The position numbers and the translations under genes were made by a program. This document shows, one piece after another, positions 1 through 28,189 of a stretch of DNA of 28,189 nucleotides (position 1 is the first letter of the stretch; every line of letters starts with the position of its first letter). Origin of the DNA: a virus. The notes under the pieces are model-generated. The model saw only the letters and a list, made by a program, of their open reading frames with translations. It ran no database searches and had not been told where the DNA came from. The DNA lies in the IMG/VR virus record IMGVR_UViG_3300035698_023959, positions 1-28,189 of that record. One strand, written 5' to 3'.

Positions 1-548
1 TCTTCATCGCGCTAGGGGCAAATCTCGTGCAGGCAAGCGTCGATGCCGAGACCTGGTATACAGAATACGCAATTCCGGATACTGGGGGCGCTTGGGCGAA
101 CTGGGCGCGCAATGCAGCAACAGCCCTGGCTAACACTAAGTACATCGGTCTTTATGGCGACCTTGATACTCCAAATGACTGGACCCACTACGTTGAGAGT
201 GCAGATGCAACAATAACCTTTGACGTTGATTTAGATCCTGATGAGATCTTTACTGGTGAACAGACAAACTACTCGATGGATTTGACCATTACAAACGGCG
301 CAACGACGAAGGCAATCACTCTTGAAACGAACGTGTCGCTCGACGATATAATAGAGATCGATACGGAAGCGAAGACAGTTTGGAATTTAACCCAGCAGGT
401 CAACCTGTTTGGGTCGTTAGAGCAGGTTGGCGGTGTGCGTCAGGAATGGTTGAAGTTGATTGAAGGGGTCAACATCCTGACCGCAACGGATCCGACTGCT
501 ACGCACGTTACCCTCGAGTACGTGTATGATAGGCGGTTCTATGAATAA
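1..548 (+). CDS. Distal-tail-like protein, C-terminal part (cut by left edge)
   Basis: The reading frame is open from base 3, so the gene begins outside the window and about 181 residues are visible. The first in-window start codon (GTG at 27) is probably internal. The C-terminal half is beta-rich and ends with a Trp-Leu-x-Leu-x-x-Gly-x-Asn turn followed by a short strand and an Arg-Arg-Phe-Tyr-Glu tail, a pattern seen at the end of distal tail (Dit-type) proteins of siphoviruses, where it closes a beta-sandwich after the Trp. Its stop overlaps the next gene's start by 8 bases, so the two are co-translated as in tail operons. The assignment rests on this pattern and on the tail-like downstream genes; a major tail or other tail-tube protein remains possible. 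Confidence 0.55.
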   Translation, partial: FIALGANLVQASVDAETWYTEYAIPDTGGAWANWARNAATALANTKYIGLYGDLDTPNDWTHYVESADATITFDVDLDPDEIFTGEQTNYSMDLTITNGATTKAITLETNVSLDDIIEIDTEAKTVWNLTQQVNLFGSLEQVGGVRQEWLKLIEGVNILTATDPTATHVTLEYVYDRRFYE

Positions 549-1572
549 TGCTGTAGAGACGCTGCTATATAATCGAAGCGGCACCAATCCAGCACTTTGT
601 ACGCCGGCCATTGACTCAGTTACATGGAGTTTGAATCGTTCAGGCCTGGTAAAGCTGTTTTTGCCGTACGTTGATCCTCTATGTACTCCTGACAAGCTTG
701 CATACGGAAATCGAGTACTGTTGCGATTTGGGAATGGTCTACCTCCTTTTGGGGGCGTTATCGATTTTCCACGAGTACGTACGGAAACGGGAGTCCAATT
801 CTCGGTATACACAGGAGATCGTATATTGAGTTGGAGGACCACAAATAAGATTACCTCGTTCACGGCAGCGTCTCCGGGCGACATTGTTAAGACTTTATTA
901 TTCGATATGAACAATGTTCGTAACACAGGGATCGTAGCTGGTGCTATGTACCTCGGCGGCGCTACGAGAACTGAGGAATATAACTATGCAAACGTACTCG
1001 ATGCACTCCAACGACTGTCAAGACAGAGCGGAGAAGACTTTCATGTATTGCCCTTAGTCTCGCCTATACGACTCACCTTTGCTCTTTACTGGCACAAGCT
1101 GCGGGGCGAGGCTCGGCCGGATGTTGCTTTCATCGAGGGAACAAATGCTTCGACACCCCTCGAAACTATTGAACAAGGTCCGGTCGCCTCTAGAGTGGTA
1201 CAGATAGGGGGGAGCGCTGGTGGTACAACTTGGGAAGATAGACTCGTTGGGGATGATCACAGTATGGAGGCAGAGGCTGAATTCGGATATCGAGAGATAG
1301 CGGAGATTCAGACTGGTATCTTCGATCAAGATACTCTCGATGCAATTGCTGCAACAACGTTGAACGATTTCAAGGATACTCGAAAGCATTTGCGGATCAT
1401 TGTCGCCAATCAACCCCCTGCATTGTACGGCCAGTATCATGTAGGCGATAGATGTGCTGTCCAGGCCTATCTTGGACAAGCGGGGTGGGAATACGATAGT
1501 ACAATTCGCATACTGGGTCGTCAGTGGATGCCGTCCGGTGCTTGTCAGCTAGAGGTGGTGGAATGGCTATAA
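541..1572 (+). CDS. Tail-tip/baseplate hub-like protein
   Basis: 343 residues from ATG 541; an in-frame ATG at 526 is less likely because an AGGCGG ribosome site at 531-536 sits properly before 541. The N-terminal half has beta-strands typical of siphoviral tail hub proteins: an early 'SGLVKLFLPYVDP' stretch, a 'GNRVLLRFGNG' strand, a 'FGGVIDF' strand, then a 'YTGDRILSWR' segment. This resembles the ReqiPepy6 Gp37-like/baseplate hub group in arrangement (family resemblance judged by eye). The middle contains an alpha/beta segment (residues about 125-180), and the C-terminal part returns to beta-strands. The stop overlaps the next start (ATGGCTATAA), supporting one tail operon. Likely role: connecting tail tube to receptor-binding proteins. 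Specific family membership is uncertain. Confidence 0.55.
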   Translation: MNNAVETLLYNRSGTNPALCTPAIDSVTWSLNRSGLVKLFLPYVDPLCTPDKLAYGNRVLLRFGNGLPPFGGVIDFPRVRTETGVQFSVYTGDRILSWRTTNKITSFTAASPGDIVKTLLFDMNNVRNTGIVAGAMYLGGATRTEEYNYANVLDALQRLSRQSGEDFHVLPLVSPIRLTFALYWHKLRGEARPDVAFIEGTNASTPLETIEQGPVASRVVQIGGSAGGTTWEDRLVGDDHSMEAEAEFGYREIAEIQTGIFDQDTLDAIAATTLNDFKDTRKHLRIIVANQPPALYGQYHVGDRCAVQAYLGQAGWEYDSTIRILGRQWMPSGACQLEVVEWL

Positions 1573-2807
1573 AAGGGAATCCCCTTGACCTAGTACGATA
1601 TGAAGGCAACCCAGTCGATGGACTGGACGCACTCAAAGAGCGCGTTAGACTACTTGAAACTACTGTATTGAGTGGAGTTGCTGGTCCACCAGGAGCTACA
1701 GGAGCTGATGGCCCAATAGGAGCGACAGGCACACCCGGTCCAGGAGCTCCAGCTCCGTTAGCGCAAGGCGACGTTCTGGTCGTTGATGCGGTTCCAGATA
1801 TAACGACGCTTAACATTGGTAATGCGCACGAGATGATGAAGGTCAATGCAGCAGGAACTGATCCGGCGTGGGAGGCATTTGATTGGGATGAGATGAGCGG
1901 TGTCGGTGGTGCAGATATGGTACACACGCACCAAGCAGCGTTAGAGGGTGGTACATTAGCCAATGCTGCACTGTCTGGCATACCTGGCCTCATCGCCGCA
2001 ATTCTTACCGATCACGACGTAGCAGCACACAATGCTTTGGCGATCGATCACGGATCATTGAGTGGCAGAGCTGATGACGATCATTCACAGTACTTGCTCG
2101 CATCAGGTGCTCGTACAGGAGCGGTAACTGGAGATCAGCTCTTTACGAACGGTGTCAAGATCGTGGATGGATTGGTGGTAGGCAATAACGTAGCTCCTAC
2201 TAATGACCAGATCCGTCTGTATCGTGGTGCTACGTGGATGGGGCAGATCAGCACAAACGAGACGACTTGGTTCCGCATCAACCAAGATGTCGCAAAGAAT
2301 ATCTACACGCCACGGTCTTTTTGCGCCCAAGGCTCTCTCACATCTGGTGGTTCACTCCTCCCTGGAGCAGGCCATGTCCTTTACACTGGCCATCTCATTA
2401 GCTACAAAGGTGGGGCGCAGAACGAAGTGTACGCCGTCAAATCCCTGCTTGCTCCACTCACTTCGACCAGCTACGATGGAGACTCGTTCAGTACGACAGG
2501 GAAGACACTTCTAGACCTGTCTGCGCTCTTTGGCATGTCAGCATATGCGAAACAGGCAATGATTCGATTGTTGGTGCGCGATAGTGGCTCAGCAGCATCG
2601 GCGCAGTGCTGGTGGGGAGTAGCACCGAACAATACAGGCGGTGTACTATGCACCGCGATCTGGTTGAATGGCGAAGTAAACGATTCGTGGCGTGAAGCTG
2701 GCGGAATGACGGCACTTACCGCTTCAGGAGACCTATACAGACAAAACGTCGCAAGTGGCGCAGGTCGAATGGAAGTTTACATGCAGTTCTGGGGCTATAC
2801 GCTCTAA
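1563..2807 (+). CDS. Tail fiber / receptor-binding protein with collagen-like repeats
   Basis: 414 residues from ATG 1563, preceded by AGAGGTGG and overlapping the previous stop by 10 bases; a GTG at 1524 is in frame but lies inside the upstream gene. Residues about 20-36 form a short coiled coil, followed by Gly-X-Y repeats at about 41-61 (GPPGATGADGPIGATGTPGP), typical of trimeric phage fibers. Residues about 115-190 hold His/Asp-rich motifs such as 'HTHQ' and 'ADDDHSQYL', a short sequence that recurs in many phage fiber and appendage proteins. The remaining 220 residues are beta-rich and likely form the distal binding domain. Probable role: host-surface recognition at the tail tip. The receptor cannot be deduced. 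Confidence 0.75.
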   Translation: MAIKGNPLDLVRYEGNPVDGLDALKERVRLLETTVLSGVAGPPGATGADGPIGATGTPGPGAPAPLAQGDVLVVDAVPDITTLNIGNAHEMMKVNAAGTDPAWEAFDWDEMSGVGGADMVHTHQAALEGGTLANAALSGIPGLIAAILTDHDVAAHNALAIDHGSLSGRADDDHSQYLLASGARTGAVTGDQLFTNGVKIVDGLVVGNNVAPTNDQIRLYRGATWMGQISTNETTWFRINQDVAKNIYTPRSFCAQGSLTSGGSLLPGAGHVLYTGHLISYKGGAQNEVYAVKSLLAPLTSTSYDGDSFSTTGKTLLDLSALFGMSAYAKQAMIRLLVRDSGSAASAQCWWGVAPNNTGGVLCTAIWLNGEVNDSWREAGGMTALTASGDLYRQNVASGAGRMEVYMQFWGYTL

Positions 2808-2817
2808 GGAGGTTCTT

Positions 2818-3312
2818 ATGGCGCTCAAAAAGAATGAAATCAACGAAGCACATATCTCTATGGTACAGAGCGGTGAGGCAACGATCCCGATTGGTATGCC
2901 TGGACTACTTGTTACGACTGCATTGGGTAGTCGTGATGATGCGGGAGAGTTCGTATGGGATCGTAAAGCGGTTGTGATGCTCTGTACACAGCAAATGTAC
3001 GACGACGCTGTCGATCCTGTTACTGGAGAGCCTCTCCCCAACTATCATGTTATACCAGACTTCCTCATCGAGCACTTTAGAGAGGGCATGATCGCGTTGG
3101 AGGATCATATTCAGTTTCTGGTCAACGAAGACCATCTTGATGCACCGAAGAACAAGACAGAGCTCAAACGAAGACAGTACACAACGAAGGATCCACGAGT
3201 TCGAGCATCGTGGAAGACTCTTAACGGTCACGCGACTGCACCTGGCACAGGACCTAAAGTGCCGACCACTAAAGAGCGAATCGCCTCCTTCAAGGAAATA
3301 CTCAAGTCCTAA
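2818..3312 (+). CDS. Hypothetical protein in the tail operon
   Basis: 164 residues, start ATG 2818 behind an excellent AAGGAGG site 10 bases downstream of the fiber stop. I do not recognise the family. The sequence is soluble, acidic in the middle ('FLIEHFREGMIALEDHIQFL', residues about 80-100, probably helical) and ends with a basic, Pro/Thr-rich stretch ('GTGPKVPTTKERIASFKEIL'). No membrane segment, signal peptide or Cys cluster is present. Placement directly after the fiber and before two membrane proteins would suit a fiber chaperone/assembly factor or a small virion protein, but nothing in the sequence proves either. Confidence 0.65.
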   Translation: MALKKNEINEAHISMVQSGEATIPIGMPGLLVTTALGSRDDAGEFVWDRKAVVMLCTQQMYDDAVDPVTGEPLPNYHVIPDFLIEHFREGMIALEDHIQFLVNEDHLDAPKNKTELKRRQYTTKDPRVRASWKTLNGHATAPGTGPKVPTTKERIASFKEILKS

Positions 3313-3321
3313 GGAAGTGCT

Positions 3322-3840
3322 ATGCCCATCAATGACAGTGTTTCGGTGCTTATAGTCGATGACGATGTACCCACCGTACGACAACTCGCCCGCACTTTGA
3401 AAGGCCAGGACTATATAGTACACACAGCGACGAGCGCCGAAGGTGCTTTGCAGCTATTACCATTGGCCGATATTCTGTGGCTCGATTTGGGACTTCATTC
3501 AAATGGAGCATCGTCTAGGGTCGTTCTCAGTGAATGGATGAGAGCTAAGGACGGTCCTGTATGTGTTTATTCGACTGGGATCACTCGCGATACTGAATGG
3601 GAGATGATGATGTACGGTGCGGACAACGTGTTTCCGAAGCCTATTCGCCCCGACGTGGTCTCGACTGTAATGTTACGATACGCAAGGAGGGTTAAACGAG
3701 ATCAACGACTGGATACAGTGGAGAAGAATCAACAGCTGCTAAAGCGATGGCTCATAGTGGTCGGGATCGCAGCGTTTGGAAGCGGACTGATCGGAGAAGC
3801 GGGCTTTGGCCTAATCAACATCATAGCAACACTTTTCTAA
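3322..3840 (+). CDS. Receiver-domain (CheY-like) protein with C-terminal membrane anchor
   Basis: 172 residues, ATG 3322 after a TAAGGAAG site 10 bases from the previous stop. Residues 7-125 match the response-regulator receiver fold: strand 'VSVLIVDDD' with the acidic pocket D13-D14-D15, phospho-acceptor position D55 in 'ILWLDLGL', hydroxyl residue T85 in 'VYSTG' and lysine K106 in 'FPKPI'. All canonical phosphorylation residues are therefore present. No DNA-binding or output domain follows; instead residues about 142-172 form one hydrophobic segment (WLIVVGIAAFGSG onward), so the receiver would sit in the cytoplasm and be tethered to the membrane. It lies between tail genes and a holin-like gene, at the usual place of lysis genes. 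Function is unknown; binding to host two-component or membrane proteins, or timing of lysis, are inferences. Confidence 0.7.
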   Translation: MPINDSVSVLIVDDDVPTVRQLARTLKGQDYIVHTATSAEGALQLLPLADILWLDLGLHSNGASSRVVLSEWMRAKDGPVCVYSTGITRDTEWEMMMYGADNVFPKPIRPDVVSTVMLRYARRVKRDQRLDTVEKNQQLLKRWLIVVGIAAFGSGLIGEAGFGLINIIATLF

Positions 3841-3849
3841 GGAGGACCT

Positions 3850-5037
3850 ATGTTTAACTTGGATCTCGATCTTACAGCGAAAATATTGATATGGATGATC
3901 TCGGGAGGTGGAGCAGGAGCTGCGGCCTTCTGGCTTTGGGGGAAGATCGAAACGTATCATCAAGGTGCGAAGGAGTTGCCCGGAGAACTTAAACGATGGA
4001 TAGCGCTCATCGTTGGCGCTGTGCTGGCCGTCCTTGCATTCCTTTGTATGGCTTGGTTTGGACTGGTCGTGCTACCCATTACGCCTCAATCGTGGGTCAA
4101 TACGATCGTAGCACTTATTGGAGTGTCGTACATTACCAGTCAAAAGCTTCATGCACGGATACAGCTGTCAAAACAACGGAAAGAGGCACTCCGATGGCTA
4201 CAACGTCATGAACGCACCCTCTCCAACGTACAACTCTCTATGTTGAGTAATGCACTGGGTGGAATCAGTAGCGAAAGGAATGGTCCTGCGGATTGGGTCG
4301 AGATATTCCGTTCGAGTATGAACGAGTTCTATGACTATCAAGCACCGGAGTTGACTGTCCCCGTAAACTCTGTTCCTCTGTGGGAGCACGACAAAGTTGA
4401 TGGACGATTAGACCGACCCGAATACGATCGTCGATCGCCTCCACACACTTACTCGCCGCCCTTTGCTGCAGGCATGTTTTCGATGCATACCACAATGGAA
4501 GCCGCGATAGTGTTCGAAGTGGACTGTTTACCGGGGGATTCGATCCGCGCGCACGTAAAGGCCAATGGGATCGATTCGGTCGAGTCGCAACTTGGGCTGC
4601 GTTTGGGGATCGCGACTGCATATCCAGGAGCTGGAGCGATCGAAGTCGACAGCGGAGAAGACGGTAAGTTCACCGGACATCTTGCGAGCAGAGCGATATG
4701 GGGTGACTGGTACGACGGCTTGAAGGACGATGAGTGGGATCAACTATGGACGCCGATCGTTACTGCAGTTCAAGACCAGGTATGGATCCTTTGCCAGGCT
4801 CGAAAGGATTATCGCGAGCCCGGACACTCACACTGGGATTCTTTGGTCGTTGAAGCACAGCGCGGGAGTGTAACGCCACCACCGCCGAATGGTAGTCATG
4901 CCGTTAGAACGATCGTCTACCTCGATGATGAAGCAGTACACGACGTCTCCACCGAAGTACGCTGTCGAAAGGACGTCTCCGGGCAGATTTGTGTTTTGGC
5001 AGGGAAAATCTCAAGTCTCGCCTGCCCGGAGAGTTAG
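3850..5037 (+). CDS. Holin-like membrane protein with large C-terminal domain
   Basis: 395 residues, ATG 3850 behind AAGGAGG. The N-terminus has a hydrophobic segment at about 10-30 rich in Gly/Ala (ISGGGAGAAAFWLWG), a second at about 50-78, and a third weaker one at about 83-97, the layout of a two- or three-TM phage holin. A basic, helical stretch follows (residues about 98-125). The remainder is a soluble, probably beta-rich domain with 'FAAGMFSMHTTMEAAIVFEV' near 205-225 and a Pro run (TPPPPNG) near 345 leading into a last small domain with four Cys. The length is several times that of an ordinary holin. No peptidoglycan hydrolase motif was identified. It could be a holin fused to a lysis-related domain, or a membrane-bound virion protein. 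Last gene of the plus-strand late operon; its stop overlaps the convergent minus gene. Confidence 0.45.
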   Translation: MFNLDLDLTAKILIWMISGGGAGAAAFWLWGKIETYHQGAKELPGELKRWIALIVGAVLAVLAFLCMAWFGLVVLPITPQSWVNTIVALIGVSYITSQKLHARIQLSKQRKEALRWLQRHERTLSNVQLSMLSNALGGISSERNGPADWVEIFRSSMNEFYDYQAPELTVPVNSVPLWEHDKVDGRLDRPEYDRRSPPHTYSPPFAAGMFSMHTTMEAAIVFEVDCLPGDSIRAHVKANGIDSVESQLGLRLGIATAYPGAGAIEVDSGEDGKFTGHLASRAIWGDWYDGLKDDEWDQLWTPIVTAVQDQVWILCQARKDYREPGHSHWDSLVVEAQRGSVTPPPPNGSHAVRTIVYLDDEAVHDVSTEVRCRKDVSGQICVLAGKISSLACPES

Positions 5038-5363
5038 TCCATAATGTGGCCGATGATATCAACGTACATCCCAGCTTCACCAATCGGCCCATAGATCCAC
5101 GCTGACCGCCACTTATCAAAGTGGTTCAGTTTTCCGTCGTGCCGTTTCGCCCTAGTCATAAAGTATTCAACAATGTTCGAATGCATCAGCCAATTGGTTG
5201 AACTGCTCGAACCCAACTGCTTCAGGGCTTTGCGCGGAACGGCACCGACGGACCACTGTCCTGTTCCATCCTCATGCACGAACAAGATCGTTAGCTTGTC
5301 CTTCGACCTCTTCAAGATCCGTGGAATTGTCACCCTTGTCCAAGTCACTTCCGACATTGTCAT
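5034..5363 (-). CDS. Hypothetical protein at end of the minus operon
   Basis: 109 residues from ATG 5363, chosen because a GAGG site lies six bases upstream; an internal ATG three codons on is also possible. No family recognised. The sequence is a basic, mixed alpha/beta soluble protein ('WTRVTIPRILKRSKDKLTIL' at the N-terminus, then a 'GTGQWSVGAVPRKALKQLG' segment). Its start region overlaps the preceding HTH gene by 92 bases in another frame, a large overlap that leaves the exact start in doubt. Its TAA shares three bases with the TAG of the convergent plus-strand gene. Confidence 0.5.
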   Translation of the reverse strand: MTMSEVTWTRVTIPRILKRSKDKLTILFVHEDGTGQWSVGAVPRKALKQLGSSSSTNWLMHSNIVEYFMTRAKRHDGKLNHFDKWRSAWIYGPIGEAGMYVDIIGHIMD

Positions 5364-5499
5364 CACTTTCCTCTCTTGCCCACTCCTGGATCGCAGACAT
5401 CGAAAAACGCCATTGCCTTCCGACTTTTAACGCTGGAAGCTTCCCCGTACTCGCAAGACGTCGTACCGTTGAAGACTTTACCCTCAAGAATCCTGCCAC
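5272..5499 (-). CDS. Excisionase/MerR-type HTH protein, 5' end apparently frameshifted
   Basis: The frame encodes a winged-helix domain of the excisionase (HTH_17) kind: 'STVRRLASTGKLPALKVGRQ' followed by 'WRFSMSAIQEWA', then an acidic tail. The only standard start in frame is GTG 5499, which has no ribosome site and cuts off the first helix. In the same frame upstream lies 'LATCSDVA', exactly what this family has before 'GFLRV'. A good ATG (5525, with AGGG just ahead) reads Met-Asn-Val then stops at TAG; one extra T in the T-run at 5516-5518 would fuse it to give MNVLATCSDVAGFLRV. So the gene carries either a real one-base deletion or a sequencing error. Likely DNA-binding regulator; target unknown. 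Confidence 0.6.
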   Translation of the reverse strand: MAGFLRVKSSTVRRLASTGKLPALKVGRQWRFSMSAIQEWAREESDDNVGSDLDKGDNSTDLEEVEGQANDLVRA

Positions 5500-5527
5500 G
5501 TCCGAGCAAGTCGCTAAACATTCATCC

Positions 5528-6280
5528 CTATCGATTTGATTTGATCCTCCGCATCTGTGTATTTATACGTACCAACTCGTCCTGAATACCCATGTAACAT
5601 GTCAGGATATCTGGAGCGATTACGATCTTCACGAACACGTCCACAAACGTTCCAAGAACACTCAACTCAGCGAAGGAGTGCCCTTCTTCTGGTACAAGCA
5701 TCCCTTTGTTGGCTAAGTAGGCCTCGAGATCCGCACAGATCGTTTGAATCTCAGCCATGTCAAAGATCCGATTGAGCAGTGGTCGACTCTGTACGAGCTT
5801 CGTTACAGGTCGTACCACAAGAGCATTTCGGGCTAGCTCCTCCTGCAACGACGGCATCGGCATCTTCACAATCACTCCATACCTTGCGAAGTGCATTGCC
5901 GGCACTGCGTCCTTGATCCTTTTCGTCCGTCCTTCGGCCATGCTATACATCCCATTCACTCGTACTATGAAGGCGTACAGCACCGCCTGGCAGACTTGAG
6001 AAGCCAGCACGTTCGGCGATGTCTTTAGTTCGACTATGTACTTCCCCACAGTGTAGTCGATGATACCCCTCGCTGCCACAAGATTAGGAGCTATAAGGAT
6101 ATCACCTGGCGAACGACGCAGTCCCAAGAGCAACTCAAGGTTGACATCGAAGTACTGCCGCGCGGTGCGTTGGAGTGAGTCGGACATCGGTGCCACATCA
6201 AAGAGCACCGGCAAAAGTTCCTGCCACCGCTCTTCTGCGGTGATCGTTACCAAAGACATATAAGTATCGTGTTGATACAT
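5528..6280 (-). CDS. PD-(D/E)XK nuclease-like protein
   Basis: 250 residues from ATG 6280, which has GGGAG seven bases upstream; the frame is open to 6322 but that region overlaps the previous gene. Residues about 75-110 carry 'GIIDYTVGKYIVELKTS' followed by a helix 'QVCQAVLYAFIVR'. The Asp, the Glu-x-Lys pair and the downstream Gln fit the core of the PD-(D/E)XK nuclease superfamily (Asp ... Glu-X-Lys, then Q in the next helix). This fold includes resolvases, RecB-like exonucleases and restriction enzymes. The rest of the protein, mostly helical, is not recognised. A DNA-processing role in replication or recombination fits its co-transcription with the polymerase; the assignment is by motif only. 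Confidence 0.5.
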   Translation of the reverse strand: MYQHDTYMSLVTITAEERWQELLPVLFDVAPMSDSLQRTARQYFDVNLELLLGLRRSPGDILIAPNLVAARGIIDYTVGKYIVELKTSPNVLASQVCQAVLYAFIVRVNGMYSMAEGRTKRIKDAVPAMHFARYGVIVKMPMPSLQEELARNALVVRPVTKLVQSRPLLNRIFDMAEIQTICADLEAYLANKGMLVPEEGHSFAELSVLGTFVDVFVKIVIAPDILTCYMGIQDELVRINTQMRRIKSNR

Positions 6281-6296
6281 CCCTAGACTCCCGTTA

Positions 6297-6665
6297 CTAC
6301 TGACACTTCCGCCACTGTTCACAAGGACGCCAGAACGTCGTTATCTCAAGGCCTCCATCGGTCGAATACGTACCAGGACATAACGAATCACCAGTTTCGC
6401 ACCAGTACACCCAGCCTTTGGCACCACACGGTCTTATCATCGGCACTTTGCAGCCACTCAGGAACGATCGCGCCGTGATAGCATCGTTACCGTGCTTCTC
6501 GACCGCATGAGATCGTGGCACAATATCTCTGATGGCGGGAGGCTGCGTTGACCTTGCGGCCATACTGCCAAGTACTATCATTGCAACTATCGCCAATCCA
6601 ACCATCAAAATGATCAAGAAGCCCAGTCCAGACCCGCCTTGCCTACTCTGCGCTGCTGTCGACAT
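6297..6665 (-). CDS. Single-pass membrane protein with Cys-rich ectodomain
   Basis: 122 residues from ATG 6665 (GGGGGAG site upstream), overlapping the end of the preceding gene by 23 bases. Residues about 13-35 are one strongly hydrophobic segment (FLIILMVGLAIVAMIVLG) after a short Gly/Ser/Gln-rich N-terminus, so this looks like a signal anchor. The following part has a 'SHAVEKHGNDA' segment and six cysteines in about 55 residues (Gly-Cys, Pro-Cys, Trp-Cys, Leu-Cys, Pro-Cys, Lys-Cys), suggesting a disulfide-bonded external domain. Family not recognised. Probable location: cell membrane, domain outside; role unknown. Confidence 0.6.
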   Translation of the reverse strand: MSTAAQSRQGGSGLGFLIILMVGLAIVAMIVLGSMAARSTQPPAIRDIVPRSHAVEKHGNDAITARSFLSGCKVPMIRPCGAKGWVYWCETGDSLCPGTYSTDGGLEITTFWRPCEQWRKCQ

Positions 6666-7056
6666 CCGCGCTCCCCCTTTCGAGCACCGTTCGAAGGAGT
6701 CCCTGGAGCTTCGTAACCGATCGTTCCAAGTGCTCGAGCGACCATGCCATGTCTTGATCGATGTTCCACTTACCCCCATACTCTTCGTGCAGCATGATGT
6801 CGACCTCTACCGGTCCTCGTGCCTCGCCATCAGTCAAAGCAATTCGTTGCTCGGTGGTGTTTGCGTAAACAGCAGCTCCCTCATCCTGGAGCACCCAAGC
6901 CTTCTCAAGAATATCGGCGAGTTCCTTGATCGCCCCGATCGCCTCTTGGCACATGTAACTCGGGGGTATTCCGATGTTGAAGCCCCTCAAGCGAGCTCCA
7001 ACCCATGTCATGTCCTCTTCGAGCTGCAGTACCTGTTCTTTGATGTTGTCCGTCAT
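6643..7056 (-). CDS. Hypothetical helical protein
   Basis: 137 residues, ATG 7056 behind AAAGGAAGG. Predominantly helical and acidic, with a likely coiled coil at the C-terminus ('MAWSLEHLERSVTKLQGLLR'). No Cys pair or membrane segment, and no family recognised. It lies between a copy of the dispersed CTAAGTCC repeat (7079-7105) and the Cys-rich membrane protein, whose start it overlaps. Confidence 0.65.
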   Translation of the reverse strand: MTDNIKEQVLQLEEDMTWVGARLRGFNIGIPPSYMCQEAIGAIKELADILEKAWVLQDEGAAVYANTTEQRIALTDGEARGPVEVDIMLHEEYGGKWNIDQDMAWSLEHLERSVTKLQGLLRTVLERGSADVDSSAE

Positions 7057-7078
7057 TCTGTATCCTTCCTTTCTGCGT

Positions 7079-7105
7079 CAAAAACGGCTGGCTTAGGCAT
7101 TTTCC
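7079..7105 (-). repeat. Dispersed CTAAGTCC-type repeat, copy A
   Basis: Minus-strand reading GAAAATGCCTAAGCCAGCCG followed by TTTTTG. One mismatch to the CTAAGTCC core. In a 63-base gap between two minus genes, oriented with transcription. Confidence 0.7.
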
Positions 7106-7119
7106 ACGAAAATAAAATC

Positions 7120-7356
7120 CTATCCGCTCTCCGCAATAATTTGCTTTGCTACGTCTTGCGCCGAGCGCCGAGTTATGCGGCCATACGCTTCTACCAAATC
7201 GATCCATGCCACTACACGCCCCGACGAATGGTTGCCGTCCAGGTTCTTGGTACTCGTAAACCGTCGAAGCACTCGGTATTCAGTGCGTATCGGATCACCA
7301 AGATAGACATATCGCCCGACCGTTAAACGATGTGCTGCATTGCTTACAGTGGTCAA
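7120..7356 (-). CDS. Small hypothetical protein coupled to the polymerase stop
   Basis: 78 residues if started at TTG 7356, chosen because GGAGG lies five bases before it and the TTG overlaps the polymerase TGA (TTGA), a standard coupling arrangement. An in-frame start at 7422 would give 100 residues but overlap the polymerase by 70 bases. The sequence is basic, with 'VGRYVYLGDPIRTEYRVLRR' in the first half and a helical end ('SAQDVAKQIIAESG'). No family recognised. The region resembles a small beta-barrel or SH3-like protein followed by a helix, a weak impression only. Confidence 0.5.
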   Translation of the reverse strand: MTTVSNAAHRLTVGRYVYLGDPIRTEYRVLRRFTSTKNLDGNHSSGRVVAWIDLVEAYGRITRRSAQDVAKQIIAESG

Positions 7357-10091
7357 AGCGCACCTCCACACGTCAAGCACTTCGGATTCTTTTCCCGGCG
7401 CGACTCTCGTGGCGGATTCCATCTACCGCATCCTTCGCAGATCTCATGCGCCATTCGTTCTAGAAACTCGGCCTGTTCGAGAAGCGGTCGATGATCGATC
7501 TTGTTGCGCCAAGCAGATGTTCCATCGTACGAAACGAGCGTACCCCATCGATAACCAACATCGACGTCCACAGTGAAAGGTATCTCATCCCCAAATACCT
7601 TTTCCGCCGCCTTTTCCATAGCCTTCCGTAGCAGCTCGGCGGCTTCCGCAATGCGTACGTCATCATCAGGACATTCCACGATGTCGCTGTCATGTACCGT
7701 TATGAGCGGGAAGACATCCTTGGGCGCTGTGCGTTGTGTGACGATGAGAGCATCTATCGTTAGATCGCTTGCTGTTCCGGCGCAAGGCGCGTGAACGACT
7801 GCCTTCTTAGCGTCTGCTGCGTTCGTATCCAGCAATAGCGGAAAACGTCGTTTCCTTCCCGTAGGACTCTGTACATAGCCCTGCTGTTGCAACGTCTGGA
7901 ATTGTGTTTTGCGCCATGTCGCTAAGCCCTGCATTAGTTCATTGTACCGCCTAACCCATGCTGTTGCAGCGCTAATATCCATACCAGCATCGTACGCGAA
8001 CGAGTGTTGTGTACCACCATATAGGTAGGCGAAGTTGAACATCTTGCATATGTTTCGCTGTTCCTTTGTGAAGTGCTCTCCGTACATACTCAAGGCGACC
8101 TCTGTGTGTAGATCTCGACCCTCCCTATACACACTGAGCAGAAACTCGTCTTGGCTTAGCACCGCCGCACAGCGCAATTCGGCTTGGCTGTAGTCCGCGT
8201 GAATAAGTACGTAATCGGGCGTTGCGATATAGAAGTCTCGGATAAGCTTTCCGGTCGCTTCGTACGCTCTTGGAATGGTTTGGATCGCTGGGTTACTCGC
8301 GCTGAGTCTGCCCACTTCCGTTCCTGAAACATTGAAGACGGGGTGTACTCGTCCGTTGCCGTCTTCGAACTTGTGAACATTCCTTACATAGCTAGACATC
8401 AGCTTACTGTATCGTCGAATGTCCATCATTAGTGCCAAGAACTCATCTTCGGGGTGCTTGTCCGCTAGGATCTTTAGGACTTCCTTCCTAGTCGATCTCG
8501 ACCGCTTTCCTCTCATCTGCGGCGGAGAATATCCTTTCTCATCCCAAAGTACCCTCTTCGTTTGAACATGACTATTAGGATTGAAATTAGGATCTCCTAC
8601 GTTCAACCGCAGTCGTTCGAGCACTGCTTCAGCCTTACCTTCCAAGAAGAATGCTACCTCAGTGAGCCGCTTCCAATCGATCTGCATACCGCGCATCTCG
8701 ACCTGGATAAAGGCTCTCTGTGCAGGCATAATAAGGTCAAGGTACAATCGTTTTACTTTACGTTCGAGCCCGACTTCGTTAATCAACTTGTACCATAGAC
8801 GGCGAGTATAGTCCGTATCCATTCCTGCGTACTCGCCCAGCAGCTCCGGTGGTACGTTAGCGAACGAAGTCTTCTTCGAAGGAAGATACCACTTGATCGT
8901 GTTCGCTTCATAATCAGGCACGTCGAAGTATTGTGATACAAGAGGCTTCAGAGCGTGAAACGTGCCTCGGCTTCGTTCGTCCAGGGCGCAGTGCAGTGCA
9001 TAAGTATCGTGGTGGAGCTTTGGCGTAAACCCAAGCTGCCACAGGAGGAACTTCGCATCAAACTTACCGTTGTGACCTATCCAGATAATATACGGTGCTG
9101 CGAAGAGCCTGGCCAGCGCTGCCTTGACCTGCTTTTGCCAAAGTAGTCCACCAGAGACCACCAACGATTTACCTGTTCCCCAAGACAACGATACATTCAG
9201 TATCCTGTCTCTATACGGCAAGTACCCCGTTGTTTCGAGGTCGAATGCCATTACGCACTGTACTGATTCACCCTCCCGCGCTAGCGTATTCAGTGCTACT
9301 GTGACATCCTCGATCATGCACTTCGCTGCTTTTCGTAAGGATGCTTTGTTGTCCGCGAGACGGTCCGATTCGATCCAATCGATTCCTTGCTTGATGCAAT
9401 ACGTCCGCAACCATACTAGCTCGTGGCCGTCGTGATTGTGCTTGAGCTTTGGATCGAGCCACTTGCGCATTTTAGAATCTGGATAGTGCCAGAACAATGT
9501 TTCAGTAGGAATGAAGGTCTCTGGTGCAGTTCTAGCAAACTTTTCGATGTCCCAGAGATAATCACGACCGACGTTGGCGCCTTCCGCGGACTTGAGCAAA
9601 TACGCCGGATGGAAGGTAGGTAAGACCCACCACTGATACTCTACGTTGCCCTTCGAAGTCTCCTGGATGTAGTCCACTGAAACCCAACGACCTCGTACGA
9701 ACGTTATTGGAACATCTCCCTCGCCAGTCAGGGCATAGCGCGCCTCATTACCTAAAGACAGGACATACTTCGGTCCCGCCTCAGCTATCTCTGCAAGGAG
9801 ACGGTCTTTGCAGCACTCGGCCGCTTTAGGAGGTACTCCGTCAGTGCCAGGAAAGCAAAGGACTGAGTTGGTAACGTGCATGCGTTCACGATGTATACCG
9901 ACCGCGTTCAGTGCGCCCCATACTAATAGGCCGCTCGGACCAATGAATGGAACTTTCTTGATTGCCTCTGTACGTCCAGGCGCTTCTCCAACGACCGCTA
10001 GCATAGCGTTTTTTGATCTCGATGGAGGTACGAACGCTCTATTACGTAGAGGACACTCATCGCAATGTGCGTAAGGTGCTTTTATGGTCAT
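7353..10091 (-). CDS. UDG-like / 3'-5' exonuclease / family A DNA polymerase fusion
   Basis: 912 residues from ATG 10091 (AAAGGAGG site); the frame extends further upstream but the consensus promoter lies there. Residues 1-190 resemble a family 4/5 uracil-DNA glycosylase: Cys10-x2-Cys13, 'GEAPGR' at 35-40, Cys79 and Cys94 (the four-Cys Fe-S pattern), and 'HPAYL' at 161-165. Exonuclease motifs follow: 'FDLETTGY' (D284, E286), 'GHNGKFDAKF' and 'YAGMDTDYT'. The polymerase domain has motif A 'HADYSQAELR', motif B 'RNICKMFNFAYLYGG' (Lys, Phe and Tyr at the usual spacings) and motif C 'VHDSD'. The last 27 residues add a C-x2-C-x16-C-x2-C zinc ribbon. All catalytic motifs look intact, so this is the replicative polymerase. 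UDG-like domains fused to phage family A polymerases are known (from memory, SPO1-like phages); whether this one excises or only reads uracil is unknown. First gene after its promoter. Confidence 0.9.
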   Translation of the reverse strand: MTIKAPYAHCDECPLRNRAFVPPSRSKNAMLAVVGEAPGRTEAIKKVPFIGPSGLLVWGALNAVGIHRERMHVTNSVLCFPGTDGVPPKAAECCKDRLLAEIAEAGPKYVLSLGNEARYALTGEGDVPITFVRGRWVSVDYIQETSKGNVEYQWWVLPTFHPAYLLKSAEGANVGRDYLWDIEKFARTAPETFIPTETLFWHYPDSKMRKWLDPKLKHNHDGHELVWLRTYCIKQGIDWIESDRLADNKASLRKAAKCMIEDVTVALNTLAREGESVQCVMAFDLETTGYLPYRDRILNVSLSWGTGKSLVVSGGLLWQKQVKAALARLFAAPYIIWIGHNGKFDAKFLLWQLGFTPKLHHDTYALHCALDERSRGTFHALKPLVSQYFDVPDYEANTIKWYLPSKKTSFANVPPELLGEYAGMDTDYTRRLWYKLINEVGLERKVKRLYLDLIMPAQRAFIQVEMRGMQIDWKRLTEVAFFLEGKAEAVLERLRLNVGDPNFNPNSHVQTKRVLWDEKGYSPPQMRGKRSRSTRKEVLKILADKHPEDEFLALMMDIRRYSKLMSSYVRNVHKFEDGNGRVHPVFNVSGTEVGRLSASNPAIQTIPRAYEATGKLIRDFYIATPDYVLIHADYSQAELRCAAVLSQDEFLLSVYREGRDLHTEVALSMYGEHFTKEQRNICKMFNFAYLYGGTQHSFAYDAGMDISAATAWVRRYNELMQGLATWRKTQFQTLQQQGYVQSPTGRKRRFPLLLDTNAADAKKAVVHAPCAGTASDLTIDALIVTQRTAPKDVFPLITVHDSDIVECPDDDVRIAEAAELLRKAMEKAAEKVFGDEIPFTVDVDVGYRWGTLVSYDGTSAWRNKIDHRPLLEQAEFLERMAHEICEGCGRWNPPRESRREKNPKCLTCGGAL
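7723..7734 (-). repeat. 12-mer ACGCACAGCGCC, copy 1
   Basis: Exact copy inside the polymerase gene, read there as Gln-Arg-Thr-Ala-Pro. See the finding on this motif. Confidence 0.7.
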
Positions 10092-10118
10092 CTTGCCTCC
10101 TTTAATGTCGTCTATATA

Positions 10119-10147
10119 ATTATACCTGATTTTCAGGAAAATGTCAA
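10119..10147 (-). promoter_or_regulatory. Consensus promoter for the polymerase operon
   Basis: Minus strand TTGACA, 17-base spacer, TATAAT: a perfect consensus. The spacer holds the inverted repeat CCTGATTTTCAGG (10125-10137), a possible repressor operator. It lies about 28 bases before the polymerase ATG. Confidence 0.85.
10125..10137. promoter_or_regulatory. Inverted repeat in the polymerase promoter spacer
   Basis: CCTGA TTT TCAGG, a perfect 5-bp inverted repeat between -35 and -10. A protein binding here would block RNA polymerase. No regulator is identified. Confidence 0.4.
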
Positions 10148-10160
10148 CAGAATCTGGAAC

Positions 10161-10189
10161 GAGGAAGGTAGTCATAGACTACCCTCCTC
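10161..10189 (-). terminator. Hairpin after dpdA (terminator-like, no U-tract)
   Basis: On the minus strand a 13-bp stem with three-base loop (GAGGAGGGTAGTC TAT GACTACCTTCCTC), one G-T wobble. It sits 10 bases after the dpdA stop and just before the polymerase promoter. It lacks a U-run, so termination would be factor-dependent or weak. Confidence 0.5.
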
Positions 10190-10198
10190 GATCGGTCA

Positions 10199-10975
10199 TT
10201 AACGCTCCTTCGGCGCGGAAGCCCATCGACGATAGGTCTGGATGTTCTTTAGAATCATTCCTACATCCTCAACGTTCGAAGGCGCTGGCTCGTATTCAAT
10301 CTTTGTGTATGGGTGCATTCCAATGTTAATGCCTTTCAAACCAGCCATCACTGGCCAGCTCGTATCGATCGAACGTACCCAAGGGAAGCGGTTGGCGATG
10401 CGTAACACCTCGTACATATCGCTCCATACCCCCAGCATATGAACACTGAAGCGGTTGCGATATCCACGCTGCATGAGGACGTGCAAGATTGAGGCGCGAC
10501 CGTCTATCCAGTACTTCGATGCGGTTTGACGTTTGGGGACGCCCAAGACCCTGATATCCGAGTACTCCTTCCATTCTTCCAGGGTATCGATGAGATCGGT
10601 ATGATCTACCGCGTGAAGGACGGCCATGCAGTCGAACGGTACCCGATTCCAGGCTTTCATCTTCTTGACCGCAGTACGGACGTATTCACGTGTCTTGACC
10701 GAGTCACCGAACTCATCGGGTAGAACAACCTCGTTTGCGCCAACCTTGCTCGCTATTCGTCGAATAGCCTCAAGACTCATTGGCGTACCGAGTTCCGTGA
10801 CTCCGTTGTCAATGATGAGATGTGCTCCGCAATCCATTGATGCGTGGCGAAGCTGCCGGCCGTAGAAGTCGCCTTCCAAGCCGACCGCTAAGTGCGCAAG
10901 ACCGAAAACCATGGTCGATTCGCCTGCAAGAGAGAAGTGCACGTACTTTGCTGGAGTCGTTACAAGTGCTTTCAT
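10199..10975 (-). CDS. dpdA: DpdA-like DNA guanine transglycosylase (7-deazaguanine insertion)
   Basis: 258 residues, ATG 10975, four bases after the preceding stop, with GAGG ten bases upstream. It shows features of the tRNA-guanine transglycosylase barrel as found in phage DpdA proteins: 'IIDNG' (D56), 'LPDEFGD' (residues 85-91, candidate catalytic Asp), 'VHMLG' at 178-182 and 'IDTSWP' near 203-208. The C-x-C-x2-C zinc site of bacterial Tgt is absent and the protein is shorter, as in phage DpdA. It would swap guanine in phage DNA for preQ0 or a derivative. Immediate neighbours folE, queE, queD and queC make preQ0, which is the strongest support. Alternative: a tRNA-specific homologue. The exact sequence motif it modifies cannot be predicted. 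Confidence 0.72.
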   Translation of the reverse strand: MKALVTTPAKYVHFSLAGESTMVFGLAHLAVGLEGDFYGRQLRHASMDCGAHLIIDNGVTELGTPMSLEAIRRIASKVGANEVVLPDEFGDSVKTREYVRTAVKKMKAWNRVPFDCMAVLHAVDHTDLIDTLEEWKEYSDIRVLGVPKRQTASKYWIDGRASILHVLMQRGYRNRFSVHMLGVWSDMYEVLRIANRFPWVRSIDTSWPVMAGLKGINIGMHPYTKIEYEPAPSNVEDVGMILKNIQTYRRWASAPKER

Positions 10976-10979
10976 GTGA

Positions 10980-11498
10980 TTAGTACCTCGTCGGCGTTTC
11001 CGGCAAGCTTGCCTCTTCTACGCCAGCAAGGCGGGACTTAGCCTTTTCCGCGGCAACTTGACGAATCGATTGCTCGATCGCCAAGAGAGCCTCAGCCGCG
11101 AGTTCGCCCGAATGCACCGCCTCCGCGCAAGCACCGGTATCGATCTTGTCCGGATCACGAGGATGCATTTGGTCGTGGAGCATATCACCATACACGGCCA
11201 TGAACAGCATATAGTTCGCTGCATCCAAGATATCCCCTCGTGTATGTGCCCATTGCTTCGGCACCATACACGCCTCTCCCTGATCGACTTGAGCCTTAAC
11301 GCGCCCAATCTTTTTCGTGACTTCGCCCATGAATCCGTACGGGAAAGTAACACGCTCCCACACAGGTCGTTGTGAGTCGTACTGTGTCGCCCGCTCCACA
11401 ACGATCTCTTTGGCGTCGTCGTAGATATAGAAAAGCCTGCGATTGAACTCCTCTTGGAGCTTACGGAAATGTTCCTCTGTCATCGGCAGTTCAAACAT
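10980..11498 (-). CDS. MazG/DUF1599-like NTP pyrophosphohydrolase-type protein
   Basis: 172 residues, ATG 11498 behind AGGAGG. All-helical, with 'GFMGEVTKKIGRVKAQ' at 55-70 (Glu-Val-x-x-Lys-x-x-x-Arg) and 'RGDILDAANYML' at 87-98, an acidic Asp-x-x-Asp pair. This matches the general pattern of DUF1599 (nucleotide-modification-associated domain 1) and related MazG-like nucleotide pyrophosphohydrolases; I assign by pattern, not alignment. It sits between folE and dpdA, so it may shape the nucleotide pool for the modification pathway or act on a pathway nucleotide. The C-terminus is Ala-rich and ends in a Pro/Thr tail. A 12-bp inverted repeat (11533-11605) lies upstream of its start. Confidence 0.55.
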   Translation of the reverse strand: MFELPMTEEHFRKLQEEFNRRLFYIYDDAKEIVVERATQYDSQRPVWERVTFPYGFMGEVTKKIGRVKAQVDQGEACMVPKQWAHTRGDILDAANYMLFMAVYGDMLHDQMHPRDPDKIDTGACAEAVHSGELAAEALLAIEQSIRQVAAEKAKSRLAGVEEASLPETPTRY

Positions 11499-11532
11499 GT
11501 TTCCTCCTGAGAACGGTACATAAGGGTTTATA

Positions 11533-11605
11533 ATGAGGGAGGCGACGTATCATATCAGTACTTGACTTATTAGGTATTTTCCCGATGGATAGCCGCCTCC
11601 CTCAT
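11533..11605 (-). promoter_or_regulatory. 12-bp inverted repeat between folE and the MazG/DUF1599-like gene
   Basis: Arms ATGAGGGAGGCG (11533-11544) and CGCCTCCCTCAT (11594-11605) pair perfectly with a 49-base loop. On the transcript the pyrimidine arm is complementary to the downstream AGGAGG ribosome site, so hairpin and ribosome-site pairing are mutually exclusive. Function is inferred only. Confidence 0.55.
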
Positions 11606-11608
11606 CCT

Positions 11609-12229
11609 TTAACGACGTACTTCGGACATGAACTCCGCTTTAGCGGCAGGATTGAGCCGATAGATCCCTCTAAGCACGGTAGTGATCATCAAGGGTATCG
11701 GCGGCTGTTTGACGTCAAGGAGCTGACATGTATGCTGTGCTTGGATGCGTACGACCACCCCAAGCGGCCGACAACTCTTTTCAAGACCGTCGGCGATCGC
11801 GTTTGCCAGGTGTTCCTGCATCCAGTAGCCTTTAGCGATGTCTCTGACCGCTAAGGGTATTTTCGAAAGCCCCAGGAGGTCGTCGTTCGGTATATAGCCA
11901 ACGCTGACGGTGCCGAAGAACGGCAGAAGGTGATGGCTACACGCTGACCAGAAGGTAATGTCTGGTACGACTACCATGTGATCGATACGCGGGTTTTCGT
12001 TCGGGAACGACGTGATATGAAGCGCTTCCTTAGGGCGCTGTGCGTCACCGATCAACGTCTGCAAATACCGAACAAAGCGATAGGGCGTCGCGTTCGTGTG
12101 CTCTGTATTGAGATCGACGCCAATCTTTGCGAGCGCAACTCTCACCGCTGTCGCTGCTGGAATGTCTACCTCAGGATGACGCTTGAGGTAGTTCTCTGAA
12201 CTGTTCTGGAATTCCTGTGCTTCTGACAT
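11609..12229 (-). CDS. folE: GTP cyclohydrolase I
   Basis: 206 residues, ATG 12229 (AAGGAG site), ten bases after queE. Converts GTP to dihydroneopterin triphosphate, the first step to 7-deazaguanines. Recognisable features: 'NATPYRFVRYL' (the D-T-P-x-R-region of the family), 'FWSACSHHLLPFFGTVSVGY' with the zinc ligands C97 and H100, and 'AQHTC' giving the third ligand C168. Length is close to the usual 190-220. Catalytic residues appear intact. Since it lies in one operon with queD, queE and queC, it most likely feeds preQ0 synthesis rather than folate. The 12-mer ACGCACAGCGCC falls inside it at 12034-12045. Confidence 0.9.
   Translation of the reverse strand: MSEAQEFQNSSENYLKRHPEVDIPAATAVRVALAKIGVDLNTEHTNATPYRFVRYLQTLIGDAQRPKEALHITSFPNENPRIDHMVVVPDITFWSACSHHLLPFFGTVSVGYIPNDDLLGLSKIPLAVRDIAKGYWMQEHLANAIADGLEKSCRPLGVVVRIQAQHTCQLLDVKQPPIPLMITTVLRGIYRLNPAAKAEFMSEVRR
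12034..12045 (-). repeat. 12-mer ACGCACAGCGCC, copy 2
   Basis: Exact copy inside folE, read there as Asp-Ala-Gln-Arg-Pro. Confidence 0.7.
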
Positions 12230-12238
12230 AGTAGCTCC

Positions 12239-12877
12239 TTATTCTATGTTGAGCATCTTGTGAAGTTGAACCGATAGCCGGACATTGAAAAGTTTCGCTG
12301 CTTTGATGGCAAATCGGGTCGATGCTAGGTTGAAGTCGGTAGACTGTGTAGCCCACGGTTGCACACTGATACAACAGTGCGAATTGAGACTACGGACGCA
12401 CTCGATAGTATCCGAAAGATGTTTTGAAGTCTGGATCGTATTGGGATGACTCAGAAGGAGCTTTACCTCGTCCGCGTGAGGCAACAATGGAAGCTCTCGA
12501 ACGTTATTGGTCTTTGGTGAGACGACAAGCCAGTCGATGTCCTTGAGCAACCCCTGCGCTAACCATAACGTACCGTTCGTTTCCATTGCGATGGAGTAAT
12601 CGCGTTGTGTGAGAGCACGTAGTAGTTCCCGGAGTGCCAAAGGCTGCATTGTCGGTTCGCCGCCTGTGAGACACACCCATTTAACTCTCTTGAACTCCAT
12701 GATCTCCCGAATCACTTCCATCGCGACCATCTCTTTGCCGCTTTCCTCGCCGAGCGCGTTAGGAGTATCACAACCGACGCAACGCAAGTTGCAGCCAGCG
12801 AAACGAACGAAGTGCATCGGTAAACCTGTCTTTGCACCTTCGCCCTGGACAGTGGTAAAGACCTTTATGATTCGCAT
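12239..12877 (-). CDS. queE: 7-carboxy-7-deazaguanine synthase (radical SAM)
   Basis: 212 residues, ATG 12877 with AAGGG upstream, overlapping the end of queD by 13 bases. It turns 6-carboxytetrahydropterin into 7-carboxy-7-deazaguanine. The N-terminus has 'VQGEG' and the cluster-binding 'CNLRCVGC' (Cys29, Cys33, Cys36; C-x3-C-x2-C), the latter followed by 'DTPNA', which is the typical queE form. 'LTGGEP' near residue 70 is the SAM-binding motif. Length fits the family (about 200-230). Third gene of the preQ0 pathway cassette. Confidence 0.9.
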   Translation of the reverse strand: MRIIKVFTTVQGEGAKTGLPMHFVRFAGCNLRCVGCDTPNALGEESGKEMVAMEVIREIMEFKRVKWVCLTGGEPTMQPLALRELLRALTQRDYSIAMETNGTLWLAQGLLKDIDWLVVSPKTNNVRELPLLPHADEVKLLLSHPNTIQTSKHLSDTIECVRSLNSHCCISVQPWATQSTDFNLASTRFAIKAAKLFNVRLSVQLHKMLNIE

Positions 12878-13239
12878 ACGACCCTTACCCCCTGTCCTGG
12901 ATCCTCCCAGACCGTCAACGCGCTCAAGTATACACCAACTCGTACCCCTGAAAGCACGGAGTCGTACATGTCAAAGAGCCATTCTGCGATGTGCTCCGCC
13001 GTCGGATTGAAGATGTAGTCGTTGAAATGGATATGGTCTTTTACCGCGCCGTCGGTGAGCGCCTCGACATCATGGAAGTCCATAATCATTCCTGAAGTCT
13101 CACCAACAGTGCCTGCAATCTCGAGATCGATAAAGTATGTATGTCCATGAAGTGCAGCGCACTTGCCGACATACCCAGGCAAAAAGTGCGAGCCGTTGAG
13201 CTTGACGCGATACAGAAGGGTCGCCTCTAGCTTTGGCAC
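12865..13239 (-). CDS. queD: 6-carboxy-5,6,7,8-tetrahydropterin synthase
   Basis: 124 residues from GTG 13239, with AAAGGAG seven bases ahead; the start overlaps the end of queC by 13 bases, so the genes are coupled. It makes 6-carboxytetrahydropterin from the FolE product. Zinc ligands H18, H31 and H33 sit in 'GSHFLPG' and 'LHGH', and catalytic Cys27 in 'GKCAALHGH'. 'GMIMDFHD' and 'NPTAEHIAEW' are typical family segments. All key residues are present. Confidence 0.9.
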   Translation of the reverse strand: MPKLEATLLYRVKLNGSHFLPGYVGKCAALHGHTYFIDLEIAGTVGETSGMIMDFHDVEALTDGAVKDHIHFNDYIFNPTAEHIAEWLFDMYDSVLSGVRVGVYLSALTVWEDPGQGVRVVCES

Positions 13240-13970
13240 TGTTCATCTCCTTTCAATGGATCTTGAGCGTATTCGATCGGGTCCTGCAGCTTGTTGTGAT
13301 AGAAGGCGTTGAGACGCAGTTTACAGGTAGAGCAGACGCCGCAGGATACATGACGGACTTTGAGGAGAGGGTCTCCCGGAGTATAGACGGGTACGAACTG
13401 AGGATCATAACATGACCAAGTGAGCTCAAGGGGTGCTCTGAGTTTCACCCCCGTTCGAACAATTGCCGTCTTTGACATCTTGATGATCGGCGTATACAGT
13501 GAGATCTCTCCGGCGGTCGCTTCAGCCAAGGCACGCTTCATAGCGACAATGAAGGATGCAGTACAGTCGGGATAGTCTGCATCCTGTTCGTGCACACCAA
13601 TGCTAAGCGCACCAAAGCCGTGTTGTAGGCCCAGTGCTGCCGCGTGAGCGATCATAATCATGTTTCGATTGGGTACGTACGTCGATGGAATGCCTCCCGT
13701 ACCACTGATGCCGTGAGGCGCATCCGCAGAGGTCAAAGAGCTTCCACCCAGACCAGGGAGCGTAATGATGAAACGATCTTCCTCCTCGATCCTATAGTGA
13801 TCGCACAGCGCGTTGAATGCCCTGCGCTCCGGTACACTGTTGTTCTGCGTGTACTCAAAGTGAACGGCGCCGGTACGAGAGGGATGGATTAGATCGGAGA
13901 TCATAGCCAGCGATACTGCACTGTCTAGACCTCCACTGAGCACTGCGAGTAGTTGACGATCCTTAGTCAT
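13227..13970 (-). CDS. queC: 7-cyano-7-deazaguanine (preQ0) synthase
   Basis: 247 residues, ATG 13970 (AAAGGAG site), the first gene after the promoter at 14032-14060. An adenylating enzyme that converts 7-carboxy-7-deazaguanine and ammonia to preQ0. Features: ATP-binding 'LSGGLDS' (P-loop-like PPi motif), 'STYVPNRNM' typical of QueC, and C-terminal zinc cysteines in 'WSCYDP' and 'CGVCSTC'. No glutamine amidotransferase domain is fused, in contrast to archaeosine-type (Gat-QueC) phage genes, so the expected product is preQ0 itself. The four genes run in order queC-queD-queE-folE with short overlaps. Confidence 0.92.
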   Translation of the reverse strand: MTKDRQLLAVLSGGLDSAVSLAMISDLIHPSRTGAVHFEYTQNNSVPERRAFNALCDHYRIEEEDRFIITLPGLGGSSLTSADAPHGISGTGGIPSTYVPNRNMIMIAHAAALGLQHGFGALSIGVHEQDADYPDCTASFIVAMKRALAEATAGEISLYTPIIKMSKTAIVRTGVKLRAPLELTWSCYDPQFVPVYTPGDPLLKVRHVSCGVCSTCKLRLNAFYHNKLQDPIEYAQDPLKGDEQCQS

Positions 13971-14031
13971 TGTGGCTCCTTTCAGAACAAAGAACGAGTA
14001 GTCGTGCGCGTATGTGCGTGTACTTGCTATA

Positions 14032-14060
14032 ATTATAACCTAAAACAGCAAGAAAATCAA
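14032..14060 (-). promoter_or_regulatory. Sigma-70-type promoter for queC-queD-queE-folE
   Basis: Minus strand TTGATT, 17-base spacer, TATAAT; it lies 62 bases before queC. Confidence 0.78.
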
Positions 14061-14082
14061 CACGCAATTTAACTATATTTAC
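14061..14082 (-). promoter_or_regulatory. Conserved block abutting the -35 (copy 2)
   Basis: Plus-strand reading CACGCAATTTAACTATATTT then AC, directly beside the -35 of the queC promoter. 19 of 22 bases match the block at 21836-21857. Part of it (CAGTTTACGATGTAC-like) is also seen next to the 18772-18800 promoter. Confidence 0.5.
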
Positions 14083-14110
14083 GGAACTCTTCGATATGCC
14101 CTCTCTCTTT

Positions 14111-16717
14111 CTAGATGCTCAGTGTAATTTCCGATTCGACTTGGAGCGTCTCCGGTATGTCAAGTCCAGCAGCACGTGCCTTTCCGAGATCGATCCCGAA
14201 CATCCATTTCGTTGTGCCATCGACCGACGTGCCTTTTGGCTGAAGGACGTATTCCTTCATTCGCTCTTTGAGCTGCTGCTTCAACGATTCCTTCGCTAAA
14301 GTATCATATCCTTCCCTGCGCCGCTTCGAATACCACCAGTCGAACGCAGTCGAGGATTGAACACGAAGGATGTTGTCGCCGTCGTAGTACTTGTGGAAAA
14401 ACGAGCTCGCAGAATGAAGTCCTACAGCATTTACGATATCCTCCACGAAATCGTCGATAAGCAACGAAGTACGTCCTCCTGGAGTAACAAGGCTCTCTAT
14501 CGACCCTCGAAGTACCTCCAAGTCCGGCATTTCCACGTCCATGAACTTACAGTAGCTAATGATTCCTAGAACGACGACAGCGTAGTTATTGCGTACACGA
14601 TCAGGGAGAGGCTCAGGAAAGGCCTTGAGAATTCGATCATGGGCATCGTTCCATAGCTCTCTCGCATCCTGGGCAAGCACAAATTGTACGTAGGCGCCAG
14701 CCAGGTTATGTAGAGGAAGAGCTGCAAGATTGCCGAACTGTGTGTGTGCAAGAGCACCTTCTCTGATAGTCTCTGGTACAAGATTAACTGCAACGATCCT
14801 CTCCCGCGCTGCTGCATCGGAGATCATATCTTCTCCATCTACACTGAAGGGCGCCGTTAAAGGATATTGCTGTACAGTCTGATCAGGACGGCCTCTCGCA
14901 TCTCGGCCTGTATCGTACGCCTGCAATAAGTACCGCAAGAATCGCTGATATGACATATTGCTCATTGCTGATTGCCTGAACTCCGAAAACGCTATTGGAA
15001 CGGAGGTAGTTGAGCCTAACAGCGAAAGCACTACGAACTGTGTGGTACTGCAGTCTCGACCGACGGGGTCGGCATCACCCATCATCGGTAAGAAGATTCG
15101 AGTGATCGTACTTGTCTTACCCGATCCCCGTGTACCCCAAACGTTCAGTGTCGGGAATCGTACATTGAGCTTCCGTATCGTAGGCTTGTATGCCGTTGCG
15201 AAAAACCACCCCATCATCGGCCAAATCGCCCCAGGAGTATTTATCTCGGGCAACATTTCCTTTATGCGTCGTTTCAGGGACTCGAGTTCCTCTACAGGAG
15301 GAAAAACGTACTTAACGTCTATTCCTCGTCCTGCCTTATTGTGATAGACCATTGGTGCCGTTAGCGCATCGAAGGTTTCCGTAGCAGTCAATGCCCCATT
15401 CGTAGATACCCAAGTATCTCCATGACGACCGACGGCCGGCACTGCTCGTGTACTTGGTAATCCCCGCTCCTGTAGAATGCTCATCAAGTACGGAAGATAT
15501 TCTCTTGTATCCTTATCCGTCCCTAACCACTGCCACGCGGCGATCATTAACTCTCGTTGCAGTGCGTCGGCTCGAGCGAAGGCTTTGCGGGTGAAGCGCA
15601 CATCAGGCCAAGTATACCCGGACGCGCGCACACTTCCTAAAAGGACATCAGGAGATGAATCGCCATCACCTTTTAGGAGACGTTTCGGATCGAACACGAA
15701 AGTACTGACTATGTGTGGATCTTTACCCTGTACACGGTAAAGAAAGCCATCATCATCGCCTTCCACAAAACCCCAATCCGTTTCCTCTACATCCTCTTCG
15801 TCTCCGTCCTCGTCGTCATTTATCGTCACTAGACTGTCATCAGGGGCGCTGTGCGTTGAGTCCTTCGGCGCTTTGATAACGATATTTAAGGGTGTAGTAT
15901 CAGAGTCTCTGGACTTTCGCGCCTTTTCAAGACTCACGTCGAAGTAGTGCGGATCCTCCCTCGCACGATCTCCTACGGGGTGAACATCGAAAATATATCG
16001 TATTGCATCATCGCTGAACCCGGCGCGTACGAGGACAGTTATTACATTCCAGTCTCGTTCACTCCTTGACGGAAAGCCTCGAGAATCGCCGGTAACGATC
16101 TTATGTCGTAGTTTCAGTTCAGGATCGAACAGCTTCGATACTAGCGCAACATCCCTTAACGTATACCTACGAGAAGGCGCGGTAAACTCTTCCATCACAT
16201 GCACAGGCAATGGACTGCTTGGAACTTTGGTGTTCTTTGTACCCGGCACTCGAAGGATGCGGGCAATGTCTCCGGTCGTGTCGGACTCTAGCAGTTTCTC
16301 GAAGGCTTTGATAATCTTTGCAAATGTATCCCACTTCTTGGTAGGCTTTTGAAGGAGCCAGTAAACGTGGAAGCCGTTTCCGCTATTCACGACAATCGAC
16401 GGAGGGAGAGGAAATGTGCGGATCTTTTCAAGCTGAGTTCTTCGTTCTTCATCGTCGTGCACATCTAGATCAGCCCAGATGCTCCTGCTACATAAAATAT
16501 CATCGAGCGTGTGTTTGCCCTCTTCCTTTCGCGGGCATACTCCAAAGTATATGTTCGCGGTCTTAACCGTTTGCCACTTTTCAAGGAGCTGCAATGCTTC
16601 GTCTATTGAGCGGGAGAAGTATGAAATGCGTCCGTGCTTATCGAGTACACGCATTTCCAACCAGCCCTTTTCTTCGACGTAGAAGCACGACAAAAAGTCT
16701 TTTGTGTTCATTGCCAT
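14111..16717 (-). CDS. Primase-polymerase / helicase fusion
   Basis: 868 residues from ATG 16717 (GGAG seven bases before; a second ATG two codons on). Residues about 55-165 form an archaeo-eukaryotic-type primase of the RepB-like kind: 'WADLDVHD' with metal-binding D83 and D85, 'SGNGFHVYW' with H117, and 'DIARILRVPGTKN' with D150. A very acidic linker lies at about 297-325. The C-terminal part contains an ATPase: Walker A 'WGTRGSGKT' at 527-535, and 'VPIAFSEF' near 573-580 as a likely Walker B region. This is the standard phage primase-helicase design, unwinding and priming for the family A polymerase. Last gene of the operon that also carries the ATPase and DUF669 genes. Confidence 0.8.
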   Translation of the reverse strand: MAMNTKDFLSCFYVEEKGWLEMRVLDKHGRISYFSRSIDEALQLLEKWQTVKTANIYFGVCPRKEEGKHTLDDILCSRSIWADLDVHDDEERRTQLEKIRTFPLPPSIVVNSGNGFHVYWLLQKPTKKWDTFAKIIKAFEKLLESDTTGDIARILRVPGTKNTKVPSSPLPVHVMEEFTAPSRRYTLRDVALVSKLFDPELKLRHKIVTGDSRGFPSRSERDWNVITVLVRAGFSDDAIRYIFDVHPVGDRAREDPHYFDVSLEKARKSRDSDTTPLNIVIKAPKDSTHSAPDDSLVTINDDEDGDEEDVEETDWGFVEGDDDGFLYRVQGKDPHIVSTFVFDPKRLLKGDGDSSPDVLLGSVRASGYTWPDVRFTRKAFARADALQRELMIAAWQWLGTDKDTREYLPYLMSILQERGLPSTRAVPAVGRHGDTWVSTNGALTATETFDALTAPMVYHNKAGRGIDVKYVFPPVEELESLKRRIKEMLPEINTPGAIWPMMGWFFATAYKPTIRKLNVRFPTLNVWGTRGSGKTSTITRIFLPMMGDADPVGRDCSTTQFVVLSLLGSTTSVPIAFSEFRQSAMSNMSYQRFLRYLLQAYDTGRDARGRPDQTVQQYPLTAPFSVDGEDMISDAAARERIVAVNLVPETIREGALAHTQFGNLAALPLHNLAGAYVQFVLAQDARELWNDAHDRILKAFPEPLPDRVRNNYAVVVLGIISYCKFMDVEMPDLEVLRGSIESLVTPGGRTSLLIDDFVEDIVNAVGLHSASSFFHKYYDGDNILRVQSSTAFDWWYSKRRREGYDTLAKESLKQQLKERMKEYVLQPKGTSVDGTTKWMFGIDLGKARAAGLDIPETLQVESEITLSI
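15845..15856 (-). repeat. 12-mer ACGCACAGCGCC, copy 3
   Basis: Exact copy inside the primase-helicase gene, read there as Thr-His-Ser-Ala. Confidence 0.7.
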
Positions 16718-16737
16718 CCTATCACTCCAAAGACCTC

Positions 16738-16771
16738 TGGAAGGGAGATAGCCTAGACCATCTCCCTTCCA
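16738..16771 (-). promoter_or_regulatory. 12-bp hairpin before the primase-helicase gene
   Basis: Arms TGGAAGGGAGAT and ATCTCCCTTCCA pair perfectly with a 10-base loop, between the DUF669 stop (16794) and the primase ATG (16717). No U-run. The pyrimidine arm could also pair with the primase ribosome site (GGAG). Terminator, processing site or translational switch all possible. Confidence 0.55.
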
Positions 16772-16793
16772 TGTATGTGCTCGAACGGTGTTT

Positions 16794-17237
16794 CTAGTCG
16801 ACGATGTCGAAGGGTAGGTCTTCGTCGGCGCCAGTCAGTTCATCGAACTCGCCGGCTTCGTCTTCTGGCCGCACAACAGCGCGCACCTTGTTCTGCCATT
16901 CCCCTTGGTACTTTTCGCGGATGACGCGGATACGGCATTCGCGGCCGCACAAGGATTCCGTGTCGAGCTCAAACGTCGGCACCTCAAGCTCTTCCTTGGT
17001 ATAGAACGCGCGAAGAAAGCGCTTGACGAACGGCATTGACTTTTCAATGAGCGTGAGGTTATGGAAGATTCGGGCTTCGGCGTGCTCGCCCTCAGAAATG
17101 ACGAAGACGATGTTGAGAACGGGATTACCGCTCTTGGCTTTCGCTGACTTGACCTCAAAGATCCTGGCCGGGTAAACGCCGGCAGGTATTGCGCCGATGT
17201 CTGGTACGTTGGACAAGTTAAGGCTGATCTGTGGCAT
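16794..17237 (-). CDS. DUF669-like protein (candidate ssDNA-binding)
   Basis: 147 residues from ATG 17237 (AAAGGAG), overlapping the preceding ATPase end by 20 bases; an upstream in-frame start would lie inside that gene. Opens 'LSNVPDIGAIPAGVYPARIF', with 'KSGNPVLNIVFVISEGEHA' next, and ends in an acidic tail ('DEAGEFDELTGADEDLPFD'). These are typical of DUF669 proteins, found next to Sak4-like ATPases and thought to bind single-stranded DNA. The OB-like beta content and the acidic C-terminal tail agree with an SSB role. Direct evidence of binding is not available from sequence. Confidence 0.7.
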   Translation of the reverse strand: MPQISLNLSNVPDIGAIPAGVYPARIFEVKSAKAKSGNPVLNIVFVISEGEHAEARIFHNLTLIEKSMPFVKRFLRAFYTKEELEVPTFELDTESLCGRECRIRVIREKYQGEWQNKVRAVVRPEDEAGEFDELTGADEDLPFDIVD

Positions 17238-18039
17238 TCTTTTGCTCCTTTTCAAGCAACTTACGTAGTCGAGGACTGGTTTCAAATAGCTTTGAAACTG
17301 TTGGGTCGTCTACATATGTTCCTGGCAGTTGTAGACGAGATTTCGCATCCGCTCGATCTCCTGCCTCAAAGATCATTCTGTGTGTTACCGTGCTCCTTTC
17401 TGCGTCAACGATGGTGGTGAGCAGTCCTACCAGATCGAAGAACGCACCTACTTCGTTCGCGAGCTTGCCGGCCATCAACGGCTGAATCACGAGCTTACCT
17501 GTCGTCTCATCTCGTATCCGTTCCGCTTTAGCCGCTACGATCACGTGCATGCGGAGTCTTTGCACTTGCGTCAGTAGCTTGTGGATCCAGATCCTGGCTC
17601 GTCCGTAATCCTGCAACGTTGCCATATCAGCGTCGTGCGAGTCTTTCTTTTCCTTGGCTTGGTCAATCGCGTGAGCAAGGGCGAGCCAATAGGTTGAACT
17701 TAAGTCATCGATCACAAGCGTACGAAAGCCATCCTCCGGCAAGACTACATCCGATACCGCTTCAACCTTTTCCTTAAACGATTGGTACTTGTCACGGCGC
17801 TGTGCGTAGACGATTTGACGTAATTCTTGGTACGTACTTGGAATGACTTGGATCAGTCCGTCATCGTCCATTCGATCCAGCAGCGTGAGCTCTCCACCAT
17901 CGGTGTTAACGTACAATACCGGTCGCATCTGCTCCGCATCCAAGGCCGTCCCGGCGAAGTGCGTCTTGCCTTTTCCTGTAAAACCGTAGACGAGCACTTT
18001 GAGGTATGCTCCGGTGGTCGTCAGCTTGCCGATTTGCAT
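17218..18039 (-). CDS. RecA-like ATPase of the Sak4/AAA_24 kind
   Basis: 273 residues from ATG 18039 with AAAGGA upstream; a TTG three bases earlier is less likely. Walker A 'GFTGKGKTHFAG' at about 19-30 and Walker B-like 'FRTLVIDDLS' at about 107-116. The pattern is that of phage Sak4-type single-strand annealing/recombination ATPases (AAA_24). No other RecA motifs are visible, so it is not a full RecA. Adjacent genes (DUF669-like protein, primase-helicase) support a recombination/replication role. A host-like KaiC/RadA ATPase is the main alternative. Confidence 0.72.
   Translation of the reverse strand: MQIGKLTTTGAYLKVLVYGFTGKGKTHFAGTALDAEQMRPVLYVNTDGGELTLLDRMDDDGLIQVIPSTYQELRQIVYAQRRDKYQSFKEKVEAVSDVVLPEDGFRTLVIDDLSSTYWLALAHAIDQAKEKKDSHDADMATLQDYGRARIWIHKLLTQVQRLRMHVIVAAKAERIRDETTGKLVIQPLMAGKLANEVGAFFDLVGLLTTIVDAERSTVTHRMIFEAGDRADAKSRLQLPGTYVDDPTVSKLFETSPRLRKLLEKEQKNATDQP
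17796..17807 (-). repeat. 12-mer ACGCACAGCGCC, copy 4
   Basis: Exact copy inside the Sak4-like ATPase gene, read there as Tyr-Ala-Gln-Arg-Arg. Confidence 0.7.
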
Positions 18040-18060
18040 CAAGTCATTCCTTTCCGTGAA

Positions 18061-18231
18061 CTACCATCCCGAGTCCATGTTGCACAAGATCTTCCAAGCA
18101 GTCGGCGCGCACAACCACAACCAGACCATTACGCACCCTCCGATACCCAAGACCCAGACAATGAAGCCTGCCGGAGTAGCGGTTTCTCCGGCATCGCCTT
18201 CCATTACACTGTCTAAATCCCTGTCGTTCAC
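18061..18231 (-). CDS. Small membrane protein
   Basis: 56 residues from GTG 18231, preceded by AAAGGAGTGACTCG. The region is open further upstream but there it overlaps the previous gene, so GTG is preferred. An acidic N-terminus (VNDRDLDSVMEGDAGE) is followed by one hydrophobic segment at about 22-41 rich in Trp, Gly and Cys. Family not recognised. Encoded just before the Sak4-like ATPase. Confidence 0.6.
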   Translation of the reverse strand: MNDRDLDSVMEGDAGETATPAGFIVWVLGIGGCVMVWLWLCAPTAWKILCNMDSGW

Positions 18232-18325
18232 CGAGTCACTCCTTTCCTTTACACTAATGAGCGATGAAGTCCAAAGAGCAGGGAACCCGGCCATCCAAAT
18301 TCCCTTCTCTTCGAAAACCATCATG

Positions 18326-18523
18326 CTAGACTGGCTTAGTGAATTTGCGCTCCACAATGACGAGATGAGTGTCTTGGGGCACTGCCAAGATCTTTCCATA
18401 AGGGACTGCCAGAGGAAGCGGTGTTATGGCTCTGAAAACGCATCCATCGTTTACCGCCGCTTGGAGCTTGTCATCGAGAGTCTTCGGAGTGACTCGAAAC
18501 ACCTCATACCTGTTTGCTGCCAT
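18326..18523 (-). CDS. Small hypothetical protein
   Basis: 65 residues, ATG 18523, one base after the previous stop (TGACATG) with AAGGGA about ten bases ahead. Basic and soluble, beta-rich by appearance ('RYEVFRVTPK' at the N-terminus, 'THLVIVERKFTKPV' at the end). Another ATG five bases upstream opens only a 25-codon shadow. No family recognised. Confidence 0.6.
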   Translation of the reverse strand: MAANRYEVFRVTPKTLDDKLQAAVNDGCVFRAITPLPLAVPYGKILAVPQDTHLVIVERKFTKPV

Positions 18524-18524
18524 G

Positions 18525-18716
18525 TCATGCTGTTCCCTTCTGTGGCCTAAACCACGCGAATGTTGCCGATTCGATCACTGCTATCAAGTACACGACAACG
18601 CACAGCGCCTCGATTGGAGGATGGCCAGGAGTGCCAAGTTCGTAAGACAGTAGACATGCGGTAACGAACACCGCGAGCAATCGTTTTATTCCATAGACCT
18701 TTACGAAGTTGAACAC
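18525..18716 (-). CDS. Small membrane protein, first gene of the replication operon
   Basis: 63 residues from GTG 18716 behind AAAGGAG, the first gene after the promoter at 18772-18800. Two hydrophobic stretches are visible (about residues 11-25 and 36-52), with basic residues at the N-terminus and the C-terminus. No family recognised. It contains the only plus-orientation copy of the 12-mer at 18598-18609. Confidence 0.6.
   Translation of the reverse strand: MFNFVKVYGIKRLLAVFVTACLLSYELGTPGHPPIEALCVVVYLIAVIESATFAWFRPQKGTA
18598..18609 (+). repeat. 12-mer ACGCACAGCGCC, copy 5 (opposite orientation)
   Basis: Exact copy on the plus strand, inside the minus gene 18525-18716 (minus-strand codons Ala-Leu-Cys-Val). 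The only copy in this orientation. Confidence 0.7.
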
Positions 18717-18771
18717 GTCGACTCCTTTCCTTGGGTAGGTTATGTGCGTATATGTGCGTCTTGATGCTTTT

Positions 18772-18800
18772 ATTATATAGCAAATGCGTCAAAAAAGCAA
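18772..18800 (-). promoter_or_regulatory. Sigma-70-type promoter for the Sak4/primase operon
   Basis: Minus strand TTGCTT, 17-base spacer, TATAAT. The first gene after it starts at 18716. Confidence 0.7.
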
Positions 18801-18834
18801 GTACAGTTTACGATGTACGACGATAGGCTACTTG

Positions 18835-18927
18835 CTAGAGCAGCCCTTTACAAGCGGCGGCGATCGCGAAGAGGGCAACAAGGATCACAACGTGCAAAAG
18901 AGTTCGACTGGTGTCAGAGAATTTCAT
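18835..18927 (-). CDS. 30-residue membrane peptide
   Basis: 30 codons, ATG 18927, with GGGAGGAACTGC directly upstream. The start overlaps the TGA of the preceding gene as ATGA, which couples the two. Nearly the whole peptide is one hydrophobic helix (LLHVVILVALFAIAAAC) after a charged N-terminus, ending Lys-Gly-Leu-Leu. A Cys after 'IAAA' resembles a lipobox but with nothing after it beyond four residues. It is the last gene before the next promoter. Confidence 0.45.
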   Translation of the reverse strand: MKFSDTSRTLLHVVILVALFAIAAACKGLL

Positions 18928-19127
18928 TGCAGTTCCTCCCATTGCAATCGCGTATATAAAAGTCCCGTCTCCTTCGGGAAGTTCGGCGGCTCACATACTA
19001 TGTTGCTTGGAACGGCCTGGATGTAGGTGTTGGTCGCTTTCGGTCCAGGACAGTGCATCGCGCACAGTAGTAGTATGACCATTGCGATACAGATCAATAT
19101 GAGGTTTGTTTTTTGATAGGTGCTCAT
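18924..19127 (-). CDS. Small secreted or membrane-anchored protein
   Basis: 67 residues from ATG 19127 (GGAG six bases upstream), two bases after the LPETG gene stop. Residues about 7-25 are strongly hydrophobic (LILICIAMVILLLC) following 'MSTYQKTN', then a short hydrophilic tail with several Pro and one further Cys. It could be a lipoprotein or a signal-anchor protein. Family not recognised. It resembles neither known Rz nor Rz1 well enough to call a spanin. Confidence 0.55.
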   Translation of the reverse strand: MSTYQKTNLILICIAMVILLLCAMHCPGPKATNTYIQAVPSNIVCEPPNFPKETGLLYTRLQWEELQ

Positions 19128-19129
19128 TG

Positions 19130-19726
19130 TTATCTCCGTCTCGCTCGCCAAAGCTTGATGCAGCACATACAGACCCCTAAAGTTCCAAGAAACAACAATC
19201 CCGCTGTTGTCGTGGCACTCTCATCGCTGCCAGTTTCGGGTAAGATGAAGGACGGCGTAACTGTTGCTGTTGCTGTGGGAATGGGGGTCGGCGTTGCCGT
19301 TGAACGTTTGCGCTTCCGTGTCGGCGTTGGCGTTACAGTATTTGTGGCCGTCGACGTTGGAGTAGCCGTAGATGTCGGTGTTAGTGTTGGGACTACCTCC
19401 GTAGTCGTCGGTGTAGGAACTACTACTGTCTCTGTCGGTGTTAGCGTTGGAACGGGTGTACTTGTTGGTGTACTTGTTGGGACGGCTGTCTCCGTCGGTG
19501 TCAGTGTCGGAGTAGCCGTGGATGTCGCTGTGTTCGTTGGAGTAGCCGTCGGCGTCGACGTGTTCGTTGGAATTGGGGTGGCGGTCGCTGTGTTCGTTGC
19601 TGTTGCTGTCGCCGTAGGCGGAGGGCACGCTGCGTGCGATCTGCTCATACAGTCAGCAACGACCGTTAATACCCCAATCAGTACGAGAACGGCCAAGAAC
19701 AGGCATGCCTTTGTTTTTGTTGTCAT
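19130..19726 (-). CDS. Cell-wall-anchored Thr/Pro stalk protein with LPETG signal
   Basis: 198 residues from ATG 19726 (GGAGG eight bases upstream), which shares one base with the preceding stop. Architecture in order: an N-terminal hydrophobic signal (residues about 7-24), a mature Cys-containing start ([10 protein letters not shown]), about 120 residues of low-complexity Thr/Pro/Ala/Ser repeats, a basic patch (RKRKR) within them, then 'LPETG' at 162-166, a hydrophobic helix at about 176-189 and the basic end 'RARRR'. This is a complete sortase sorting signal, so the protein should be exported and covalently joined to the host wall. Repeat stalks of this type are frequent in Chloroflexota proteins. 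No binding domain is attached. Function is unknown; a receptor mask, adhesin spacer or superinfection blocker are inferences. Confidence 0.8.
19253..19624 (-). repeat. Low-complexity Thr/Pro-coding repeat
   Basis: A stretch of short imperfect repeats that codes for Thr-Pro-rich units (TPTATPTNT-like) in the LPETG protein. Such DNA is prone to slipped-strand length change, so the stalk length may differ between related phages. Confidence 0.75.
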
Positions 19727-19818
19727 CAAATTGCCTCCACGATTGCGATGATGCAGGAGCAACCGCAGCAAAGCACGGTCGCGACTGCCACGAGAATGAT
19801 TGTCCAGTTACGTTTCAT
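19726..19818 (-). CDS. 30-residue membrane peptide, Cys-rich
   Basis: 30 codons from ATG 19818, with AAAGGA six bases ahead and the start inside the end of the MazG-like gene (11-base overlap). The stop TGA shares one base with the LPETG start (TGATG), so the two are coupled. Sequence: basic 'MKRNW', then a hydrophobic helix with four cysteines (CCGCSC) in the middle, then 'IVEAI'. Family unknown. Confidence 0.5.
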
Positions 19819-20194
19819 CGTCCTTTGTCCTGTTGATGCTGTCTGCTTCGGTGAATCCGTTGGGGTATCGTGCCATGACCTTGGCGATGTTGTGCAGCGC
19901 GACCAAGCCTAAGTTGATCTGCAACTCGGTACAAAGGACGGATGCGTACCAAAGCACATCGCCAAGCTCCTTCGCGATCAGGACCTTATCGAGCTCGTGG
20001 CCGTGGAAGACGACCTTTTTGATGTGCTCTGATACCTCACCTGCTTCCCCCGTCAAGCCCATTACCCAATTGCAAAGGCGAAGGTCTGTCCGGCCAGTGC
20101 GCTTGGCAAGGCCCTTCGCGGTATATGCGGCTTGGACTTGATACTGATTGAACGTTGGTGATCCTGTTTGTGCGTCGCGGTTATCCTCTGGCAT
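19808..20194 (-). CDS. MazG-like NTP pyrophosphohydrolase
   Basis: 128 residues, ATG 20194 (AAGGGG upstream), overlapping the nuclease gene by 14 bases. Contains the acidic metal-binding pattern 'GLTGEAGEVSEHIKK' (E50, E53, E56) and 'KELGDVLWY' (E76, D79), which is the EExxE...ExxD signature of MazG-like enzymes. These hydrolyse NTPs or (d)NTPs to the monophosphate. Probable job: adjusting nucleotide pools or the ppGpp response during infection. Confidence 0.85.
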   Translation of the reverse strand: MPEDNRDAQTGSPTFNQYQVQAAYTAKGLAKRTGRTDLRLCNWVMGLTGEAGEVSEHIKKVVFHGHELDKVLIAKELGDVLWYASVLCTELQINLGLVALHNIAKVMARYPNGFTEADSINRTKDDET

Positions 20195-21350
20195 TTGCTG
20201 GCCCCTTAACTACGATGTTGAAGGTCGTTGAGGGGACAGCCTTTTCCATAAGCGATCGATCACCGGCTTTCCACTTCTTGTACTGGTCTCGAACGGTGTG
20301 GTAGTTGAACTGGTTGTCGGCACGTAAGACACGTTTACGAGTGTTAAGGGACAGCCAATCCTCTGCGGCGGAGTGATGACCCTGTTGTTCCAGTATGCAT
20401 GGTTCTCTGAACCAACAGTTCCGACAAGTCCAGTCATCGTTGCAAGGGAGCAGTACACGCTTTGGCTTGCCCATCTCACGCGCGGTGAGGTAAAGCAAGC
20501 GCTTGAACACGTCCATTTCCTTCGCCGGCTTACGGATGGGGAAGCGATAGAAAAAGGTGTTTCCGCGGTCCGCTAACAGTCCAAGGATGTCGGCGTAGTC
20601 CGAAGGCTCGTAACCGAAGTCCTTGACGGTCTTCAAGTACATCGCGTAGGTCGTGTCGATCGATTTGTTCCGCGATATACCACCACGCGCGAGTTCTTTC
20701 GGTACAGTGGGCGCCTTCTTGCGTAAGATGTTGTAAAGCACTCCCTGCACCCGTAAGCCGAACTGCTCCTGCGCTGCGTAAATGTACATCTTGGCTTGAT
20801 CAGACAGTTCGAACTGTTGCTCTCCACGTACGCTTTTGTAGGTCTTATGCTCAAGTAGCCAGTAAAGACCGTTACGATCCACCACGACGCCGTCGAAAAT
20901 GCCTGCTGCATAGTAGTGCGCCGACTTACGGCCTGTTAGGGTACGGATTGGTACGCTGAAGCGCCCTTCAGCAAGGATGAGCTCAAAAGGCTCTTCGGCT
21001 GCGGGGTACACCAAGCGGTAGTGTTTGAGCATCGAGACGCCCAGTTTAGCCTGCTCCGCGTATTCTGCCTTACGTTCAGCAGAAAGAGCGATGCCGTTCA
21101 GCTTATACTGTCGCATGCGCCACCAATACCACAACTTGAACGCAGTTACGGGAGTGACTTGACTCTCGTAGTACGTCGCCAGTGCAGCGTGAACTCCCGA
21201 GCCAAGGAAGAAAAAGACTGGCGGGTACGCTACCTCGAGATGTCTACGGAGCGGAGACGAATAATTCCAGCGAACAAGGCATTGTTTGAACGCTGCCATA
21301 TCACTCGCATGGATTTCGGCCTTTTTGCGGCTAGCACTCTTTGAGGTCAT
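20181..21350 (-). CDS. Cas4/RecB-like nuclease with Fe-S cysteines
   Basis: 389 residues, ATG 21350 with GGAAGG upstream. It shows the RecB-nuclease core: 'GSGVHAAL' (H55, motif I), 'GIFDGVVVD' (D153), 'WLLEHKTYKS' (E167, K169, motif III), then 'DQAKMYIYA' with the Gln and Tyr. One Cys near the N-terminus (C24) and three near the C-terminus ('CRNCWFREPC', C309, C312, C318) follow the Cas4/AddB/Dna2-type Fe-S arrangement. So this is a PD-(D/E)XK exonuclease, likely with an iron-sulfur cluster. Role: recombination or DNA-end processing together with the Sak4-like ATPase. It is not beside a CRISPR array. Confidence 0.75.
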   Translation of the reverse strand: MTSKSASRKKAEIHASDMAAFKQCLVRWNYSSPLRRHLEVAYPPVFFFLGSGVHAALATYYESQVTPVTAFKLWYWWRMRQYKLNGIALSAERKAEYAEQAKLGVSMLKHYRLVYPAAEEPFELILAEGRFSVPIRTLTGRKSAHYYAAGIFDGVVVDRNGLYWLLEHKTYKSVRGEQQFELSDQAKMYIYAAQEQFGLRVQGVLYNILRKKAPTVPKELARGGISRNKSIDTTYAMYLKTVKDFGYEPSDYADILGLLADRGNTFFYRFPIRKPAKEMDVFKRLLYLTAREMGKPKRVLLPCNDDWTCRNCWFREPCILEQQGHHSAAEDWLSLNTRKRVLRADNQFNYHTVRDQYKKWKAGDRSLMEKAVPSTTFNIVVKGPANARG

Positions 21351-21531
21351 TTGCTTCCTTCCATCGGTCGACCGCGTCGGCCATCAGAAGATCGGGAGCA
21401 ACCGTTTTCCCCCATTTTCCTGTCGTAGCGCTCGCCCAAGCTCGAATCAGTACAAAGTACACCACTTGAGGCGGAAGACGATACGCGCACCGCTGGCGGA
21501 ACTTCCATTTCCATTCCCGTAGCTTAAACAT
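21331..21531 (-). CDS. Small basic hypothetical protein
   Basis: 66 residues, ATG 21531 behind AAAGGAG, overlapping the nuclease start by 20 bases. N-terminus is very basic and aromatic ('MFKLREWKWKFRQRCAYRL'), the middle has a hydrophobic beta stretch, and the end is acidic. Family not recognised. A DNA- or RNA-binding role would suit the charge but is not shown. Confidence 0.6.
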   Translation of the reverse strand: MFKLREWKWKFRQRCAYRLPPQVVYFVLIRAWASATTGKWGKTVAPDLLMADAVDRWKEANDLKEC

Positions 21532-21557
21532 TGAACAAGTCTCCTTTGTTTCGTAGA

Positions 21558-21749
21558 TTAGACGCTGACTACAACCCCGGTTGACTCCGATTCGATACTG
21601 TCATCATCGGCGCTGTGCGTAGCCTCGTCGGCCATAAGCAGCCGCAACGCTTTGCGAACTGTCCTCGACTTCGTTCCTCGATCCTTACCGTGCATGAACG
21701 TGATGATGTCTGCGTCATCGTACTCACGCAAATGCAGCTGTACCAGCAT
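21558..21749 (-). CDS. Ribbon-helix-helix-type DNA-binding protein
   Basis: 63 residues from ATG 21749 (AAAGGAG nine to ten bases upstream); an in-frame start at 21818 would lie inside the promoter. Pattern: N-terminal strand 'MLVQLHLREYDD', helix 'ADIITFMHGKD', then helix 'SRTVRKALRLLMAD', which is the strand-helix-helix of RHH repressors; the remaining 20 residues form an acidic, Ser-rich tail. It is the first gene after the strong promoter at 21807-21835, so it may regulate that promoter. One copy of the 12-mer lies inside it (21609-21620). RHH assignment is by pattern only. Confidence 0.6.
   Translation of the reverse strand: MLVQLHLREYDDADIITFMHGKDRGTKSRTVRKALRLLMADEATHSADDDSIESESTGVVVSV
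21609..21620 (-). repeat. 12-mer ACGCACAGCGCC, copy 6
   Basis: Exact copy inside the RHH-type gene, read there as Thr-His-Ser-Ala. Confidence 0.7.
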
Positions 21750-21806
21750 CGACTTTTTGCTCCTTTCTGTGAGGGTAATGTAACGAAATGTAACCTGAAT
21801 GTATAT

Positions 21807-21835
21807 ATTATATAACAAAAACGCAGAAAAGTCAA
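21807..21835 (-). promoter_or_regulatory. Sigma-70-type promoter for the RHH/nuclease/LPETG operon
   Basis: On the minus strand TTGACT, a 17-base spacer, then TATAAT. Upstream of -35 is a 22-base block (21836-21857) that matches the one at the queC promoter in 19 of 22 positions. Confidence 0.8.
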
Positions 21836-21857
21836 CACGCAGTCTAACGATATTTAC
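21836..21857 (-). promoter_or_regulatory. Conserved block abutting the -35 (copy 1)
   Basis: Plus-strand reading CACGCAGTCTAACGATATTT then AC. It abuts the -35 and equals the block at 14061-14082 at 19 of 22 positions. A second partial copy (TTTACGATATCTTAC) follows at about 21863-21877. It may be an UP element or a regulator site. Confidence 0.5.
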
Positions 21858-21892
21858 TGGTGTTTACGATATCTTACGACGCGCCTTCTTTA

Positions 21893-21919
21893 CAAAAACG
21901 GCTGACTTAGGCATTTTCG
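21893..21919 (-). repeat. Dispersed CTAAGTCC-type repeat, copy B
   Basis: Minus-strand reading GAAAATGCCTAAGTCAGCCG followed by TTTTTG. It lies upstream of the promoter at 21807-21835, in the same orientation as that transcript. Confidence 0.75.
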
Positions 21920-22079
21920 TGCGCCAAAGTCAATTTCGAGGAGCTTGCTGTACACCGCCAGTTTTTCTCGTGACGGACCAAACCGATGAAGAATACCGTA
22001 AACTGCAGATCATAAAATTCCGTTGAGTAGCGTAACATGCGTAAGAGGAGCAAAGAACGCAGCACAAAGAAGATCATAG

Positions 22080-22116
22080 ATTGCGGGGTGTCTTCTCAAG
22101 TGAAATCGGATATAAT
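22080..22116 (+). promoter_or_regulatory. ATTGCGG-type promoter 1
   Basis: ATTGCGGGG box, then exactly 31 bases from its first base to TATAAT (22111-22116), followed by ATATATGTAAGT. No TTGACA-like hexamer at the normal distance. Drives the HTH gene at 22194. Confidence 0.75.
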
Positions 22117-22157
22117 ATATATGTAAGTGGGGGAGGCAAAAAACCAATTCTACTATC

Positions 22158-22172
22158 GCGCCCATAGGGCGC
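22158..22172 (+). promoter_or_regulatory. 5'-leader hairpin before the HTH gene
   Basis: GCGCCC ATA GGGCGC, a 6-bp GC stem ending a few bases before the AGGAGGG ribosome site. It could stabilise the mRNA or affect translation. Confidence 0.5.
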
Positions 22173-22193
22173 ACCCTTTAGGAGGGCATTTTC

Positions 22194-22712
22194 ATGTCTG
22201 AGAACGAAGTTACCGCTACCGCAGTTGAGGAAGTCGCTGAAGTCGTCGCCGAGATCGCTACCGATCGTCTCATTTCCAGCCTGACCGTTGCCGAGTTCAC
22301 GCAGTTGATGGCCTCGTTCAAGCCCGCGCGCAAGACGCAGGGTCCGCGAGCTACGCCAGCCGAGGTTCCGGAAGGGTACACGCTGACCGTCAACGACATC
22401 ATCGCGCAAACCGGGATGCACGGTATGACTGTTCGACGCCTTTGCCGAGAGGGCCTGTTCGGCGAGGATTCGAGCGTTAAGGTTGGCGCTCGATGGTTCA
22501 CGAAGCCGGAAGCGCTCGAAGCGTATCTGGGCGCGAAAGTCGCCAAGAAAGCCGCAACCGCTGCTGCGAAGGTCGCGAAGGTCGAGGCCGCGAAAAACGC
22601 GAAGGTCGCGAAGGTCGATGAGGTCGATGCAGAAGCGATCGAGGACGAGTTGGATCTGGACGACCTGGATCTGGACGAGGACGAGGTCGAGGTCATCGCC
22701 GACGAGCAGTAG
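22194..22712 (+). CDS. HTH DNA-binding protein with Lys/Ala-rich and acidic tail
   Basis: 172 residues, ATG 22194 behind AGGAGGG. Residues about 61-113 are an excisionase/MerR-type winged helix ('LTVNDIIAQTGMHGMTVRRL' followed by 'CREGLF' and 'VGARWFTKPEALEAYL'). Residues about 114-141 are Lys/Ala repeats like histone H1 tails (KVAKKAATAAAKVAKVEAAK), encoded by a repeated GCGAAGGTCG DNA unit, and the end (145-170) is very acidic. The N-terminus is helical and could dimerise. With its own promoter, leader hairpin and strong terminator (22734-22763) it is an isolated, probably well-expressed unit. Possible role: nucleoid-like packing of phage or host DNA, or a regulator of the ATTGCGG promoters; neither is shown. 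Codon use is more GC-rich than in the genes to its right. Confidence 0.75.
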   Translation: MSENEVTATAVEEVAEVVAEIATDRLISSLTVAEFTQLMASFKPARKTQGPRATPAEVPEGYTLTVNDIIAQTGMHGMTVRRLCREGLFGEDSSVKVGARWFTKPEALEAYLGAKVAKKAATAAAKVAKVEAAKNAKVAKVDEVDAEAIEDELDLDDLDLDEDEVEVIADEQ

Positions 22713-22733
22713 ACCGAATCATTCAATCACACG

Positions 22734-22763
22734 AACCCCCACTTCGAAAGAGGTGGGGGTTTT
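22734..22763 (+). terminator. Intrinsic terminator after the HTH gene
   Basis: 12-bp stem (AACCCCCACTTC / GAGGTGGGGGTT, one wobble) with a GAAA loop followed by a T-rich end. Confidence 0.92.
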
Positions 22764-22850
22764 GTGTTCCCCTTTACTCGCCGCTCTACCCGACTGAATG
22801 GTTGCACGAAATCCGCTCCTTCTCAGAGCACGCGCGGTTCAAAAAAGCGA

Positions 22851-22878
22851 GGAAAATGCCTAAGTCCCCCGTTTTTGC
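22851..22878 (+). repeat. Dispersed CTAAGTCC-type repeat, copy C
   Basis: GGAAAATGCCTAAGTCCCCC then GTTTTTGC. It precedes an inverted repeat ATTTTCC ... GGAAAAT (22887-22907). Confidence 0.75.
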
Positions 22879-22912
22879 GAAGGTCAATTTTCCATTGAAC
22901 GGAAAATCGTGG

Positions 22913-22924
22913 TGCACGCGTGCA
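22913..22924. promoter_or_regulatory. 12-bp perfect palindrome
   Basis: TGCACGCGTGCA. It is seen once and may be an operator; no factor known. Confidence 0.35.
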
Positions 22925-23042
22925 TGCCTTTTTGAGCGTACGACCTTTCTATATCATACCGACCCAACTAGATCATACGCCATCGCCAAAGAACATAAAT
23001 CCCCGCTCATGCTGTATCCTAACCATCAATACATTTCCTTCG

Positions 23043-23079
23043 ATTGGGGGTGGTAGTCTTGAACGAAATCGAGTATAAT
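23043..23079 (+). promoter_or_regulatory. ATTGCGG-type promoter 2
   Basis: Variant box ATTGGGGG 31 bases before TATAAT (23074-23079); ATAATTGTAAGTAGG follows. TGTATCCT lies at 23013-23020. Drives the gene at 23127. Confidence 0.72.
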
Positions 23080-23126
23080 ATAATTGTAAGTAGGAAGAAA
23101 AACCGCCAAAAAACAAGGAGACCGAA

Positions 23127-23387
23127 ATGACCAAGTACAGCCGCGAGCAAGTAAACGGAACCGACACGATCATCACCGACCCAATATCGGGCAAAGTAGC
23201 AAAGGTTACTTATTACGCGCACTTGAACGCCTGGCTAGCCTTTTACCGAGTAAACTACACACACACGAACAATAACGGCAAGGTCATCGGCAAATCAGGA
23301 TTCGCTTGGATGCAAATCAAGGGCGACGTGAAATCCAAGAAAATCGCGAACAGTTACGCAACCGGTTGGCTACGCGCAAATCGCTAA
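23127..23387 (+). CDS. Small hypothetical protein, single-gene unit
   Basis: 86 residues, ATG 23127 behind AAGGAG. Own promoter and own terminator. The sequence is a basic, aromatic beta-rich protein ('VTYYAHLNAWLAFYRVNYTH' near residue 27, 'GKSGFAWMQIKGDVKSKK' near 55). No family recognised. A small host-takeover protein is plausible because it sits alone under an independent promoter. Confidence 0.7.
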   Translation: MTKYSREQVNGTDTIITDPISGKVAKVTYYAHLNAWLAFYRVNYTHTNNNGKVIGKSGFAWMQIKGDVKSKKIANSYATGWLRANR

Positions 23388-23407
23388 ACGCAAACAACAT
23401 CTCACGC

Positions 23408-23437
23408 AAAACTCCGCTCGAAAGAGCGGAGTTTTTT
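23408..23437 (+). terminator. Intrinsic terminator
   Basis: Perfect 12-bp stem (AAAACTCCGCTC / GAGCGGAGTTTT) with a GAAA loop and a T-run. Confidence 0.93.
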
Positions 23438-23462
23438 GTTCCCAGTTTTTCAAAAAAAGAGT

Positions 23463-23485
23463 GGAAAATGCCTAAGTCCCCCCGG
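23463..23485 (+). repeat. Dispersed CTAAGTCC-type repeat, copy D
   Basis: GGAAAATGCCTAAGTCCCCC followed by a divergent right end; about 26 bases after the terminator at 23408-23437. Confidence 0.65.
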
Positions 23486-23706
23486 GTTGTTTTCAAAGAG
23501 CAAAAGTGTCCTTTCCCTGTACACCGCAGAAAGTGCTGGGGCTAAATTTCCCCTTGTGTCCGGTAGCCACGGTGTGGACGCACTCCAGTAAGTGTAACAA
23601 GCCGTGTCTTGATTGTCCCCGAAAAACCCGTGAATGTAACCGATCATAAACTGCGGACCGTTCTACATCCTGCCACATAACGTCGTTCGGTGTCTCGAGT
23701 TAAAAG

Positions 23707-23718
23707 GGCGCTGTGCGT
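23707..23718 (-). repeat. 12-mer ACGCACAGCGCC, copy 7
   Basis: Exact copy in the non-coding region 23388-24077. Confidence 0.7.
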
Positions 23719-23898
23719 TGGCGATATCATTAAATTGATCAGGCTAGCAGGAGCGGTCTGTATCCTCATACAGAGAGAGTCGTCGAGAAGTGCGTGAATG
23801 TATCCTTACGTCCTCGTCTCTAAGATTTCGTTGGTTTATTTCCCGACGCTAAAATTCAACTGGCGCGCAAACTACGCGCGTAACTGGGAGACACAGGG

Positions 23899-24009
23899 AT
23901 GTTTTGGGACATAGATACAATTGTGGGTGCAGGCAGCTGGTCAGAAATGCATGAGGACCGCTATGTATCATACATTGCGGGTTGCTATTCTAGGCATTTG
24001 CGGTTATAA
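23899..24009 (+). CDS. Possible 36-residue peptide (doubtful)
   Basis: ATG 23899 with GGGAG eight bases upstream opens a frame starting MFWDIDTIVG and ending in 'YSRHLRL'. It overlaps the following promoter's -10, and I see no promoter of its own nearby. Kept only because of the ribosome site. Confidence 0.2.
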   Translation: MFWDIDTIVGAGSWSEMHEDRYVSYIAGCYSRHLRL

Positions 24010-24010
24010 T
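23974..24010 (+). promoter_or_regulatory. ATTGCGG-type promoter 3
   Basis: ATTGCGGG box 31 bases before TATAAT (24005-24010); preceded by TATCATAC. Drives the gene starting at 24078. Confidence 0.7.
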
Positions 24011-24077
24011 TATATTGAAGTTTTCGCTCAAACACGCGCATAAGCGCACATGCTCGGGAGCCAAGGAGGCTATGTAC

Positions 24078-24542
24078 ATGTTTGCCCTAAAGTACGACTC
24101 GGCCGACTGGAGCGTAGTAGCACAGTTGTGCAAAGGCCAATGTGTGGCACGGATACGATTGGTGTTTCGAAGCCCGGTGGTTGTAACACACCAAGTGTGG
24201 CCTGTACCTGTTACGCGTAGTGTAACGGAGCTGATTTGCAACTCGGTACTGCCTCTCACTACGGATACTTTGGCCGCATGGTTTAACGAAGGCAATGGTA
24301 ACAGGTTTCTGGAAGTGGCTCGCGAAAATGTGCTTGCGTGCGAGGTGGAGTTGGCGAATTCATCGGCGCCCAGTAACCATCCTCAAATGGTGTTGCACTA
24401 TGCAACGCTATCGAACATGGCCGACAAGCATCCCTCCTTGTGCCAAACTTCGCAAGAATGGGCCGATAAGTACGCTGCCGAAGCGGAGCGGCTTGCAAAT
24501 GGGCTCATCGGCTATTACTTACCGTCGTGCAAAAGAAAATAA
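24078..24542 (+). CDS. Hypothetical protein
   Basis: 154 residues from ATG 24078, chosen since AGGAGG lies eight bases before; ATG 24072 is too close, and the frame upstream starts within the promoter. Soluble, with a mixed alpha/beta N-terminus and a helical C-terminus ('SQEWADKYAAEAERLANGLI'). No family recognised. Repeat E follows immediately. Confidence 0.65.
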   Translation: MFALKYDSADWSVVAQLCKGQCVARIRLVFRSPVVVTHQVWPVPVTRSVTELICNSVLPLTTDTLAAWFNEGNGNRFLEVARENVLACEVELANSSAPSNHPQMVLHYATLSNMADKHPSLCQTSQEWADKYAAEAERLANGLIGYYLPSCKRK

Positions 24543-24550
24543 ATTTCACG

Positions 24551-24578
24551 GAAAATCGCTAAGTCCGCCGTTTTTGGC
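24551..24578 (+). repeat. Dispersed CTAAGTCC-type repeat, copy E
   Basis: GGAAAATCGCTAAGTCCGCC then GTTTTTGG, directly after the gene ending at 24542. Confidence 0.75.
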
Positions 24579-24609
24579 GTGATTTTCAAATCTCAAATTT
24601 CGCAAATGC

Positions 24610-24643
24610 GAAGCTCCTACACTGCAAGGGTGCTAGGAGCTTC
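24610..24643 (+). terminator. Hairpin, possible terminator
   Basis: GAAGCTCCTA and TAGGAGCTTC pair perfectly over 10 bp around a 14-base loop. No U-run; may end the transcript from 24005 or be a regulatory structure. Confidence 0.45.
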
Positions 24644-24753
24644 ATGCGTACGACCGGTTTGTATCCTTCTCGCTCCTACTGCATCGCAAGTACACGCAAG
24701 TATACTTACTTCGAGGAGCGCTCTGTATCCTTATAGCACTATGTATATCATAG

Positions 24754-24790
24754 ATTGCGGGGTGTCTGTTTGAGCGAAATCGCGTATAAT
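24754..24790 (+). promoter_or_regulatory. ATTGCGG-type promoter 4
   Basis: ATTGCGGGG box, 31 bases, TATAAT (24785-24790), then ATATATGTAAGTAGG. Almost identical to promoter 1 over about 45 bases. Drives the small-gene series from 25260. Confidence 0.78.
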
Positions 24791-25148
24791 ATATATGTAA
24801 GTAGGTACCTTAACAAATCCAAATCCAAATTACCTTCCTACCAATCTGTAAAGGTAAGCTCCTCAAATTATCACTGAGAGCACTTCCTAGGTCATAACGA
24901 TCGATCTCGACCCGAAGACATCGAGGATCGCCAAATCCTAGCGAACCAGAACAGTGATAATCAAAGGTAGCGCAACAGGATCGGCTTACACCCAATAGGA
25001 ACGAAATGGATCATAACCTCCGCCCTCATATCCGAAATTGGTGCTGGTCGCGGGGAACGTTCAGAAACGAATGAATCGATTGAAAGCAGAACCAAGGGTT
25101 TCATTAGACTACCAATATAGCAGACGATCTTAGTCGATTGTCGCTCTG

Positions 25149-25165
25149 AGTGGTTCAACTCCACT
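25149..25165 (+). other. T-arm-like hairpin in the leader
   Basis: AGTGG TTCAACT CCACT: a 5-bp stem and seven-base loop matching the tRNA T-loop pattern. No acceptor or anticodon stem completes a tRNA. Probably coincidence or part of a structured RNA. Confidence 0.25.
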
Positions 25166-25259
25166 AAAATTCCAAAGGCGCGCAGGAGCAAGCTAGAAGG
25201 AATGAAATCCTAGGTTTTGGGTTCAATCGATATATGTACGATACACAAGGAGAAACGAA

Positions 25260-25511
25260 ATGCAGAACGAGCGAAAATACGTCTTGGCGAACGGCTACGA
25301 GAGACATTTATTCGTAACGATCTTTCACGGTAAGTACGGACTCCCATTGTATCGGAAGCGATTTTCTCGATCGAATACGAGATACTGCAACGCGGACATG
25401 GAAGCACAAGATACCGCAATGTACGATTTCGTACGAGCGAGAGCAACGCTCAGGAAAGAGTTCACGCATATAACACTCAAGATGTCGAATGACATAACAG
25501 GAGGAAAGTAA
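25260..25511 (+). CDS. Small basic hypothetical protein
   Basis: 83 residues, ATG 25260 with AAGGAG nine bases upstream. Basic N-terminal half ('YGLPLYRKRFSRSNTRY') and a helical second half. The leader carries ATATGTACGATACACAAGGA, shared in part with the leaders of the genes at 26153 and 26847. No family recognised. Confidence 0.65.
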   Translation: MQNERKYVLANGYERHLFVTIFHGKYGLPLYRKRFSRSNTRYCNADMEAQDTAMYDFVRARATLRKEFTHITLKMSNDITGGK

Positions 25512-25514
25512 TCG

Positions 25515-25799
25515 ATGCAGTTTCCACTAGTACCGAATAACCCCGGTTGGAACGAACTAGTAGTGGAAGAACCTGGTATATGCGCGATCAGAATGATGTG
25601 CGTAACTCATATATATCGTTGGGTACTTAGCGATTCAGATTCGCGCGCTCCGATCTATAAGGAGTACGTTGAAGAAGCCGAGAATCAGGACGGTTACGAA
25701 CACTGGGCGACGTACTATACCGATCCAGAAGGCGCGATACTGTGGGCAGAGCTCGACGAGGACGTTCGTCGATACGTTAAGGAAGTGGAGGGATCATAA
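25515..25799 (+). CDS. Small acidic hypothetical protein
   Basis: 94 residues, ATG 25515 behind AGGAGGAAAGTAATCG. Acidic, aromatic-rich ('YEHWATYYTDPEGAILWAEL' near residue 61). No family recognised. Acidic small early proteins are often inhibitors of host enzymes or DNA mimics; here only a possibility. Confidence 0.65.
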   Translation: MQFPLVPNNPGWNELVVEEPGICAIRMMCVTHIYRWVLSDSDSRAPIYKEYVEEAENQDGYEHWATYYTDPEGAILWAELDEDVRRYVKEVEGS

Positions 25800-25801
25800 C
25801 G

Positions 25802-26041
25802 ATGGCGATGGATAGACTCAGTATAGTAGAGGCGCTTGCGAGCTCAATAGTACAAGAGCTGACCTCACAAGACGATCTAGGCGAGATGATCGAAGAACAC
25901 ATCGCAGCAACGATCGATCCGAGCGATGAGAGCGAACACGCTAAGGCGTGGCGATTCCTTGAGGCGAAAACGATAGGTATCGATGCCTTGCTAGCAGCTG
26001 TTCGAATGATGGCAATGTTTGAACAGGAGGATTTCGATTAG
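25802..26041 (+). CDS. Small acidic helical protein
   Basis: 79 residues, ATG 25802 following GGAG and two bases after the previous stop. Helical and acidic throughout ('EALASSIVQELTSQDDLGEM' onwards). No family recognised. Followed by inverted repeat pair F. Confidence 0.65.
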   Translation: MAMDRLSIVEALASSIVQELTSQDDLGEMIEEHIAATIDPSDESEHAKAWRFLEAKTIGIDALLAAVRMMAMFEQEDFD

Positions 26042-26051
26042 GTAGTTGATG

Positions 26052-26115
26052 AACCGAACTGTAGGACTTAGCGATTTTCGTAAAAAGAACGGAATTTTGC
26101 TAAGTCCTACGGTTT
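26052..26115. repeat. Dispersed CTAAGTCC-type repeat, inverted pair F
   Basis: Two facing copies: GTAGGACTTAGCGATTTTCG and GGAATTTTGCTAAGTCCTAC. The arms GTAGGACTTAGC / GCTAAGTCCTAC pair over 12 bp, and ACCG/CGGT extends the stem after a small bulge. It lies 10 bases after a stop codon and may act as a terminator as well. Confidence 0.8.
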
Positions 26116-26152
26116 GATTTCATTAGCGAATGATACACAAGGAGAAAACACG

Positions 26153-26737
26153 ATGGCGATCCTCGATTTTCGAAACACGAAACAAGGACGGAAAAACCTG
26201 ACAGAGTTGATGATGGGCCAGGTAGTGGAACGAATGACTGTGAACTTCAAGGAACCGCAACCATTGGTAGTTGGTCGATTCGATCAGGAGCATACGGTCT
26301 CGTTCGATCGAATAGGATCAGTCGACGCGATGTACTACGAGCAAGAGAACATTCCAGAAGGACATGTACGGCTTTACTACAAGTCGACCGAGTTCGGTAA
26401 GAAAGAGCTATTCGAGCCCGCTCAAATATCGTCTCTGCATAGCGCTGATGTACCGATAAGCAATATCAAAGGATACGTCGCCTGGTGTAAGAGCGTTATT
26501 GATCTTGAACGGAAGGTTAAGGATCTCGAAGCGGAGGTAACGAAGTTGAGCACTCCTACGCTTTCTGACGCGGTCAATGCAGCGCTTGTATGCATTCGAT
26601 ACAGTTTTACGATACCGACGAGCTTGTTCTCGACGATCGAGGGCGAGGATGCAGGTACAACGTTCATCGACGAAGTGGTTCGAATCTACGGCAATCAGAG
26701 TGAAGCCTACGAGCAAGTGCTGGCGTATTTCGGCTAA
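26153..26737 (+). CDS. Hypothetical protein with coiled coil
   Basis: 194 residues from ATG 26153 (AAGGAG nine bases upstream); the frame continues upstream but has no ribosome site there. A beta-rich N-terminal half is followed by a coiled coil at about 117-137 ('SVIDLERKVKDLEAEVTKLS') and a final helical part. No family recognised. It lies between inverted pairs F and G, so it may be a stand-alone module. Confidence 0.65.
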   Translation: MAILDFRNTKQGRKNLTELMMGQVVERMTVNFKEPQPLVVGRFDQEHTVSFDRIGSVDAMYYEQENIPEGHVRLYYKSTEFGKKELFEPAQISSLHSADVPISNIKGYVAWCKSVIDLERKVKDLEAEVTKLSTPTLSDAVNAALVCIRYSFTIPTSLFSTIEGEDAGTTFIDEVVRIYGNQSEAYEQVLAYFG

Positions 26738-26806
26738 TAACCGAACTGTAAGACTTAGCGAAAAGGAAATGTTTTTTCGTGAAAATCGCTAAGTCCTACG
26801 GTTTGA
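26738..26806. repeat. Dispersed CTAAGTCC-type repeat, inverted pair G
   Basis: Second inverted pair: AACCGAACTGTAAGACTTAG and GAAAATCGCTAAGTCCTACG. It starts at the stop of the gene ending at 26737. Nearly the same layout as pair F. Confidence 0.8.
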
Positions 26807-26846
26807 CTTATTAACGAATGATATGTACGATACAGGAGGATATAAC

Positions 26847-27257
26847 GTGAACTTCTCGGTGGTACGGGCGCTCTTTCGAGCGAAGAATCCAGTAGGAACG
26901 ATAGTACGGTTGAAGGGTAACAAGGTTCGCGTGAGATTCTCGGACTTGGGTCGCGCCTACGAATACAGTACTCGTTCGAACTACGAGCTCGCAGAGCGAC
27001 TCGAGCTGATCCCGCACGACGATATCGTTACAATCGCAAAACGCGTCGTCGCACAGCTCGTTGAGGGGAAAACGAGCGTTATCGACCAATCCGGCGCTGG
27101 CGACACAGTACGACACTACTTGCGCGAATGGCATAATGAACACCGTTGGGTACGCGCAGATCCGTTTTCTGCGGACGAGTTCGGTCGAACAGTGTCGACT
27201 TACTCATTTGCTGATACCCAAGACGAAGCTTTGAACGCTTGGGTAACTCAAGACTAG
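26847..27257 (+). CDS. Hypothetical protein
   Basis: 136 residues from GTG 26847 behind AGGAGG (seven bases). An upstream ATG in frame (26823) is less likely since the ribosome site is placed for GTG. Starts with a beta-barrel-like stretch ('GTIVRLKGNKVRVRFSDLGR'), which suggests a small SH3-like or OB-like N-terminal domain. Remaining part mixed. No family recognised. Confidence 0.65.
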   Translation: MNFSVVRALFRAKNPVGTIVRLKGNKVRVRFSDLGRAYEYSTRSNYELAERLELIPHDDIVTIAKRVVAQLVEGKTSVIDQSGAGDTVRHYLREWHNEHRWVRADPFSADEFGRTVSTYSFADTQDEALNAWVTQD

Positions 27258-27269
27258 GGAGGGCATAGA

Positions 27270-28189: not shown

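Follow-up and report, generated by a model that had tools for sequence, protein, structure and literature searches.

A CheY-like receiver with a probable membrane anchor encoded among phage late genes, and standalone receivers in phage lysis cassettes

The gene at 3322-3840 on the plus strand of a viral DNA fragment encodes a 172-aa protein that is a receiver domain, as judged from its Pfam match, its structural model and its residues, and that probably carries a C-terminal membrane helix. Standalone receivers were also found to recur in the lysis cassettes of other phages. The window, i.e. the whole stretch of DNA analyzed here, is the entire IMG/VR record IMGVR_UViG_3300035698_023959 (28,189 nt, linear, virus of bacteria), which is probably a fragment.

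Genomic context of the receiver gene

The receiver gene belongs to a run of late genes on the plus strand, encoding in order a Dit-type tail component, a minor tail protein, a collagen-containing fibre, a 164-aa protein, the receiver and a 395-aa protein, and this run converges on replication genes of the minus strand. The features referred to in the text are as follows.

1566-2807, plus strand: tail fibre-like protein that includes a short collagen-like stretch and closes the tail module
2818-3312, plus strand: 164-aa protein, function not assigned, co-directional and upstream of the receiver gene
3322-3840, plus strand: receiver domain with a probable C-terminal membrane anchor, 172 aa (Pfam, PHROG, model, Foldseek)
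3343-3657, plus strand: CheY-like receiver domain, residues 8-112, with D13/D14, D55, S84 and K106-P107 (PF00072, alignments, model)
3649-3735, plus strand: alpha-5 prolonged as a single basic helix, residues 110-138, into the hydrophobic segment (AF2, Arg/Lys-rich)
3736-3792, plus strand: residues 139-157 as the probable transmembrane helix, the remainder up to residue 172 being a hydrophobic tail (hydropathy, insertion energy)
3850-5037, plus strand: 395-aa protein; three membrane helices are predicted near the N-terminus (residues about 6-110), and the fold of the other 290 aa or so was not recognised
7353-10175, minus strand: fusion of uracil-DNA glycosylase (UDG) and DNA polymerase A (PolA), convergent with the late genes, used as bait for related viral contigs

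Intergenic gaps on either side of the receiver gene are 9-10 nt (previous stop to start, and stop to next ATG). A Shine-Dalgarno-like GGAAG lies upstream of it, AGGAGG precedes the ATG of 3850-5037, and the codon-position GC of the receiver gene (0.58/0.40/0.51) is like that of the adjoining genes. None of the ORFs scanned in the 28-kb fragment was recognised as an endolysin, and no HATPase_c domain was present in the window. A phage-encoded kinase partner was looked for in the window and in an uncultured contig carrying another receiver (L003), and was not found.

The earlier note on this DNA, made from its sequence alone, had placed the receiver before a holin-like gene. A three-helix protein is indeed encoded about 10 nt downstream, and a strongly basic segment after its third helix predicts an N-out/C-in topology. 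Pfam, PHROG and NCBIfam gave no holin family match above cut-off for the 3850-5037 product (phrog_126 only, E 0.45); it is holin-like by architecture only. Its model has a pLDDT of 40 overall, with only the N-terminus modelled. Three membrane helices with about 290 aa lacking a recognised fold or relatives are unusual for a holin-like protein.

On the minus strand, the gene at 7353-10175 joins a uracil-DNA glycosylase to the N-terminus of a DNA polymerase A with 3'-5' exonuclease, and tblastn matches covering both parts were obtained in other phages and in dozens of viral contigs. FolE, QueE, QueD and QueC, which constitute the preQ0 pathway, are consecutive at 11609-13970 of the same strand, and this row suggests that the phage DNA carries a 7-deazaguanine modification.

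Receiver domain of the 172-aa protein

The 172-aa protein matched PF00072 with an E-value of 1.8e-8 (35.0 bits, cut-off 30.2) and phrog_731 with an E-value of 4e-9. Its AF2 model (mean pLDDT 83) has a complete (beta-alpha)5 fold, for which Foldseek against the PDB returned matches at 1e-8 to 1e-9 including CpxR, PmrA, KdpE and VicR. VIA Z was about 20 for VicR and KdpE, and reached 20.6 for VicR (rmsd 1.2 over 119 residues). The structural comparison proposed in the earlier note thus found the receiver fold that it had predicted. No output domain, DNA-binding or other, was detected in the 172 aa by sequence, Pfam or model, also as claimed.

In alignments, D13/D14, D55, K106 and P107 coincide with the catalytic residues of receivers. 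The complete phospho-acceptor set first listed (D13-D15, D55, T85, K106) required correction at two positions: the conserved Ser/Thr is S84, near-invariant across ten phage receivers, T85 being the adjoining T+1 residue, and D15 lies outside the conserved acid pair D13/D14. After beta-5, V103 stands where receivers usually have the aromatic switch residue. When ten phage receivers, 13-22% identical to the window protein, were aligned, the positions of D13, D14, D55, S84 and K106 were conserved or near-invariant. The acidic residues, whose conservation had been proposed as a check, were kept in 9 of the 10 standalone phage receivers compared, that of phage V19 being the single clear loss.

Probable C-terminal membrane helix

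The single C-terminal transmembrane helix reported in the earlier note is marginal but probable, at about residues 139-157. In the AF2 model, residues 110-153 form a single helix, basic first and hydrophobic from about residue 140, after which comes a short hydrophobic helix, although pLDDT is only about 55 in the membrane segment. A crude estimate of the insertion energy of residues 139-157 is -0.4 kcal/mol. Against shuffles of the protein, a background that is itself hydrophobic, the 30-aa hydrophobic stretch gave p=0.025, whereas the top 19-aa window (144-162, KD 1.80) was equalled in 30% of shuffles (p 0.30). Many Arg and Lys residues lie N-terminal of the helix, so the receiver likely faces the cytosol, where kinases and phosphodonors are.

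Searches for relatives of the whole protein

A search for the same receiver-membrane fusion elsewhere, suggested earlier as a check, returned nothing: tblastn with the whole 172-aa protein found no relative in phages (E<=1), plasmids (E<=10) or viral contigs, and a genome scan matched only receiver domains inside larger proteins, namely hybrid histidine kinases and two response regulators of more than 500 aa. The neighbors at 526-1572 and 3850-5037 had no viral relatives either. Membership of the XhlA family (PF10779) was considered for the window protein and rejected, with no profile match in the window, as was identity as a PhoB-like transcriptional regulator, with no DNA-binding output domain.

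Scans of viral contigs with receiver profiles mostly returned host-like regulators (L002, L004 and L005), L003 being the useful match. Many receiver-matching 'phage' records that resemble bacterial contigs (Listeria LM, Acinetobacter MD-2021a, Y1/Y11) were left out. Records labelled as phage (OQ572403.1, OQ572412.1, OR84xxxx/OR85xxxx and CAKLQ*) also resemble bacterial chromosome contigs, with regulators, kinases and diguanylate cyclases, and such bacterial-looking records in the phage collection distort surveys of phage receivers.

By means of the UDG-PolA fusion, 80 related viral contigs were found. Replication modules are common to the window and these contigs, and the late genes of the window have no sequence relatives among them. 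None of the 38 contigs searched for receivers had one, so the receiver does not belong to the core genes of this group of phages. In four contigs (L013, L014, L017 and L023) the tail module ends with a small one-TM gene and then a multi-TM gene, converging on the polymerase gene. L084 has such a pair too, its second gene being Phage_holin_1 (PF04531, over cut-off). The small one-TM proteins are coiled-coil proteins with a mostly C-terminal TM, and most of them match no family. From these pairs, the position of the receiver-TM gene in the window looks like a slot for a lysis partner.

Standalone receivers in lysis cassettes of other phages

In a fold search among viral proteins, which was blind to gene position, the best match was ORF30 (gp30) of Alteromonas phage V22; other standalone phage receivers were traced by sequence only. 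The V22 gene order is tail fibre, chaperone, amidase, small protein with an N-terminal TM and coiled coil, receiver, Rz-like spanin and 2-TM protein. A similar arrangement is seen in A5 (TM/coiled coil, receiver gp11, Rz-like spanin, 2-TM protein, endolysin), while R9Y1-3 have TM/coiled coil, receiver and lysozyme, and R8W and H4/4 have an annotated class II holin, TM/coiled coil and receiver. For PB15 and XX1924, a coiled-coil gene of the XhlA family (phrog_937) overlaps the receiver gene by 4 nt, and a small lysin-like gene and then a GTA-type 3-TM holin come after the receiver, which has lost the Pro after Lys. The TM/coiled-coil gene of V19 is followed by a receiver without the equivalents of D55 and K106; this degenerate receiver (PT11-V19, L109, OP751378.1, 4498-4950) still adjoins its TM/coiled-coil gene. 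Among uncultured contigs, L117 has a GH108 endolysin whose nearest predicted upstream gene is a receiver, with no coiled-coil gene seen, and L003 has TM/coiled coil, receiver and a RusA-like gene, with no recognised holin or endolysin seen beside the receiver.

The receiver is directly 3' of a small membrane/coiled-coil gene in most of these phages. For all TM/coiled-coil partners the charge pattern predicts a cytosolic coiled coil, on the receiver's side of the membrane. The partners in R9Y1 (L104, 4627-4992) and R8W (L108, 4208-4504) have a common C-terminal motif, LTELTMHLLNQR / LDDLMLHLMNQR, which is a candidate receiver-binding site.

The chance of five lineages being placed randomly within two genes of a lysis gene was about 2e-5, an estimate that uses gene counts made partly by hand and lineages that are only partly independent. 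Most of the cases belong to Alteromonas phages (V22, A5, R9Y1-3, R8W, H4/4, PB15 and XX1924). The available text of PMC10579305 describes Alteromonas phages as exchanging modules, including the lysis region, and the lineages are for this reason not fully independent. On the other hand, the lysis genes vary by lineage, being a lysozyme, a spanin, a class II holin or a GTA holin, and this points to a functional link rather than to one inherited block. There were also counter-examples: the PhoP-like regulator of Bhz63 adjoins a kinase-like gene instead of lysis genes, and the CheY-like gene of L118 has no lysis gene in view.

Proposed role and rival explanations

The explanation we prefer, while giving it somewhat less than even weight, is that the 3322-3840 product is a membrane-tethered single-domain response regulator and a subunit of a late membrane/lysis module, with phosphorylation plausibly acting as the gate. 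Its C-terminal helix would keep the 172-aa receiver on the cytosolic side of the cytoplasmic membrane, and the protein, made with the late genes, would act as a regulatory subunit of the phage membrane/lysis machinery, with the three-helix protein of 3850-5037 as its probable target. We infer that host histidine kinases or small phosphodonors could phosphorylate D55, and that this could alter the alpha4-beta5-alpha5 surface or the dimer state of the receiver. The change might reach the hole-forming partner by way of the uninterrupted helix formed by alpha-5 and the membrane segment, and would hasten or delay the triggering of that partner. The window protein may then be a one-chain version of the two-gene unit of Alteromonas phages (membrane coiled coil and separate receiver); with no homologue found for the whole protein, it is linked to those modules by architecture and position only. 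The more general proposition is that receivers, fused or paired with a membrane anchor, were repeatedly recruited by phages to make holin triggering switchable by phosphorylation. The window protein would be the single-chain form of this switch; we consider the proposition possible though rather doubtful. The earlier note had proposed a phage protein that senses or captures host two-component phosphorylation at the membrane, perhaps to time lysis. Its link to lysis is strengthened by the standalone receivers in lysis cassettes of unrelated phages and by the small-TM/multi-TM pairs of the Pol-related contigs, and is weakened by a helix that is only probable and a neighbor lacking a holin family match.

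One rival explanation is a phosphate decoy: membrane histidine kinases would lose phosphoryl groups to the tethered receiver, which would not touch the holin, and host envelope-stress responses would be muted while holins and virions accumulate. The intact D/S/K set, the lack of an output domain, the probable membrane location near kinases and the late position agree with this, and phage proteins targeting host two-component systems exist, e.g. PIT4 in the available text of PMC10714779. We nevertheless judge the decoy to be unlikely: early expression and a free position would be expected of it, it does not account for receivers of several lineages being tightly paired with genes for membrane coiled coils and for holins or endolysins, and V19 keeps the gene without the phospho-Asp. 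The V19 receiver, which lacks the Lys as well and still has its coiled-coil partner, favors a docking role, in which the receiver fold only dimerises or binds a partner and phosphorylation is irrelevant; so does the loss of the Pro in PB15 and XX1924. However, 9 of 10 receivers retain the catalytic residues despite such low identity to the window protein. This would be difficult to account for if phosphorylation played no part, and phosphate-independent docking likewise seems improbable to us.

Late-module ends often carry accessory genes, and a host receiver captured between the tail and replication modules with no role in lysis would account for the lack of an orthologue in related contigs and for ordinary hybrid kinases being the best sequence relatives in genomes. 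The apparent fusion to a membrane anchor, the short gaps on both sides and the repeated siting of receivers in lysis cassettes of other phages speak against such an incidental gene, which we regard as quite unlikely. Published annotations favor yet another role, in which the gene would adjust host signalling as a PhoB-like gene or a class II auxiliary metabolic gene: the available text of the papers classes the receivers of V22 and A5 as CheY-like class II auxiliary metabolic genes (PMC7289586, PMC10579305) and that of R8W as PhoB (PMC8228385). These texts cite no functional test for the three genes, and the R9Y paper (PMC9430817) does not mention the receiver. R8W gp48 (L108, MW043865.1, 4501-4962, 153 aa) is a receiver without a DNA-binding domain, so its annotation as PhoB looks wrong; the window protein also lacks such a domain and is probably membrane-bound, and for it this role is very improbable.

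The usual account of lysis timing in tailed phages is that of a clock intrinsic to the holin, for which few inputs are known; the textbook one is the T4 antiholin RI. The similar switches in the lysis gene clusters of unrelated phages suggest that the time of cell burst may, in some phages, be open to host signalling. If the more general proposition is true, lysis timing would follow host two-component signalling or phosphodonor levels, and annotations as PhoB or metabolic genes would be corrected. No literature linking receivers to lysis was found in open-access papers. Since lysis-cassette receivers are present in several phage types, some of them culturable on Alteromonas, a direct test is possible.

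Comparison with known systems

Like CheY, DivK and Spo0F (PF00072), the window protein has the receiver fold, acid pair, phospho-Asp, Ser/Thr and Lys-Pro, with no output domain; unlike them, it has a probable C-terminal anchor, a location among phage late genes and a Val at the aromatic switch position. The cREC of jumbo phages (PMC7824862) is likewise a phage-encoded receiver fold, but is tied to NAD/ADP-ribose or cyclic-nucleotide genes, whereas the window protein is an ordinary PF00072 member in a late module, with no NAD/ADPr-processing gene among its annotated neighbors. XhlA-type proteins (PF10779, phrog_937 'hemolysin') have a soluble cytosolic part and a C-terminal TM and are encoded beside a holin. 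In the window protein a receiver replaces the coiled coil, the TM is marginal and the neighbor resembles a holin in architecture only. Closest in arrangement are V22 gp30, A5 gp11, R8W gp48 and the receivers of PB15, XX1924 and R9Y1, which adjoin a membrane-protein gene and are about 15-20% identical to the window protein. The Alteromonas-phage receivers, annotated as auxiliary metabolic gene, PhoB or hypothetical, lie in the lysis cassette next to a membrane protein with its soluble part on the cytosolic side; they are separate soluble proteins, whereas the window receiver carries its own probable anchor.

Follow-up and report, generated by a model that had tools for sequence, protein, structure and literature searches.

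The question raised by this locus is how phage promoters that share a perfect −10 element and a box upstream of it are read, and whether they require an activator. The DNA analyzed (the window) is a linear fragment of 28,189 bases from one virus record. It encodes a tail protein, a PolA-type polymerase with a UDG-like domain, a primase, an AAA_24 (Sak4-like) protein, DUF669 and PD-(D/E)XK proteins, and a queuosine block, the gene names of which follow kin phages. A sequence-only reading had assigned four rightward promoters to a class that needs an activator or a modified polymerase. We find a related family with a fixed box at about −43 to −36, but the evidence falls short of a separate class. 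We put at roughly 50% the probability that these promoters are a phage-specific, multi-copy family of primary-sigma type with an extended −35.

All eight clear promoters of the window were aligned on their −10 (Table 1), which is an exact TATAAT in every case (8/8). Six of them, on both strands and including some with recognizable −35 hexamers, carry the box A[CT]TG[CG]G[GT]G immediately before the −35 slot, and the sequence upstream of it is AT-rich in most promoter copies. As the sequence-only reading had stated, ATTG[CG]GGG starts exactly 31 nt upstream of TATAAT at 22111, 23074, 24005, and 24785. The accompanying elements that it described are less constant: ATCATA, said often to precede the box, stands 38 nt upstream of TATAAT at every site except 23074, whereas GAAATCG before the −10 and [AT]TGTAAGT[AG]GG after it occur in three of the four and are both missing at 24005.

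Table 1. Coordinates and component parts of the eight clear promoters in the window and of two intrinsic terminators
Feature	Span	Strand	Box	−35 or −35 slot	Spacer	−10	Other elements	Downstream
Promoter R1	22080..22127	+	ATTGCGGG 22080-22087	GTGTCT 22088-22093 (slot)		TATAAT 22111-22116	GAAATCG 22102-22108; GTAAG 22123-22127 at presumed start	Presumably drives HTH-like ORF 22194-22712
Promoter R2	23043..23090	+	ATTGGGGG 23043-23050	TGGTAG 23051-23056 (slot), alternatively GTGGTA	18 nt for GTGGTA	23074-23079	GAAATCG 23065-23071; GTAAG 23086-23090	Presumably drives ORF 23127-23387
Promoter R3	23974..24021	+	ATTGCGGG 23974-23981	TTGCTA 23982-23987	17 nt	24005-24010	No GAAATCG, no GTAAG	ORF within 24015-24542
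Promoter R4	24754..24801	+	ATTGCGGG 24754-24761	GTGTCT 24762-24767 (slot)		24785-24790	GAAATCG 24776-24782; GTAAG 24797-24801	460-nt stretch without substantial ORF, strongly folding
Promoter L1	21807..21843	−	ACTGCGTG 21843-21836	TTGACT 21835-21830	17 nt	TATAAT 21812-21807		
Promoter L2	14032..14068	−	ATTGCGTG 14068-14061	TTGATT 14060-14055	17 nt	TATAAT 14037-14032		Queuosine-gene operon
Promoter L3	18772..18800	−	None	TTGCTT	17 nt	TATAAT 18777		
Promoter L4	10119..10147	−	None	TTGACA 10147	17 nt	TATAAT 10124		DNA polymerase
Intrinsic terminator of R1 unit	22733..22762	+					13-bp stem, then U tract	
Intrinsic terminator of R2 unit	23408..23437	+						

The position of the box is unlikely to be fortuitous. 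The pattern ATTGNGGG-N21..25-TATAAT has four matches in the window and none in 100 shuffles. The word A[CT]TGCG[GT]G occurs six times on the two strands, five times exactly 31 nt before TATAAT, and two of these five precede the leftward promoters at 21812 and 14037. Adding the ATTGGGGG variant yields a six-member family with one spacing throughout. Box-like 8-mers (at least 6/8) followed by a −10 gave six sites at the 31-nt spacing; other spacings produced only two re-readings of the same six sites. Because the chance of a window position matching ATTGCGGG is low (0.0036 at a threshold of at least 6/8 and 0.00036 at at least 7/8), a match in register at two of the four leftward promoters is not expected by chance. 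The L1 and L2 matches may count as one event, given their mutual likeness (33/58 columns in the alignment on the −10).

These leftward boxes bear directly on the proposal that the rightward promoters stand apart. They had been said to lack a TTGACA-like −35, in contrast to the leftward ones, yet R3 carries TTGCTA with a 17-nt spacer. At spacings of 16 to 18 nt, matches to TTGACA are 6/6 in L4, 5/6 in L1, and 4/6 in both R3 and L2, and weaker in R1, R4, and L3 (3/6 each) and in R2 (2-3/6). R3 thus equals the leftward L2 and exceeds the leftward L3, and the GTGTCT that R1 and R4 have in the same slot retains T2, G3, and C5 of TTGACA. Five of the six boxed promoters have a hexamer with TG at positions 2 and 3 (GTGTCT, TTGCTA, TTGACT, or TTGATT) and a spacer of exactly 17 nt; R2 fits worse. 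An extended −10 (TGn directly before TATAAT) is absent, with TG at −15/−14 in none of the eight promoters. The argument that the box marks rightward promoters without a −35 fails because the box precedes the TTGACT and TTGATT promoters on the other strand, two of the four there, at the same spacing, and because R3 has TTGCTA.

Relatedness among the promoters cuts across orientation as well. R1 and R4 are 83% identical over 71 nt and are therefore recent duplicates, whereas R3 is about equally close to the leftward L2 (30/58 columns) and to its rightward neighbors (23 to 28). From the shared box of L1 and L2, the TTGCTA of R3, and the likeness between R3 and L2, it follows that the split is not one of rightward versus leftward. 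Judged by the aligned motifs, the natural grouping is R1/R2/R4 (weak −35, GAAATCG, and GTAAG), R3/L1/L2 (box plus a TTG −35), and the boxless L3/L4.

The box lies immediately next to the −35 slot rather than taking the place of the −35 as a separate site. In the extended −35 reading, the main sigma-RNA polymerase of the host would read box and hexamer as one element, so that no activator would be obligatory, and the extra contacts would be comparable to those conserved in strong phage early promoters. R1 and R2 would then each serve a small gene with its own terminator, probably one for early takeover; R4 would lead into a candidate structured RNA; and L1 and L2 would drive replication and queuosine-metabolism genes. 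Against this reading stand the weak hexamers of R1, R2, and R4 (2-3/6), as in activator-dependent promoters. The candidate RNA, which may alternatively be the leader of ORF 25260-25511, occupies the 466 nt after R4 (24797-25262, plus strand). This region has no forward reading frame of more than 49 codons between stops, folds at −128.8 kcal/mol (z = −4.84 versus shuffles), and contains a 31-nt inverted repeat (25075-25105 and 25201-25231); no match was found in Rfam and no relative among the kin loci compared.

Related phages were compared as well. A profile search with the polymerase recovered 80 loci each from IMG/VR and from bacterial assemblies, at about 25 to 39% identity, and many of the 80 viral loci have the same gene neighborhood as the window. 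No close relatives were found for the R1 gene, nor for the polymerase when searched with the window protein alone, and the kin from the profile search reached about 38% identity at most. Distant phages, including Bacillus phage BSP7 and Weizmannia phage Youna2, have syntenic replication and queuosine genes. The complete pattern of the window occurs once in each of two of 30 kin contigs (a near-identical pair) and is absent from the others. Of the box, the kin phages share only the GGG beside the hexamer and lack the exact ATTG, which counts against the extended −35 reading. In six related phages, the window included, GG[GC][GT]TG is found exactly 26 nt before TATAAT, i.e., with GG[GC] abutting the hexamer and a 17-nt spacer (per TATAAT sites: Youna2, 9/64; BSP7, 6/79; G021, 10/27; L086, 6/27; L208/L210, 3/13; and the window, 3/15, plus R2 at 27 nt). 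Other offsets average 0 to 0.1 in these six, and the 26-nt placement occurs at 3/428 sites in other viral contigs and 1/614 in bacterial assemblies. The independent cases number fewer than six, since BSP7 and Youna2 are kin (85% terminase identity) and L086 shares its source metagenome with L208/L210.

The flank was more frequent at sites with a −35 than at those without one in Youna2 (8/25 versus 1/40, p=0.0014), BSP7 (6/19 versus 2/56, p=0.0026), L086 (7/10 versus 0/17, p=0.00014), and G021 (9/13 versus 3/15, p=0.012). By these counts, the G-rich flank in kin phages accompanies a [GT]TG −35 hexamer rather than making up for its absence. In Youna2 and BSP7, the promoters with GG[GC] are found close to both structural and replication genes, a placement easier to reconcile with general use than with a single timed activator. 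G021, L086, Youna2, and L083 have multi-copy promoter families of their own, in which the same slots hold other words; that of G021 has 14 members (CCGGC-GTGCC[TA]-17-TATAAT-TAAAAC-ATAAG). Clustering in itself exceeds background only modestly, because the anchor controls gave one cluster of at least three versus three for TATAAT, and the position test is the stronger. The 14-member G021 family (L047/L095-L097) also carries a CCARTTT...AAACTGG dyad, likely a regulator site, some 50 nt upstream of the −10.

Across 61 Bacillota genomes, a group that may not include the host of the window, the flank pattern occurred about 200 times versus about 70 for the reversed control, or roughly 1.3 per Mb (the sums were added up by hand and the per-Mb rates derived from the counts). 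In the five phages that have a multi-copy set, exact matches number about 100 to 300 per Mb. On this tally, the flank is compatible with host promoters yet not common among them. A Thr/Pro-rich protein (19130-19771, minus strand) has an LPETG-like C-terminal sorting motif, unusual for a phage, which points tentatively to a host among Gram-positive bacteria or Chloroflexota. Several leads were rejected. Four IMG/VR matches to ATTGCGGG-N23-TATAATATA fall in contigs without homologous proteins and were taken as chance, and CGGGKTGYCT-N17-TATAAT was not accepted as widespread (25 stretches in IMG/VR versus 17 for an N20 control). RTAAG at +1 is not put forward as a general element: it is absent from other viral contigs and weak in several kin, being locked at +1 in the window (3) and G021 (7), and weaker in Youna2 (3), L083 (2, plus 3 one nt later), BSP7 (2), and L086 (2).

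What else might the box be? An activator site, at which a phage or host protein would recruit polymerase via sigma region 4 or alpha and so offset a weak −35, is a serious contender that we nevertheless consider unlikely. The rigid spacing and the weak hexamers of R1, R2, and R4 fit such a site, and the R1 product weakly matches helix-turn-helix proteins (PHROG excisionase/regulator, 1.5e-4; Pfam HTH_17, 0.0055, below the cutoff). However, promoters with TTGACT, TTGATT, and TTGCTA have the box too, the GGG flank of the kin goes along with a −35 hexamer, and the helix-turn-helix protein annotated in both BSP7 and Youna2, dropped as a shared regulator, has no homologue in the window. It is improbable that a phage repressor instead acts at the box and the other conserved blocks, shutting the promoters off later or in superinfection. 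Some kin promoters do have operator-like dyads over the −35 and spacer (e.g., ACACGGGTTG-N10-CAACCCGTGT in L208, read off by eye) or upstream, as in G021, and the conserved blocks of R1, R2, and R4 reach past +1; the box itself is asymmetric, by inspection R1 to R4 have no matching dyad, and no repressor or integrase was identified in the window.

A phage sigma-like or sigma-remodeling factor that takes over from the −35 contact and recognizes the box, akin to sigma appropriation by T4, appears very unlikely. A perfect −10 combined with a weak −35 in R1, R2, and R4 recalls T4 middle promoters (PMC2988021), but the box lies farther upstream than the MotA box, the −35 is kept in L1, L2, and R3, and the window proteins scanned include no such factor. 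Since the window is a 28-kb fragment, a gene for a phage-encoded factor could lie outside it. Descent alone, with a functionless box copied from one ancestral segment, would account for the R1/R4 duplication, but we give it hardly any credence: box and −10 stay fixed while spacer and upstream sequences diverge (R2, R3, L1, and L2), and the GGG is at the same place in kin phages.

Other repeated sequences in the window are reported as observations in their own right. A dispersed 26-nt intergenic repeat, GAAAATGCCTAAGTCCGCCGTTTTTG, is present at 22852, 23464, 24551, and 27634 (plus strand) and at 21918 and 7104 (minus strand), with degenerate copies at 26092 and 26781 (plus) and 26079 and 26758 (minus); the copies lie mostly just past gene ends or upstream of promoters and are stoperator-like or terminator-like. 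An inverted CTAAGTCC pair forms a long intergenic hairpin at 26048-26122 (plus strand; −37.3 kcal/mol, z = −9.1), and a similar pair is found at 26739-26815. Five plus-strand copies of TGTATCC fall within 1.7 kb (23013, 23759, 23799, 24660, and 24724), and GTATCCT is exactly 60 nt before TATAAT in R2 and R4. A weak GATT...AATC dyad between the box and GAAATCG was spotted by eye. Adjoining the tail genes, 3322-3840 (plus strand) encodes a response-regulator receiver domain protein (Pfam, 1.8e-8).

Should the extended −35 prove genuine and function with host sigma by itself, it would add a promoter element that phages over-use, and it is directly testable in culturable Bacillus subtilis phages that carry it. 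It is doubtful, though conceivable, that the GGG-kTGyC extended −35 (here ATTGCGGG-GTGTCT) defines an undescribed promoter class in a group of PolA/queuosine siphophages, read by a polymerase factor that the group shares and that is either encoded or altered by the phage. Should a phage factor prove necessary, BSP7 would offer a practical system in which to look for it. No description of the BSP7 and Youna2 promoters as a named class was found in the literature searched. Like those of the window, they have GG[GC] immediately upstream of a [GT]TG hexamer, a 17-nt spacer, and TATAAT; unlike them, they have neither ATTGC nor GAAATCG, and their −35 is more often TTGCC[TAC] or TTGAC[AT].

The window family overlaps only partially with the promoters of T4. 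T4 early promoters are "uber" UP/-35/TGn/-10 promoters with documented consensus beyond the −35 and −10 (PMC2988021). They resemble the window family in being multi-copy, in having extra conserved sequence outside those two elements, and in preceding small phage genes, but they have an excellent −35 and a TGn, whereas three of the four rightward copies have a weak −35 and none has the TGn. T4 middle promoters demand a good −10, and a MotA box centered at −30, 12 bp from the −10, replaces their −35 (PMC2988021). No match to MotA or AsiA homologues was found among the window proteins scanned (part of the ORFs of a 28-kb fragment). The likeness to middle promoters consists of a perfect −10, a phage-specific upstream box at fixed spacing, and a weak −35. 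The difference is one of place: the box of the window begins 31 nt ahead of the −10 and does not occupy the −35 slot, which lies downstream of it and which several members fill.
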